DNA of 64,000 nt, from positions 1-64,000 of the forward strand of contig JAOUMR010000002.1 in assembly GCA_029881435.1 (NCBI GenBank). Reading direction: 5' to 3'. Shown here piece by piece: positions 1 through 64,000 of this stretch. Every line of letters begins with the position of its first letter. Position 1 is the first letter of the stretch. The translations under genes and the position numbers were made by a program. This stretch comes from Nitrospira sp. Its GTDB lineage: Bacteria > Nitrospirota > Nitrospiria > Nitrospirales > Nitrospiraceae. The notes beneath the pieces are model-generated. The model made no database searches. It was not told the origin of the DNA and saw nothing but the letters and a program-made list of their open reading frames with translations.

Positions 1-534
1 CAGTTCATAGGTAAAGGTAAGAAACTTGAGCGCGATCTTCAGGCCGACACCCGCCAGCAGCCCTTCGACGAGATACACCGGCACAGCAACCAGAATATAG
101 CGTTGCCAGTTGAATCGCCAGATGACGGCTTGAATGGTCGCCGTGAGGAAAATCGCGAAGGCCATATTCTCTAGGCCAAAGCTGGCAACGCCGACAGCCA
201 ACACCGGCGCCAGACCCGCGGCGATTCCCGGGCATCCAATATAGTTGCCGGGTCTGAACCAGGCATTGATCCAACCGATCAAACAGGCAAATGCGACTGT
301 CGCCAAGCCGACTTTAATGGGATACTCGGACATCATGGCAATACCCACCGTCAATGGAATCGCCATTGACCCAGCGATCAGTCCGGCGGCGATATCCCGT
401 CCGGCATATTGTGCCTGGAAAGCAGCAGATGCTGGCTTAACGACTGGTCCCGTATCAACCGACAGGCTGCCCTCGGTCTCTTCAACTTCGTTTCTTGGTG
501 TCGTTATGGTTCTTTCTGCTTCATAAGATGTCAT
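1..534 (-). CDS. SulP-family sulfate permease-like transporter, N-terminal part (runs off window start)
   Basis: Manual translation of the minus strand from ATG at 534 gives MTSYEAERTITTPRNEVEETEG...YAGRDIAAGLIAGSMAIPLTVGIAMMSEYPIKVGLATVAFACLIGWINAWFRPGNYIGCPGIAAGLAPVLAVGVAS..., SulP-like, open to position 1. Confidence 0.75.
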   Translation of the reverse strand, partial: MTSYEAERTITTPRNEVEETEGSLSVDTGPVVKPASAAFQAQYAGRDIAAGLIAGSMAIPLTVGIAMMSEYPIKVGLATVAFACLIGWINAWFRPGNYIGCPGIAAGLAPVLAVGVASFGLENMAFAIFLTATIQAVIWRFNWQRYILVAVPVYLVEGLLAGVGLKIALKFLTFTYEL

Positions 535-1001
535 CGGTAGTGATCCAGTATGTAAGGTTCAAGCTGAGCTGGCTGATAGAATCCGGCGGAAAGTGTCCTA
601 TGTCTGGTCGCGAGTGGTCATTGATCTAAGAGGTTCCGCTCCATCCTTGTCAGGCTCAAGAGCCTCAAGATTTCGATGGGCTGGCAGAGATGATCTGCTC
701 ATATCGCCTCGTTCACGGCCACTCATTCGAGCATGTCTCTGACTGCCCTTGGAGCAAGAAAAAGGCCGAGACGAGTATACCTTCGATTGCGAGTCGTAAG
801 CGACTCCTGAATAAGGAGAAATCACGCACCCGCCGATCACGTCCCCAACGAGAGTGCCTCCATGTACTGAGGAAGCAGTGCGGCCACACACACCCTGTGC
901 ATGCCTGCACGTGGCCCTCGCCCCCACAGCCTGTCGCGCGACCAATGCCACGGGTTGGGAGGCTCGGGGGCAGGGAACATGCTGCGCGAAACGCCAGTGG
1001 T

Positions 1002-1799
1002 TTACATATGTCCGAGTTTGCGAAGCGTTTCCATCCCGCGTCCTTCATCTTGTGCCCGTCCGGCTCGTTCAGCGATTGTCGTCGTTCGCAACTCCGTGAT
1101 GATTTGCGGAATGGTTGAGGCACAGGAATTGACGGTACCGGTGCAGGGCACACAGCCCAGGCTGCGATAACGGGTCCCCTTGCCTTGATCAAAATAGAGA
1201 GGTGGAAGGGGAATCCGCTCGAGTTCCAGATACTCCCAGATATTCAGCTCCGTCCAGTCGAGCAGGGGGTGGACCCGAACGTGGGAACCAGCCGGAAACG
1301 ATGTATTAAACTGGTCCCAGAGCTCCGGCGGCTGGTCACGGAAATCCCATTCCCCGTGCTTGTCGCGCAGCGAGAAGTAGCGCTCCTTAGCCCTAGTCCC
1401 TTCCTCATCTGAGCGGATGCCGAGAATCACGGCGGTCCACTTGTGTTTGGCAATGGTTTGCTTGAGCGCCTCGATTTTCATCGCCGTGCAGCAGGTGACA
1501 CGCCCTTGCTCAGGACCCATACCGCTCGCGAGGGCTTCTTTGTTCTGGCCGACCACCAGATCGAGCCGCCATTCGCGGCAGAGCCGATCGCGATAGTCGA
1601 TCAACTCCGGCATCTCATAGCCTGTATCGATATGCACCAAAGGAAACGGCACATGCCCAAAGAAAGCCTTTCGTGCGAGCCAGAGCAACACCGTCGAGTC
1701 CTTCCCCATGGACCACAGCATCGCCAGGTCATCAAAATGCTTATAAGCCTCGCGAAGGATGTAGACGCTTTGATCTTCCAGGGCGCGGAGGTGTTTCAT
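1002..1799 (-). CDS. cysD: sulfate adenylyltransferase subunit 2 / PAPS-reductase-like
   Basis: 265 aa: [43 protein letters not shown]...[10 protein letters not shown]...[13 protein letters not shown], CysD-like PP-loop SxGKDS. Confidence 0.88.
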
Positions 1800-2070
1800 G
1801 GAGTTCTGCTCACTCTCGTAAGTGGCGACGTGGAGGACCGTTTCAGACTGAGGACTCCTGCAATGAGCGGTCCACGGGTGATTTCTGTGAGAACGTTCGG
1901 AGATCGACTAAACTAGGCGGTAAATGCAGAGGTGTCGATCCATAACCGTGCGCACCGTGTGTAGGTGCACCATTGTCGTGCGTCCATGCACTTCTAATGC
2001 AGTACTCGGATTAGGTGAAGAGGATGAGGAGAGAATCGAGATCTATTGCCTTGTCCTGCCCTGGGCTACA

Positions 2071-3474
2071 TTAGGAGTCGGTCTTTCGTCGACGATCGAG
2101 CATCCAGCGGGTGATGCCAAGATGCTTGGCGGCAAGGGATTTGTTTCCGTCCGACCGCTGTAACACTTCGCTGATGATGCGGTCCTCAAGGTCGGTTAAG
2201 GATTCACCGAGGCGGAATGAAAGATGGATCTGAGCGGGATCCGTGGTGTCGGTGAACGTCGATTCTAGAGGAGCGGTACCAACGACCGGCTGCACGGGAG
2301 TCTCTCGCACATCAGAAGGGAAATGCACGGCTTCAAGCGTCTCACCGGGGCAGAAAAGCACCGCACGTTCGATCAGATTGCTCAGTTCGCGCACATTGCC
2401 CGGAAAGGTGTATCGGCGTAAGAGGGTATGTGCGCTCTCTCCTATAAGACGAGCCGGTTTCCCAAGTGAGAGAGCTGACCGGGTAAGAAACTGCTGGGCC
2501 AAGGGAATAATGTCTTCGGACCGTTCGCGCAACGGAGGAACGGTCAAGGCGACGACGTTGAGCCGAAAGTACAGATCTTCACGGAACTCGCCTTTCGCCA
2601 CCGCGTCTTTCAGATTGCGGTTCGTGGCGGCCATGAACCGCACATCAACCGGGATGGTGGCCGCCCCCCCTACACGGCGCAAAGTCCGTTCTTCGAGCAC
2701 CCGGAGGAGTTTAGTCTGGAGCGTCAGGGGGAGATCCCCGATCTCGTCGAACAGCACGGTCCCACCGTCGGCCATCTCGATCAAACCCGTCTTTCTGCCT
2801 GCGGCGCCAGTAAACGAACCTTTCTCATGCCCAAAAAGCTCGCTTTCGAACAGCTCATGGGGGATGGACGGGCAGTCGACCTCAATGCAGGGCTTCTGGG
2901 CTCGTGCCCCATTAAAGTGAATGACCCGGCCGGTGTATTGCTTGCCGGTCCCAGTTTCACCCTGCAAGAGGACCGTGATCCGGTCGTTCTTTGCCAATTC
3001 ACGGACCTGCGCGAGGAACGCATGCGTGACGGAGCTCTCGGCGAGCACTCGGCCAATGGCATAGCGTTCGGTGGCTTGTCCGGTTTGCAAGCGAACTTGG
3101 CGCTTGAGTATCAAGAATTCCACGGCACGTCTGAGCGCGTATTGCAGATCCTCCATGTCGATGGATTTGGCGACAAAGTCGAATGCGCCGAGCTTCGTTG
3201 CTTCGACCGCATCCTTCACCGTACCTCTGGCGGTCAACAGAATGACGAGCAAGTTGGGCGCGGTTTGCTTGACACGGGCGAGCACGTCCAAGCCGGACAG
3301 ATTCGGCATTACGAGATCCAGCACGAGAATATCCGGTTCCCAAGACTTCAGGAGGGTCAAACATTCTTCTCCAGACCCAGCCGTCTGTACGGCATATCTT
3401 TGATCCGCGAGGCGCAGTGCGAACGCTTCGCGGACCGATGCTTCGTCTTCCACCAACAGGAGTTGCCACGTCAT
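2071..3474 (-). CDS. sigma-54-dependent response regulator (REC-AAA+-HTH, NtrC family)
   Basis: REC domain (LLVEDEASVREAF...DILVLDLVMPNLSG), Walker A GETGTGK, GSFTGA loop, FDEIGDLPLTLQTKLLRVLEE, C-terminal Fis-like HTH. Confidence 0.93.
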   Translation of the reverse strand: MTWQLLLVEDEASVREAFALRLADQRYAVQTAGSGEECLTLLKSWEPDILVLDLVMPNLSGLDVLARVKQTAPNLLVILLTARGTVKDAVEATKLGAFDFVAKSIDMEDLQYALRRAVEFLILKRQVRLQTGQATERYAIGRVLAESSVTHAFLAQVRELAKNDRITVLLQGETGTGKQYTGRVIHFNGARAQKPCIEVDCPSIPHELFESELFGHEKGSFTGAAGRKTGLIEMADGGTVLFDEIGDLPLTLQTKLLRVLEERTLRRVGGAATIPVDVRFMAATNRNLKDAVAKGEFREDLYFRLNVVALTVPPLRERSEDIIPLAQQFLTRSALSLGKPARLIGESAHTLLRRYTFPGNVRELSNLIERAVLFCPGETLEAVHFPSDVRETPVQPVVGTAPLESTFTDTTDPAQIHLSFRLGESLTDLEDRIISEVLQRSDGNKSLAAKHLGITRWMLDRRRKTDS

Positions 3475-3475
3475 G

Positions 3476-5446
3476 CTACATATCCCGCTTCAGGGGCAGC
3501 CACACCTCGACCATCGCTCCACTTCCCGGAGGGCTACTGATTGCCAGTTGTCCGCCGTGTCGCTCGACGATGTCATGGGTGATCGTCAAGCCGAGACCCA
3601 CGCCCTTGGCCTTCCCATTCGTAAAAAACGGCTCGAAAATTCGCTGCAGGTCTTCGGGCTCAATCCCTTTACCTGTATCAGAAAACGTCACCGAGATGCC
3701 CGGACCTTGTTTTGCCGTGAGTGCCGCCTTGATGGTCAACTCGCCTCCATTCGGCATGGCATCGATCGCATTCATCGAGATATTGAGAAAGGCTTGCTGC
3801 AAGTGGGCACGGGAGCCTTCCAATAAAGGAACCTCCGGGATGCTTTTCTCGACGACAATCCGCTGTTTTCGCAGGTTCGGTCTCAGCAGCGTCAACATGT
3901 CGTCGATGAGAGATGGGAGGTCGCAGGGCTGGAGATCGAATGGGCGGGGCCGCAGTTGGTCTAGATGCGATTCAAGCAGTTCGTCGATGCGGGCTGCTTC
4001 ACGCGCAATGAGGGCGCAGCGGTCTCTGGCAGCGCGGGGCAGTTGTTCTTGTTCCGCGAGATGAGTCGCCAGACTTCCGAGTCCGATCAATGGATTGCGG
4101 ACTTCGTGCAATATGCCTCCGGCCAGTTGTCCCACCAATTTGACTTGTTCGGCGTGTCGCAAGGCTTCCAGCATCTGTTCTCGCTCGCTGAGGTCGGTGA
4201 GTATCGCCAAAAAAGATTGTGTGGTTCCGTCGGGATCCTTGACGGGGCTGACACTCTCCCAGACCAGGACCTCCGAGCCGTCCTTTCGGCGATTGACGAA
4301 ACGATCCACAAACGGCAGTCCAGTGCGGATAGCTTGCCAGAGTCGTTCGTAGAATTCCGGTGGATGTTTGCCGGACTTCAAGATCGACGGCCGCCGGCCA
4401 AGCGCCTCCTCGCGTGTCCAACCGGTCATGCGCTCTAATGCGGGGTTCCATTCCAGAATGCAGCCGTCGGTGTCGGTCAGCATGATTCCATCCTGCGCAG
4501 ACATGAACAAGCGATGGTAGAGATCTCGTTGAGTATCGGCCCGGCGCCGTCGTTCCAGTACCGTCGCTACGGTGTTGGCGACCGCACAGAGGAACTCGAG
4601 TTCTTTGACCGTGAAGTCGCGAACTGACTTGGAATGGGCCGTCATGGCGCCGTAGACCCGATCCTCCACAAGCATCGGGACGCACATGCCCGCGATCGCA
4701 CCATGCTCGGTCAGGAGTTTCGACGGCGTGAACCGGGTTTCCTTTCGCAAGTCTCGGACGACTACCGGGAGCCGTTCGCGGATGGCGTACCCGGCTTGAG
4801 AATGTGTGCCGCCCTCGATCGTGAGTTTGCCGATCAACTCCGGCTCAAGACCGATTCCAGCGATCACAGCCAGGTGATCATCGAATTCCCGTGGGACAAG
4901 AATCTTGCACAGTTCGAGTTCGAGGGCCTCCGCGGTATGCTTAACGGCCTCACTCATCAGCTCTTGTGCCGGGGCATCACTGACGGCAAGTGTGCCGATT
5001 CTGGCCAACACCGATTGAAAACGCGCAATCTGCGACGCCTCGCGCACCAGCTCGGTATGTTCAGTGATATCTCTGAGGACCAAGAGCACGCCAGTCTCAC
5101 CATGGTATGGCACCACGTTGTAACGGCACTCGTAAATAAGGGTTTGGCCCTGACGGTCCACGAGCTGATACGTTTGACTGCCCCTGGAGCCTAAAGTCTC
5201 CTTGTTCCAGGTCATCGCATCGGTAAACAAGAGAGCGCGTAAACTCGTTACATCCGGCCTGGATTGGACAAGTGGGGTGGCCAGCGCTTCAACCAGTTCT
5301 CCGAAGTGTGCGTTCTCAAAAACAAGTATGCCCTTGGCGATGAGGCAGAGTCCGCCTTCCAAACAGTCGCTGACCCAGGCCAGTACCTCGGCAGCGGCTA
5401 CTTCAGGTTTGGCTTGAACTGGAATCTTGGATTGAGAAGAGGGCAT
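3476..5446 (-). CDS. PAS/GAF-domain sensor histidine kinase
   Basis: GAF region (IAGMCVPMLVEDRVYGAM), PAS (DGIMLTDTDGCILEWNPALERMTGWTREEALGR), H-box GGILHEVRNPL, N/G boxes (FSDTGKGIEPEDLQRIFEPFFTNGKAKGVGLGL). Start chosen at MPSSQSKIPV. Confidence 0.9.
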   Translation of the reverse strand: MPSSQSKIPVQAKPEVAAAEVLAWVSDCLEGGLCLIAKGILVFENAHFGELVEALATPLVQSRPDVTSLRALLFTDAMTWNKETLGSRGSQTYQLVDRQGQTLIYECRYNVVPYHGETGVLLVLRDITEHTELVREASQIARFQSVLARIGTLAVSDAPAQELMSEAVKHTAEALELELCKILVPREFDDHLAVIAGIGLEPELIGKLTIEGGTHSQAGYAIRERLPVVVRDLRKETRFTPSKLLTEHGAIAGMCVPMLVEDRVYGAMTAHSKSVRDFTVKELEFLCAVANTVATVLERRRRADTQRDLYHRLFMSAQDGIMLTDTDGCILEWNPALERMTGWTREEALGRRPSILKSGKHPPEFYERLWQAIRTGLPFVDRFVNRRKDGSEVLVWESVSPVKDPDGTTQSFLAILTDLSEREQMLEALRHAEQVKLVGQLAGGILHEVRNPLIGLGSLATHLAEQEQLPRAARDRCALIAREAARIDELLESHLDQLRPRPFDLQPCDLPSLIDDMLTLLRPNLRKQRIVVEKSIPEVPLLEGSRAHLQQAFLNISMNAIDAMPNGGELTIKAALTAKQGPGISVTFSDTGKGIEPEDLQRIFEPFFTNGKAKGVGLGLTITHDIVERHGGQLAISSPPGSGAMVEVWLPLKRDM

Positions 5447-5616
5447 AAGGCGATTCTTCAGGCACGACCTCCGGCTGAGCATGAGTTCATGCCCGCTGGC
5501 GTAGTATACCGAGCCCTGATCGATATCGTCGAGGGAGAGCCGAATCTTTGAGCGCTCAATATGGTCAGACCACCCAAACAATAGCAAAAATCGAGAGAGA
5601 CGTGATAGACAAGGCT

Positions 5617-7092
5617 ATGACCCGGCGCACACTGGAAACGCTTTCCTTCGACAATACCTACGCCCGTCTTCCTCAAGCCTTCCACGCACGAGTGAATCCG
5701 ACTCCGTTCAGCGCCTCGCCTCATCTGGTTCACGCGAATCCCGTCGCCGCCGAATTGATCACGCTTGATCCAGGGGAATGTGCTCGGCCGGAATTCGCGG
5801 CGCTGTTCGGCGGGAGCGTCCTGGCATCTGGGATGGAGCCGCTCGCAATGCTGTATTCCGGCCATCAGTTTGGGGTCTATGTGCCGCAGCTTGGCGATGG
5901 ACGAGCGATTCTCCTCGGCGAAGCGACGAACGACCGAGGCGAACGATGGGATCTGCAGCTCAAAGGTGCTGGGATGACACCGTTCTCGCGCGATGGAGAC
6001 GGTCGAGCAGTGCTGCGCTCAACGATCCGCGAGTATCTCTGCTGCGCCGCGATGCAGGGGCTGGGTATTCCAACCACACAGGCGCTCTGTCTCCTTGGGA
6101 GTGACGACAAGGTGTATCGGGAACAGATCGAAACCGGCGCGATGCTGGTCCGCATGGCACCCTCACATGTTCGCTTCGGTTCCTTCGAAATCTTTTATTA
6201 TCGAAAACAGCATGAGCATCTCAAAACGCTGGCCGACTACGTGATTCAACAGCATTTCACCCATCTGCATGATGATGGAAACAAGTATGCGCGTTTCTTT
6301 ACCGAGGTTGTCGAGCGCACGGCACGGTTGATCGCCCAATGGCAGGCGGTCGGCTGGGCACACGGGGTCATGAACACAGACAATATGTCGATCCTTGGTC
6401 TCACGCTCGACTATGGGCCCTACGGATTTATGGACGACTATGACGCGGGCTTCATTTGCAACCACTCGGACCACAACGGCCGCTATGCCTTCAACCAACA
6501 GCCTTACATCGGGCTCTGGAATTTAAGCTGCTTGGCTCAAGCTTTGTTACCGTTGGCGGAAAAGGATGTGCTGAAGGCGGGCCTTGATGCGTATCAGCCA
6601 CGATTTGAACGGGAATATCTCCAGGGCATGCGCGCGAAATTGGGGTTCACGGAAGAGAAACCAGAAGATGATGAACTCATTCGCGACTTCCTGGGTCTTC
6701 TGCAGGGCAGCCACGCCGATTACGCGATCGTGTTCCGGGAATTGGGTACGTTTTCATCATCCGATGGGGCGACGAACGACAGCCTGCGGGAACACTTTCT
6801 CAATCCCGACCGCTTCGACACGTGGGCTGTGCGGTATCGAGATCGTCTCAGGAGCGAGGATAGCCATGATGGCGAACGGTGTGACCGAATGCATCGGGTG
6901 AATCCGAAGTATGTGCTGCGCAACTATCTGGCTCAAACGGCTATCGAGAAGGCCCAGAGCAAAGACTTTTCCGAAATCGACAGACTCTTCACGTTGCTCC
7001 AAGACCCCTTCACCGACCAGCCGGGTATGGAGGCCTATGCGCTTCCGCCACCGAATTGGGGCAAACATCTGGCTGTGAGTTGTTCTTCATAG
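5617..7092 (+). CDS. selO: protein adenylyltransferase SelO family (YdiU/UPF0061)
   Basis: SFDNTYARLPQAFHARVNPTPFS...MLYSGHQFGVYVPQLGDGRAILLGE...LQLKGAGMTPFSRDGDGRAVLRSTIREYL, SelO pseudokinase signature; start at MTRRTLETL. Confidence 0.93.
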   Translation: MTRRTLETLSFDNTYARLPQAFHARVNPTPFSASPHLVHANPVAAELITLDPGECARPEFAALFGGSVLASGMEPLAMLYSGHQFGVYVPQLGDGRAILLGEATNDRGERWDLQLKGAGMTPFSRDGDGRAVLRSTIREYLCCAAMQGLGIPTTQALCLLGSDDKVYREQIETGAMLVRMAPSHVRFGSFEIFYYRKQHEHLKTLADYVIQQHFTHLHDDGNKYARFFTEVVERTARLIAQWQAVGWAHGVMNTDNMSILGLTLDYGPYGFMDDYDAGFICNHSDHNGRYAFNQQPYIGLWNLSCLAQALLPLAEKDVLKAGLDAYQPRFEREYLQGMRAKLGFTEEKPEDDELIRDFLGLLQGSHADYAIVFRELGTFSSSDGATNDSLREHFLNPDRFDTWAVRYRDRLRSEDSHDGERCDRMHRVNPKYVLRNYLAQTAIEKAQSKDFSEIDRLFTLLQDPFTDQPGMEAYALPPPNWGKHLAVSCSS

Positions 7093-7232
7093 ACTTTATC
7101 ATCCCCGCTCCGATTTCAGCCGTCCATGGCTTGCCGTCACAACTACTTCACAGGCCAAACGGTCTGTTGTAGAGTGTCGCGATTAGACTTGAAAAAACCC
7201 GGATTTAGCGCTCCCCATCACCAAGAAGCACG

Positions 7233-10200
7233 ATGGCGAAGAAGCAGAATGACTCTAAAATTGCCGTAGCTGGTGCCCTCACCATCGTACTGGCGCTCGC
7301 AGGTGTGGTGTTGGTGAAGGAACCGCTGCGAAGTTCTCGCCCGGTCGGCACCGGACTGGAGATGAAGCCGACGATTGAGGAACAAACGGTTCGGGCTCGC
7401 CTGTGGGAGGATCCGGTGGCAGCGGTTCAGCGGGGCATGCGCGAGGCAAGAGCGAATCGCCAGGCCTCTGACCCGCCCCTCCGTCTGTTACAACGGGTCA
7501 GAGCGCTGCGGCAGGCTCTCGCGGACCGGGTCCTACAAGGACAGCATCCCACCGTTCTCTTAGTGACGACCGCCGGAGGGCCCTACGTCGAAAACACGGA
7601 ATCGCGGTTACGTGACCGCTATGCCGTCGGAACGGCTCTCAGTGTCGGCTGCTATGTCCCCGAACGGGAAGGTCAACTGTCTTTTGTCGAGTGGGACCCA
7701 CAGAGTCCTACTCCGGCGCTACCCTATGAATGGTATCGCCTCAGGAGAACAAAAGTCTGCGGGGAGCAAGGGGCGCGTTCGGAAAGCGTTCTGGTGGTCT
7801 GGTTTCCCGACGAGGCCCTGAGTCGCGGATTGCTTGCAAGTCTGACATCATTTTCACAAGCTCTCGTGTGCCAAGAATCGGAGACCAGGAGCGACTGTCT
7901 CTTAACAAACGACACACGGAAACTGATCCGGCTAAATCCCAGGCTGCAACGGGCGGTGACGTTTAAGATCATTGGGCCTCGTGACTCCTCCGCGTTCCGA
8001 GCGCTTTTGACTGAAGTTGGGACCTCCTATGCCGCGCCCCACGAGGGCATCGGGGCCTGGCCGAATGCCGAGGGCTGGATCGACCTGTACTCACCTTGGA
8101 GCAGCGCGATGAAAGGGCTGCTGGCCTATGGGCTGAAGACCGAGTCCGGCACAGGGACAGGTTGTACCACATACGAATCCTGCGAGCAGGAGTTCTCACG
8201 CCGTCTGGCGGATGCCCACATCAGGCTCGCGTACGATATCGGGTCTGATGATCGGTTGTTCGAGTCATTAGTGGAGGAACTGGAACGGCGCCAAGTTCGT
8301 CTGGGATGGGATGCCGTGATCCTGATCGGTGAATGGGACTCGTTCTACGGGAGGGCGCTCCCCATCGAATTTCGGGCGGCGGCGTGCAGGAAAGTCGCGA
8401 CGTTTTCTGAAGGGGACCTCAATCTCATTCAGGTTCCAGTGGCTATCAAGAATTGGTGCTCGACCGTTTCACATGCCCTCGATCTGCAGATTCAACGTCC
8501 CACCGACTACGAGTCTCTGCTCCTTAATGTGTTTCGCTATAGCTATGTGAGCGGTCTTGACGGTGAGGTGTCGGGCGAAGACAAGGGAAAGGTGGTTCGA
8601 TCAGATAAGTTCCAAGATGATCAGCGGGATCGCCCTGAAGGGAGCAGTCAGATTGATTATGTGCGAGCGCTGGTAAACCGTATCCATGAAGAGGGGGAAG
8701 GAGCGCGAGCCATCGGGATCTTCGGGACCGATCCCTACGACTCGTTGCTGATCATCAAAGCGCTTCGTCCCGCTTTTCCGCACGCCATTTTCTTTACCGT
8801 GGATCTCGATGCCCGGCATCTCCATCCGAGCGAGTACAAATGGACACGCAACATGGTGATCGCCTCGCCGTTCGGGTTGCAATTGGAGAGCGGTCTCCAG
8901 CGTGATGTCCCACCCTTCCGCAGCAGCTATCAGACCTCGGTGTACTTTGCCACGTTGCAGGCGGTCGGGCATGTGGTGTGCCAGAGGGAGAATCGATCTG
9001 AGGCAGCGAGCGGTCCTTGTACCGACTCCTATCATGTCTCATTGACATCGGAAAACCGTCTGTACGATGCCGGATCTCATCCGAGGTTGTTCGAGGTGGG
9101 TCGAAGCGGCGCGGTCGACTTGAGCGTGGTGGAAAAGGAAGCGGTGCGCACCGTCCATCCGTTGCGGCCGGACTTAGATTATACGGAGGGCTATGGCCAG
9201 CTGAAACAAGGTACAGGTTTCGACAATGCGGCGGTCGCAGCTTCCGGGGCTGTGGTGTTCGCCCTCGTGGTGATCGTAGCGTGGAGCAACAAACGACTCT
9301 GGTCGGGCATCGAGCGGCGTCCGCGTCTGCTGGGGACCACAGCGCTTGTTCTTGTGACCTCATTCGCCGTGTTCGGCTTGGCAGGCGGCGCCACCGCGTT
9401 ATTCGCCAATCATGATGAAGGGGAGCCATTCTCCTGGACAGCCGGTGTCAGTATCTGGCCAAGCGAACTGCTGCGGCTGCTCGTGGTGGTGCTCGCCGCA
9501 CTGCTTTTCGTGAAAGGTGCGCGAGATCTTCAGAAGAACGGGGACCACATCGGTGAAAAATTCCGCTTCAAGGACACGTCAGGACGCCATCGCTTTTCCG
9601 CCAAAACGTTTTGGACGAATCTTCAACGAGCCTACAATCCAAGTCTGACCAAGACCCCGCCAACCGTCGATCAGGCCTGGGTCTGGTACCACGAAGCCAG
9701 TCGGCTGAGTCAGGGGATGGCGCGCACGACGGTGCTCTTTGTCTTGTACCTGGCGGCAATCTGGGCGATCGGGTATTTCGTTCTTCCCGACGAATATATC
9801 CATCCCTGTCGTGGACTCTTGAGCTGTCGCGTGGACTGGTTCATGACGCTTGCCAGCGTGAGTGTCGTCGTGTTGCTCAATCTGGCGGTCTTTGATGCGG
9901 TGATGCTGTGCCGTCGCTGGATCGGTTGGGTGACAGCGTCGACGGGGGGCTGGTCTGACCAAGTCCAGGACGAGTATCTACGCGAGTATGGGCTGGGTGC
10001 CGCGCAGAAGACCGAGTTCGACAAACTCAAGTATCTCGCGGTCGTCGATCTCATTGCGCAGCGGACGGAAGTGGTCAATCGCTTAATTCGGTATCCCTTT
10101 ATCACCCTTTTGATCATGATTGCCGCGCGCAACGAGTATTTCGACATCTGGAATTATCCTCTCTTACTGCTGTTGTCCTGGTCGGTGAATGTGCTGTTGG

Positions 10201-10457
10201 CGCTGCTCGGCGCGTTTTCCCTGTACCAGTCTGCCAGCCAGGCGAAGGCCGCGATGCTGGCCGGACTCAATCGACAAATCGTGCAGACTTTGGGGATCGG
10301 CAAGGACCATGACGTGCGCGTGAAACAAATCCAGCACGTCATCAGAGAAGTGGAGGACAATGAACAAGGGGCCTTCGTGCCATTCTATCAACAGCCGGTG
10401 GTCGAATCGTCCCTCTATGGTCTCGTGGCGCTGCTGCAGTATCTCTATTTAAGGTAA
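7233..10457 (+). CDS. large membrane protein with N-terminal TM, ~650-residue predicted extracytoplasmic region and several C-terminal hydrophobic segments; unknown function
   Basis: 1074-aa ORF; N-terminal hydrophobic stretch IAVAGALTIVLALAGVVLV; periplasmic-binding-like segments (DAVILIGEWDSFYGRALP, AIGIFGTDPYDSLLIIKALRPAFPHAIFFTVDLD); C-terminal TM segments (LLVVVLAALLFV, TTVLFVLYLAAIWAIGYFV, LASVSVVVLLNLAVF). Confidence 0.85.
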   Translation: MAKKQNDSKIAVAGALTIVLALAGVVLVKEPLRSSRPVGTGLEMKPTIEEQTVRARLWEDPVAAVQRGMREARANRQASDPPLRLLQRVRALRQALADRVLQGQHPTVLLVTTAGGPYVENTESRLRDRYAVGTALSVGCYVPEREGQLSFVEWDPQSPTPALPYEWYRLRRTKVCGEQGARSESVLVVWFPDEALSRGLLASLTSFSQALVCQESETRSDCLLTNDTRKLIRLNPRLQRAVTFKIIGPRDSSAFRALLTEVGTSYAAPHEGIGAWPNAEGWIDLYSPWSSAMKGLLAYGLKTESGTGTGCTTYESCEQEFSRRLADAHIRLAYDIGSDDRLFESLVEELERRQVRLGWDAVILIGEWDSFYGRALPIEFRAAACRKVATFSEGDLNLIQVPVAIKNWCSTVSHALDLQIQRPTDYESLLLNVFRYSYVSGLDGEVSGEDKGKVVRSDKFQDDQRDRPEGSSQIDYVRALVNRIHEEGEGARAIGIFGTDPYDSLLIIKALRPAFPHAIFFTVDLDARHLHPSEYKWTRNMVIASPFGLQLESGLQRDVPPFRSSYQTSVYFATLQAVGHVVCQRENRSEAASGPCTDSYHVSLTSENRLYDAGSHPRLFEVGRSGAVDLSVVEKEAVRTVHPLRPDLDYTEGYGQLKQGTGFDNAAVAASGAVVFALVVIVAWSNKRLWSGIERRPRLLGTTALVLVTSFAVFGLAGGATALFANHDEGEPFSWTAGVSIWPSELLRLLVVVLAALLFVKGARDLQKNGDHIGEKFRFKDTSGRHRFSAKTFWTNLQRAYNPSLTKTPPTVDQAWVWYHEASRLSQGMARTTVLFVLYLAAIWAIGYFVLPDEYIHPCRGLLSCRVDWFMTLASVSVVVLLNLAVFDAVMLCRRWIGWVTASTGGWSDQVQDEYLREYGLGAAQKTEFDKLKYLAVVDLIAQRTEVVNRLIRYPFITLLIMIAARNEYFDIWNYPLLLLLSWSVNVLLALLGAFSLYQSASQAKAAMLAGLNRQIVQTLGIGKDHDVRVKQIQHVIREVEDNEQGAFVPFYQQPVVESSLYGLVALLQYLYLR

Positions 10458-10467
10458 GGGAGTTCGA

Positions 10468-11184
10468 ATGCAAGAACGCCTACTCGGTGGACTAAAGGTA
10501 CGACTCGCCGGCGGCATCGATGGAGTGGGTGGGGGCGACGGCCCAGTGGTCATGCTGCTCCATGGGTTCGGCGCGCCGGGAGACGATCTGGTACCGCTCG
10601 CCGACGTGATGGATGCACCCAGAGAAACCAGATGGCTCTTTCCCGAAGCGCCGCTTTCACTCAATATAGGTTTGGGTGATTCACGCGCCTGGTGGATCAT
10701 CGACTTTGCGCGCATTCAAGCCGATCGAGAAGCAGGCCGCATTCGTGATTTGTCGGTCGAGGTTCCGCAGGGCCTGGCATTGGCACGTGAGCGTTTTCTC
10801 ACGTTTCTCAAGGAACTCCCGCGACAGCTCCCAATCAACTACTCAAAGACGGTCATCGGTGGGTTCTCACAGGGAGCCATGCTCACGTGCGACGCGGTGC
10901 TCCATACCGATTATCCATTCGCCGGGTTGGTTCAGCTGTCTGGGAACTTGTTGGCTCAGGCGGTCTGGAGTCCACTTATGCCGAAGCGCAAAGGGTTGTC
11001 GGTCTTCCAGAGTCACGGCACGGAGGATGACATCCTTCCGCATATCGGGGCAGAGCGTCTTCGTGATGCGTTGAATCAGGCGGGCCTTGCCGTCGACTGG
11101 CACAGCTTCCGAGGCGGACACGAGATTCCTGAACCGGTCTTGCAACGACTGGGTATGTTCATCACACAGAGACTTTCGGCATGA
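10468..11184 (+). CDS. phospholipase/carboxylesterase-like alpha/beta hydrolase
   Basis: 238 aa with VVMLLHGFGAPGDDLVPL and nucleophile elbow GGFSQGAM; late DxH (FRGGHEIPEP). Confidence 0.83.
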   Translation: MQERLLGGLKVRLAGGIDGVGGGDGPVVMLLHGFGAPGDDLVPLADVMDAPRETRWLFPEAPLSLNIGLGDSRAWWIIDFARIQADREAGRIRDLSVEVPQGLALARERFLTFLKELPRQLPINYSKTVIGGFSQGAMLTCDAVLHTDYPFAGLVQLSGNLLAQAVWSPLMPKRKGLSVFQSHGTEDDILPHIGAERLRDALNQAGLAVDWHSFRGGHEIPEPVLQRLGMFITQRLSA

Positions 11185-11933
11185 CCAGGCAGCCCTTCGA
11201 ACTCACGGGCGCAGACGGTAAACGCATCAAGGGGGATCGTGTCGAGGGGACAACTCGGCAGGTGCTCTTCATCACTGGCTTTCTCTCCAAGCGTTGGGGC
11301 AACAAGAGCAAGGCGTTGGCGCACTGGTGCCAGGAGCGAGGGTGGGGATTCTGTTGTTATGACGTGCGCGGGTTCGGTGACTCCGACGGGCAATTCACGG
11401 ACTACACCCTCTCAGATTGGATTGCCGATGCGCGGACAGTCCTGGAATCCATGAAATCGGGTCCGCCCGTTACTATCGTCGGGAATTCGCTCGGCAGTTG
11501 GATCGCTTGGCTGGTTGCGCAGGAGTTCCCCAGCGTCGAAGAACTCATCCTGATTGCACCCGCGTTCAACATGATGGGCGAGCGAGCCAAAACCATCTCC
11601 AAAGATCGTCTTCATGACTGGCATACCGCTGGATGGATGCCCTGGGATGATGACTCGCTACACAAAGACTGGCTGTTGGCATGGAAATGGGTGGAAGAAA
11701 GCGAGCAGTATTGGGCCAAAACCTTTGACATCCGCCGTCACGTGAAGACGGCGATTCTCCATGGATTGGACGACGCCGTCATCCCACCAGAGGGCAGTCG
11801 GCGCTTTGCCAATGAACTGCGCCGTCGTGAACCGAGCTGTCCGCTTGATCTCCGGCTGATTCCCGGCGACCATCGGCTGAGCAGCCCGGAACACCTAGAG
11901 TTGTTTCGACGATTAGTGATGAGGGAAGTCTGA
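11181..11933 (+). CDS. alpha/beta hydrolase
   Basis: 250 aa; ATGA overlap with upstream gene; VLFITGFLSKRWGNKSKALAHWCQERGWGFCCYDVRGFGDSDG, GNSLGSW, GDHRLS. Confidence 0.85.
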   Translation: MTRQPFELTGADGKRIKGDRVEGTTRQVLFITGFLSKRWGNKSKALAHWCQERGWGFCCYDVRGFGDSDGQFTDYTLSDWIADARTVLESMKSGPPVTIVGNSLGSWIAWLVAQEFPSVEELILIAPAFNMMGERAKTISKDRLHDWHTAGWMPWDDDSLHKDWLLAWKWVEESEQYWAKTFDIRRHVKTAILHGLDDAVIPPEGSRRFANELRRREPSCPLDLRLIPGDHRLSSPEHLELFRRLVMREV

Positions 11934-12100
11934 TGCTGGTATTGATTCACAAAGAATGCGGTGGCCCGGCGCTCGACGAGTCGCCAGTTGGGGAGGTCTG
12001 TGCGATTCCAGTGGATCGCTTTCCCTTCTCCTGCTTCACCTGCCTGGAAGAGATCCTCGACGAGTCAGAGGTGCGGTTATCGGAAGAGTTGGGGATTTAG
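11933..12100 (+). CDS. 55-aa Cys-containing small protein (unknown)
   Basis: Manual translation: MLVLIHKECGGPALDESPVGEVCAIPVDRFPFSCFTCLEEILDESEVRLSEELGI*; TGATG overlap with upstream stop. Confidence 0.5.
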   Translation: MLVLIHKECGGPALDESPVGEVCAIPVDRFPFSCFTCLEEILDESEVRLSEELGI

Positions 12101-12152
12101 CGGATTCCCAGCCATAGAACAGGTCACCGACACATATACTCTATCCTCAGCT

Positions 12153-13370
12153 TTAGCCGACTGGTGTCCGCACATGCTCAGGCCGGAGTCCAAGGCCGAT
12201 CATCCGGCCGGGGATGCGGCGAAGGAAAGGGAATCGTGCCATCAGCCGGAGGGCATAGGGGGGCGTCATCTGAACCTTGCTATCCAGTACCTGTCTGATG
12301 ATGCGGTTCTGGACGATCAGCTGGACTCGTTGCGTCATCTCGGTCGGCCAGGCGCGTCGCGCTTGCACCTTGGCCAAATCCGCTTCGGTCACTCGGCCGT
12401 CGCGCAACGGTTGGGCAAGCACATTCGCCGCTGCCACTGCATCCTGAATGGCCAGGTTGATGCCGACGCCCCCGACCGGCGACATGGCATGGGCCGCGTC
12501 TCCAATACAAAGGAGGCCGGGCTTATACCATTGCCGCAACCGATCGACTTGCACGGTCAGCAATTTAATCGGTTCCCAGTCCTGCAGCTCGTGAACGCGG
12601 TCTGCGGCAAACGGGGCGAGCTTTGCGATACTCTCGCGGAATGGCGGAAGGCCTTGCGCTGGAACCTCGGCAAGTGTGCCCTTGGCAATGATGAAGCCGC
12701 ACTGCCAATAGTCACCACGATTCAACATGATGAAGATGCGACCGGCATCGAAGCGGCCCATCGGATCGACCGGGTCGTCAGCCCTGCGTGATAACCGAAA
12801 CCAGAGCACATCCATCGGGGCGCCGAATTCTTGTACCGACAATCCCGCTCTCTTACGGACAATCGAATGTCGGCCATCGGCTCCCACGACGAGTGCGGTG
12901 CGCACGTATAGCGGCCCCATTGCCGTTTCGGCGCGAAGCCCGACGACCGAACCGTTGCTCTCAATCAGGTCCGTCACCTCGGCGCTCATGCGTACCTGAA
13001 AGGTGGGATACTGGCTCCCCACGTCCACGAGAAAATTAAGGAAATCCCACTGCGGCATGAAAGCGATGTATCGACATCGGGTTGGCACGTGAGAGAAATC
13101 CGCCACCGTGAACTCCAGATCGCCGAACCGTGCGTTGATCCGCATCACCTTCTGGTGAGGCAATCGCAGGAATCGTTCAAGCACCCCCAGCTCGTGCATA
13201 ATTTCTAAGGTCGAGGGGTGCAAGGTGTCGCCGCGAAAATCACGCAGAAAGTCTGCATGCTTCTCAAGGACGAGCACCGACACGCCGGCCCGGTCCAGCA
13301 GCAGGCCCAACATCATGCCGGCCGGTCCTCCGCCGGCGATGCAGCACTGAACTGAGATGGTTTCGGGCAT
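12153..13370 (-). CDS. FAD-dependent monooxygenase/oxidoreductase (UbiH/PHBH-like)
   Basis: 405 aa: CCIAGGGPAGMMLGLLLDRAGVSVLVLEKH (GxGxxG), VVGADGRHSIVRK, LLCIGDAAHAMSPVGGVGINLAIQDA. Confidence 0.92.
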   Translation of the reverse strand: MPETISVQCCIAGGGPAGMMLGLLLDRAGVSVLVLEKHADFLRDFRGDTLHPSTLEIMHELGVLERFLRLPHQKVMRINARFGDLEFTVADFSHVPTRCRYIAFMPQWDFLNFLVDVGSQYPTFQVRMSAEVTDLIESNGSVVGLRAETAMGPLYVRTALVVGADGRHSIVRKRAGLSVQEFGAPMDVLWFRLSRRADDPVDPMGRFDAGRIFIMLNRGDYWQCGFIIAKGTLAEVPAQGLPPFRESIAKLAPFAADRVHELQDWEPIKLLTVQVDRLRQWYKPGLLCIGDAAHAMSPVGGVGINLAIQDAVAAANVLAQPLRDGRVTEADLAKVQARRAWPTEMTQRVQLIVQNRIIRQVLDSKVQMTPPYALRLMARFPFLRRIPGRMIGLGLRPEHVRTPVG

Positions 13371-13425
13371 CAGATCTCCGAGCGTAGATGGAGAAAGCGG
13401 GGAGGGAGGATTATAAGCTGAAAAT

Positions 13426-13524
13426 TCACAATTGGAGAGTCACTGCCAGGCTGGATTCGGAGTAGTTGAGAATGTGCTGAATGGCGTCCCGAATGTGGAA
13501 GAGGTAGATGCGATCGTCCTTCAT
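13426..13524 (-). pseudogene. truncated HEPN (DUF86-like) domain remnant, 32 codons
   Basis: Manual translation MKDDRIYLFHIRDAIQHILNYSESSLAVTLQL*; resembles the N-terminus of DUF86/HEPN partners; ATGA overlap with the MNT gene stop. Confidence 0.65.
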
Positions 13525-13802
13525 AGTGGGACGGCTTCGGCCTGGATACGTTCTTTGAGATAGGGGCTGAGACCTTCATCTGTGAGGACATCGACTTTGC
13601 GCTGCAGGACGGATTCCAGTTCCTGAGTCAGTTCAATCAAATCCAATAGGCTGCGTCCGTTGTCCATCTGCACCAAGAGATCAATGTCGCTGGCTGGCCC
13701 TGCTTCCCCTCGGGCAATCGATCCAAAGACACGGACATGGCGCGCGCCATGAAGTGCGGCGAGTCGGAGGATATCGGTTCGCTTGATCTTAAGAACGTCC
13801 AT
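13521..13802 (-). CDS. MNT-type minimal nucleotidyltransferase (antitoxin of HEPN/MNT pair)
   Basis: HVRVFGSIARGEAGPASDIDLLVQM: GSx10DxD nucleotidyltransferase motif. Start at MDVLKIKRTD. Confidence 0.85.
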   Translation of the reverse strand: MDVLKIKRTDILRLAALHGARHVRVFGSIARGEAGPASDIDLLVQMDNGRSLLDLIELTQELESVLQRKVDVLTDEGLSPYLKERIQAEAVPL

Positions 13803-13878
13803 GGTGACCATGGTCTGCAATCTGATGCTTGAGGACCAGGATACTGGTTTGTTCCGATCCTGACAAGCATTCCAGGCG

Positions 13879-15791
13879 TCACGGTGTAAAGCCGGCCTGC
13901 ACGCGATCCAAAGCGGCCAAGAGGGCGGCGCGATCGTTGGCCTTCACGACCGCGAACAGTTCCATGAGCCACGCGCGGTAGGGAGCAAAGACCTGCTCCT
14001 TTTGGACATAGTGTGTTGTTCCATCAAAACTCCAGTCAGCATGAAAACTCTCGGGTTGTCCTGAGACGAATGCCCACAGTTCTTGGAGTTTCTGAGGAAC
14101 GGCGTTGGCCTTCTTGAGTGCCAGAGCAGTGACAATCTCCAGGACACGAAGCCCAACCGCAGAACTGAGATCCAGGTCAGGCTTCTTCAGTAGCTCTCCG
14201 AGACGGCCGTCGGCGTCGGCATAACGCCCCGTTGTCAGGTACGCTTCTACGAAATTGGCTTGAGCAGACAAGTCGGTTGGATACCGCTCTACCCATTGTT
14301 TCGATAATTCAAAAGCCGATGTATACGCAAAGAGCTTCTCATGATAGACGGCGTTTGCCGTCTGATAGGCCTCGCTATAGTCCGGATACAGCGTCAGCAC
14401 ATTTCGATAAGACTCCGCGGCGGATGGCCAGTCTTCAAGTAAAAAGGCGGCTTTTGCCAAGTTGTTATGAGTCTGTGCCCATCCTTCCGGCAAATGCTCG
14501 CGTGTGCGGACCGTGAGGGCGGCGCGAAAGGCGGTCACGGCGTCAGCGAGGAGCTGGGTGCCGGCCTCCCCCCGGTGCGAATTCCTTGGTTCTTCAGCAC
14601 GTTGCCGAGATTGTTCTCGATGGCAGCCCAGGACTCTGGAAACGCCGACTTCGTATAGACCGTCTGTGCCTCCTTGAATCTGTTTGCCGCCTCTGCCAAG
14701 TTTTCCTGAATGGCGGCATCTATCGTTCGGATGCCGATTCCAGAATTCGCTAGGCCTATTTCCCACTGCATGTCGGCCCAGATGGTTGGCAGGTCCTTCT
14801 TCTCCGCATAACTGAGGCCTTCCTTATAGGCTTTAAGAGCCTCGTCGAATTGATAGCTGGCATAATAGGTATCACCGGTTGCCCTGAACTCGGCTACCAC
14901 TTCCTCAGTTAGCTTGATCAGCTGGCGTCTCGCTTCTTCCAACTGGGCCGGTGTGGACTTGTCCGAGGGCGCTTTCACGGAGAGTGCGTCATGACTGCCT
15001 CGTGGTTCGATATCAGATGAGAATCGCGTGAGTGGGCCTGTGATACGGATGATGTCACCTGAGCCGTATGCGAATGAGGGTTCATCTTGACGGTCGATTT
15101 CCGAGTGACCTTTCGAAAGGGATTCAACCTCCTGCCGCTGCTTCTTCAGCAGTTCCACCTTGCTGGTCGCATGTTGCTCGCAGCGTGCAGCAGCCTGTTT
15201 TAAGTCCTTTCGATAGACTGCGGCGAGGCACTGCTTACCCAAGTCGCTCGATTGCTTGTATTGCTTGACGAGGGCGGTAATCTTTGCGACAACCTCTCCC
15301 TCTTGAAGTCCATGTTCGGTCGCATATTCCTTCACCACCCGCTCCGGATCGACCTCTCCTGCCTTCCCGTCCGGGTTGACCTGGCTCTTCAGCTTCTCCG
15401 GCAGGTTCTCCAAGAATCTTTCGAGTTGTGCGGGAGACAGAAATTCCGAAGAGTCCACCGGCGAGAGGAGAATGTCACTTGTGAGGTCTTTCTTTAGCTC
15501 CAGTTTACCACCGACCGGTGTGGCGATCGCCCAGCCCTTGCGCTTGACAAAGAGCACGATGGTTTGCCCGATTTGATAGGCATCGGGCACCAGCACACGA
15601 TAGCCCCCATCCGATTGCGTCATATAGGGATTGCCGACGTTCACGATCCACACCTGGGCGCCAACGGCCAGCTTCTTTGTTCCTGCGTGGTTTTCCAGCA
15701 CTTGGCCCTGTAATCACTGTTCGGCGCGCGCAAGTCCCACCGGATTCATGAGTACTAACAAGAGCACGGCTATGTAGGTGACCCTGCGCAT
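13879..15791 (-). pseudogene. secreted TPR-repeat protein, disrupted by in-frame TGA (15714-15716) and a frameshift near 14568-14573
   Basis: Signal peptide MRRVTYIAVLLLVLMNPVGLARAEQ*LQGQVLENHAGTKKLAVGAQV... continues in frame into ORF 14535-15701; TPR homology moves to ORF 13879-14766 at a C6 (+ strand) run: ...NNLGNVLKNQGIRTGG / GEAGTQLLADAVTAFRAAL... Confidence 0.75.
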
Positions 15792-16747
15792 TACTCACCC
15801 TTCTCCATGGGAAAACGTAAGTACGTGTTCCCTAAGTTGGCGTAGTTCGAGTAGGTCTTGTAGCCATTCTTCTGGGCTGTGAACTTCACCTGAGCCTGCT
15901 TCTGGCTGGTGACGCGAAAACCAAACGATCCATCGGCTTCCGTTTTTTTCTTCAGGTCGAAATCTGGCAGGGAGACGACGACATCTGGCAGGGGTTCACC
16001 GGTTGCTTCGTCCAGCACAGTTCCTGCGAGCTGTTGCTCGAAGGGCACAGGCGGTTGCTCTGAGGGCACAGTTGGAGGAGGTGGCCCACTGCACTTCGCT
16101 GGGAGATCCAAGGTGAGTCCCACAGCGGTGAGAATGGCCACGGCTAGGCTAGCCAGGGTTTGCCATCTCTCGACGAGCGGTTTGGGTTTTTCAGGCACGC
16201 CCGCGGTCGAGGGCTCATTGTGAATATGGATATCGCCTGCGGCCTGGTAGACGTTCCCTTGCACGGTCCATTGCTGTTGGGCGAAGACCATCTTCGCTTG
16301 GGCTAGCACAGCTGTTTCCTCTGTCGCAGTAATCTCGCTCAGCTGGCGGATGACCGGTTCGCGTCTTTGTACATCGGCAAGAGGAGCGGCTTGCAGGGAT
16401 GTGATGAGTCTTGCGACATCTTCCAGGCGATACCCATGAAATGTCTTAAGAGAGGCGGGGAGCGGTGTCTCGTCCAGCAGGCATGGCACGATGGTTTTCT
16501 TCAGCGCGATGGCCGTGCACCATTCAAACTCGACGAAGTGGGAAGCGGCAGAGTTCTTCGACCAGGCGAGGAGAAACACATCCTGATCGGCAATGGCCTC
16601 GCCCAAGACCTTCGGCCACTTCTGCCCGCCATAAATCTTGTCTTGGTCACGCCAGATGGAAATCTCGGGATGGGCGGTGAGCTGGGCTTCCAGCTGCTCG
16701 ATGAGGGGAAGGTCTGCTCGGGAATAGCTCAAGAAGACGGTCGGCAT
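15791..16747 (-). CDS. TIR-domain protein with TM segment and C-terminal carboxypeptidase-regulatory-like domain
   Basis: MPTVFLSYSRADLPLIEQLEAQL...DVFLLAWSKNSAASHFVEFEWCTAIALKK (TIR_2-like); WTVQGNVYQAAGDIHIHN linker; TM LASLAVAILTAVGLTLDL; LAGTVLDEATGEPLPDVVVSL...GSFGFRV (CarboxypepD_reg-like). Confidence 0.83.
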   Translation of the reverse strand: MPTVFLSYSRADLPLIEQLEAQLTAHPEISIWRDQDKIYGGQKWPKVLGEAIADQDVFLLAWSKNSAASHFVEFEWCTAIALKKTIVPCLLDETPLPASLKTFHGYRLEDVARLITSLQAAPLADVQRREPVIRQLSEITATEETAVLAQAKMVFAQQQWTVQGNVYQAAGDIHIHNEPSTAGVPEKPKPLVERWQTLASLAVAILTAVGLTLDLPAKCSGPPPPTVPSEQPPVPFEQQLAGTVLDEATGEPLPDVVVSLPDFDLKKKTEADGSFGFRVTSQKQAQVKFTAQKNGYKTYSNYANLGNTYLRFPMEKGE

Positions 16748-16950
16748 CTGAGGCATCCTAAGTAGGAAAGCGGAGGGTACCATACCGCAAAGCTTACGAC
16801 TGCTCAAGGCAGTAGGCTCACGGAGGATAGGCTGTGTTGGCGTGGGTCGAAAACCTCCTGCGCACTTCCCTCACTTCAGCAGCTGCAATTGGCCTCTCAG
16901 TTTGACAGTCCTCAGGTGAAGCTCTACGCTCAACGCTGGAGGAGACGCCT

Positions 16951-17277
16951 GTGGAACCTATCGTGGAACAACCAATCATCGAAGAATTCAAGCGACGCGT
17001 TGAAGCACGATTCCCCGGGGAGCTGGTTCGATTGATGATCTTTGGATCAAAAGTTCGGAGGGAGGCGACTCCTGAATCCGATGTAGACCTTCGCGTGGTG
17101 ATGCAATCCGAGAACTGGCGGCTCGGGGATGAGATCCGCGGCGTGGGCTATGCGCTGGAATTAGAACATGGAGTCGTCTTGTCGATTCCGGTGATCAGTC
17201 AGAACCACTACGAACGGCTGCGCACCAACGGGACGCAGTTTTTCCATGCCTTGGAGCAAGAAGGCGTCGTGGTATGA
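16951..17277 (+). CDS. MNT-type nucleotidyltransferase (second copy)
   Basis: 108 aa: VRLMIFGSKVRREATPESDVDLRVVM, GSx10DxD motif. Confidence 0.83.
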   Translation: MEPIVEQPIIEEFKRRVEARFPGELVRLMIFGSKVRREATPESDVDLRVVMQSENWRLGDEIRGVGYALELEHGVVLSIPVISQNHYERLRTNGTQFFHALEQEGVVV

Positions 17278-17483
17278 CGGCGACGCCTCCGCGCGAAGAA
17301 ATCCAGAAAGAATTTCTTCGAGCAGAACAGGCGCTTCGGGCTGCTCAGGGTAGAAAAAGAAAGACCGGCTATTTACTTAGAGGTTGTTGCGGTCGCCAGC
17401 ATCCGTGTCTTCCTATTCGTGACTCGCGTCGCGAATCTGAAGCGTGCGGAAGTAGGTTCAGTAGAAGCCGCGGTCGCGTGTGA
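17274..17483 (+). pseudogene. truncated HEPN-domain remnant
   Basis: N-terminus MTATPPREEIQKEFLRAEQALRAAQ is HEPN-like, then Arg/Ser/Cys-rich non-homologous tail; ATGA overlap with upstream MNT. Confidence 0.6.
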
Positions 17484-17823
17484 GCAGGCGATTTGACTGG
17501 ATAGTCGCATGCGCGCCGATTAGGAAATCGGCTATCATGCGAGTGCGTGTGTTACCCCTCTTCCGATATTGCTTCCATGCAGCACTTGCGGTGAGTGCAG
17601 CAGCTTGATCGAGTGCACTAAAGGCGACGCCTAATTCCTCCATCGCCGCTTGTGCAGCCTCCGGTGTCGGAAAGAAGCCGGCGACTTCTGCCCATACCAC
17701 TTCGCAGGCAATCACTGGCCCCTCACGGAGACAGACACGAAGAGCGGATTTTGAGCGGACTCCGAAGGTGGGGTCAGCCCCGAACACATCGAGCAGCACG
17801 TTGGTGTCGATGGCTGTGATCAC
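17458..17823 (-). CDS. vapC: VapC-like PIN-domain toxin (C-terminus possibly clipped)
   Basis: ITAIDTNVLLDVFGADP...VWAEVAGFF...MIADFLIGAHATIQSNRLLTRDRGFY*, PIN acidic residues present; ends abruptly after DRGFY. Confidence 0.85.
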   Translation of the reverse strand: MITAIDTNVLLDVFGADPTFGVRSKSALRVCLREGPVIACEVVWAEVAGFFPTPEAAQAAMEELGVAFSALDQAAALTASAAWKQYRKRGNTRTRMIADFLIGAHATIQSNRLLTRDRGFY

Positions 17824-18050
17824 ACTGCGTCGGCTTTGCCGCGTAATGTGGTGAGCATTCGATCGGTAGAGTGGCCAAGACGAAGAATCCCATAGACACG
17901 CTCGACGGAGTCAAGCTCAACGGCCTTGGTGGCGACCAGGTGACCCCGTTCAGCCTTGACGTCTAAGACTTGCCCTGGGCGGAGACCAAGCTGTTTGCGA
18001 AGTGGCTTGGGAATGGTGACTTGCCATTTATTCGTGACAGTCATTTTCAT
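17820..18050 (-). CDS. vapB: AbrB/SpoVT-type VapB antitoxin
   Basis: MKMTVTNKWQVTIPKPLRKQLGLRPGQVLDVKAERGHLVATKA; ATGA overlap with vapC. Confidence 0.88.
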   Translation of the reverse strand: MKMTVTNKWQVTIPKPLRKQLGLRPGQVLDVKAERGHLVATKAVELDSVERVYGILRLGHSTDRMLTTLRGKADAV

Positions 18051-18389
18051 AGGAGTATTTGTAAAATCCTACCCCTCGAATGTCAAGATTTAGCGATCAA
18101 GGTGCACATTCACACAGGGTTTTGAACAGCAGCGTGTCTCTAGCTGGTTTACAAGCGGAAAATCTTGGCATGAGTAACTGGGAAAGACAATGAGGATGTT
18201 TGGTATAGGCCAGGTACTGGTGCGAGCCAGCTCTTAGCAACTGATACGGAACGCGAAACTGCTGTTTTGGTTCACGTGTGGCTGGCCTCTTACTGAATTC
18301 TTCGCGTTGACCGCGCTCTCAGTGGAAATGTTCAACAGATCCGGGGTAAGGTGTCACGCAGTTCATTGGGGCCGACACACGATCATCCC

Positions 18390-19196
18390 ATGTCCTCATC
18401 ACGACAGCATAATAGTGGGCCGGATTCAGACGGTCCTGATGTGCCGGAACCCTCCCATGCTGAGCGGGCCAAGACGTTGGTGTATTTGCAGCAGACCGGC
18501 AGTCTGTCGACACTCTCGCGCAAGCAGCCGGGCTGGCCCTTTGGGTCGGTGATGCCCTACGGGTTGGATGCCCAAGGGCAACCGGTCTTTCTGGTCAGCA
18601 CGATGGCGATGCATACGCAAAACCTCCTGGGCGATCCACGTTCCAGCTTACTGGTGACTCCGCCTGAGAGCAGGAGCGATCCACTTGGGGCAGCCAGGGT
18701 AACGCTGATGGGCTCCGTGACCAAGGTGCCGAAAGAGGAAAACGCCGCGGTTCGCGCATGTTACCTGGAACGTCATGCCAACGCCTCCTATTGGGTGGAT
18801 TATCAAGATTTCGGTTTCTTCCGCATGGCGATTACGGAGATTTACTTTGTCGGTGGGTTTGGGTCGATGGGTTGGGTGACACAGGCTGACTATGTCGCGG
18901 CGGACGTGGACCCGCTTGCGGATGCATCCTCGAGCCTGATTCGCGAGCTCAATACCGAGCAAGCGGAGACATTGCTGCTGCTGGCTCGTGCGTTAGGCGA
19001 TGCGGACACGCAGCAGGCGACAGTGACCGCACTGGATCGGTTCGGGTTTCATCTCCGGTTGACCACTCCCGGCCGGATGCAGGGCGGGCGTGTGGCCTTT
19101 ACCGGTCCGGTGCATAACGAATCAGAAGTCAGAGCCAGCTTGGCCGGCCTGGCCGCTCAGGCGAGCGCCGGACTCCACGTCCTGCATTCGCTGTAG
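18390..19196 (+). CDS. HugZ-like pyridoxamine 5'-phosphate oxidase/DUF2470 family protein
   Basis: GSLSTLSRKQPGWPFGSVMPYGLDAQGQPVFLVSTMAMHTQNLLGDPRSSLLV...FFRMAITEIYFVGGFGSMGWV. Confidence 0.85.
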   Translation: MSSSRQHNSGPDSDGPDVPEPSHAERAKTLVYLQQTGSLSTLSRKQPGWPFGSVMPYGLDAQGQPVFLVSTMAMHTQNLLGDPRSSLLVTPPESRSDPLGAARVTLMGSVTKVPKEENAAVRACYLERHANASYWVDYQDFGFFRMAITEIYFVGGFGSMGWVTQADYVAADVDPLADASSSLIRELNTEQAETLLLLARALGDADTQQATVTALDRFGFHLRLTTPGRMQGGRVAFTGPVHNESEVRASLAGLAAQASAGLHVLHSL

Positions 19197-19272
19197 GCGG
19201 ATCTTGCAGGCATTCCTGAGGAGGGCGTGCAGTTCAGCGCGTCTGTCGGTCATTAGCTAGATAGGGGAACGT

Positions 19273-20955
19273 ATGGCAACGAACGATAAGCAGGTTATTT
19301 TTTCACTCGTCAATGTGGGGAAGGTCTATCCACCGAAGCGGCAGGTGCTACGGGAGATCTACCTCGGCTTCTATTACGGAGCCAAGATCGGCGTGCTTGG
19401 CTTAAACGGCTCGGGCAAGAGTTCACTGCTCAAGATCATCGCGGGTATCGATCCGAATTACACAGGCGAAATCACGAGGTCCAAAGGCTATAGCGTTGGG
19501 CTGCTGGAACAGGAACCGCAGCTGGACCAGAACAAGACGGTCAAGGAGGTGGTTGAAGAGGGCAAGGCCGAACTGGTCGCACTGATGCATGAATATGAGG
19601 CCGTCAGCAACAAAATCGGGGAAGTCGGTCCCGATGAGATGGAGAAGTTGATCGACAAGCAAGCGCAACTACAAGAGAAGATCGAAGCGGCCAACGGATG
19701 GGAACTGGAAAATCAACTCGACCTCGCCATGGATGCGTTGCGCTGCCCCCCTGCCGATCAGAAGGTCGGGACACTCTCCGGTGGTGAGAAGCGCCGGGTG
19801 GCGCTTTGTCGTCTGATGATTCAAGAGCCCGACATCCTCTTGCTCGATGAACCGACGAACCACCTCGATGCCGAATCGGTCCAGTGGCTTGAGCAGCATC
19901 TCCAACAGTACAAGGGCACCGTCATAGCCGTGACGCACGACCGGTATTTCCTCGACAATGTCGCCGGCTGGATTCTGGAACTAGATCGAGGCCACGGGAT
20001 TCCGTTCCAAGGCAACTACAGTTCCTGGTTGGAGCAGAAGAAGGACAGGCTGGAAAAAGAGGAAAAGGCGGAGTCGAAGCGGAAGAAGACGCTGGAGCAT
20101 GAGTTGGAATGGATCCGCATGTCGCCGAAGGCTCGGCAGTCAAAAGGCAAGGCGCGGTTGAACCGCTATGAAGAGCTGGTGAATCAGAAACAGGACCAGG
20201 TGGCGGACGATCTGGAGATCTATATTCCGCCAGGACCGCGATTGGGCGATGTCGTCATTGAAGCCAGCGGGATCAGCAAAGCCTTCGGCGACAACGTGCT
20301 CTACGAGAACGTGAATTTCAACCTGCCGAAGGGTGGTATCGTCGGCGTAGTCGGGCCGAACGGGGCCGGGAAGACGACGATGTTCAGGATGATCATCGGC
20401 AAGGAGAAGCCGGATGGAGGATCGATCAAGGTCGGTGAGACGGTCAAGCTTGGCTATGTCGATCAGGACCGGAGCCTCGACCCCACCAAGTCTGTGTACG
20501 ACGTGATTTCTGACGGACAGGATACGATTAAGCTGGGGAAGGCGGAGATTAATGCTCGCGGCTACTGCGCCCGCTTCAACTTCGCCGGGACGGATCAGCA
20601 GAAGAAGGTGAAGGACCTCTCAGGCGGTGAACGCAACCGGGTGCATCTCGCGCGCATGCTGAAGGAAGGCGCGAATCTGATTATCCTCGACGAGCCGACG
20701 AACGATCTCGACGTGAATACCTTGCGGGCGTTGGAAGAAGGGCTGGAAAATTTTGCCGGCTGCGCCGTGATCAGCAGCCACGACCGCTGGTTTCTTGACC
20801 GACTGGCTACCCACATCCTCGCCTTTGAAGGCGATAGCAAGGTAGTCTGGTTTGAAGGTAACTACAGCGACTACGAAGCGGATCGGAAGAGGCGCTTGGG
20901 CAAAGACGCCGAGCAGCCGCACCGGATTCGATACCGGAAATTGACACGGCAGTAG
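19273..20955 (+). CDS. ettA: ABC-F energy-dependent translational throttle protein
   Basis: 560 aa, two ABC modules ([53 protein letters not shown]), EttA-like overall architecture. Confidence 0.93.
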
Positions 20956-20965
20956 GCCATCTTCC

Positions 20966-21847
20966 ATGACACCGCGTGTCATCATTACCGGGGCGGCGGG
21001 TTTGATCGGGCAGTACTTTGTGAAGACCGCTGCTCGATGGGCGTCGGGTTGGGAGGTTCATGGCCTCACCCGCGCTGATCTCGATCTCACGGATTTCAGC
21101 TCGGTCGAGCGAACGTGGGCGCGTCTCAAACCCAACGCAGTCATCCATTGTGCGGCTCTGAGCCGAACGAAGGATTGCGAGCAACAGCCTCAGCTCGCCC
21201 GACGCATCAATGTGGCAGCTACGGCTCACCTGGCTCGCCTTTCCAAAGATATCCCTTTTATCTTCCTGTCGAGCGGCGAGGTGTTTGATGGACGGCGAGG
21301 TTGGTACCGAGAAGAAGACGAGGCGATCCCGATCAATTTCTACGGCAAGACTAAGCGTGAAGCGGAACAGCTGGTGCTGCAAAACCCTCGGCATACCGTC
21401 GTTCGGATCGTCTTGACGGCCGGAACGTCCCAGAACGGTGATCGAAGTTTTGTCGAGGATATGTGTCGGACGGCCAGAAGCGGTCATCTCTTGACACTCT
21501 TTAGCGATGAATTGCGCTGTCCCTTACCGGCGGGGGCCATTGCGCGCGCGATTTGGGAACTTGCTGAGTTGCAGGCCCCGGGCCTCTATCATCTTGGCGG
21601 CCGGGAACGGCTCTCTCGCTGGGAGATTGGACAGGCGCTCTTGGCGTGGTACCCGGAGCTCCAAGGCCATCTAAGTGAAGGATCCGCTCGCACTCACGCC
21701 GGTGCGCCGAGGCCTGCCGATCTGTCACTGAATTGTGAGAAGCTCCAAGCACTCTTGTCGTTTCCCATCCCAGGGTTTCGAAGCTGGTTGACGGATCGGA
21801 AACACGAAGGCATCGACGTATGGGATTATCATTCCAGTTCATCCTGA
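20966..21847 (+). CDS. NAD(P)-dependent sugar-nucleotide/RmlD-like reductase (SDR)
   Basis: TPRVIITGAAGLIGQYFV...VIHCAALSRTKDCEQQPQLARRINVAATAHLARL...INFYGKTKREAEQLV. Confidence 0.87.
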   Translation: MTPRVIITGAAGLIGQYFVKTAARWASGWEVHGLTRADLDLTDFSSVERTWARLKPNAVIHCAALSRTKDCEQQPQLARRINVAATAHLARLSKDIPFIFLSSGEVFDGRRGWYREEDEAIPINFYGKTKREAEQLVLQNPRHTVVRIVLTAGTSQNGDRSFVEDMCRTARSGHLLTLFSDELRCPLPAGAIARAIWELAELQAPGLYHLGGRERLSRWEIGQALLAWYPELQGHLSEGSARTHAGAPRPADLSLNCEKLQALLSFPIPGFRSWLTDRKHEGIDVWDYHSSSS

Positions 21848-21857
21848 AACCTGAGGC

Positions 21858-22694
21858 ATGATGGAACCAGAGAACGGCATGTTTGCATCGGATCCGTTGC
21901 CTCTTGTCCTGGTAGCATATCTCTTCATGACGGTTGTCATGGGGATGTTATGGGTGGTGCAGAAAAAGATCAGAAACGCCGCGATTGGGGACGTAGGCTG
22001 GTGTTGTGGACTGATTCTCACCGTCCTGTGGTATGCCACGCAGGCGAGCGGCAGCTTTGAGCGAATCTTCCTCTCTGTGATGTTGGTGACACTCTATGCG
22101 GGCCGACTAGGGCACCACATCTTGTTCACTCGCATCATTGGCAAGGAAGAGGATGCTCGGTATCAACGGCTGAGGCGCGAGTGGGGGGAGTCAGAATCGG
22201 CCAAGATGCTCGCCTACTTTCTTCTACAAGCACTGGCCATCGCGGCTTTTTCACTCCCTTTTCTCGTGCTGATGTGGAATCCTCGACCGCCCTCCGCATT
22301 GGTGGAGCTCATCGGGCTGATGATCTGGGGTGTGGCCATTTCCGGGGAGGCCAGAGCCGATCGACAACTCGCCTCTTTCCGTGCCGATCCACGGAATCAG
22401 GGTCGAGTCTGTCGTGAAGGCCTCTGGAATTATTCGCGGCATCCCAACTATTTCTTTGAATGGCTGCATTGGTGCTCCTATGTCGTGATGACGCTGGGAG
22501 CGCCTGGATGGATCTTCACGTGGATTGGACCAATTGGAATGGGGCTGGCGCTCTTTAAGATATCCGGCATTCCACGGGCAGAGGCGCAGGCTCTTTCAAG
22601 TCGAGGCGAGGAGTATACAGCGTATCAGGCTACGACCAATGCGTTTTTCCCATGGTTTCCTCGACCGAAGCTCGACTCGTCATCTCATGCGTAG
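21858..22694 (+). CDS. DUF1295 / steroid 5-alpha-reductase-like membrane protein
   Basis: Multiple TM segments; QRLRREWGES...ADRQLASFRADPRNQGRVCREGLWNYSRHPNYFFEWLHWCSY. Confidence 0.9.
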   Translation: MMEPENGMFASDPLPLVLVAYLFMTVVMGMLWVVQKKIRNAAIGDVGWCCGLILTVLWYATQASGSFERIFLSVMLVTLYAGRLGHHILFTRIIGKEEDARYQRLRREWGESESAKMLAYFLLQALAIAAFSLPFLVLMWNPRPPSALVELIGLMIWGVAISGEARADRQLASFRADPRNQGRVCREGLWNYSRHPNYFFEWLHWCSYVVMTLGAPGWIFTWIGPIGMGLALFKISGIPRAEAQALSSRGEEYTAYQATTNAFFPWFPRPKLDSSSHA

Positions 22695-22715
22695 TTCTCG
22701 ACGCAGCCATCGGTC

Positions 22716-23078
22716 TTACCAATGTGTTCGATCTGTGGCTGTTGCGGTGAGGTCGGGCAACTTAAAATGTTCGACGAAGTCTGTCAGGCGAGCGCGATTG
22801 GCTTGGTCTATTCTGACGATTTCCCATCCGGCCTCGCGACCGTTGGTCCAGCGTACAATAGCAGCGTCGATGAGAACGTTGTAAGACTGATTCCCATTCT
22901 GAAGCGTGATGTACACGGTTGTTTCGGTCCCGACGGCTACAGAAGATTGCCCCGTCGCGCGCCAGCCTGTGTCTGACAGATCCCAGACGATTCCATTCAC
23001 CAGCGTGCCCGCATTGAAGTAGCAGAATTGGCATTGAACGGGAGTTCGTAGCTTTTTGCGCACAGCGTAGGTTCTCAT
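22716..23078 (-). CDS. PilZ-domain protein
   Basis: RKKLRTPVQCQFCYF...GIVWDLSDTGWRATG...DAAIVRWTNGREAGWEIVRI. Confidence 0.7.
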   Translation of the reverse strand: MRTYAVRKKLRTPVQCQFCYFNAGTLVNGIVWDLSDTGWRATGQSSVAVGTETTVYITLQNGNQSYNVLIDAAIVRWTNGREAGWEIVRIDQANRARLTDFVEHFKLPDLTATATDRTHW

Positions 23079-23253
23079 CTGGTCCTCTCCTGGTTTATGT
23101 GATCAGTCTCACGTCGTGTCCTCAGTCAACCTTAGTCGAAGGGGGAAGATCCGCCATGATACAGAAGAAGGGGAGTAGATCGGCAAAGGAAGGGCGTAGT
23201 CCGTAAGTATTGGAAATAAATGAGAATTATTTTGGCAGCCCCAAGGCCAGCGG

Positions 23254-23484
23254 TTACGGCAGTTTCTTGCTATCTAAATCCTCTAGCCGCACCCGAGCGA
23301 TCTCAGAAACCTTAGCCGAGGGGTAATTCTTCACCAATTCTTCGTAGAGTTGCTTGGCATGCGAAAAATTGCCTTGGCTATCTTCGAAGGCGGCTATTTC
23401 AAATAGCTCCGCAGCTTTCTGCTCGGAGCACCCAAGCACTACCAAACAAAGGGCACACAGTAGGAGTCGCGCTTTCATCATCAT
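23254..23484 (-). CDS. small lipoprotein with TPR-like repeat
   Basis: MMMKARLLLCALCLVVLGCSEQKAAELFEIAAFEDSQGNFSHAKQLYEELVKNYP; lipobox VLGC. Confidence 0.75.
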   Translation of the reverse strand: MMMKARLLLCALCLVVLGCSEQKAAELFEIAAFEDSQGNFSHAKQLYEELVKNYPSAKVSEIARVRLEDLDSKKLP

Positions 23485-23840
23485 GATCCTTTCTCGGCCT
23501 TTCTCCGTCGTGACAAGCCTGTGGCTGCGTGAGCCGAGGCTTGTGTGGCAATGTGGTAGCGAGGTGAGGAGATCCCTTCGCTCCGACAATGCGGACAGCG
23601 ACTTGGTCGCGTCAATCTTGTACGGTCCCGAAACGTGAATCCACACGTTAAGCAGGAGGACGGGTCAAGCATAAACCGTCGAGCACGATCCCGCGCCACT
23701 GTTTTTACCACATGAGTCAAGTGCTCCTCCACCTGCCGTTCTGGAAGACTGAGCATTCGCGCCAGTTGTTCGGTGGTCATCGGAGTATCCGTCAGGATCT
23801 CTATGATGCGCTGACGTGCGGTGCGTGCTGGAGGTAGCAT
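23481..23840 (-). CDS. HTH transcriptional regulator with C-terminal zinc ribbon
   Basis: MLPPARTARQRIIEILTDTPMTTEQLARMLSLPERQVEEHLTHVVKT...LTCGFTFRDRTRLTRPSRCPHCRSEGI (CxxC...CPHC). Start approximate. Confidence 0.75.
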   Translation of the reverse strand: MLPPARTARQRIIEILTDTPMTTEQLARMLSLPERQVEEHLTHVVKTVARDRARRFMLDPSSCLTCGFTFRDRTRLTRPSRCPHCRSEGISSPRYHIATQASAHAATGLSRRRKAEKGS

Positions 23841-24092
23841 GTTTGTATGGTAAGCACTCACGTGAATAAATACCAGATGCCTCATGTCATGTACCCCTGA
23901 AGAGTGAAGAGATTGATCGGCCCGATCCCTTGCACATAACATAAAAGGTTGCACGTCCGTTGGCATTCTGTCAGAATCCGTTCCCGCACTGATTGTCACA
24001 TCAGCATTATCCCTGTAGGCTGGGTGTATCGCTCGGATTTTCAATCAACATTTTCCCAGCCCAGCATGCAATAAACGAGGAGGTTTTGGGCT

Positions 24093-25637
24093 ATGAAGTT
24101 CCTCGCAGTCCATCCAGGTCCACTCATGTATACCAAGATTTACCTGCGCCTGGAGCCGCTCGGTCTCGAGATGGTGGCTCAGGCATGCCGTCAAGCAGGG
24201 CATGATGTTCGCTTGATCGATCTACAAGCAGACACCTGGAAAGACTATGAGGCGCTCATCAGAAGCTGGAAACCGGATGCCGTTGCCTTTGGGTGCAACT
24301 ACCTGGCGAATGTGCCGGAGATCGTGGATCTGGCCAAACTCACGAAGAAGGAGTTGCCCAACTGCTTCGTCTTTGTCGGTGGCCATAGTGCCTCATTTGT
24401 GGCGAAGGACTTTTTGGAACATGGCAACGGGGCCATCGATTGCGTCCTCAAGGGTGAAGGGGAGGTGGCCGCTCCTAAATTGCTGATGGCGGTTGAGCAG
24501 GACCGCAAGGCGATCACCAAAGTCCCGGGAGTGGTGACACTTGATGGTGAAGGACCACCACCACAATTCATCGAAAATCTGGATGATGTCCGTCCCGCTC
24601 GAGATCTCCTCAGAAACCGGCACAAGTACTTCATTGGTGTCCTCGACCCCTGTGCGTCGGTCGAGTTTGCGCGAGGTTGTCCCTGGGATTGTTCCTTCTG
24701 CAGCGCTTGGACGTTTTATGGGCGCAGCTATCGTATGGTCAGCCCGGAGAAAGCCGTTGAGGAGTTGGAGCAGGTTCAAGAACCGGGCATCTTCCTGGTC
24801 GACGACGTCGCCTTCATTCAAGGCAAGCAAGGTATGGAGATCGGTGAAGCGGTGGCGCGGCGCGGGATCAAGAAGCAGTATTACATGGAGACGCGTGGCG
24901 ATGTCTTGCTGCGCAACAAGGAAGTCTTTCAGTTTTGGAAGACGCTTGGATTGCAGTACATGTTCTTGGGCGTCGAGGCCATTGATGCGGAAGGCCTCAA
25001 GATGCATCGGAAGCGCATCTCGCTGGGCCAAAACTTCGAGGCGCTCGAATTTGCCCGGTCACTCGGGATCACCGTTGCCATCAATCTTATCGCTGATCCG
25101 GACTGGGACCGACAACGGTTCGAAGTCATTCGGCAGTGGTGCCTAGAAATTCCTGAGATCGTGAATATCAGCGTCAATACGCCGTACCCTGGCACCGAGA
25201 GCTGGCTCACGGAATCTCGCAAGCTTCACACGCGAGATTATCGCCTCTTCGACATTCAGCATGCCGTAATGCCGACCAAGATGCCGCTCCATGAGTTTTA
25301 CGCGGAACTGGTCAAGACACAACAAATCTTAAACAAGAAACATCTGGGCTGGGCTGCGCTTAAGGGCACGGCCAAGATCGCCGCGGGACATTTGATGCGG
25401 GGGCAAACCAACTTCATCAAGATGCTCTGGAAGTTCAACAGCGTCTACAACCCTGAGCTGCAAATGGCGGATCACCGACGTCCGGTGACTTATGAGATGG
25501 CGATGCCACCGGAGAAGAAAGACAAGATCGACCCCAAACAGCTATTCATCCTGCCCCCGAAAGGCCGTCAGGGCCGGGCGATCGATGATGCGACCGAGAC
25601 GTTCGTCGATGAGACCCGCATGGGCACGGTGGTCTGA
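24093..25637 (+). CDS. hpnR: B12-binding radical SAM hopanoid C-3 methylase
   Basis: MKFLAVHPGPLMYTKIYLRLEPLGLEMVAQACRQAGHDVRLIDLQAD...SVEFARGCPWDCSFCSAWTFYGRSYRMVSPEKAVEEL (CxxxCxxC), strong HpnR-like resemblance over full length. Confidence 0.85.
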   Translation: MKFLAVHPGPLMYTKIYLRLEPLGLEMVAQACRQAGHDVRLIDLQADTWKDYEALIRSWKPDAVAFGCNYLANVPEIVDLAKLTKKELPNCFVFVGGHSASFVAKDFLEHGNGAIDCVLKGEGEVAAPKLLMAVEQDRKAITKVPGVVTLDGEGPPPQFIENLDDVRPARDLLRNRHKYFIGVLDPCASVEFARGCPWDCSFCSAWTFYGRSYRMVSPEKAVEELEQVQEPGIFLVDDVAFIQGKQGMEIGEAVARRGIKKQYYMETRGDVLLRNKEVFQFWKTLGLQYMFLGVEAIDAEGLKMHRKRISLGQNFEALEFARSLGITVAINLIADPDWDRQRFEVIRQWCLEIPEIVNISVNTPYPGTESWLTESRKLHTRDYRLFDIQHAVMPTKMPLHEFYAELVKTQQILNKKHLGWAALKGTAKIAAGHLMRGQTNFIKMLWKFNSVYNPELQMADHRRPVTYEMAMPPEKKDKIDPKQLFILPPKGRQGRAIDDATETFVDETRMGTVV

Positions 25638-25789
25638 GCACGGTGCCTCTGAAGAATCCTCGAGCATCCAGTGGCCACCGTAATCGCCTGACCGTTCTAG
25701 CTTCATTTCCGGCCTCTCGACAGTCCCACTGTTTCGTTCCCTACCTGTTATACTGACCCATCCCTTCATTCAATTCGAGAGTGATCGCC

Positions 25790-27247
25790 ATGAGCTCTCC
25801 GATCTGGGACGAATCAGCCGAGCTTGCCCTGAAACGCATTGCGGCGTCAGGCGCTGAGTACGGCGATATCCGCATTCAGGACAGCAGTACAGAACACATT
25901 GAAGGCGAGGATCGCCGAATTGCCTCGATTCAAGACTCTCGGGACATCGGTTTCGGCGTGCGTGTGCTCTACCACGGAGCGTGGGGGTTCGCGGCGAGCT
26001 CCATCTTGTCGCTCGAAGAAGTACCGCGTGTCGCGGACCTGGCGATCGAGATCGCCAAAGGCTCTGCATCGATCGCACTTGAGAAAGTACGGTTAGCACC
26101 GGAGCCTGTCCACCGTGACTGTGTCGTCACCCCTTGCCGAATCAACCCCTTCACGGTCTCGCTGGAAAAGAAAACCGATTTATTGCTGAATACGATGGAA
26201 ACGCTCCATCGACAATCCGGTATCGCACGAAGTAGCGCGAGCCTGTGGGCTTGTCGAGATAGGAAGCTGTTCGTCTCAACGGAGGGGTCACGCATAGAAT
26301 GGGATCTGCTGGCGGGACAGGGCGAGTGTACAGCCACCGCTCTCTCTGAAGGCCGATTTGCCTCGCGCAGCTTCAATACACCCTATCTCAGGAAAGGCTA
26401 TGAACTGATCCAAGAAGCAGATCTGTTGCGAGAGGCGCCGAGGGTTGCCGCCCAGGCGGTCGAAAAGGTGAAGGCTCCGGTGATAGAGGCGGGCGAATAC
26501 GATCTGGTGCTCGATCCGGAGCATCTGTCGTTGACCATTCATGAATCCTGTGGCCACCCAAGCGAATTGGATCGCGCCCTTGGCTACGAAGCCAATTACG
26601 CTGGGACCAGCTTTCTAACGCCGGACAAGCAGGGTAGCTTTCGGTATGGGTCGCCATTCGTGAGTTTGGTGGCCGATAACACCGAACCGGAAACCCTGGC
26701 TGCGACCGGGTACGATGACGACGGGGTGATGTGTCAGCATTGGGACATCGTCCGGAACGGAGTGTTTGTTGGGTATTGTACGAACCGGGAGGTGGCGCCA
26801 AAGATCGGTGAATCTCGGTCACGCGGCTCCAATCGGGCTGATGGATGGGGGAATATCCCGATGGTGCGTATCGCGAATATTGGACTTGAGCCAGGCTCAG
26901 CGACCGTCGATCAACTGATTGCCGACGTGAAGCACGGCATCTACATCGAAGGCCATGGGTCTTATAGCATTGATCAGCGCCGCTACAATTTTCAGTTCGG
27001 GGGCGACGGGTTTTGGCAGATTGAAAACGGTAGGCGCACCCATATGCTGCGGGATGTGATCTACCATGGGATCACACCGGAATTTTGGAATGGCTGTGAC
27101 GGAGTGGCTGACCGGTCATCCCGCCGTCGGTATGGATTCATTACATGCGGAAAAGGGCAGCCAGGACAGTCTGGTTGGATGACTCACGCGGCTTCTCCGG
27201 CGAGGTTTCGAAAAGTTCAGGTGATCAGAGGAGAGAGCTCCTCATGA
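25790..27247 (+). CDS. tldD: TldD/PmbA family metalloprotease subunit (TldD-like)
   Basis: LDPEHLSLTIHESCGHPSELDRALGYEANYAGTSFL (HExxxH-like motif), CTNREVAPKIGESRSRGSNRADGW. Confidence 0.9.
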   Translation: MSSPIWDESAELALKRIAASGAEYGDIRIQDSSTEHIEGEDRRIASIQDSRDIGFGVRVLYHGAWGFAASSILSLEEVPRVADLAIEIAKGSASIALEKVRLAPEPVHRDCVVTPCRINPFTVSLEKKTDLLLNTMETLHRQSGIARSSASLWACRDRKLFVSTEGSRIEWDLLAGQGECTATALSEGRFASRSFNTPYLRKGYELIQEADLLREAPRVAAQAVEKVKAPVIEAGEYDLVLDPEHLSLTIHESCGHPSELDRALGYEANYAGTSFLTPDKQGSFRYGSPFVSLVADNTEPETLAATGYDDDGVMCQHWDIVRNGVFVGYCTNREVAPKIGESRSRGSNRADGWGNIPMVRIANIGLEPGSATVDQLIADVKHGIYIEGHGSYSIDQRRYNFQFGGDGFWQIENGRRTHMLRDVIYHGITPEFWNGCDGVADRSSRRRYGFITCGKGQPGQSGWMTHAASPARFRKVQVIRGESSS

Positions 27248-28584
27248 CTGTTGTGAACGACAAGGGGCTGAAGTTGACCAGCCGCGACGAGTTTCGCTTT
27301 CTCAGCGATCTGGTCTTGACTCGCTCGTCCGCTGATCACACGATCGTCCGTCTTCGGGATCACCATGCCGGCACGGCGAGGTTTGCCAATAATCAAGTGA
27401 TTCAAAATGTCGACGCGAGACGGGGCTCATTGGCGGTGACGGTCGCCTTCGGGGGTCAGCAGGGGATCGCCAGCACGACCGATTTTACCGCCGGCGCGAT
27501 TCAGGAGACGCTCGCTCGTGCCGAGCGCATTGCCACGGTCTCACCCATAGACCCTGAATACCTTCCGCCTCCGGATCCATGCGTCTTCCCGATCAGGGAC
27601 ACTGCGAAACCGGAGACTATGGCGGCAGGACCGTCGCGCCGTCTGGAGTACGCAAGCGAAGCGATCGGCCAGTGCCGGATGGAGAATCTTACGGGCGCGG
27701 GACTAGTCTCGTCCTCAGCGACAGCCGTTGGGATTGCTGCAGACAACGGACTGTTCGGCTATGAACGTCGAGCGGGTGCGAGTTTCAGTCTGACGGTCCA
27801 GGCTGGCGATGCGACCGGGTGGAGCGCGGCTGCCCATCGATCGATCGATCACTTGAAGGTGCAGGAGCGTACGTTGGCGACGATCAGCAAAGCCAAACGT
27901 AGCCGTGATATGTGCGAGTTACCCGCAGGACGGTATCCCGTAATTCTTGAACCGGCTGCCGTGGCTGGACTATGGGCCTGGCTGATCCGATCCCTTGATG
28001 CCAAGTCTTATGTGAAGGGGACGAGCGCATTTGCGGACAAACTCGGACGGGCAATCGTGGATGAACGCATTATGCTCCGGAACAGCCCCGACCATATGGA
28101 CCTATTCGGGGAAGGTTTTTCCACTGACGGCTTGCCGAGTCTGCCATCGGTGTGGATCGATCACGGAACGTTAAAACAGCTGGCCTATGACCGATTCACG
28201 GCGAAGAGTCAGGGCGTGGCAGCTATCCCCACCCTGGAGGCGCCCATGTTGTCTGTCGATGGTCCCTCGGTTCACTCGATTCAGGATCTCATCAAAAGCA
28301 CAGCACGCGCTATTCTCGTGACGAATTTTTGGTATATCCGACCCGTCAATCTCCGTGAGCTCATGCTGACCGGGATGACGCGGGATGGGACGTTTCTGAT
28401 CGAAAACGGGGAGATTGTCTCAGCCGTGAAAAACTTTCGATTTCATGAGAGCCCGCTGCGCGTATTTCAGCAAATGGACCTATGGACTGCACCGATGGAG
28501 GCAGTGAACTCGGAGACCGGGAAGCTGCTGGTCCCGGCGATGGTCCTGCCCCAATTCCAGTTCTCCAGTGTGACCCGCTTCTAA
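27244..28584 (+). CDS. TldD/PmbA family protein (TldE/PmbA-like)
   Basis: ATGA overlap with tldD; VTNFWYIRPVNLRELMLTGMTRDGTFLIENGEIVSAVKNFRFHESPLRVF. Confidence 0.9.
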   Translation: MTVVNDKGLKLTSRDEFRFLSDLVLTRSSADHTIVRLRDHHAGTARFANNQVIQNVDARRGSLAVTVAFGGQQGIASTTDFTAGAIQETLARAERIATVSPIDPEYLPPPDPCVFPIRDTAKPETMAAGPSRRLEYASEAIGQCRMENLTGAGLVSSSATAVGIAADNGLFGYERRAGASFSLTVQAGDATGWSAAAHRSIDHLKVQERTLATISKAKRSRDMCELPAGRYPVILEPAAVAGLWAWLIRSLDAKSYVKGTSAFADKLGRAIVDERIMLRNSPDHMDLFGEGFSTDGLPSLPSVWIDHGTLKQLAYDRFTAKSQGVAAIPTLEAPMLSVDGPSVHSIQDLIKSTARAILVTNFWYIRPVNLRELMLTGMTRDGTFLIENGEIVSAVKNFRFHESPLRVFQQMDLWTAPMEAVNSETGKLLVPAMVLPQFQFSSVTRF

Positions 28585-28704
28585 GTTATTGTTAAAGAAT
28601 ATGAATATATTGATATATTCTGGTATCCTTCCAGAGATAAAATGGTTGACTCTTGCGTCCGTCAGGAGTAGATAATTCATAGACTTGAGGGAAGGAATTA
28701 GCTT

Positions 28705-29367
28705 ATGGCCCCCCGATACAACCAAGAGCCGATCAACCTCATTCATCGAATCCCCTCACAGAAGCAGATAGACGAGGCCCGACCGGCCCCTGCTCCGTAC
28801 GGCCAATTTCTCCTCGAAGTTGGGGCCAAATGTTGGCGGAGTGTCCTTGGGTTTCTTGCACGGGTGACGCGGTATGAGGATGAGACGCCGTCCTCCGTCC
28901 AGACCACAACTGGTCTACAAGACGGCCAGGCTCTTTCCGCGATAGCTCAGACCGCTACGCAATCTGATCAGGTTGTTGAGCGTGTGAATAGCGAAACTGC
29001 GGTAGCGGTGCAAGTCAACGAACCGCACAATCCAGCTGTCCAGGAAGCAGCCATCCCGCAACAGGGGGCGGTCCCGACTGTGGTTCAGCCTGAAGTGATC
29101 TCTGAACTCCGATCGTTTCTCATTAGACAGCAAGATCAGATCGCGTATCTCTCCAGCGAAATTGCTCAGTTGAAATCGTTGGTGGTTTCCCAACAGCAGG
29201 TGCTTGTTCATCTCGGGCAGGAGCTCGAAGCCGAAACCTTTCCCACGGTCGCGACGGGCATGGGTCCAAATCCGGCTAAGCGGGGACGAATTGTTCGGAA
29301 AACCCCCACCACAAAAGAGAAATCGCTTCCTCCTCAAGAACCTGAGAGTCAGTCCCTCAATCTATAG
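28705..29367 (+). CDS. hypothetical protein with predicted coiled coil
   Basis: 220 aa; EVISELRSFLIRQQDQIAYLSSEIAQLKSLVVSQQQVLVHLGQELEAE heptad-like stretch. Confidence 0.6.
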   Translation: MAPRYNQEPINLIHRIPSQKQIDEARPAPAPYGQFLLEVGAKCWRSVLGFLARVTRYEDETPSSVQTTTGLQDGQALSAIAQTATQSDQVVERVNSETAVAVQVNEPHNPAVQEAAIPQQGAVPTVVQPEVISELRSFLIRQQDQIAYLSSEIAQLKSLVVSQQQVLVHLGQELEAETFPTVATGMGPNPAKRGRIVRKTPTTKEKSLPPQEPESQSLNL

Positions 29368-29438
29368 ATCGCCGATTACGGCGTAGGTGGATACCTTCCT
29401 CTAGCCAGGCCCTGGCCTCGTCTGTTAAAAAACCGTTC

Positions 29439-31076
29439 ATGACGATCTCTCGCTTTGCAGTGGGGAGTGCACTCTGGCTAGTTCTGTTTATGATCAAGAT
29501 TGTTGCGGCTGCTGAACCTTCTCTTGCTCAGGTGCCGCTCTATGACAATCTTGGCACTCACCATCATCCCATCACAACCACCTCGACCGGGGCGCAACGA
29601 TACTTTGATCAGGGATTGCGGATGGTCTATGCCTTTAATCACGACGAAGCCGTTCTGGCGTTTGAAGCAGCAGCTCGTCTGGACCCCGCTGCAGCCATGG
29701 CCTACTGGGGGGTAGCCCTCGCGTTGGGACCAAATATCAATACGGCCATGGATAAAACAGACGAGCGACGCGCGTGGGAAGCCGTCCAGAAGGCCAAATT
29801 CAAGAGCGCTCATGTGAGCGCTGCCGAACGGGCCTACATCGACGCGATCAGTAAACGGTATAGCCAAAAATCGCAGCCACGGGGACCTCTCGATAAAGCC
29901 TATGCGGAGGCGATGCGAGGGGTATGGCGACAGTTTCCTGATGACCCGGATGCGGGAGTCCTCTTTGCAGAGGCCCTAATGGACCTCCGACCATGGGATC
30001 TCTGGACAGCGGGCGGACAGCCGAGACCTGGGACCGACGACATCGTGTCGACATTGGAATCGATCCTCGCGAAGTTCCCGGATCATCCTGGCGCCTGCCA
30101 TTACTACATCCATAGCGTGGAAGCCTCGCCGAAGCCGGAACGGGCTCTGGATTGCGCGGAACGACTACCCGGTCTCATGCCGGGTGCCGGTCACCTGGTT
30201 CACATGCCCACCCATCTCTCTATGCGACTCGGTCAGTACCATGAAGCCTCAGAGCAGAATGCGAAGGCGGTACATGCCGATGAAAACTATTTGGCTGGGA
30301 GAAAATTAAAGGGTGATTATGCTGACGGCTACTACACGCACAATCTCTATTTCCTCTGGAGTGCGCTCGTCATGGAGGGTCGAAAAACAGAAGCCTTGAA
30401 GGTCGCACGACAAGTGGCGAAAACGATCAACGAGGAGGAGGCTCGCAGAGACAAGTGGAAAGAGCTCTACCTCCCGACTCCTCTGTGGTCCATGATTCGA
30501 TTCGGCCAATGGGATGTCCTGCTTCACGAGCTGCCGCCTCCCAAGACCTTGCGCTTGCAACAGGCCATGTGGAGACTGGGAAGGGGCATGGCGTTGGCGA
30601 CATCTGGTCGCTTGCCAGGAGCCGAAGGGGAACATTTTGTACTGGCTGGGTTGGCCAAACGAATCGGACGTGATCGGACTGCAGAGGAGAAAACAGAACG
30701 AGCGTTGGTAAAGATTGCCGAGCGGCTGCTGGCTGGTGAAATCGCCACGCACTCAAGGAAGCTGGATGAAGCGATAACCGCGCTCTCGGATGCGCTGAAA
30801 CTGGAAGACGCACTGCCGTATAGTGAGCCGCCTTTGTGGCCTATTCCCATTCGACATTATCTGGGAGCGCTCTTATTGAAATCCGGGCAGCCCAGCCGTG
30901 CCGAATCGGTCTATCGGGCAGATCTGGGGAAGAATCCACAGAACGGCTGGGCGTATTACGGGCTCCTACAAAGCCTTCGTGCTCAACAGAAAGGGCGGGA
31001 GGCGGCGAGGATCGAAGCGCAATTCAAAAAGGCATGGGAATACGCGGACGTGACACTCATGGCGTCTCGATTTTGA
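29439..31076 (+). CDS. secreted TPR-repeat protein
   Basis: Signal peptide then HHPITTTSTGAQRYFDQGLRMVYAFNHDEAVLAFEAAARLDPAAAMAYWGVALALGPN. Confidence 0.88.
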   Translation: MTISRFAVGSALWLVLFMIKIVAAAEPSLAQVPLYDNLGTHHHPITTTSTGAQRYFDQGLRMVYAFNHDEAVLAFEAAARLDPAAAMAYWGVALALGPNINTAMDKTDERRAWEAVQKAKFKSAHVSAAERAYIDAISKRYSQKSQPRGPLDKAYAEAMRGVWRQFPDDPDAGVLFAEALMDLRPWDLWTAGGQPRPGTDDIVSTLESILAKFPDHPGACHYYIHSVEASPKPERALDCAERLPGLMPGAGHLVHMPTHLSMRLGQYHEASEQNAKAVHADENYLAGRKLKGDYADGYYTHNLYFLWSALVMEGRKTEALKVARQVAKTINEEEARRDKWKELYLPTPLWSMIRFGQWDVLLHELPPPKTLRLQQAMWRLGRGMALATSGRLPGAEGEHFVLAGLAKRIGRDRTAEEKTERALVKIAERLLAGEIATHSRKLDEAITALSDALKLEDALPYSEPPLWPIPIRHYLGALLLKSGQPSRAESVYRADLGKNPQNGWAYYGLLQSLRAQQKGREAARIEAQFKKAWEYADVTLMASRF

Positions 31077-31107
31077 AAGATTGTCGGAGTCTGGTTAGGA
31101 GGAAGGC

Positions 31108-31650
31108 ATGCGATTTGTCGTAGGTGTCATGGGGCCAGCGAAAGCGCCAAAGCGAGATCTGGACAATGCACGGGTCCTTGGGGAATTCATTGCACGACGT
31201 GGCTGGGTCGTCTTGACGGGGGGCCGTGACGTCGGTGTGATGGATGCCGCGTGCGAAGGGGCGAAGCGAGTCGGCGGGAGCCTGACCATTGGAGTGTTAC
31301 CGACGGCCAAAGACAAGGTGTCGCGCCATGTGGATGTCTCGATCATCACGGAAATGGGGAGTGGACGGAACAACATCAATGTGTTGTCCAGCCATGTCGT
31401 AGTCGTGTGCGGATTAACGGGCTCAGGTACCGTTTCAGAAGTCGCGCTCGCGGTGAAGGCGGGTAAGCCCGTCATTCTGGTCGCTGCCTCTCCTGCCGAC
31501 GTGGCATTCTTCCGCAAGCTCGACAAGCGGCTCGTCAATGCGGCCGGGTCACCGGAAGAAGCTATCGAACTCATCATGAAGCTGATGGACGGGCGTTCGC
31601 GCCGCGCGCGTCATGTTGAGCAGGATCGGTACTCGTATCTTCCTGTATAA
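31108..31650 (+). CDS. TIGR00725/LOG-like SLOG-superfamily protein
   Basis: VGVMGPAKAPKRDLDNARVLGEFIARRGWVVLTGGRDVGVMDAACEGAKRVGGSLTIGVLP...GSGTVSEVALAVKAGKPVILV. Confidence 0.85.
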   Translation: MRFVVGVMGPAKAPKRDLDNARVLGEFIARRGWVVLTGGRDVGVMDAACEGAKRVGGSLTIGVLPTAKDKVSRHVDVSIITEMGSGRNNINVLSSHVVVVCGLTGSGTVSEVALAVKAGKPVILVAASPADVAFFRKLDKRLVNAAGSPEEAIELIMKLMDGRSRRARHVEQDRYSYLPV

Positions 31651-31787
31651 CGGCTCAGGCATTCGCGCCCGTCTCTAGCGCACATGGGTTCCCCATACAG
31701 AACAGCAAGCACCACACCTGAACCGCTCTCGTAGTAGGATGTAAGAACCGTCTCACCGAGGCGACGATAGAGAAGGAGGAATTACCC

Positions 31788-32408
31788 ATGGCAACTCATC
31801 GAGCGCTGACACTCCTTATGGTCAATTTGGCAATCTGTGTGACCCTTGTCGCGTGGTCTTCACAAAGAGCGCTAAGCGCATCGACCACCGCCAAAGCCTA
31901 CTTCGCGGGAGGTTGTTTCTGGTGCATGGAAGAGGCGTTCGAACAGGTGGAGGGCGTCTTGTCGGTGGCTTCCGGTTACATGGGGGGAACCGTCGCCAAT
32001 CCGACCTATGAACAGGTGTCGGCTGGACGCACAGGCCATGCTGAAGCCGTAGAAGTGATCTATGACCCAGCTAAAGTCAGTTATCAACAGCTCTTGGAGG
32101 CCTTTTGGAAAAACATTGATCCTCTCACCCCCAACGCGCAGTTCTGTGATCATGGGAGCCAATACCGGTCAGCGGTGTTTTATACCTCGGAAGAAGAACA
32201 GCGACTCGCGGCAGCATCGAAAACCGCCATCGAACAGGCGAAGCAATTTCCTGCACCGATCGTGACTGAGCTGGTCCCGGCATCCGCCTTCTACCAAGCT
32301 GAAGACTATCACCAGGATTATTACAAGAAGAACCCATTCCGGTATAAGTACTACAAGTACAGCTGCGGTCGAGCGAAGCGGCTAGAAGCCCTGTGGGGGA
32401 AGTCGTAG
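31788..32408 (+). CDS. msrA: secreted peptide-methionine (S)-S-oxide reductase
   Basis: Signal peptide; AYFAGGCFWCMEEAFEQVEGVLSVASGYMGGTVANPTYEQVSAGRTGHAEAVEVIYDP. Confidence 0.95.
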   Translation: MATHRALTLLMVNLAICVTLVAWSSQRALSASTTAKAYFAGGCFWCMEEAFEQVEGVLSVASGYMGGTVANPTYEQVSAGRTGHAEAVEVIYDPAKVSYQQLLEAFWKNIDPLTPNAQFCDHGSQYRSAVFYTSEEEQRLAAASKTAIEQAKQFPAPIVTELVPASAFYQAEDYHQDYYKKNPFRYKYYKYSCGRAKRLEALWGKS

Positions 32409-32914
32409 GGCGCTGACCGTAGACCAGAGCGCGGAAAGTACGTGACCAATCCAAGCGCTAACACGGCACCGATGGTGGTGCAACCGACGATTGCGCCCCA
32501 CGTTCCGCTGGCCCTCGCTTGAGTCAGCGATTCCATATCGCCATCTTTTCTTGTTTTCCGCAATCAATCTCCTAGAATTCCGGAGAGCTTTGCTGGGAGC
32601 CCTCCGTTAAACGACCAGATAGCGCAAGGCCGGATCAAATATTCCTCATATTTCTTGCATATCTTGAGAAATCCGGTGCTGTGTGCTTGGGCTATTCCGC
32701 TGTCAGTTGTCTCATGAATGTGCGAATGATGCAGGGAACAAGACCTAACCCTGAAGCATGTTGCGATTCCTGGGTTCCTGACAGCATCAAACTTTATCAA
32801 TACCTGCGATCAACATCTGTTGATCCTACCTCTCACGCACGTGTACTATTCCATTCACAATCGCAATAGGAGTACGGTTGAGTCCTCTGCACCCTTTAGG
32901 AGTAGGAGGCTATA

Positions 32915-34708
32915 ATGATAATCTTGCGATGGCGTAGCCTATTCTTTGCGACAGCATTCTTGTTCCCAATCCTCTTTCAGACTCCAGATGCTCAAGCCAA
33001 GTCAGGGAATGGTCATGAGAATGGTTACGAAAACGACCGCGAGGATGATCGTGGCCATGGCCGCAGTCATAATCGCCAGATCCGCTACGAGCTGTGGGGC
33101 AGCGACCAGTCCAACTCCGTTGCCGGCCAGACCGGCCTCGGCCTGAACGGCAGCTTCGTCTGGATCTGGCACAGCGACGACGTGGCGAAACAGATCACGG
33201 GGGGCCCGGCGGCCCAACCTCTTCCCTGCGCCGGAACCGGCGCGCCGTGCGACACGAACCTCGTGTTCCCAGCGGCCCTCGCCGAATACGACGAGTTCAA
33301 CAATCCGACCGGGAGCACCCGCCCAGTCACTGGACGCCTGCATTCGTCGTTCATCGACCCCCAGCACAAATACGCGCTGCTGAGCTTCTTTGCGCCCGGC
33401 GGCGGGATGATCGGGGTCATGGATGCCGAGACCAAGGAGGGGATTGCCCTGTTCCGGGCGACTCAGACCGGCACGGGTCGCACTAACCACATGAGCTTCT
33501 GGCGGTTCGACGGGCTAGCCATCCTCGTGTGCAACCTCGACGGCCGAATCGTCGAGCGGATCGACGTCACGCGTGACGCAAACGGCAAAATCATCGGATT
33601 GATCTACAACATTCCCGCTGCGCTCGGCGTCGGCAAGGGCCAGGCCACGGTGGTGCCGCCACGCGCGTACCTCGGCAACAACGCCATCAACCACCCGCTG
33701 ATCGGCAGCATTCAACATGGATCCCCCGACTTCGCCGACCTGACTCCAAATGGGTTCTGCAAGGAGAACGGCTGCGCTGCGGGTCCGAACGGGTCCGCTG
33801 GCGGCAGGCCGAACACGGCAATCCTTTGCCCCATCCCGGCCTACGACAACTCCCTCATCTACGTGACCCTGGCCGGAGGCGGCCTGCTAGTGGTCGATTC
33901 GGCGGTCACTCCAATGGCGATCGTGGGCGAGTACGGCAACCTGCTAATCAACGGCGCGGGCTGCGCCGGTGCCCAGGCCAATGGCCTCATCCACCTCGAC
34001 GCGGGTGTTGCGGCTTCGGCGGCAGGGGCTACCCACTCGACGTTTACCGTATATACGCTGAAACACGCGAGCTTCCCGTTCGCGCCTGGGCACAACGCGG
34101 AGAACGTGCCCACCCCCGATGTCGCCTTCAAGGACACTACCAACACCGACAGCAATGGCAAGATCGGCGGGATAGCTCCAAATATGACCGGCCAGCTACC
34201 GGGCGTCACGACCCGGCGCGACGCCCACGGCGTGGTGGCCACGCTTGACGAACGATACGTCCACACCGGCGACCGGATCCGCAACAACGTCGAGGTGGTC
34301 AAAACGATGGGCAAGTCCAAGAACAAGGAGACCTATGACCTCACGTCGGCCAACGGCAATGGGAGCGGTATCGGCCCCTGCGCCGCCGCCAGCGTCCAGG
34401 ACGACCCCGGGATGCCCCGGAACGACCCGGCACCTGACCTGATGTCCCGCAGCCCCAACGACGACTATCTGTTCATCGCGCTCCGCGGGCCCGCACCGAT
34501 CACTGCCAACCACGCTGCGCAGGGCAGCTGCCCAGGCGTGGGCGTGGTCCGGCTCGAGCAAGGGGGTAAGAGCGGCCAACTCATCACCGTCCTGCGGGCC
34601 ACCAACACCATCGACACCGCGCCAGCCGGCGCGCCACCGGGCGGCCACGCCTACACCGGGCAGGAGCGGGCTGACATGCATTTCGTGGACGTGCGGATTA
34701 TTGACTAG
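32915..34708 (+). CDS. secreted, visibly GC-rich protein of unknown function (propeller-like surface protein?)
   Basis: 597 aa with signal peptide FFATAFLFPILFQTPDAQA; repeats of YVTN-like segments (YALLSFFAPGGGMIGVMDAETKEGIALF). Confidence 0.8.
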   Translation: MIILRWRSLFFATAFLFPILFQTPDAQAKSGNGHENGYENDREDDRGHGRSHNRQIRYELWGSDQSNSVAGQTGLGLNGSFVWIWHSDDVAKQITGGPAAQPLPCAGTGAPCDTNLVFPAALAEYDEFNNPTGSTRPVTGRLHSSFIDPQHKYALLSFFAPGGGMIGVMDAETKEGIALFRATQTGTGRTNHMSFWRFDGLAILVCNLDGRIVERIDVTRDANGKIIGLIYNIPAALGVGKGQATVVPPRAYLGNNAINHPLIGSIQHGSPDFADLTPNGFCKENGCAAGPNGSAGGRPNTAILCPIPAYDNSLIYVTLAGGGLLVVDSAVTPMAIVGEYGNLLINGAGCAGAQANGLIHLDAGVAASAAGATHSTFTVYTLKHASFPFAPGHNAENVPTPDVAFKDTTNTDSNGKIGGIAPNMTGQLPGVTTRRDAHGVVATLDERYVHTGDRIRNNVEVVKTMGKSKNKETYDLTSANGNGSGIGPCAAASVQDDPGMPRNDPAPDLMSRSPNDDYLFIALRGPAPITANHAAQGSCPGVGVVRLEQGGKSGQLITVLRATNTIDTAPAGAPPGGHAYTGQERADMHFVDVRIID

Positions 34709-35020
34709 GGGGTCGGCTCACTCCGATCTAATTCGCGCGATCATATCGCAGGACTTGACGCTGCGCTTCGAAATGAGTCCGTGGCCTTCTGAGTGCCATG
34801 GGAAAGTTCTGGGGTCGGATGTTGTTCTGTGCATCACCAAATACCGAACCCAGGTGGTCACCAAACGGGCGAGTCGATCAACGCTTCGGCATGGCTTAGC
34901 ACAGGTGGCATCACGAGCAACTCCCGTGCAGATGCCATAGACCAGGGTTAACGCACAAGAGCTGACAGGGTTGCTGCGAGCGAGCGCTTGAGGGGTCTAT
35001 AATGTCGAGGAGCGTTTCTT

Positions 35021-35389
35021 TTAAGGCCTGACCTTCATGATCAAGTTCCTCAGCCGTTCTCGCTGGGCCAGGCGAATGCTGGTGAACTCCAGGCCAAATT
35101 GCTTGCCGTCGATCCACCGAACAATGGCCTGGTCGATTCGGAGGGGCCACTTAAAGTCCGAAAGAAACAGCGACAGCTTCAACACCATCCCGATCTTGAC
35201 CTCAACCGATGATTCGACCCTACAGCCATTCGTCGACACATCAAGCACAGCTGCTTCACCCTCAAAGTCGTCATCGCCGAAGAAAAACATGCGGCAGGAA
35301 TGGGCAATTCGTCTGCCGCGTCGGTCTAGCAGGTCTGCTGTAGTCTTCTGAGGATCAGGCGGGCGCTTGCTCGATGGTCTTGGTGTCAT
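35021..35389 (-). CDS. PilZ-domain protein
   Basis: RRGRRIAHSCRMFFFGDDDFEGEAAVLDVSTNGCRVESS...QAIVRWIDGKQFGLEFTSI. Confidence 0.82.
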   Translation of the reverse strand: MTPRPSSKRPPDPQKTTADLLDRRGRRIAHSCRMFFFGDDDFEGEAAVLDVSTNGCRVESSVEVKIGMVLKLSLFLSDFKWPLRIDQAIVRWIDGKQFGLEFTSIRLAQRERLRNLIMKVRP

Positions 35390-35633
35390 CCTCCTGATCC
35401 TTTCTCTGGAAGCACAACAGAACCGAATGTGTACCGCCTCAGTTGTACCACTAAACCATTCATCGTAAGGTTGCCTGCGTATAGTCTAAGCGATGAGGTT
35501 ATCCCGGCAAAGAGAACTGTGCTTTTGTACAGAACAGACATGAGCCCTTGTCTATCAGGAATCTGGAACATGATGCGGCTTGACGAAGGGCGAGCGCTCT
35601 GCGACAAAGGAGCCTCGCAAGGAGGAATACATC

Positions 35634-36794
35634 GTGACACGAGCGGTCAGTCGACGGATGGCGGATCTCGCGCAATCCGAAATTCGTGCGATGACACAGG
35701 CGTGCGTGGATCTGAAGGGTCTCAATATGGCACAAGGAGTCTGTGATACGCCGGTACCACCAATTGTCCTTGAAGGCGCCGAGCAGGCGATCAGAGACGG
35801 GTACAATGTCTACACCCGTTTCGATGGGCTACCAGAGTTACGGCAAGCTATTGCCACTAAGCTTGCGCAGTATAATGGGATTCACGCCGATCCTGAAGCG
35901 GAAGTGACGGTCAGCGCTGGAGCGACGGGTGCCTTTCACTGTGCCTGTGCAGCCCTACTCAATCCAGGCGATGAAGTCATCCTGTTCGAGCCTTATTATC
36001 AGTACCATATCAGCGCTCTTGCCGCTGTTGATGCCGTTCCCGTGGTTATTCAGATGCAGCCACCAGCCTGGACCTATTCCCTGGCTCAGCTTGAACAAGT
36101 CGTGACCAAGAAAACCAAGGCGATCATCGTCAATTCGCCGGGTAATCCCTCCGGCAAGGTGTTGAGCCGCCTAGAGGTGGAGACACTCGCCGAGTTCGCC
36201 TGTCGACACGATTTGTTCGTCTTTACAGATGAGATCTACGAATACTTTCTCTATGACGGGCGAACCCATGTGAGCATGGCGACGTTGCCGGACATGGCTG
36301 AGCGCACGATCACCATCGGCGGATATTCTAAGACGTTCAGTGTGACGGGCTGGCGGATCGGATACAGTGTGGCCGCCAAGCCATGGGCAGGCGCTATTGG
36401 CGCGATGAACGATCTCCTCTACGTCTGCGCTCCAGGGCCACTCCAGATCGGGGTGGCCTGTGGCATCAGGAAACTTCCCGACAGTTTCTATACGAACTTG
36501 GCTCGCGACTATCAAGACAAGCGGAACCGGTTCTGCAGCGGGCTGGCCAGCGCGGGGCTGACTCCGTCGATCCCACAAGGAGCCTATTACGTGCTGGCCG
36601 ACGTTTCTCGACTTCCAGGCAACTCAGGGAAAGCTCGCGCCATGTATCTGCTGGAAAGAACCGGTGTCGCAGGTGTGCCGGGAGAAGCTTTTTTCTCCGG
36701 CAATGCCGGAGCCAACTACATTCGCTTCAGCTACGCAAAGACAGACTCGGACCTTGCGGAAGCTTGTCGCCGATTCGCCCAGGTCCATTTCTAA
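35634..36794 (+). CDS. pyridoxal-phosphate aminotransferase class I/II
   Basis: NMAQGVCDTPVPP...TVSAGATGAFHCACAALLNPGDEVILFEPYYQYH...NSPGNPSGKVLS...GGYSKTFSVTGWRIGY; GTG start preceded by AAGGAGGAATACATC. Confidence 0.93.
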   Translation: MTRAVSRRMADLAQSEIRAMTQACVDLKGLNMAQGVCDTPVPPIVLEGAEQAIRDGYNVYTRFDGLPELRQAIATKLAQYNGIHADPEAEVTVSAGATGAFHCACAALLNPGDEVILFEPYYQYHISALAAVDAVPVVIQMQPPAWTYSLAQLEQVVTKKTKAIIVNSPGNPSGKVLSRLEVETLAEFACRHDLFVFTDEIYEYFLYDGRTHVSMATLPDMAERTITIGGYSKTFSVTGWRIGYSVAAKPWAGAIGAMNDLLYVCAPGPLQIGVACGIRKLPDSFYTNLARDYQDKRNRFCSGLASAGLTPSIPQGAYYVLADVSRLPGNSGKARAMYLLERTGVAGVPGEAFFSGNAGANYIRFSYAKTDSDLAEACRRFAQVHF

Positions 36795-36917
36795 CATCCA
36801 ACACATCACGCCTGGCTCGTACTTGCCACGAGAAAGTACCCATGGTATGAAGTTCGACCATGCATGTGCGCCTCATGTCCATGTGTGCGATTGCTGCGGC
36901 ACTGACGTTTACGGGAT

Positions 36918-37310
36918 GTGGTCACCAGACACAGGGGCGTGTCTCTATCCCGTCCGATCTTCCCGCCGGTGATCGCTCCATTCTGGAAGGGGGAATGGGA
37001 ATACGAAGACGGCGGTGCGGTCGTTCTCCGACTGGATGAACAAGGCAACGGAACTTATGCCTATAAGGATGGGCGATTCGAAACGCGACAATTCGACGGC
37101 AAAACGTGGGTCGGTAAATGGTATCAAAAAGAAAATGATCGGGAGGGCGGGTTCCTCGTACAGCTCTCTTCTGACTCTGCTGAAGGTGAAGGCAGGTGGT
37201 GGTACGACCGCATCGGTCCCAATGCCTCCCCATTCGAGAAAGGCGGCACATTCCATCTAAGTAGGAAAACCTCCGTCACCAGTCTTCGTGATACGCCTCC
37301 TCCGCCGTGA
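36918..37310 (+). CDS. hypothetical protein (start uncertain; possibly frameshifted lipoprotein)
   Basis: WKGEWEYEDGGAVVLRLDEQGNGTYAYKDGRFETRQFDGKTWVGKWYQKEND...; coding-like composition, no confident family. Confidence 0.5.
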   Translation: MVTRHRGVSLSRPIFPPVIAPFWKGEWEYEDGGAVVLRLDEQGNGTYAYKDGRFETRQFDGKTWVGKWYQKENDREGGFLVQLSSDSAEGEGRWWYDRIGPNASPFEKGGTFHLSRKTSVTSLRDTPPPP

Positions 37311-37327
37311 CTCAACACTGTCAGCCG

Positions 37328-38134
37328 TTACTCCACACGATCCATCCCCACCTGGGTTAGGAGTGTGAGTCGTTGCCCCAGGGATTCGGGACATCGCGCA
37401 CTAATGGCAATCGTCCCCTGATAGCGAGGCTTGGCCTGGTTGAAGGTGAGGGCTCGTCCACTCCCATCGCAGACACTACCACCACTCTCCTCGATGAGGA
37501 GCGCTCCGGCCGCGACATCCCACTCATTTTCCGGTTCAAGTGTGGCGAGCCCCTGAATGTGGCCGCCGGCAGTCAAGGCAAGCGCCCATGCGATCGACCG
37601 CATCGGACGGATGCCCACCATCCCATCAAGCGGCGGAAAGCGACCTATCTGTTGTTCCCATGGGCTCATGGCAATGACCGACTTCTGATCACCGTGGATC
37701 GCAGGTGGTGTGACCGATTCGGCATTGAGGTAAAGGCCGCCGCCTCGGATCGCTGTGTACAGCTCATCCACTGAAGGGTTAAAGATGGCCGCTACGATAG
37801 GTCGGCCCCGCTCAATAAGGGCCACAGAAATACAAAACTCAGGTTCGCCCTTGATGAACGCCTTAGTCCCATCTATTGGATCTACCACCCAAACTCGAGT
37901 CCGCTGAAGTCGGTCGAGATCGTCCGGCGACTCTTCTGATAACCATCCATCGTCAGGAAACGCTGATTGGAGCTGTGCTTGGAGAATCTGATTCACGGCC
38001 AGATCGGCGGAGGTGACCGGAGAATGGTCAGCCTTTTGCACCGTGTCGAACCCATCGACGGCCATACGCAAGGCCTCTTTACCAGCCGCTCGAATCGCCA
38101 CGGTAAGGACGTCGAGTTCGTCATGCCATAGCAT
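37328..38134 (-). CDS. cysQ: inositol-monophosphatase family / 3'(2'),5'-bisphosphate nucleotidase-like
   Basis: LSEESPDDLDRLQRTRVWVVDPIDGTKAFIKGEPEFCISVALIERGRPIVAAIFNPSVDELY (DPIDGT). Confidence 0.85.
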   Translation of the reverse strand: MLWHDELDVLTVAIRAAGKEALRMAVDGFDTVQKADHSPVTSADLAVNQILQAQLQSAFPDDGWLSEESPDDLDRLQRTRVWVVDPIDGTKAFIKGEPEFCISVALIERGRPIVAAIFNPSVDELYTAIRGGGLYLNAESVTPPAIHGDQKSVIAMSPWEQQIGRFPPLDGMVGIRPMRSIAWALALTAGGHIQGLATLEPENEWDVAAGALLIEESGGSVCDGSGRALTFNQAKPRYQGTIAISARCPESLGQRLTLLTQVGMDRVE

Positions 38135-38227
38135 GGAAGCAGAGTAGCAAGCCTGGAGGCAGAAGAAAAGGAATGTTCGCCTCGTGAACTTGACCTGGAT
38201 GGCGAATCTGCGTACAAGCACCATACG

Positions 38228-39283
38228 ATGAAACTCATGCAGAAACGCTCAAAGAAGAAGGGATTGTCCCCTGGTACGCTTGTCCACATCGGTGAGAAGC
38301 GAACAGAGGCTGTCACAGTTACCCTCTTTAACTACTCCAGTTCCCACTGTGATGAACACCCCATCCACGATGTGAACGAGCTTCGACCGCCGTCGGACGA
38401 AACGGTGACCTGGGTGGATGTTGACGGAGTGCACAAGACCGATGTGTTGGAAGCATTCGGAAAACACTTCGGTCTCCACCCGCTACTACTGGAAGACATT
38501 GCCAATACTGATCAGCGGCCCAAGCTTGACGATTACGACACATATCTCTTTCTCGTCATGAAGATGCTCACGGCTTCAGACCGGGGCGACATAGTTGTCG
38601 AACAAGTCAGTTTCGTCCTGGGGCGAAATTATGTTCTCTCGTTTCAGGAGAACGGAACCGATGTGTTCCAGTCTGTCCGGGATCGACTCCGAGTTGGGAA
38701 AGGACGCCTTCGACAAAACGGATCGGACTATCTCGTGTATGCCCTTATTGATGCCGTTGTGGACCACTATTTCGAAGTCCTGGAAATGTTGGGCGAGCGG
38801 ATTGAATCGATGCAAGAGCGCGTGATGGCCGATCCTAGGCCGGAGACGCTCAAGGACATTCATGCATTGAAACGCCAGCTCTTGTTCGTGCGGCGAGCTG
38901 TGTGGCCCTTGCGAGAGGCGATCAATAACCTGTCACGGTCGGAATGCCCCTTCTTACATGAGCCGACGAAGGTCTTTTTTCGAGACGTCTACGATCATGT
39001 GGTGCAGATCGTGGACACCATCGAGACGTTGCGAGAAATGGTCTCGGCGAGTCTCGATATTTATCTATCCAGCGTGAGTTACCGTCTGAATTCCGTCATG
39101 CGAGTATTGACGGTGATCACCACGATTTTCATGCCTCTGAGTTTTATTGCCGGTATCTATGGGATGAATTTCGAATACATGCCTGAGCTGAAATGGCCTT
39201 GGGGGTACCCGATGGCCCTCGGGGTCATGGGACTTGTGGCGGCAACCATGCTCCTGGGATTTCGCTGGAAAAAATGGCTCTAG
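38228..39283 (+). CDS. corA: CorA magnesium/cobalt transporter
   Basis: C-terminal TM with GMN motif: PLSFIAGIYGMNFEYMPELKWPWGYPMALGVMGLVAATMLLGF. Confidence 0.94.
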   Translation: MKLMQKRSKKKGLSPGTLVHIGEKRTEAVTVTLFNYSSSHCDEHPIHDVNELRPPSDETVTWVDVDGVHKTDVLEAFGKHFGLHPLLLEDIANTDQRPKLDDYDTYLFLVMKMLTASDRGDIVVEQVSFVLGRNYVLSFQENGTDVFQSVRDRLRVGKGRLRQNGSDYLVYALIDAVVDHYFEVLEMLGERIESMQERVMADPRPETLKDIHALKRQLLFVRRAVWPLREAINNLSRSECPFLHEPTKVFFRDVYDHVVQIVDTIETLREMVSASLDIYLSSVSYRLNSVMRVLTVITTIFMPLSFIAGIYGMNFEYMPELKWPWGYPMALGVMGLVAATMLLGFRWKKWL

Positions 39284-39441
39284 CCGAGTAATCAGGGCCC
39301 TGTTCTTGACCGTCTACCCTGTCCACGAAATGGACCATGTCGCCAAAACAGTTGGTCGGAATGTAGCGGTACTGCTTAGAATGCCGATGACGTGCTTTCC
39401 CAACACTCATGGCAGTTGAGTGGCCACCGTATCGTCCCAGG

Positions 39442-40062
39442 CTATGAGCGATCAGTAAAGAGCCAAGGAGCTTCAGCCTTTCGGCGAGTTTCATAGGCCG
39501 TGATCGCGCTCTCATGCTGGAGAGTGAGGCCGATGGCGTCAAGCCCTCGATACAGGCAATCTTTACGAAATGGGTCAATCTCGAATCGATACGTGACTTC
39601 CTGGGGTGAGGTTACTGTTTGACGATCCAGGTCTACGGTGAGCCGATATCCTTGGGTGGCGACCGCCTCTTTCAAGAGCACGAGCACGTCCTCCCCTTTC
39701 AATACCACTGGGAGGATTCCGTTCTGAAAGCAATTGTTATAGAAAATATCAGCAAAGCTTGGGGCGATTAGACAGCGGAATCCCTGATCCAACAAAGCCC
39801 ATGGTGCATGTTCACGGGATGAGCCGCAGCCGAAGTTGTCCCGAGTCACGAGGATGGTTGCCTCCTGATACCGAGGCTGGTTCAAGAAGAACGATGGATC
39901 GGGAGAACCATCCGGCAGTTTCCGCCAATCGAAAAATAGGCCCTCACGCAAGCCTGTGCGCTTGATGGTTTTCAGAAACTGCTTCGGAATCACCTGGTCG
40001 GTGTCGACGTTGACACGATCCAATGGAGCAACAAGCCCGGTCAGTATCGTGAAAGGTTGCAT
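39442..40062 (-). CDS. leuD: 3-isopropylmalate dehydratase small subunit
   Basis: [37 protein letters not shown]...[41 protein letters not shown]. Confidence 0.95.
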
Positions 40063-40116
40063 GTTGTGTATTTCCTTATATCGATAGACAAATGCGCAGT
40101 GGAAACTTTTGAAGGA

Positions 40117-41520
40117 TCAAGACCAGTGTCTGATATCGACAAAATGGCCTTCAATCGCTGCAGCGACCGCCATGGCCGGTGACACCAAATGAGTTCGGCC
40201 CCCTGCCCCCTGTCGGCCTTCGAAATTGCGATTGCTCGTAGAGGCACAGCGCTCGCCGGGCTTTAGCACATCGGCATTCATCGCCAGGCACATGCTGCAT
40301 CCCGCCTCCCGCCACTCAAACCCCGCTTCACGAAACACGTGATCAAGCCCCTCTGTCTCTGCCTGCTGTTTAACGAGACCCGATCCAGGCACCACCATGG
40401 CCTGCACAGTCTTCGAGACTTTCTTCCCCTTCGCGAAGCTCGCAGCAAGGCGAAGATCTTCAATTCGAGAATTGGTGCAGGAGCCGATGAACACTTTATC
40501 AATCTTGATATCGGTGATCGGCATATTTGGGGAAAGTCCCATATAGGATAAAGCCCGTTCGGTGGAGTCCCTCAATTTCTCATCAGCCATCGCTCGTGGA
40601 TCTGGTACCTGTTCATCTACACCGCTGACCATCCCCGGACTCGTTCCCCAGCTGACCTGCGGGGCGATGCGTTCGGCCTGAAGGGTGACGGTTGCATCAT
40701 ACGTGGCATCACGATCAGTCTTGAGGTCTTGCCATGCCTGGACGGCTCGTTCAAATAGGTCTCCCTTTGGAGCGAGTGGACGCCCTTTGATATAAGCAAT
40801 TGTCTTGTCATCGGGCGCAACCATGCCAGCACGGGCACCGCCCTCGATTGACATGTTGCAGAGGGTCATGCGACCTTCCATGCTCAGGGAGCGAATCGCA
40901 TCCCCGGTGTACTCAATCACATAGCCGGTTCCACCCGCCGTCCCGATCTTTCCTATGATCGCTAGAATAATGTCCTTGGCTGAACAACGGTCTGAAAGCA
41001 CTCCATCGACCCGGATTTCCATTGTCTTTGGCCGCTTTTGCACCAAACATTGAGTGGCCAATACATGTTCCACTTCACTGGTCCCGATTCCGAATGCCAA
41101 GGCGCCAAACGCTCCATGGGTGGATGTGTGCGAATCACCGCACACGATCGTGGTACCGGGCAGGGTAAATCCCTGTTCAGGTCCGATGACGTGCACGATG
41201 CCCTGGCGGATGTCGCTCATGGTGAACAAAGGAATCCCAAAATGTGTGCAGTTATCTTCCAGCGTTTGAATCTGAAGCGCGCTGACTTGATCCATAATTC
41301 CTAGACGGCGGTCTGTGGTCGGAACATTGTGATCCGGCACAGCGAGTGTGGCTGTCGGTCGTCGTGGGTGCCGTCGAGCGAGCCGCAGCCCTTCAAACGC
41401 TTGCGGGGAAGTCACTTCATGCACTAACTGGCGATCGATATAAAGCAACGTCGTCCCATCGGATTCAGCACGAACGACGTGCGAGTCCCAAATCTTATCA
41501 AACAATGTTTTGGCGGCCAT
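40117..41520 (-). CDS. leuC: 3-isopropylmalate dehydratase large subunit
   Basis: [16 protein letters not shown]...[32 protein letters not shown]...[17 protein letters not shown]...[29 protein letters not shown]. Confidence 0.96.
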
Positions 41521-41637
41521 CACAACTCCTGCAAGTTTTTGTAATAGTGAGGGTACATTATACAGAGAAGAGCCATGCGGTTGACAAGGCGTCTGTGAGC
41601 CTTGTCCCGTCTTGCAAGACGTGCTACCACAACGCGC

Positions 41638-42108
41638 ATGAGTCCCATACAGTGGAACCAATCCCATATCCTCCAGTGGAGTCAGCGACTACTGGACAGC
41701 TATTGTCGTTGGACAGGACGAGAACTGATCGAACGAACAGGTGATACGACCCAGCAAGCACGCGTGCTGTTCGACGCCTCCTTTGTCGTCGTCTCGCATG
41801 GGGTAGAGCCCGATCCGATCTTGAACTACGGGAACCAAACGGCGTTAGATCTGTGGGAGCTCTCCTGGGATCAATTCATTAAGACGCCATCGCGACTCAC
41901 AGCCGAGCCAGATGACCGGGCCGAGCGCAGACGTATGTTGGAGCAGGCGAGGGTGAATGGCTACTTTGATGGATATCGTGGGGTCAGAATTTCTTCGACG
42001 GGCCGACGTTTTCTCGTTGAGCAGGCATTAATCTGGACCGTTATCGATTTGGCTCGAAAACCAATTGGTCAGGCAGCGACTTTCTCACATTGGTCAATGG
42101 CAGAGTGA
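41638..42108 (+). CDS. MEKHLA-domain protein (PAS-like)
   Basis: [61 protein letters not shown]...[22 protein letters not shown]. Confidence 0.8.
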
Positions 42109-42109
42109 G

Positions 42110-42811
42110 TTAAAAGGGAAAATACACTTCGACTCCGCCATATCCACCACTATGGAAAGAGGTGCTATTCTGGTACCCGCCTTTGACCAGAAAGAAAACC
42201 TTACTGATCGGCACCTCCAAAATTGGTCCTGTCTGTACCGCACGAAATTCGCCATTACCCATGCCGGCAATATCCCACCCTGCATAGAGGGGACAGCAAC
42301 CTCGATCGGGCTTGTACGCCAGCAATTTCCCACGCAGACGGCCCCAGAAAAAATTGTCGAGGTCAGCATAGGATCCTATCGCATGGAGGCTGCCTTTCTC
42401 ATGCCAGTACAGTGCTTCAATTTGCCCGAAGACTCCGACCTGATGATCAATCTTCGAACTTGTATTCAACCGGTCTTCCTCGATTCGTCGCAGTTGCGGA
42501 CCCGCAAGTGCCATGAAAGTCCACTTGCCGAGTGTCTGTGAAATCCCGAGGGACGGGACGACGAACTGCACATTGGCATCCAGCAGTTGCCCATTGCTTT
42601 TGAAGCTATATCCAAGACCAGCTGTCATTGCCTGTGCAAAAATGGTTGTCCCGCCTGACATCAGCAAGATCGGCGTCCGCACGCCCAAATAACCGAAATA
42701 TTGACTCTTATTGTCAATCTGAAATCCGGTGAACACATCACCTGCCTGTGCACGACCCGGTAGGATCGTCAGGACAAGTGTTGCCAGTAGGAGTGACATA
42801 TATCGCGCCAT
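42110..42811 (-). CDS. bcsS: BcsS-like cellulose biosynthesis/outer-membrane protein
   Basis: Signal peptide (MARYMSLLLATLVLTILPGRAQA); FQIDNKSQYFGYLGVRTPI...GGYGGVEVYFPF resembles the BcsS family; next to bcsA. Confidence 0.65.
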   Translation of the reverse strand: MARYMSLLLATLVLTILPGRAQAGDVFTGFQIDNKSQYFGYLGVRTPILLMSGGTTIFAQAMTAGLGYSFKSNGQLLDANVQFVVPSLGISQTLGKWTFMALAGPQLRRIEEDRLNTSSKIDHQVGVFGQIEALYWHEKGSLHAIGSYADLDNFFWGRLRGKLLAYKPDRGCCPLYAGWDIAGMGNGEFRAVQTGPILEVPISKVFFLVKGGYQNSTSFHSGGYGGVEVYFPF

Positions 42812-43322
42812 CGGTTTTCCCCTTCTACACGGAGTCAACGCGAAACCGAACAACAGTGTGACGGCCTAATGACGGATACTAGACCCCATGGCCATCACGG
42901 TAAGCTCGTCGTACTTGATATAGGATAGTGCACCCCACAGGTAATCAGGAGAAAAATCAGAAAATAGGACGGCACAGCCGTTATAGAACAAGTCTAGAGT
43001 GGCTCCCTTCCAGGGCCGATCATTAGTGGGGATCGGATACTCTGTACGTGACTAAGTGTGGAATTTAGGATCGTGGATTGCAGCAACAGGACGGTCTGAT
43101 TACGATACGCATCCTTTCCAAGACTCTGGTCTTTCTCCCGGTGGGTAAGTTGGTTCACTGGATCAGATGCAAGCGCCTTTCCCACCTGATCTGTTGCTCA
43201 CAAGTTACACAATTGGCCTTCTTGACAGATGATCCATCGGGCTGAGTCGAGATAGTGGTCGGTGAATCAAGTCGAGCAGAACGTATCGCAGGATGGAGGG
43301 CAATTCTGGGACACGATATTCC

Positions 43323-45608
43323 TTACGATTCTCTCCAGTGCTTCTGGTGCAATTCTCTCCAGTGCTGTTCGCCTCGCTCGATGCTCTCGACTCTGAAACG
43401 AACACAGCTCGTGCGGAGACGGTTCATAACCGATACAGGACTAACCTTGAGGGTGATACGGGGCAGTTCCAATAGAGCTCCGACTAACGACCCTTTTGGA
43501 ACTGAAGGGAAGAGGATACTCACGCCGGTGAAGGACATATCCTCCAACTTGCCGGACAGCGAGGACGTCGAGGTATTTAACCGACAAGAGGTCTCATGCG
43601 AGACTCGTAGCATCCGGCGCCGTTCCCAGTTGAAGGACCTCCACGGAGCGGTAAGAGCAAACAGCAGTGATCGTAGACTGCTCGCTATACCGGGTTGGAA
43701 TTGATAAGTCTCTTCCCAGGATGCAGGATCCCCAAAGATCTTATCAACAAGCACCTCTCTCGTTGCCTCATCAAGTCCTTGGAACTGAATCCCGGCTTCC
43801 ACGCCACCGGATGGTAACCGTTCCTGTCTAATGATTCGGCCAGGTAATCGCACGATCGCGCCTTGAGAGGACGTTAAAAGAAGAGTCACGGTGTCCCGTG
43901 CAGTAAACACTGGGTGTTCGAGCGACAGTGCGACGCCGTGCTCATTAATGTTGAGAATGCGCGCGGCGACGGAGTTGTCATCTAGAAACAACTCGCTCAC
44001 AAAATCTCGATTAAGTCGGAACGCCTGTCGGCCTTGCGTCTGTTCGCTGGCAACGAACATTGCGATCGTCAGCAGCAAAAGATTGACGGATCCCCAAAAA
44101 AGGCTGACGGGGAGGCCTGGATCTCCAGTGCCGTGGCGAAAGTTCTGAATCCCCAATGCCAAACCTACAACCAACAATCCGAACGTCAACAAGTGCGGCC
44201 AGGCCAAAGTCAATTCAGCGGACGTGTTTCTTCCAATCCGTTGCCCTTTCGGTGTCACCTCGAAGGGGCGCTCTTTCCGGGGCGTGACAAGGGTCTTGAG
44301 CGCGACCCAGGTGAGCGCGAAGCACATGGCGATTTCATAGATGTCTGACCAGAATGGGTTGCGGGAGCCTCGGCTCGCCGGACGCATGACGAGTGCCGAT
44401 GCGATGTAGAAAGAAAAGAAGTGAAGGCCAAGCAATACGACATTGGCATGAATTGGTGGTGTCTGGAACAGAAGACTAGAAAGCGGAGCGACTAGACAAA
44501 TGAGGCGAGGAAGACCGAAAAAGAAGTAAAAGATCGACCCGAAATAATCCAGTCGCTGTGACAAGGTCAGACCACGTTTGGTGAGAGGGTTGTCACGGAG
44601 GAGGACTTGAATGCAACCCATGGCCCACCGCTTTCGCTGCTTGAGATAGCCTTCAAATGTCTCCGGCATCAGGCCAGCCGACAGCACGCGATTGAGGTAG
44701 CAGGACGTATACCCCTTCGCATGCAGGTTCATGCTCGTGTGGATATCTTCGGTGATAGTCTGAGTTTGGAACCCACCAATCTCCTCAAGGGGTTGTCGTC
44801 GGAAGAGACCGCCGCTGCCGGCGAAGAAGGCGCTGTTGTGCGCGTCTCGTCCGGCTTGTAAGGAGCGGAAGAACAATGCCTGCTCGTTCTTGACGAGTTC
44901 ACCTACTCGCAGATTGCGTTGAAAAACGTCGGGATTGTAGAAATGGTGGGGAGTCTGAACGATAGCCACTTTTTCGTCATCGAAGAATCCGACAGTCTCT
45001 TTCAGAAATGCACGCGCAGGGATATGGTCAACATCGAACACGGCTATGAGATCACCATCGGTCAAGCGAAGAGCATGGTTGAGGTTTCCCGCCTTGGCAT
45101 GGCGGGGATGATCCGGGCGTCTGATATAGCCACATCCCAGTGCGGTCGCCATCTTTTTGGCTTCAAGGCGACGGCCATCATCGAGAACGTACACATTGAA
45201 GCGATCTCTGGGATATTCCAGTGATAGACAGCCCATCAATGTTTGCCGCAAGAGCGACAGCGGTTCATCCACAACAGTGACCATGATGTCGACGGTTGGG
45301 TAATTCGTGATCGGTGCCGGTTGACGGTCGGTCGGTGACCAGGATTGATACGTGAAGAAACAAAACTGACAGAGCCCGTACAGTTCGGCGAGATAGACGA
45401 TCCATCCAATGACTAGACTGCTCAGGTCGTCGGTGGGTATTGTGTAAAGTGCTCGCCAGACCATGTAGCGGATGTACAAAAGGAGACTCAGGCTCAGGAC
45501 CCACCGACGCCCTTGGTCTTTCTTGAGGAGCAGCCCTATGGTCAAGAGCGCCAGAGCAGAAATTCCTGCAGCGATAGGAGTGTCGAAAAAGTTATCTACC
45601 AACGTCAT
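43323..45608 (-). CDS. bcsA: cellulose synthase catalytic subunit-like GT2 with PilZ regions
   Basis: YVLDDGRRLEA, AVFDVDHIPARAFL, TEDIHTSMNLHAKGY, QRKRWAMGCIQVL (D,D,D,QxxRW); C-terminal PilZ-like segments. Confidence 0.9.
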   Translation of the reverse strand: MTLVDNFFDTPIAAGISALALLTIGLLLKKDQGRRWVLSLSLLLYIRYMVWRALYTIPTDDLSSLVIGWIVYLAELYGLCQFCFFTYQSWSPTDRQPAPITNYPTVDIMVTVVDEPLSLLRQTLMGCLSLEYPRDRFNVYVLDDGRRLEAKKMATALGCGYIRRPDHPRHAKAGNLNHALRLTDGDLIAVFDVDHIPARAFLKETVGFFDDEKVAIVQTPHHFYNPDVFQRNLRVGELVKNEQALFFRSLQAGRDAHNSAFFAGSGGLFRRQPLEEIGGFQTQTITEDIHTSMNLHAKGYTSCYLNRVLSAGLMPETFEGYLKQRKRWAMGCIQVLLRDNPLTKRGLTLSQRLDYFGSIFYFFFGLPRLICLVAPLSSLLFQTPPIHANVVLLGLHFFSFYIASALVMRPASRGSRNPFWSDIYEIAMCFALTWVALKTLVTPRKERPFEVTPKGQRIGRNTSAELTLAWPHLLTFGLLVVGLALGIQNFRHGTGDPGLPVSLFWGSVNLLLLTIAMFVASEQTQGRQAFRLNRDFVSELFLDDNSVAARILNINEHGVALSLEHPVFTARDTVTLLLTSSQGAIVRLPGRIIRQERLPSGGVEAGIQFQGLDEATREVLVDKIFGDPASWEETYQFQPGIASSLRSLLFALTAPWRSFNWERRRMLRVSHETSCRLNTSTSSLSGKLEDMSFTGVSILFPSVPKGSLVGALLELPRITLKVSPVSVMNRLRTSCVRFRVESIERGEQHWRELHQKHWRES

Positions 45609-45795
45609 GTTGAATGTGTCCCGGAGGGAAGCCTCCTAACCATCGTCTTGATGGGTACCACCCTATTACGAGACCGCTGGCTGGCCTAGCCCTACGAATG
45701 TGGAGCAGCCTTTCGAGGGAGGCAGACAAGCGTATTGATCGAATTGGGAGTCCGTTTTTCTAGGCAGAATAAGGCGGTTCGATTAAAAGTGGGGG

Positions 45796-46410
45796 TCAAG
45801 TCCAAAGCTCAAGTGGGCCATGGTTGGCGATGCCTTGTAGCAGGTCTTGCGTCGAAAGCATGCCAACTAGACGGCGGGCGTGGTCCAAAACCGGAACCGC
45901 ATGAATTTGTTCATCGAGCATGACGCGAGCAACTTCTCGAATCTCCGTAATGGGAGTTGAAGAGATAACTCTGGAGGTCATGATCTCCGCTAATCGCCTT
46001 GCAGAAGCTTGTCTGCTATCACCAGCGGTGACAAGCTCGGGTACGTGTCGCAGCAGATCACGATGAGATACCATTCCCACCAGAGTGCCATGCAGGGAAG
46101 TGATGGGGATATGATGGAAACCCTTGTGAGACATCAGCACCCAGGCGTCGAGCAGCGTACTGTCGGAGGGAAGGGAAAGGACCGGGGCTTTCATTAAGTC
46201 CTGGGCAAGCACCGCTGGTCTTGGATGTGGTTGCTGGGCACTCTGTTGTTGATAAGCGGTTTGCGCAGTCAAGGCCGAATGATCCAATGGAGGAGAGTGT
46301 TGGCCATCACGTTCAGTCCCCACAACAGGCTCAACCATGCTAAGCCGGGAGCCCGGTGGTCTTACGGGATAGGTCTCTGTGATTCCATTGACCGCGAGAA
46401 AAATTGGCAT
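45796..46410 (-). CDS. CBS-domain protein (tandem CBS pair)
   Basis: AQDLMKAPVLSLPSDSTLLDAWVLMSHKGFHHIPITSLHGTLVGMVSHRDLLR...IMTSRVISSTPITEIREVARVMLDEQIHAVPVLDHARRLVGMLSTQDLL. Confidence 0.9.
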   Translation of the reverse strand: MPIFLAVNGITETYPVRPPGSRLSMVEPVVGTERDGQHSPPLDHSALTAQTAYQQQSAQQPHPRPAVLAQDLMKAPVLSLPSDSTLLDAWVLMSHKGFHHIPITSLHGTLVGMVSHRDLLRHVPELVTAGDSRQASARRLAEIMTSRVISSTPITEIREVARVMLDEQIHAVPVLDHARRLVGMLSTQDLLQGIANHGPLELWT

Positions 46411-46850
46411 CAAGCAACCCCTCAATGTCAGTATCGGAAATTTTGGGAAATACTTAAGAACGCTCTGCAGGAAACGCTGGGTTAATAGTAAGGAGACAAG
46501 GTGAGGGGCCGTATTGCAAGAATAAGAGCCAGTGCATCTCATGCGAGACACTGACATCTCAGATGGATTATGCGCTCGTGTCGACCGGTGGCGAGTCGCA
46601 AAAATACAGCCTAGATCAGGATGAGGCCACTCCTTTCCTTGATCCCAAGCAGTTCCTAATTGGTTGCTTCCGTTTTAACCCCTGTGATATAAGAACCGCC
46701 GTATCAAATCTTGTATCGTGTCGAGGGTTACGGGGCTCATACATAAAGACCAAAGTAAACATTCACAAGAAAGCCTGCACGTCCTCCAGACTTAGGCGGC
46801 ACATATTCAAGCCTCTATTCATCTCTTCTTTTCTTGCAAGGGGGGTAGTC

Positions 46851-47327
46851 ATGGGCAAGTCAATGTTGGCAATTATCCTCGGCCTTGGAGTGCTGTTGGC
46901 TGGGGTTTCGGGTTCGTATGCACTTCAAGCGGGTGGTGTTGAAGTAGGTGATCTGGAAACCGGATCTGTCGTCGGCCAACCTTTTAAGGAACTGAGCGTG
47001 GATGCCTCATTCGTCGCTATCGAAATCGGCAACACGAAGACGTGGTATCCTCCCATGACAGTCATCGATTTTAAGACACGTCCAGGTTCGCCGGTTCTCC
47101 TAAAGGTGACGAATAATGCAACAGCCGAACATGGATTTCGTCTCAGCGCAGCAGTGAATCAATCGGCACCAACTGTTCTGGATATCAAGTTGGTGCTGAA
47201 GCCAGGGGAGACGCGGTACATCGGTGTTCCGACCAGTGATTTGTTCTATAATACGGGGAGCGTCCTTGAATATAGTTGTCACTTGCATGCAGGGCATGTC
47301 GGCGGCAAGTTGCTCATGCTGAAGTAA
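46851..47327 (+). CDS. secreted cupredoxin-like protein
   Basis: Signal peptide; LLKVTNNATAEHGFRL...KLVLKPGETRYIGVPTSDLFYNTGSVLEYSCHLHAGHVGGKLLMLK. Confidence 0.75.
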   Translation: MGKSMLAIILGLGVLLAGVSGSYALQAGGVEVGDLETGSVVGQPFKELSVDASFVAIEIGNTKTWYPPMTVIDFKTRPGSPVLLKVTNNATAEHGFRLSAAVNQSAPTVLDIKLVLKPGETRYIGVPTSDLFYNTGSVLEYSCHLHAGHVGGKLLMLK

Positions 47328-47353
47328 TATATCCCAGCTCGAGTGGTCATAGC

Positions 47354-47395
47354 AAAAGGCCTCGGTGAGTCTCACCGAGGCCTTTTGTTTTTCAA
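47354..47395 (+). terminator. rho-independent terminator
   Basis: aaaaggcctcggtgag-tctc-accgaggcctttt followed by gttttt. Confidence 0.85.
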
Positions 47396-47414
47396 GTGAG
47401 TCCATGAAATGCAG

Positions 47415-47446
47415 AAGGCCCCATTTCTATAGAAACTGGGGCCTTC
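47415..47446. terminator. second hairpin, possible terminator for the convergent ferredoxin gene
   Basis: aaggccccatttctatagaaactggggcctt inverted repeat between convergent genes. Confidence 0.6.
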
Positions 47447-47467
47447 ACAATACCAATTCGAAATGAG

Positions 47468-47815
47468 TTAGTTTCTTACACCGCTCCAGACTTTGGCAGA
47501 ATCAATCTCCTTATCAGGATTCAAAGTTTTCGCCTTTTCAAGAAGTACGTCCGTCGTCTCAGGGTAAGCGGGGTCTGAGATACAGCAATTATCGACAGGA
47601 CACACTGCCGCACACTGGGGTTCATCAAAGTGACCAACACACTCGGTGCAGCGATCGTGGGCAATGACATAAATATTGTCGCCGACACCTTGTCCATCAC
47701 CAACGTGATTACCTTTAGTCTCGGCATCGCTTCTGGTCTCGAAAATTGCTTCATTAGGACATTCTGGCAGGCATGCTCCACACGAGATACATTCATCCGT
47801 TATCAATAAAGCCAT
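47468..47815 (-). CDS. YfhL-like dicluster ferredoxin
   Basis: MALLITDECISCGACLPECPNEAI...IAHDRCTECVGHFDEPQCAAVCPVDNCC. Confidence 0.93.
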   Translation of the reverse strand: MALLITDECISCGACLPECPNEAIFETRSDAETKGNHVGDGQGVGDNIYVIAHDRCTECVGHFDEPQCAAVCPVDNCCISDPAYPETTDVLLEKAKTLNPDKEIDSAKVWSGVRN

Positions 47816-48036
47816 GACCCAAGCCTCCTTCTCACTTCCCAAAGACCAAACAATATTGACAAGTTCACACCACTCCCACCATAGTGCGCACGTCATGGTA
47901 GCGAGAAATGCGAAGGGATATTTTATTCTGCGATTCTTTTCTAAGTCAACAGAACGTAATCCGGTCAGAAGACCTAGCGTGGTCATGTGCGTGGGTCATT
48001 GGGCCCAACAGTGAAAGAAATGCCGGCCGTCACAAA

Positions 48037-48537
48037 ATGTCAGGTAGTCAGATAGAACCTGGAAGCCGAGAACAGCGAAACAAGCGGATCATCATGATGG
48101 TCCTGCTTGCACTTCTTCTGATGAGTGCATCGGTCTTTCTGGGCGAGCGTAAGGAATCAAGCATCATTGTCGTGACGTTCCCTAGTGGAATTCAGCTCGA
48201 AGCTGAAGTGGCGGATACTCCGGAGAAATTGCTCTTTGGGCTGGCCTTTCGCGACACACTGCCTCCCAACGGCGGAATGCTTTACATTTTTGAGCAGAAC
48301 GGTTTGCACCGCATCACGACTAGAGAATATCGATTTCCTATCGATATTCTCTGGATAGACGAGGGTCATCATGTCGTCCACATGCTGGAGTACGCGGAAC
48401 CGTGTAGCAAAGACCCGTGCCCATTCTTCGGACCGCCACCTGAACCGGCTCGTTATGTGATACAGGCTGAATCGGGATTCATTCAGAAGGCAAAAGTTGC
48501 AAAAGAGGATGAACTCAAATACACCCTCCGCATGTAG
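48037..48537 (+). CDS. DUF192 family protein, membrane-anchored
   Basis: TM then VTFPSGIQLEAEVADTPEKLLFGLAFRDTLPPNGGMLYIFEQNGLHRITTREYRFPIDILWIDEGHHVV. Confidence 0.88.
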   Translation: MSGSQIEPGSREQRNKRIIMMVLLALLLMSASVFLGERKESSIIVVTFPSGIQLEAEVADTPEKLLFGLAFRDTLPPNGGMLYIFEQNGLHRITTREYRFPIDILWIDEGHHVVHMLEYAEPCSKDPCPFFGPPPEPARYVIQAESGFIQKAKVAKEDELKYTLRM

Positions 48538-48570
48538 GTGCTGCGGAACGTGAAAAAGGAAACAAGCACG

Positions 48571-48888
48571 ATGAGTGGCTTCCAGAAAGTTGCGCAGATT
48601 GAAGAGGTGCCCCCGGGCAAATCGAAGATCGTGACAGTCAACGACCGCCCGATCGCATTGTTCAATATTGACGGCACATTATATGCTATCCATAACAGCT
48701 GTCCTCATGAAGGAGGACCGCTTATTGAGGGGAGACTCAAGGGATATGTCATTGCTTGCCCTTGGCATGATCTCGCGTTTGATATCCGAAACGGGCAAGG
48801 TACAGATGGCGGTGGATACTGTGTGGGCAGTTACGAGGTCCGGGTTGAGGGGTCGGACGTCATGATCGGTCCACGCAGGAAGATGTAA
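48571..48888 (+). CDS. Rieske 2Fe-2S ferredoxin
   Basis: YAIHNSCPHEGGPLIEGRLKGYVIACPWHDLAFDIRNGQ (CxH...CxxH). Confidence 0.93.
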   Translation: MSGFQKVAQIEEVPPGKSKIVTVNDRPIALFNIDGTLYAIHNSCPHEGGPLIEGRLKGYVIACPWHDLAFDIRNGQGTDGGGYCVGSYEVRVEGSDVMIGPRRKM

Positions 48889-48934
48889 GCAAAGAAGTCA
48901 GCCGCGACGATGATTTGCACGAACAGGAACAGAC

Positions 48935-49273
48935 GTGAGCTTTTCTAGTGCGGGCCACAACCCAACTCTGGATGTCACGGATTGCCGCAAGGTCACAGTT
49001 GATGAGCCGTTCGTCATCCACCTGTGGGAGGACCGGACCAGAGGCGAACAGTGGGTGCCTGCGTATGACACGAAAGGGCTTGCCCTCCTCAGTGATGAAT
49101 TCCTTCGCATTGCGAGTAATAACGCGGTGGAGAATGGGCAACGCATCTTTGAGTTCAAGGCCGTCCAGCCAGGTGTGTATCAGGTAGTGTTTGAAAAACG
49201 CATGGGATGGAAATTTACCGCTGAGGAGCGTCGAGTCTTTAGGATAGACGTCCAGTCTGTCACTGGGAATTGA
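48935..49273 (+). CDS. chagasin/I42-like protease inhibitor family protein
   Basis: TVDEPFVIHLWEDRTRGEQWVP...GQRIFEFKAVQPGVYQVVFEKRMGWKFTAEERRVFRIDV resembles inhibitor I42 beta-strand pattern. Confidence 0.6.
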   Translation: MSFSSAGHNPTLDVTDCRKVTVDEPFVIHLWEDRTRGEQWVPAYDTKGLALLSDEFLRIASNNAVENGQRIFEFKAVQPGVYQVVFEKRMGWKFTAEERRVFRIDVQSVTGN

Positions 49274-49277
49274 ATTC

Positions 49278-50117
49278 ATGTCCGACGTCGCGTTCATCAA
49301 TGGTCGTTTCATTCCATGGCAGGATGCAACCGTCTCTATCGATGACCGGGGGTTCCAGTTTGCTGACGCCGTCTACGAAGTGATCAGGACGTATCGTGGG
49401 GCGCCGTTCCAGCTGGAGGCGCATCTCGCACGACTTGAGCGAAGTGCGAAGGAGCTCTTTATTTCCCAGCCATATTCACGAGCGCAATGGATGCAGTGGA
49501 TCAACCACGGACTCAGTCTGGCAGGATATCAAGAGGCCAAGATCTATATCCAGATTACCCGAGGCGTGGCTCCTCGGGAGCACAGCTTCCCCTCCGAAAT
49601 TTGCCCGACCATCGTCATGACGATTAAGGAATTACATAGTCTGCCCACTGAAATGCGCCAGGCCGGCGTCACGGCATGCACCTGTGAAGATCTTCGCTGG
49701 GGACGATGCGATATCAAGAGCGTCAATTTGCTTGCCAACGTTCTTGCACGTGAAGAGGCAGGAAAGGCTCGGGTGTTCGAAGCCATTTTCATTCGAGACG
49801 GTTGTGTGATGGAAGGTGCCTTAAGTAATGTGATGGCTGTTCAAGATGGAGTGGTCATGACGGCTCCTGAAGGTCCACGGATCCTGTCTGGCGTCACCAG
49901 GACAGTGGTGTTGGGGTTGGCCAAAAAAGAAAATATTCCGGTTGAAGAACGGTCCATATCGCTCGATGCGCTTTACGCAGCAGACGAGGTGTTCCTGACC
50001 GGGACCACACTCGAAGTGCTCGGAGTAGTTCAGGTCGATGGGAAGACCATTGGGTCCGGCCAGCCAGGCCCAATCACGAGAACGCTGGCCGCCCAGTGGG
50101 CGCTGTTGACCGGCTAG
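49278..50117 (+). CDS. class IV aminotransferase (D-amino-acid/branched-chain type)
   Basis: DDRGFQFADAVYEVIRTYRGAPFQLEAHLARLERSA...GALSNVMAVQDGVVMTAPEGPRILSGVTRTVVL. Confidence 0.9.
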   Translation: MSDVAFINGRFIPWQDATVSIDDRGFQFADAVYEVIRTYRGAPFQLEAHLARLERSAKELFISQPYSRAQWMQWINHGLSLAGYQEAKIYIQITRGVAPREHSFPSEICPTIVMTIKELHSLPTEMRQAGVTACTCEDLRWGRCDIKSVNLLANVLAREEAGKARVFEAIFIRDGCVMEGALSNVMAVQDGVVMTAPEGPRILSGVTRTVVLGLAKKENIPVEERSISLDALYAADEVFLTGTTLEVLGVVQVDGKTIGSGQPGPITRTLAAQWALLTG

Positions 50118-50162
50118 AGCTCTTGCTTTGCTTCAGGGTGCGTGTTATGGTGCTGCCTCTGT

Positions 50163-50188
50163 AAGTGGGCTCATGCCCACTTTTTTGT
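50163..50188 (+). terminator. rho-independent terminator
   Basis: aagtgggc-tcat-gcccacttttttg. Confidence 0.75.
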
Positions 50189-50196
50189 TTGGGCAC

Positions 50197-50703
50197 ATGT
50201 CGAGCAGTATTAGGTTGAGCATGCCGGGTAAATGTTTGCAGGCGGTTGCCGACCGATTGCAGGAAATTATTTCACCGATTTTATGGACGCTTGGACTTGA
50301 GTTGGTTGATGTGGTCTGTGTCGGGCAAGGTCCTCGTTCGGTTGTTCGTGTTCTGATCAATAAACCAGGTGGAGTCACCATCACAGATTGTGAACAAACA
50401 CATAAAGCCTTGGGCCCGGCCCTTGACGTCGCCGATCCCTTTCCCCACGCCTACACGCTTGAGGTCTCTTCGCCAGGTCTGGATCGGCCATTTAAGAGAC
50501 TGCAAGATTATCAGCGAGCGATTGGGAAAGAGGTGAACCTCAAGCTTCGCCAACCAGTCGAAGGTCAGTGGAAGATTACGGGACGATTAATGGAAGTAGA
50601 TGAGCGTGCTGTCGTGCTGGCTGTCGTTGCACCGCGGATATCGCAGCCGATGAGTTTGGATCGGGAGATGATTGCCGAGGCGAAGCTGGTCATAAAAATT
50701 TAG
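50197..50703 (+). CDS. rimP: ribosome maturation factor RimP
   Basis: LELVDVVCVGQGPRSVVRVLINKPGGVTITDCEQTHKALGPALDVADPFPHAYTLEVSSPGLDRPFK. Confidence 0.94.
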   Translation: MSSSIRLSMPGKCLQAVADRLQEIISPILWTLGLELVDVVCVGQGPRSVVRVLINKPGGVTITDCEQTHKALGPALDVADPFPHAYTLEVSSPGLDRPFKRLQDYQRAIGKEVNLKLRQPVEGQWKITGRLMEVDERAVVLAVVAPRISQPMSLDREMIAEAKLVIKI

Positions 50704-50754
50704 ATATTTGAAGTCGAGCGTTGTGGACGGTAACCGGATGCAGGAGCGTGAGGT

Positions 50755-51906
50755 ATGAATCGAGAACTGATTTCAGTCATCGATGAAATCGGGCGTCAGA
50801 AAGGGATCGACAAAGCCCGAGTAATCGGAGCTATTGAATCCGCCCTGCAGACAGCTGCCAAAAAACGCTTTGGCCAGGCTGAGAACATTCAGGTGGAGAT
50901 TGACCCAAAGACAGGAGAAATTTCTGTCGTATCCAAGAAAACCATTGTGGAAACGGTCAGTAATCCCAAAGCTGAAATCTCGATTCAGGAAGCGCGTCAA
51001 TACGACAGTGAAGCTGAAGTGGGCGACGAAATCGGTTCTCTGATCGAGATGAACGAGTTGGGGAGAATCGCTGCCCAAACAGCGAAGCAAGTCATATTTC
51101 AAAAGGTTCGAGAGGCAGAGTGGGAGGCGGTCCAAAAGGAATACTCTACGCGGCAGGGAGATCTTGTCACGGGCATCATTCTGGGCATGGAGCGCCGCAA
51201 TTACCTCGTGGATCTTGGAAAGACGGAAGCGATACTACCCATCCAGGAGCAGATTCCCCGCGAAACATATCGGCGTGGTGATCGTGTAAAGGCAATGTTA
51301 CTGGAAGTCCGTCGTACGCCAAAGGATGTTCAAGTCATATTGTCTCGAAGTCACCCGCAATTCGTGGCAAAGCTGTTTGAACTTGAAGTGCCAGAAGTGA
51401 TGGAGAAGATCATCGAGATCAAGTCGGTTGTTCGAGAGCCTGGAGATCGAACAAAAATTGCCGTCACGTCACGGGAGAAAGCTGTGGACCCAGTCGGAGC
51501 CTGTGTCGGAATCAAGGGGTCCCGTGTCCAGGCGGTCGTCCGTGAGTTACGAGGCGAGAAGATCGACATCATTACGTGGACGCAAGACCCTCGAGTATTC
51601 ATTGCTGAGGCCTTGAATCCGGCAACCATTGAAAAGGTCGGGATCGATGAAGAGAAAAAGTCGGCGCTCGTGGTCGCCGCTGACTCACAATTGTCGCTGG
51701 CCATCGGCAAGAATGGGCAAAATGTCAGGCTTGCCGCACGTTTGACAGGGTGGAAAATCGATATCATCAGCGCAACTGAATACGAGAAAGAAAAGGTCGA
51801 GCGCGATAAGGAAATTAAAGCGGCGCTTGCCGAAGAGGCCGAGTCGCAGCGACTCCAGGAAGAAGCGCGTCAAGCTGCCAGAGCTGAAGAAGCGACGAGC
51901 GGATAA
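50755..51906 (+). CDS. nusA: transcription termination/antitermination protein NusA
   Basis: [31 protein letters not shown]...[29 protein letters not shown]. Confidence 0.96.
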
Positions 51907-51922
51907 CCGACGGAACCATTCG

Positions 51923-54493
51923 ATGACCATGCGTGTATACGAACTTGCCAAGAAGTTAGGAATGGAAAATCGTGTGCTCATCCCCGAGCTCAAGAAGATG
52001 GGCGCGTCGGTCACGTCTCATAGCAGCGCCCTGGATGATGAGACTGTTCAGAAGGTGATGGAAAAGCTCGCGTCAAGATCAAAGGGGCAGTCATCGGCAA
52101 CCGAAGACGATCTCGCTACAAAATCAACGCCAGACGCAACTCGCGGAAAAGGGACAACGGCCAGGGGCCATTTGATGGAGGAGTCTCCTAAGCCCGACAA
52201 GCGTCGCATTCTGATCAAGCGAAAGAAAGAGGATGAGCCAACCGAGGTCGCGTCTGCTGCATCCGTTTTCGAAGATGAGCATTCGGCTCAGGTCGGAGCA
52301 CCCAGCTTCGTGCCAGACTCTTCCGCACCGGCCGACCAGTCAGGTGAGGGAGTGGAGACTGAGCGCAGTCTTGTGGCAGAGGAAGCCTCGGGCAAGATGC
52401 TGCCGGCAGATCCGGCTCCTATCGTTCCGGATCAGGAAGCGACGCAACAGAAGCCGACGGTACCTCCACCACCAGGTCTCGTAGCGGCGACCGTGGAGGC
52501 CGTGGCCGCAAAAAAGAAGAGTACGGCGTTTGAGGCTATTGAAGCGGAAAGTCAAAAAGATAAACTTAAAAAAGCACGAAAGGTGGGTCGTCCTAAAGAC
52601 GAGCAACAGGATGTGAAGCTCCGTGAAGATGCCGCCAGATGGCAGGATCTCCGTGCGATCCCAGTGCAGCGACGTGATGACCGATCCAAGCACTTGCACC
52701 ACAGTACGCCGGCTGAAATCACAAAGCCTCGCCGGAAAAGTGTCAAAGTCACACCGCGGACCACGGTGAAGGAATTTGCCGAGTTGATCGGTCAGCGGCC
52801 AGCGGACATCGTTCGCAAATTAATGGACATGGGCCAGATGCTGACCTTTCAGCAGCCAATGAATCTGGATGCGGCAACAATGTTTGCCGAAGAAAGTGGT
52901 GTCAAAATCGAAATCGCGATTGAGAAGGTAGGAGAGGACTTATTGCAAGATCTCGTCGATACGGGCGAGGACGAACGACCTGAACCTCGCCCTCCGGTCG
53001 TCACCATTATGGGCCATGTCGATCACGGGAAGACATCCTTGCTCGATGCGATTCGCCAGACCAACGTGGCGGAGGGTGAAGCTGGCGGCATTACACAACA
53101 TATTGGCGCCTATACGGTCTCGGTGCGCGGTAAGCAAGTTACGTTTCTAGACACGCCTGGCCACGAAGCGTTCACCGCGATGCGGGCTCGAGGAGCGAAG
53201 GTTACCGACATCGTTATTTTGGTTGTTGCCGCCGATGACGGGGTGATGCCGCAGACCGTTGAAGCGATCCATCACGCCAAAGCAGCTGGGGTGCCACTGA
53301 TCGTGGCAATGAACAAAATCGACAAACCTGATGCCAATCCTGATCGAGTTAAAAACGCACTTTCAGAGCATGGCTTGATTTCAGAAGCCTGGGGAGGCGA
53401 CACCATTATGGTGGAGGTGTCCGCGAAGCAGAAAACGGGGCTCGATACGCTGCTAGAGATGATCCTACTTCAGTCCGAAGTGCTTGAGCTTAAGGCAGAT
53501 CCACATCGACAGGCTCGAGGTACCGTGATCGAAGCAAAAATCGAACGCGGCAGGGGTCCGGTTGCAACGGTCTTGGTGCAGAGTGGGACTCTCAAGGTAG
53601 CCGATGCGTATGTGGTGGGCTCATTTAGCGGGCGCGTCCGGGCTCTTATTAATGATCGGGGCGAGAAGGCTCGGCAGGCCGGACCGTCGATCCCAGTGGA
53701 AGTGATCGGCTTACCGGGGGTTCCATCGGCAGGAGATGTCTTCCAAGTCGTCTCCAACGAGAGAGTGGCTCGAGAGATCGCCGAGGAGCGATCGCAAAAG
53801 CGGCGGGCTGCAGAGCTCGCTGGTCCGGCGAAGGTGACGCTGGATGATCTCTTTGCGAAGATTCAGGAGGGATCAGTCAAGGAATTGGCCATTGTGATCA
53901 AAGCTGATGTGCAAGGATCGTCGGAAGCGCTGGCGGGTGCTGTTGAAAAGCTCTCGACCGACGCCGTCAAGCTCCGTGTGATTCATAACGGAGTCGGGGG
54001 TATCATGGAGTCTGATGTCCTGCTTGCAGCTGCGTCACGAGCTATTATCATCGGCTTCAACGTCAGACCTGAGCCCAAGGCAACTGCATTGGCCGAACAG
54101 CAGGGCGTTGACGTTAGGCTCTATACGATCATTTATGACGCCATTGCCGACATCAAAGCCGCAATGGAAGGCTTACTCGAGCCCACGCTTAAGGAGCGAG
54201 TCTTGGGTCGAGCCGAGGTGCGGCAGGTGTTTATGATTCCCAAGGTTGGAGCGGTGGCCGGGGCGTATATCGTCGATGGGACGATTGCCCGTTCAAGTGC
54301 AGGAGTAAGAGTTATTCGCGATAACGTCGTAGTATATCAGGGCAAGCTTGGTTCTCTACGGCGGTTTAAAGACGATGTGCGAGAAGTCCAACAAGGTTAT
54401 GAGTGTGGGTTGAGCGTTGAAAACTTCAATGATGTGAAGACCGGTGACATCGTTGAAGCGTACACGATCGACAAGATTGCGACAAAGCTCTAG
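51923..54493 (+). CDS. infB: translation initiation factor IF-2
   Basis: [63 protein letters not shown]. Confidence 0.97.
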
Positions 54494-54598
54494 GAAGCCT
54501 CGCGTCTATTCTTATGTCGTCTCTCTCGATGTGAGGAGGAACGGCGCAGCCGCCACCGTGAGGTTCCATCAAAGCCTTGATGAAGATGAGTGCTCAAT

Positions 54599-54880
54599 AT
54601 GGTGGTGGGGCTCTGTACCGTAGAGTTATTCATTGCAGGGAGCCAATCGCTCAAAGACAAGCGGCAGGTCCTTCACGGACTAAAGGACAGACTTCGGGGA
54701 AAGTTTAATCTCTCCATTGCTGAAGTGGATGGCCAAGACCTTTGGCAGAAGGCGGTTCTCGGTATGGCTTGTGTAGCCAATGACGGCAGCTACGTGAATC
54801 AGGTGCTTGAACAAGCGTTGAATGTGATCAAAAGCATGCCAACGGTTGAAATCCTACGGACCCAACGGGAATTGCTCTAA
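54599..54880 (+). CDS. DUF503 family protein
   Basis: GLCTVELFIAGSQSLKDKRQVLHGLKDRLRGKFNLSIAEVDGQDLWQKAVLG; between infB and rbfA as usual. Confidence 0.92.
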   Translation: MVVGLCTVELFIAGSQSLKDKRQVLHGLKDRLRGKFNLSIAEVDGQDLWQKAVLGMACVANDGSYVNQVLEQALNVIKSMPTVEILRTQRELL

Positions 54881-54922
54881 GCCTCACGCGCAGCCTGTGA
54901 TGGATAGCGTCACACGAGCAAG

Positions 54923-55333
54923 ATGGCAAAAACGAGCTATAAAAGAGCAGATCGGGTGGCGGATCAGATCCAGATGGAAGTGGCCGACATCCTCATGCGG
55001 AAAATCAAAGACCCTCGGGTGCATGATGTCACCGTCACTGATGTGGAACTCACCGGGGATTTACGCATTGCTCGTGTTTTTGTCACAACCATGGAGACGG
55101 GCGAGGCAGAGCGGAATATCTTTATCGGGCTCTCCAAGGCCAGTGGCTTTGTGCGAGCGGAGCTAGGTCGTCGGCTTTCTCTCCGCTACCTTCCGGATGT
55201 TATCTTTAAAAAAGATATCAGTGGGCCACGCGGCGATCGCATTATGCAGTTGCTGGATGGACTCCATCATGACAATGAAGGACAAGAGACATCAGATACT
55301 CAGAGTGAGAGAGAACGTATCGCGCCCTCTTAG
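54923..55333 (+). CDS. rbfA: ribosome-binding factor A
   Basis: YKRADRVADQIQMEVADILMRKIKDPRVHDVTVTDVELTGDLRIARVFV. Confidence 0.94.
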   Translation: MAKTSYKRADRVADQIQMEVADILMRKIKDPRVHDVTVTDVELTGDLRIARVFVTTMETGEAERNIFIGLSKASGFVRAELGRRLSLRYLPDVIFKKDISGPRGDRIMQLLDGLHHDNEGQETSDTQSERERIAPS

Positions 55334-55360
55334 GGCGTATAGAAGACGGCGCAAATTATA

Positions 55361-56290
55361 ATGGAACATGAGGATAGCGTAGACGGGGTTCTTATTGCCC
55401 ACAAAGAAGCCGGATGGACATCACACGATGTTGTGGCTAAGGTACGGAAGATACTCGGGGAAAGCAAAGTCGGTCATGCCGGCACGCTGGACCCGAGCGC
55501 TACGGGTGTCCTACCCATTCTGGTCGGACGTGCGACAAGAATTGCCGAATACCTCATGGATTGGGATAAGGAGTACCGGGCTGTTTTACGGCTTGGGGAA
55601 ACGACTGACACCCAGGATGCGTCAGGTCAGGTGCTGACAAAGACTGATCCATGCCAGGTGAATGAGGATATGATCCATACGGTCGTAACGCAGTTTCGAG
55701 GAACGCAACGGCAATTGCCTCCGATGTATTCCGCCGTGAAGGTCAGCGGGCAACCGCTGTACAAAGCAGCAAGAGCCGGCAAGACCATCGATAGGGTCGA
55801 GCGGTCTGTAACCATTCACGAGCTGGAAGTCCTGGCTATCAACGGTTGTGACGTGACTCTTCGTATTGTGTGCTCAAAAGGGACATATGTGCGCGCGCTG
55901 TGTACCGACATTGGCCAGGCCTTGGGGGTGGGTGGCCATCTTTATGCGCTTCAGCGTCGTCGAGTGGGCCCTCTTTCAATCGATGAGGCGTTGACGATCG
56001 ATGAAATCGCAGGCCATCTTGCCATGGGCACGCTCCGAGAACGGTTTCTTTCGTTGGATCAACTCTTATCCCAGCTCCCGACGGTGGTCGTCAATGCAGA
56101 ACAGGCCCAACGGGTTGTCCATGGAACGCCGGTGTCCCCGGTGGGAATCAGTCAACTCCCTGCTTCGCCCCATCCCGTGCCGGTCCGGCTGAAGAATGAA
56201 GCCGGCCAACTGTTGGCGATTGGCACGCACGATACGCAGGGCTTGGGGCCGATTAAAATTCGTAAAGTATTTAGTCTTTCGACTCATTAA
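55361..56290 (+). CDS. truB: tRNA pseudouridine(55) synthase TruB
   Basis: [52 protein letters not shown]. Confidence 0.96.
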
Positions 56291-56306
56291 GATGGAAGGA
56301 GCCGCG

Positions 56307-56576
56307 ATGGCATTACTGAAAGAAGCAAAGACAGAACTCATCAAGCAATTTCAGCAACACGATAAGGATTCCGGGTCACCGGAAGTCCAAATTGCCGTGT
56401 TGACTAACCGAATCACCTATCTGACCGAGCATTTCCAAACCCATAAAAAAGATCACCACTCTCGCCGGGGCTTGTTGCAACTGGTCGGTCGGAGAAGACG
56501 ATTGCTCGACTATCTTCGTGGCGTGGAAGAAGCGCGTTACCGAGCCATTATTGATCGTCTTGGCATTCGTAAGTAA
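56307..56576 (+). CDS. rpsO: 30S ribosomal protein S15
   Basis: [50 protein letters not shown]. Confidence 0.97.
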
Positions 56577-56788
56577 GCGGCGCGACGGCGTAGGCCGTTA
56601 TCATAGCAGAGTTCACATATCCCACAGATGAACACCGACATGCGTTCTGACTCTGCATACTCAATGCCGACAGGCTATGACCCGGTAGCACCATACCGAT
56701 GGTTCAGGCCATTCGGCACAGCCATGAATATGCCTGGTTCGAGCGTATCTCAGTGGGCATCTGTGGATCTAACCAGAGGAGACCATAG

Positions 56789-58906
56789 ATGGTACATGTT
56801 GTAGAGATCGACATTGCTGGCCGGACACTCCGTCTTGAAACTGGTCGGGTCGCCAAGCAGGCCGACGGATCAATTTGGGCGTCATACGGTGATACGATAG
56901 TCATGGCCACAGCCGTGGCTGCGCAAACGGCCAAGCCTGGAATAGATTTCCTTCCACTGACCGTCGATTATCAAGAAAGAGCCTATGCCGCGGGTAAGAT
57001 CCCAGGTGGCTATTTCAAACGTGAAGGTCGACCAGCTGAAAAGGAAGTGTTAACAAGCCGATTGATCGATCGCCCTCTCCGTCCACTCTTTCCAGAAGGA
57101 TATTATTTTGAAACACAAGTGATTGCCTCAGTGCTCTCAGCGGATAAGACTGGTTCTTCCGACGTCATCGGCATTACTGCGGCATCCGCCGCCCTCGCGG
57201 TCTCGAATATTCCATTCAATGGTCCCGTGGCTGGCGTGAAGATCGGCCGTATCAAAGGTCAGCTCGTCGTCAATCCCGACCTTGAGTCCATGGAGCAGAG
57301 CGATCTTCATCTGGTGGTTGCAGGCACCGCGGACGCCGTCATGATGGTGGAAGCGGGCGCCAACGAATTGCCCGAACAGACGATGCTCGAAGCCCTGGAA
57401 CTGGCGCACTCCGAGATTAAGAAGATCGTCAAGAAGATCACTGAGTTGGCTCAGAAAGTCGGAAAGGTGAAGCGAGCGGTGGTGGCTGAGTCGATTGATT
57501 CCCAATTACAGGCCGAGATCAAAGCATTGGTCGCGCAGCCCATTCGTGATGCCATCATGATCTCTAATAAGACCGCCCGGCAAGAGCGATTGGATCAGGT
57601 TCTGGCTGGCGCTATTGAAAAATTGAAAAAACCGGAGGAGCTCTCGCGTGAACGGCACGTCAAGATCGTGTTCCACCAACTGGAGTACACGGAAGTTCGG
57701 AAAATGATCTTAGAGAAACAGTCACGGGCCGATGGGCGGGGACCAGCCGACATTCGTCCGATCACCTGCGAAGCGGGAGCATTGCCACGAGCCCATGGTT
57801 CAGCGATTTTTACCCGAGGTGAAACGCAGAGCTTGGCGGTCGTGACATTAGGGACGACCGACGATGAACAACGCATCGACGCGCTAGAAGGCGAGTACAC
57901 GCGCACATTCATGCTGCACTACAACTTCCCGCCGTTTAGCGTCGGTGAGGCACGTCCGCTTCGTTCACCCGGGCGACGTGAAGTCGGGCACGGTGCCTTG
58001 GCTGAACGCGCGTTGAAGCCCGTTATCCCAAACAAGGATGTGTTCCCATATACGCTGCGGATTGTTTCTGAAATTCTGGAATCCAACGGCTCATCCTCGA
58101 TGGCGACGGTCTGCGGCGGAACATTAGCCATGATGGATGCCGGTGTCCCGATCAAGGAACCGGTGGCCGGCATCGCTATGGGTCTGATCAAGGAAGGCGA
58201 CGACGTCATTATCTTGTCGGACATCCTCGGTCTGGAGGATCATTTAGGCGACATGGACTTCAAGGTCTGTGGGACGAAGAATGGCGTCACCGCGCTTCAG
58301 ATGGATATCAAGATCGGCGGGATCACGACGGCGCTGATGCAGCAAGCCTTGGAACAAGCTCGTTTGGGACGACTGCATATCCTCGGCCATATGGCGAAGG
58401 CGCTCCCCGAACCGCGGACTCACCTCTCACCCTTTGCTCCACGCATCCACACGATGAAGGTCAAACAGGATAAGATTCGAGACATTATTGGTCAGGGCGG
58501 TAAAACCATTCGTGGGATTCAATCGGACTGCGGGGTCAAAATCAGCGTTGAGGATACAGGTGTCGTGACGATTGCCTCCTCCGATCAAGCGTCGTTACAA
58601 AAAGCCAAAGACATCATCGACCGCTTAACCGAGGAAGTGGAAGTGGGGAAGGTCTATACGGGGACGGTTCGAAAGATCATGGACTTTGGCGCATTTGTGG
58701 AGGTATTGCCTGGGACGGACGGACTGGTTCACATCTCGCAACTGGCGCATCACCGTGTGAAAGCGGTGTCCGACGAAGTATCGGAAGGGGACCAAATTCT
58801 TGTGAAGGTTCTCGAGATCGATAGGCAGGGTAAGATTCGACTGAGTCGAAAAGAGACGATCCCTGCGCCGACAGGAAGTGGCACAAAAGATTCTTCCAGC
58901 GAGTAA
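56789..58906 (+). CDS. pnp: polyribonucleotide nucleotidyltransferase
   Basis: RPLRPLFPEGYYFETQVIASVLSAD..., GRREVGHGALAERAL, KH (IRDIIGQGGKTIRGIQ) and S1 domains. Confidence 0.97.
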   Translation: MVHVVEIDIAGRTLRLETGRVAKQADGSIWASYGDTIVMATAVAAQTAKPGIDFLPLTVDYQERAYAAGKIPGGYFKREGRPAEKEVLTSRLIDRPLRPLFPEGYYFETQVIASVLSADKTGSSDVIGITAASAALAVSNIPFNGPVAGVKIGRIKGQLVVNPDLESMEQSDLHLVVAGTADAVMMVEAGANELPEQTMLEALELAHSEIKKIVKKITELAQKVGKVKRAVVAESIDSQLQAEIKALVAQPIRDAIMISNKTARQERLDQVLAGAIEKLKKPEELSRERHVKIVFHQLEYTEVRKMILEKQSRADGRGPADIRPITCEAGALPRAHGSAIFTRGETQSLAVVTLGTTDDEQRIDALEGEYTRTFMLHYNFPPFSVGEARPLRSPGRREVGHGALAERALKPVIPNKDVFPYTLRIVSEILESNGSSSMATVCGGTLAMMDAGVPIKEPVAGIAMGLIKEGDDVIILSDILGLEDHLGDMDFKVCGTKNGVTALQMDIKIGGITTALMQQALEQARLGRLHILGHMAKALPEPRTHLSPFAPRIHTMKVKQDKIRDIIGQGGKTIRGIQSDCGVKISVEDTGVVTIASSDQASLQKAKDIIDRLTEEVEVGKVYTGTVRKIMDFGAFVEVLPGTDGLVHISQLAHHRVKAVSDEVSEGDQILVKVLEIDRQGKIRLSRKETIPAPTGSGTKDSSSE

Positions 58907-58909
58907 CTC

Positions 58910-60175
58910 TTGTATTGCAAACGTATTCTCGATAACGGGATTCGCCTCGTCACCGAGCGAATCCCGTCCCTCAAATCCGTCACCATAGGTATCTGGGTCG
59001 ATGTGGGCTCTCGTGACGAAAGTCCGGCACAGGCTGGCTACTCCCACTTCATTGAGCACATGTTCTTTAAGGGGACGGCGACTCGCTCAGCAACGGACAT
59101 CTCCAGGGAAATCGATGCGTTAGGAGGCGAAATGAACGCCTTCACGACTCGGGAGACGACGACGTTCTACGTCAAGGTATTGGATCAGCACTTGCCGAAG
59201 GCGCTGGATCTGCTGTCGGATCTGTTCCTCCGGTCACGACTCGGGAAAAAAGAAATTGAGAAGGAAAAGCAGGTCATCCTTGAAGAAATCCGCATGGTCC
59301 AAGACGATCCGGAAGACCTGGTTCAAGAGCTTCATACCAAATTAGTCATGGGACGACATCCGTTGAGTCGCTCGATTCTTGGGCGGGAGTCAACGATCGC
59401 TCAAGTCAGTCGGCAAGATCTCATGCGATACGTTGCGATGCACTATCGTCCCGAAAAAATCGTCATTGCAGTTGCCGGAAATTTTGATCTACGGAAACTT
59501 GAGGCGACCATTGCTCGGACGTTCGGCAAGTATCAGAACCCCAGTCGTGCTGTGCCGGGGAAACGCTGGCCCGCCGAACTCTGTGGTGGCGTGACCATGA
59601 AGCAGAAGCCATTGGAGCAGGTACATCTCTGCGTAGGATTGCCAGGCGTGGCTGCCGGTCATAAAGATCGATACGCCGTCTATGCGCTGAATAGTGTCCT
59701 GGGTGGGAGTGTGAGTTCCAGACTTTTTCAAGAGATACGAGAAAAACGTGGCCTATCCTATTCGATCTACTCCTTCTTATCGGGCTACTCTGATGGCGGC
59801 ACCGTGACCGTCTACGCAGGAACTCAAGCACGAGAGGTTGAGCGAGTCCTCGATCTGGTGTGCCGTGAGGTTCGTAAACTTGCGAAACAGGGCATCGATC
59901 GCGACGAGCTGAAACGGACGAAGGATCAAATGAAAGGTGGACTCATGCTCAGCTTGGAGAGTTCTCATAGCCGTATGAATAAACTTGCAAAGGATGAATT
60001 AATTGCTGGCAGTCACACAAGCCTGGAACAAATGATTATAGAAATTGATGCAGTGACGGAACAGCACGTCTTTCATGTCGCACAGGATTCATTCGTGTCC
60101 AAAGAAATCGCCTTGACAGGCTTAGGACCACTGTCTTCTCGCCAGGTCCATGCATTGACTGCACGATCTTTATGA
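58910..60175 (+). CDS. M16 family zinc peptidase
   Basis: GYSHFIEHMFFKGTATRSATDISREIDALGGEMNAFTTRETTTFYVKVL (HxxEH). Confidence 0.94.
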   Translation: MYCKRILDNGIRLVTERIPSLKSVTIGIWVDVGSRDESPAQAGYSHFIEHMFFKGTATRSATDISREIDALGGEMNAFTTRETTTFYVKVLDQHLPKALDLLSDLFLRSRLGKKEIEKEKQVILEEIRMVQDDPEDLVQELHTKLVMGRHPLSRSILGRESTIAQVSRQDLMRYVAMHYRPEKIVIAVAGNFDLRKLEATIARTFGKYQNPSRAVPGKRWPAELCGGVTMKQKPLEQVHLCVGLPGVAAGHKDRYAVYALNSVLGGSVSSRLFQEIREKRGLSYSIYSFLSGYSDGGTVTVYAGTQAREVERVLDLVCREVRKLAKQGIDRDELKRTKDQMKGGLMLSLESSHSRMNKLAKDELIAGSHTSLEQMIIEIDAVTEQHVFHVAQDSFVSKEIALTGLGPLSSRQVHALTARSL

Positions 60176-60460
60176 ATATCCCCGGTGGCCGCGCCGTTCG
60201 ATCATATAACGCATTGTTTTACATATGCTTTTAAGTCAGATGTTTCCGGTTCCCGTTCCGGCAAACATTTCCTTGACTTGACATCGCAGTTTCAGTACCG
60301 TTCCGTTATTATTGCCAGGTCTTGCGCGTAGTGTAGGGAGTCTTTAAAGTCCGTAACGAACAATAAATTTTGCAGTGGCTCTTTTGGCACATTACGAATA
60401 TGAGAATAATGATCGCCTGCTAAACCTATCGGGTTCAAATTGATGAAGGAGGGATTAGAT

Positions 60461-60976
60461 ATGAAGAGGGCTGTCGTTCTAGCTGCCGTCGCGGTGTTTT
60501 GGGGATTCGGCTTGCTAGCGGCCGAGTTTTCATTCGCCGACGGAGACATTGAAAAGGTGGGTCTCGCCGATGCGGTCGTCGGGGGGAAGCCGCTGAAGGC
60601 CGAAGCCGGCCTCAAGACGCTGCAAGGGCGTGTCTGGTCGCAATGGGCTGATAATCCCGATGGGGAACTCTTGTTCGGGATTCAATATTGGAATACAGGA
60701 GAACCAGGATCCGGCGATACGGGAGGCCGATCCTCGACCATGCTTGACGTCAAGCCGCCAGATCCCTTGTTCAGTTGCTGTGCGTGGGGGTTTTCCGGCG
60801 GAACCGAAAAGAACTCAACGTATTCGGGTTGGTATCATGCCGCCACGACGGTTCGCCTGGCAGTGAAAGACAAGGCGTTGATGGATCAGATCATCAAAGC
60901 CTCACAAGAATTGGTGGCCATGGAGGTGACACTGAGTGGCAGGACCATTACCGCTTTTAAGGTAATGAAGGACTAA
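60461..60976 (+). CDS. secreted hypothetical protein
   Basis: Signal peptide MKRAVVLAAVAVFWGFGLLAAEFSFA; no confident family. Confidence 0.7.
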   Translation: MKRAVVLAAVAVFWGFGLLAAEFSFADGDIEKVGLADAVVGGKPLKAEAGLKTLQGRVWSQWADNPDGELLFGIQYWNTGEPGSGDTGGRSSTMLDVKPPDPLFSCCAWGFSGGTEKNSTYSGWYHAATTVRLAVKDKALMDQIIKASQELVAMEVTLSGRTITAFKVMKD

Positions 60977-61025
60977 ACTAGACACTCTCAATGCGCAAAG
61001 ACGTTGTCGTAAGGAGGATGCGATC

Positions 61026-61688
61026 ATGATGTTGCAGAAGCAAGGTGCAGCCATTCTGGCAGCCGTCGCGCTGGTCGTCGGTATGGCTTCGACCGCCTCG
61101 GCGATTGAGTCATTCCAGGAACGGTTCGAATGGGGAGATATGAGTAAGCCGACCACCATACAAGGTAGGGTGATCGTACTGGATCCGTACGATGAAGCAG
61201 TCTGGATCAATGTTTCCGTTTTTGGCGGCAATGCCGAGAGTGGGCTCTATTGGCAAAAGGTTCACCCAGGTAAGACGTTGAAGTTTTATGCCGAGAAGTC
61301 CGTCTGGCAAGAACTGAAGAAGATGGGGCGACCTCATGCAGGGCCGGCAGCGGCAAAAGAAGTACCTCCCGGTAGCACCACGGACTTGATCGAGTTCGTC
61401 GTTGTGGAAAGCGAGCAGAACCATCGTGTGATTTCGTCAGTGAAAAAGATTCCTGAGGTGGCTGGTACCGTCGGTAAACCCCTGAGCATTTCCGCGCTTC
61501 GTTTCAAGGAATGTACGGGGAAAAACGAGTTTGACTCAGCCTGTTCAAAGGCTAAGACAACCCTCAACGAATCCCCGGTAACGCCGGATGGGAGTAACGT
61601 GGGTATGCAATATGATGTTATGCTCCCCGGTGGGAAAACAGTCGGTGGGTTAATTCCTTGGACAGCGCAGTATAACCAGGTCCACTGA
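61026..61688 (+). CDS. secreted hypothetical protein
   Basis: Signal peptide MMLQKQGAAILAAVALVVGMASTASA; no confident family. Confidence 0.7.
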   Translation: MMLQKQGAAILAAVALVVGMASTASAIESFQERFEWGDMSKPTTIQGRVIVLDPYDEAVWINVSVFGGNAESGLYWQKVHPGKTLKFYAEKSVWQELKKMGRPHAGPAAAKEVPPGSTTDLIEFVVVESEQNHRVISSVKKIPEVAGTVGKPLSISALRFKECTGKNEFDSACSKAKTTLNESPVTPDGSNVGMQYDVMLPGGKTVGGLIPWTAQYNQVH

Positions 61689-61707
61689 GGACTTTACCGA
61701 GTGACGA

Positions 61708-61754
61708 GAAAGGGCGCCCTTTCCCCTGAGGGGAAGGGCGCCCTTTCCTTTTCA
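61708..61754. terminator. strong GC-rich hairpin terminator between convergent genes
   Basis: gaaagggcgccctttcccc-tgag-gggaagggcgccctttccttttc; arms complementary apart from one bulged base. Confidence 0.85.
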
Positions 61755-61801
61755 CGTTCAACCTCCCTGAGTGCTATCCATTATGACGAATGGCTGGGAT
61801 C

Positions 61802-64000
61802 CTACTTGACCATGCGCTGCAGCTCGGCTAGCCGATTCATCGCATCGAGCGGGGTCATCGAGAAAAGGTCGATCTGCTTAACTTCATCAATAATGGGATG
61901 AGGCTTGGGAAGAGGAGAGGAATCCACGTGGGGCTGTTCCTGTGAAGGGTTGGAGCAGGACGACTCCGGCTGTTCCAGCTGCGACAGCACGGATTGAGCT
62001 CTGCGAATAACCTCTGCGGGTAACCCCGCGAGTTTACCAACGTGAATACCATAACTTCGATCTGCTTTCCCTGGCACAATTTTTCTAAGAAACACCACCT
62101 CATCGCCCTGCTCACGAACAGCGACGCAGTAATTTTTGATCCCAGTCCGTTGCAGCGCCAAGTTGGTCATCTCATGGTAGTGCGTGGCAAACAAGGTACG
62201 CGCTCCTAGACGTGTGCAGTCATGGATGTACTCAGCAATTGCCCATGCGATGCTGAGACCGTCATAGGTGCTTGTGCCTCGACCAATTTCATCCAACAAA
62301 ATCAGGCTCCGCTGTGTGGCCGTTCGTAAAATATGTGCAGTCTCAACCATTTCAACCATGAACGTGCTCTGGCCTCCAGCCAAATTATCTGAAGCTCCGA
62401 CTCTTGTGAAAATCCGGTCCGTTACCCCTATGTGTGCTTCCGTTGCCGGAACGAGGCTACCGACTTGCGCCATCAAAACAATCAGGGCTACTTGGCGAAG
62501 ATAGGTGCTTTTTCCTGCCATGTTTGGCCCAGTAATGATTACTAGGCGGTTCAAGCCGATATCCAGATCAGTATCATTAGGCACAAACGTCGAATCGACA
62601 CAGAGGCGTTCTACTACAGGATGGCGACCGTCTCGAATGGTGAGGGTATCATCCTCAGTGACAGTAGGCTTCACGTATCGATGAAGGGCGGCCACTTCTG
62701 CCAACCCAGCCAACACATCAATGACCGAAAGGGTGGTGGTGATTCTTTCAAGCCGATGCGCTTCTTCGGCCAATCGAGAGCGAAGCTGAATAAACGCTTC
62801 CTGCTCCCTGGCAAGAAGCTGCGCATCAGCTCCGATGACACGTTCTTCAAGATCCTTTAACTCGGCAGTCATGAACCGTTCGGCATTGACGAGGGTTTGC
62901 TTGCGGATGTAGTCGGCCGGCACACGGGTAAGATTGGCCTTGGTAATCTCGATATAGTATCCATAGACTTGATTGTAGCGAACCTTCAGCGAATCAATGC
63001 CGGTTCGTTCCCGTTCACGAACTTCGAGGGCAGCAATCCACCCCTTGCCTTCTTTACTCACCTTTCGTAAGTCGTCAATCTGAGGATCGTATCCTTCTTT
63101 GATGATCTTTCCATCACGAACTGAGATCGGGGCATCGGAACGGATAGACTGTTCAATCAGCTCATAGAGATCTTGAGCGCTGTCCCACGAAGCCCGCGAC
63201 TCACCGAACAGTTGGTTCCTAAGAAGGTCTAACTGCACTAGAATCTCTGGTAAGGCGCCGAGAGACTGTTTGAGAGCAAGAAGTTCACGCGGGCCGGACA
63301 GACCCAGGACAAGGCGACTACCTAGTCGTGCGATATCCTGAATCTCTCGCAAGGCAGAACGGAGAGCCGTTCGTACCATCATCTGGTCTTTAAGTTCCTC
63401 AACTGCATCCAATCTCGAGCGGACCTGTTCGCAGCGAATCAAGGGCCTGATGAGCCATTGGCGGAGAAGGCGACTTCCCATAGCCGTGCTGGTTCGATCG
63501 AGAATACTCAAGAGCGTTGTTGCCTTTGAAACAGAAGAACGCTCATCGCCTGTAATTGGTTTCAGCAGTTCAAGATTACGGATCGATGTACTATCCAGCT
63601 GCATAAATTCATCAGTACCGCGGAGCATGATCCGGCGAATATGAGTGAGGGGCGTGGTCGGTTGAGTCTGACGAAGGTATTCCAACACGGCACCTGCTGC
63701 GCAGATCCCTATGGGCATATCGTGGCATCCAAAGCTCTTGAGAGATTGGACCTCGAAGTGCTCATGGAGCACCTGCTCGGCGTGCTTGAGGTCAAATGAG
63801 ACGGAAGGGCGTTCACACAGGCGGACTCCGGGGACCTCATCAATCCACCGGAAGCGCCGGCGATCAAGGTCAACAGGAAACAGCAATTCTCGAGGCTCCA
63901 GACGCGCGAGCTCATTCAGAACCTGGGTGACGGCTTGTGGACCATCCGTCTCCATCACCCAAAAATCACCCGTGGACACCTCAAGGGCAGCCAAGCCGAT
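61802..64000 (-). CDS. mutS: DNA mismatch repair protein MutS (N-terminus beyond window end)
   Basis: LVIITGPNMAGKSTYLRQVALIVLMAQVGSLVPA, TRVGASDNLAGGQSTFMVEMVETAHILR, LLDEIGRGTSTYDGLSIAWA. Confidence 0.97.
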   Translation of the reverse strand: MGLAALEVSTGDFWVMETDGPQAVTQVLNELARLEPRELLFPVDLDRRRFRWIDEVPGVRLCERPSVSFDLKHAEQVLHEHFEVQSLKSFGCHDMPIGICAAGAVLEYLRQTQPTTPLTHIRRIMLRGTDEFMQLDSTSIRNLELLKPITGDERSSVSKATTLLSILDRTSTAMGSRLLRQWLIRPLIRCEQVRSRLDAVEELKDQMMVRTALRSALREIQDIARLGSRLVLGLSGPRELLALKQSLGALPEILVQLDLLRNQLFGESRASWDSAQDLYELIEQSIRSDAPISVRDGKIIKEGYDPQIDDLRKVSKEGKGWIAALEVRERERTGIDSLKVRYNQVYGYYIEITKANLTRVPADYIRKQTLVNAERFMTAELKDLEERVIGADAQLLAREQEAFIQLRSRLAEEAHRLERITTTLSVIDVLAGLAEVAALHRYVKPTVTEDDTLTIRDGRHPVVERLCVDSTFVPNDTDLDIGLNRLVIITGPNMAGKSTYLRQVALIVLMAQVGSLVPATEAHIGVTDRIFTRVGASDNLAGGQSTFMVEMVETAHILRTATQRSLILLDEIGRGTSTYDGLSIAWAIAEYIHDCTRLGARTLFATHYHEMTNLALQRTGIKNYCVAVREQGDEVVFLRKIVPGKADRSYGIHVGKLAGLPAEVIRRAQSVLSQLEQPESSCSNPSQEQPHVDSSPLPKPHPIIDEVKQIDLFSMTPLDAMNRLAELQRMVK

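Follow-up and report, generated by a model that had tools for sequence, protein, structure and literature searches.

A candidate Venus-flytrap membrane receptor alongside a selO-hydrolase gene cluster in Nitrospira

Introduction

Several described systems resemble parts of the 1074-aa bacterial membrane protein considered here. With the LivJ-like type-1 solute-binding proteins (SBPs) of ABC importers (4q6b, 4evq) it shares a predicted two-lobed extracytoplasmic fold and a D-x-x-Y-x-R motif at the start of lobe 2. It differs from them in being tethered to the membrane between TM helices and in having no detectable sequence-profile similarity, and the receptor genes examined had no directly adjoining ABC permease or ATPase. 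Class C GPCRs (mGluR, CaSR, T1r) are alike in placing a Venus flytrap outside the cell ahead of a multi-helix membrane domain, whereas our protein is bacterial, has nine TM helices including an N-terminal anchor, and its membrane domain shows no match to the GPCR fold. Specifically, no GPCR TM domain was among the top Foldseek matches except that of CaSR, a whole-chain match at an rmsd of 30 Å.

The bacterial 7TMR-DISM and 7TMR-HD receptors offer a similar layout, with a sensor outside the cytoplasm and some seven TM helices towards the C terminus, but no kinase, GGDEF or HD output is attached to our protein. For 52 members of its family, 25 of 63 Pfam families were listed at E <= 10; no 7TMR model was among these, and the listed matches were all at chance level. 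Insect gustatory and odorant receptors (GR/OR) and other 7TMICs, with the helix layout S1-S6, S7a and S7b, share the order and topology of the last seven helices, including the split last one. However, the scores are weak, there is no sequence similarity and our protein has an extra periplasmic domain.

Results and discussion

Gene order at the locus

We analysed a stretch of 64,000 nucleotides from Nitrospira sp. (the window; contig JAOUMR010000002.1, positions 1 to 64,000). As originally described, four co-directional ORFs lie close together on its forward strand, and their coordinates and junction bases agree with the reported gap of ~10 bp and both overlaps. The receptor-like membrane protein (1074 aa; 7233..10457), recognised from its ORF, family and structure models, ends 10 bases before the ATG of hydrolase 1, a carboxylesterase/phospholipase-like alpha/beta hydrolase (238 aa; 10468..11184; PF02230, E 2e-22). 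An ATGA overlap leads into hydrolase 2, also an alpha/beta hydrolase (250 aa; 11181..11933; PF12146/PF00561), and a TGATG overlap into a zinc-ribbon-like microprotein (55 aa; 11933..12100; H6xxC9 ... C23 ... C34xxC37). Some 140 bp upstream of the receptor gene, on the same strand, is selO (protein adenylyltransferase SelO; 5548..7092; PF02696, E 6e-145), part of the conserved cluster; across Nitrospira it precedes either the receptor gene or hydrolase 1. The selO-receptor gap holds a single weak sigma-70-like match (7147..7175, forward strand), a number no higher than in shuffles, and promoter and terminator scans likewise did no better than shuffles.

The ORFs are not chance frames, because many genomes encode uninterrupted homologues of the 1074-aa protein (26-85% identity) and the order and spacing of the cluster are seen again elsewhere.

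Putative receptor family and its distribution

The original prediction recognised no family for the 1074-aa protein, and we agree: sequence searches of Pfam, NCBIfam, PHROGs, PADLOC and the PDB were all empty, and we rejected its membership in a described family on these five libraries. It is instead a member of a broad, unnamed bacterial receptor family, present in 25/59 relatives and in 64 of the 296 Nitrospirota genomes, and found also in Nitrosospira and scattered other Pseudomonadota. Current family libraries miss a large protein family completely, for which our analysis supplies a predicted fold and architecture. Its carriers include the nitrifying Nitrospira and Nitrosospira, whose environmental sensing is little known.

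Across 66 sequences, the periplasmic domain has invariant E123, R125, R129, E166, E349, R353, D369, Y372 and R374, followed by D475, Y476, D500, D503, N540, F562, R563 and E621, and the C-terminal membrane domain has invariant S740, W742, R860 and P955. This strict conservation makes a ligand screen practical.

Predicted periplasmic domain

Family-averaged hydropathy and an AlphaFold model built from 66 homologues (pLDDT 78.1, pTM 0.78) both place one TM anchor at the N terminus, a very large periplasmic region of ~630 aa behind it and further TM helices at the C terminus, the arrangement that had been proposed from the sequence. The "several" C-terminal helices of that proposal are present and number eight, for about nine in total. 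From hydropathy and the model helix, the anchor spans residues 8-27 (N-in; 7254..7313, forward strand), and the loop charges are consistent with an N-in protein whose large domain is outside.

The domain at residues ~50-655 (7380..9197, forward strand) is predicted to adopt a type-1 SBP (Venus flytrap) fold. In a Foldseek search of the PDB with the second model, 4q6b (E 2.0e-5, probability 1.00, TMt 0.59) and 4evq (E 2.6e-5) were among six matches at E <= 0.001 (with 5ere, 5x2q, 5x2p and 7m3j), all of them type-1 SBP or class-C receptor chains. The ligand-binding domains of T1r and CaSR were among the best matches, lower ones included more branched-chain amino-acid and urea SBPs as well as AmiC, and an earlier, poorer model matched the mGluR5 ligand-binding domain at probability 1.00. 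Two Rossmann-like lobes with the SBP strand order were found in the predicted structure. Normalised by target length, the TM-scores were 0.4-0.6 and the rmsd was large, and therefore the lobes fit better than the whole domain.

At the sequence level, none of 52 family members matched a Pfam SBP family, and a profile-profile comparison with the Peripla_BP_6 proteins of Nitrospira (hhalign, PF13458) was not significant (Prob 0.7%, P 0.085), which led us to reject homology to SBPs at that level. Because of this, our SBP assignment rests on predicted structure. The fold search supports the initial guess of a periplasmic-binding-like extracytoplasmic sensor. The two Rossmann-like stretches on which that guess drew both fall inside the predicted fold, and we read them as the probable start of lobe 2 and a lobe-2 beta-alpha-beta unit.

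Membrane domain and insect chemoreceptors

The C-terminal membrane domain (residues 656-1074; 9198..10454, forward strand) has eight TM helices, the last at the very C terminus. Its likeness to insect GR/OR is suggestive, not proven, at TM-scores <0.45. In both models, the top PDB matches to the C-terminal region contained no membrane-protein fold other than that of these receptors (first model: 8z9a, E 4.8e-3, probability 0.99; second model: 8zdz, E 0.011, probability 0.99, and 8vc2, TMt 0.43). Compared with the 7TMIC layout of S1-S6, S7a and S7b (PMC9998090), the last seven helices agree in order and in orientation, as judged from the topology and the model; some are long in the manner of S4 and S6, and a cytosolic helix at 1026-1042 with the final TM at 1055-1073 resembles the split TM7.

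Such a resemblance would allow the protein to be a ligand-gated ion channel, with a C-terminal domain of 7TMIC fold and the Venus flytrap as an external gate controller. We regard this as unlikely, given Foldseek E values of about 0.005 or more, rmsd >10 Å and TM-scores that stayed below 0.5 (best TMt 0.39 in the first model and 0.43 in the second). Moreover, comparing the sequences of 52 members with 7tm_7 and 7tm_6 yielded nothing credible; a lone 7tm_7 Pfam match (E 0.083) was out of register and was treated as chance. A structural screen of model-species proteomes also saw no Orco-like protein, and no 7TMIC, in the prokaryotes screened (PMC9998090). The fuller claim, a bacterial Venus-flytrap-gated channel containing a prokaryotic counterpart of the 7TMIC fold, would be slightly less probable again. 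If true, it would extend this fold beyond eukaryotes, joined to a solute-binding domain, and would turn the origin of the insect chemoreceptor fold into a testable question.

Hydrolases and their linkage to the receptor

Both hydrolases are predicted to be intact cytosolic serine hydrolases. They are ordinary Abhydrolase_2/Hydrolase_4 members with complete triads (Ser134-Asp187-His218 in hydrolase 1, conserved over 71 sequences; Ser103-Asp198-His231 in hydrolase 2, over 66), unusual just in being linked to selO and to the receptor gene. No export signal was visible in either by eye, and direct extracytoplasmic ester hydrolysis is therefore not indicated. The microprotein, a putative zinc ribbon with no Pfam or NCBIfam match, keeps its His in 54/54 sequences and each Cys in 53/54 (HxxC and CxxC as candidate metal-binding knuckles).

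Our neighbourhood survey confirmed the tight linkage of the membrane protein to hydrolase 1 for Nitrospiraceae, where the receptor gene precedes hydrolase 1 on the same strand in all 60 distinct loci. The spacing is 4-20 bp in 47 of the 60, and the linkage holds also where selO is 0.9-5.5 kb off. The receptor is nonetheless repeatedly absent: by our count within the genus, 22 genomes have both genes, eight have hydrolase 1 alone, five have neither and none has the receptor alone. The selO-hydrolase1-hydrolase2-zinc-ribbon cluster is found without the receptor, its active sites intact, and one genome retains a decayed receptor relic (L184:5998-6628). In some receptor-bearing loci hydrolase 2 is lost or reduced to a short remnant, and distant receptor subfamilies have other neighbours in place of these hydrolases, dnaE/accA and clpB among them. 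The receptor-less clusters led us to reject the hydrolases as obligatory partners, and the proposal that the four genes form one functional unit is not supported as worded.

These observations bear on two readings. The receptor and the housekeeping-type hydrolases may share a locus, perhaps a promoter, with no functional tie, which we consider quite plausible, if short of an even chance. The receptor being absent, a relic or replaced by another allele while its neighbours stay, and its unrelated neighbours elsewhere, fit this reading, whereas the highly uniform gap of 4-20 bp before hydrolase 1, kept even with selO moved away, argues against it. Alternatively, periplasmic sensing by the receptor would control cytosolic ester or lipid hydrolysis in one pathway, a possibility that we find doubtful. 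It draws on the invariable co-directional adjacency in Nitrospiraceae, on a hydrolase 2 orthologue 1.2 kb from a receptor in another family (L052) and on distant relatives that have genes for patatin or a Tle1-like phospholipase in their vicinity (L236, L241, L193, L211), but it must contend with hydrolases that persist without a receptor, remnants of hydrolase 2 beside some receptors and most distant receptor loci having no lipase neighbour. Just a few lineages show such neighbours, and a strict family-wide rule was rejected. Of the suggested coupling of sensing to hydrolysis, the adjacency to hydrolase 1 holds in Nitrospiraceae; the receptor-less clusters, the decayed copy, the allele swaps and the subfamilies that lack these hydrolases count against it.

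Allele replacement

Divergent receptor alleles have been exchanged while the flanking DNA stayed conserved. The selO+hydrolase1 tree has receptor variant B in three separate positions, a single variant B clade was rejected (AU p 2e-109), and DNA identity is ~80-87% in the flanks vs mostly 40-60% inside the receptor gene. Such swaps, together with presence/absence variation, might be expected of a protein that senses conflict or competition and is under diversifying selection, and downstream of one relative (L191) lies a nucleotide cyclase that has a TPR-S domain. We hold this to be very improbable, however, as the periplasmic polar residues are strictly invariant across phyla, suiting a conserved ligand, and the neighbours are mostly housekeeping genes. 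A defence-system reading was rejected with no PADLOC match for the four proteins, as was plasmid spread with no plasmid match.

Proposed mechanism

Taken as a whole, the locus is best explained, at a probability of roughly 0.6, by an inner-membrane Venus-flytrap receptor that is a facultative, exchangeable member of the selO-hydrolase1-hydrolase2-zinc-ribbon cluster. A small solute would enter the cleft of the periplasmic type-1 SBP domain and the lobes would close upon it. In the presumed direction of signalling, their movement would pass through the adjoining helix to the C-terminal bundle of eight membrane helices. Long extensions of these helices into the cytosol may carry the output, which could be ion conduction or the contacting of a protein partner. 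We infer that in Nitrospira the receptor is probably co-transcribed with the two cytosolic serine hydrolases and the zinc-ribbon microprotein; any functional tie to the hydrolases would likewise be putative. We counted against this explanation that the receptor has no known output domain and that its hydrolase association may be simply positional.

A minor observation concerns selO, a neighbour that the original prediction left unmentioned: its listed start is TTG, and the true start may sit downstream.

Gene cluster organization

The 1074-aa protein encoded at 7233-10457 (+) is best read as a Venus-flytrap membrane receptor, as predicted from structural models, and as a facultative partner, in Nitrospira, of an operon that encodes cytosolic hydrolases. 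Re-checking the ORFs of the window reproduced the four originally predicted genes and their junctions exactly: the receptor gene is followed after 10 bases by hydrolase 1 (10468-11184 (+), 238 aa), which shares an ATGA overlap with hydrolase 2 (11181-11933 (+), 250 aa), which in turn shares a TGATG overlap with the gene of a 55-aa protein (11933-12100 (+)). selO (5548-7092 (+); PF02696) lies ~140 bp upstream of the receptor gene on the same strand, and the FAD monooxygenase gene downstream of the cluster is convergent. A two-component pair recognized by eye (PAS/GAF histidine kinase and sigma-54 response regulator; 2071-5587 (-)) adjoins selO on the opposite strand, with the kinase staying beside selO in some relatives only.

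Elsewhere in the window, a short protein (13521-13820 (-)) resembles an MNT/antitoxin-type nucleotidyltransferase by sequence (GSIARGEAGPASDIDLLV). A protein that joins a TIR domain to a carboxypeptidase-regulatory-like domain at its C terminus (15791-16807 (-); PF13676, PF13715) gave weak PADLOC matches to SAVED-TIR and ThsB models.

Receptor family and predicted structure

The large protein belongs to a family of homologues, detected in 25 of 59 relatives; in Nitrospirota, 64 of the 296 genomes carry a member, and these represent 11 of 135 genera. Family members were also found in 7 of 399 Pseudomonadota genomes (counting the query Nitrosospira genome) and in 8/150 genomes of one Pseudomonadota order; a relative is encoded on 199 stretches of GTDB contigs, some of them from Nitrospira moscoviensis and Nitrosospira. 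The receptor had zero matches in Pfam, NCBIfam and PHROGs (E <= 1) or PADLOC (E <= 0.1), and none meaningful among PDB sequences. Three homologues (G172:C61:36-3185, G094:C7:113848-116997 and L235) carry a single in-frame stop codon each, which probably reflects gene decay or an assembly error.

Hydropathy averaged over the family, together with loop charges, indicated an N-in anchor, ~630 residues outside and eight C-terminal TM helices. A 66-sequence alignment contains 25 invariant residues, 21 of which sit in the extracytoplasmic domain and are for the most part polar or charged. The first structural model (19 sequences) reached pLDDT 67 and the second (66 sequences) pLDDT 78.1 and pTM 0.78. 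Foldseek searches with the second model matched the leucine-binding ABC protein 4q6b (E 2.0e-5) and 4evq (E 2.6e-5), next an extracellular ligand-binding receptor, fish taste-receptor ligand domains and the calcium-sensing receptor, followed by more type-1 binding proteins. These matches of the modelled periplasmic domain support the original prediction of a sensor, and in our reading the two stretches it singled out would map to where lobe 2 begins and to the beta-alpha-beta unit at its centre. Homology to binding proteins is argued from structure, because profile-profile comparison with Nitrospira's own binding proteins was not significant.

For the C-terminal part, insect odorant and gustatory receptors were the sole membrane folds among the top PDB hits in both searches, with scores short of a confident same-fold level (first model: 8z9a, E 4.8e-3, plus about a dozen further insect receptors within the top 20; second model: 8zdz, E 0.011, and 8vc2, target TM-score 0.43). 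According to hydropathy and the model, the receptor's last seven helices match those of insect receptors in order and orientation, including a cytosolic helix before a final TM helix that ends at the C terminus. Sequence searches gave no support for this likeness. A published structural screen reported no protein of this type (7TMIC) among the prokaryotes covered (PMC9998090), and the literature consulted contained no subsequent report of a prokaryotic one. We regard a possible fold shared with insect receptors as a lead.

Linkage, loss and replacement of the receptor gene

Hydrolase 1 shares the strand of the receptor gene in 60 distinct Nitrospiraceae loci, with a gap of 4-20 bp in 47 of them, also where selO is 0.9-5.5 kb off; a few negative gaps arose because the longest possible ORF start was used. 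Within the genus, 22 genomes had both genes, 8 hydrolase 1 only, 5 neither and 0 the receptor only, some genomes being incomplete.

The receptor gene is optional in Nitrospira, and divergent alleles have taken its place, as the following observations indicate. selO and hydrolase 1 stay adjacent in receptor-less clusters (L176-L182), and one locus (L184) retains a relic of the receptor's end that is interrupted by stop codons (two counted). Variant B, a divergent allele group, forms a single clade in the receptor tree and occupies three positions in the selO+hydrolase 1 tree, where forcing it together was rejected (AU p 2e-109). Between L058 and L105, close relatives in their flanks, DNA identity is ~80-87% for selO and hydrolase 1, and 40-60% over most of the receptor gene. 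Variants at the same place share ~62-85, 42, 36 and 33% identity with the window's receptor. The single functional unit originally proposed is not established.

Hydrolases, microprotein and distant neighbourhoods

Both hydrolases have a conserved catalytic Ser, Asp and His (71 sequences for hydrolase 1, 66 for hydrolase 2), and no N-terminal signal sequence was seen by eye in either. In 53/54 sequences of the 55-aa protein, an HxxC motif, a Cys in the middle and a CxxC motif are retained, a pattern like that of a zinc ribbon. At the type-B loci L046 and L048, hydrolase 2 is reduced to its last 24-32 residues. The end of hydrolase 2 and the zinc-ribbon-like gene recur as tandem remnants (L047:3248-5258, L178:8416-8648, L181:1650-1860), a sign that these two genes have been duplicated and deleted together.

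Outside Nitrospiraceae, a second receptor subfamily is found beside dnaE/accA or clpB, and the genes around Pseudomonadota members are mixed (gene names by our reading of the sequences). Patatin genes (L236, L241, twice in L193), a Tle1-like lipase (L211) and a hydrolase 2 orthologue (L052) lie near receptor relatives at these individual loci, for which we claim no enrichment. At L193:849-11491, a distant homologue lies amid co-directional genes for the two patatins, a metallo-beta-lactamase-like protein and an S1/P1 nuclease. In another Nitrospirota family, a class III nucleotide cyclase fused to TPR-S is encoded directly downstream of a distant homologue (L191:9474-10898).
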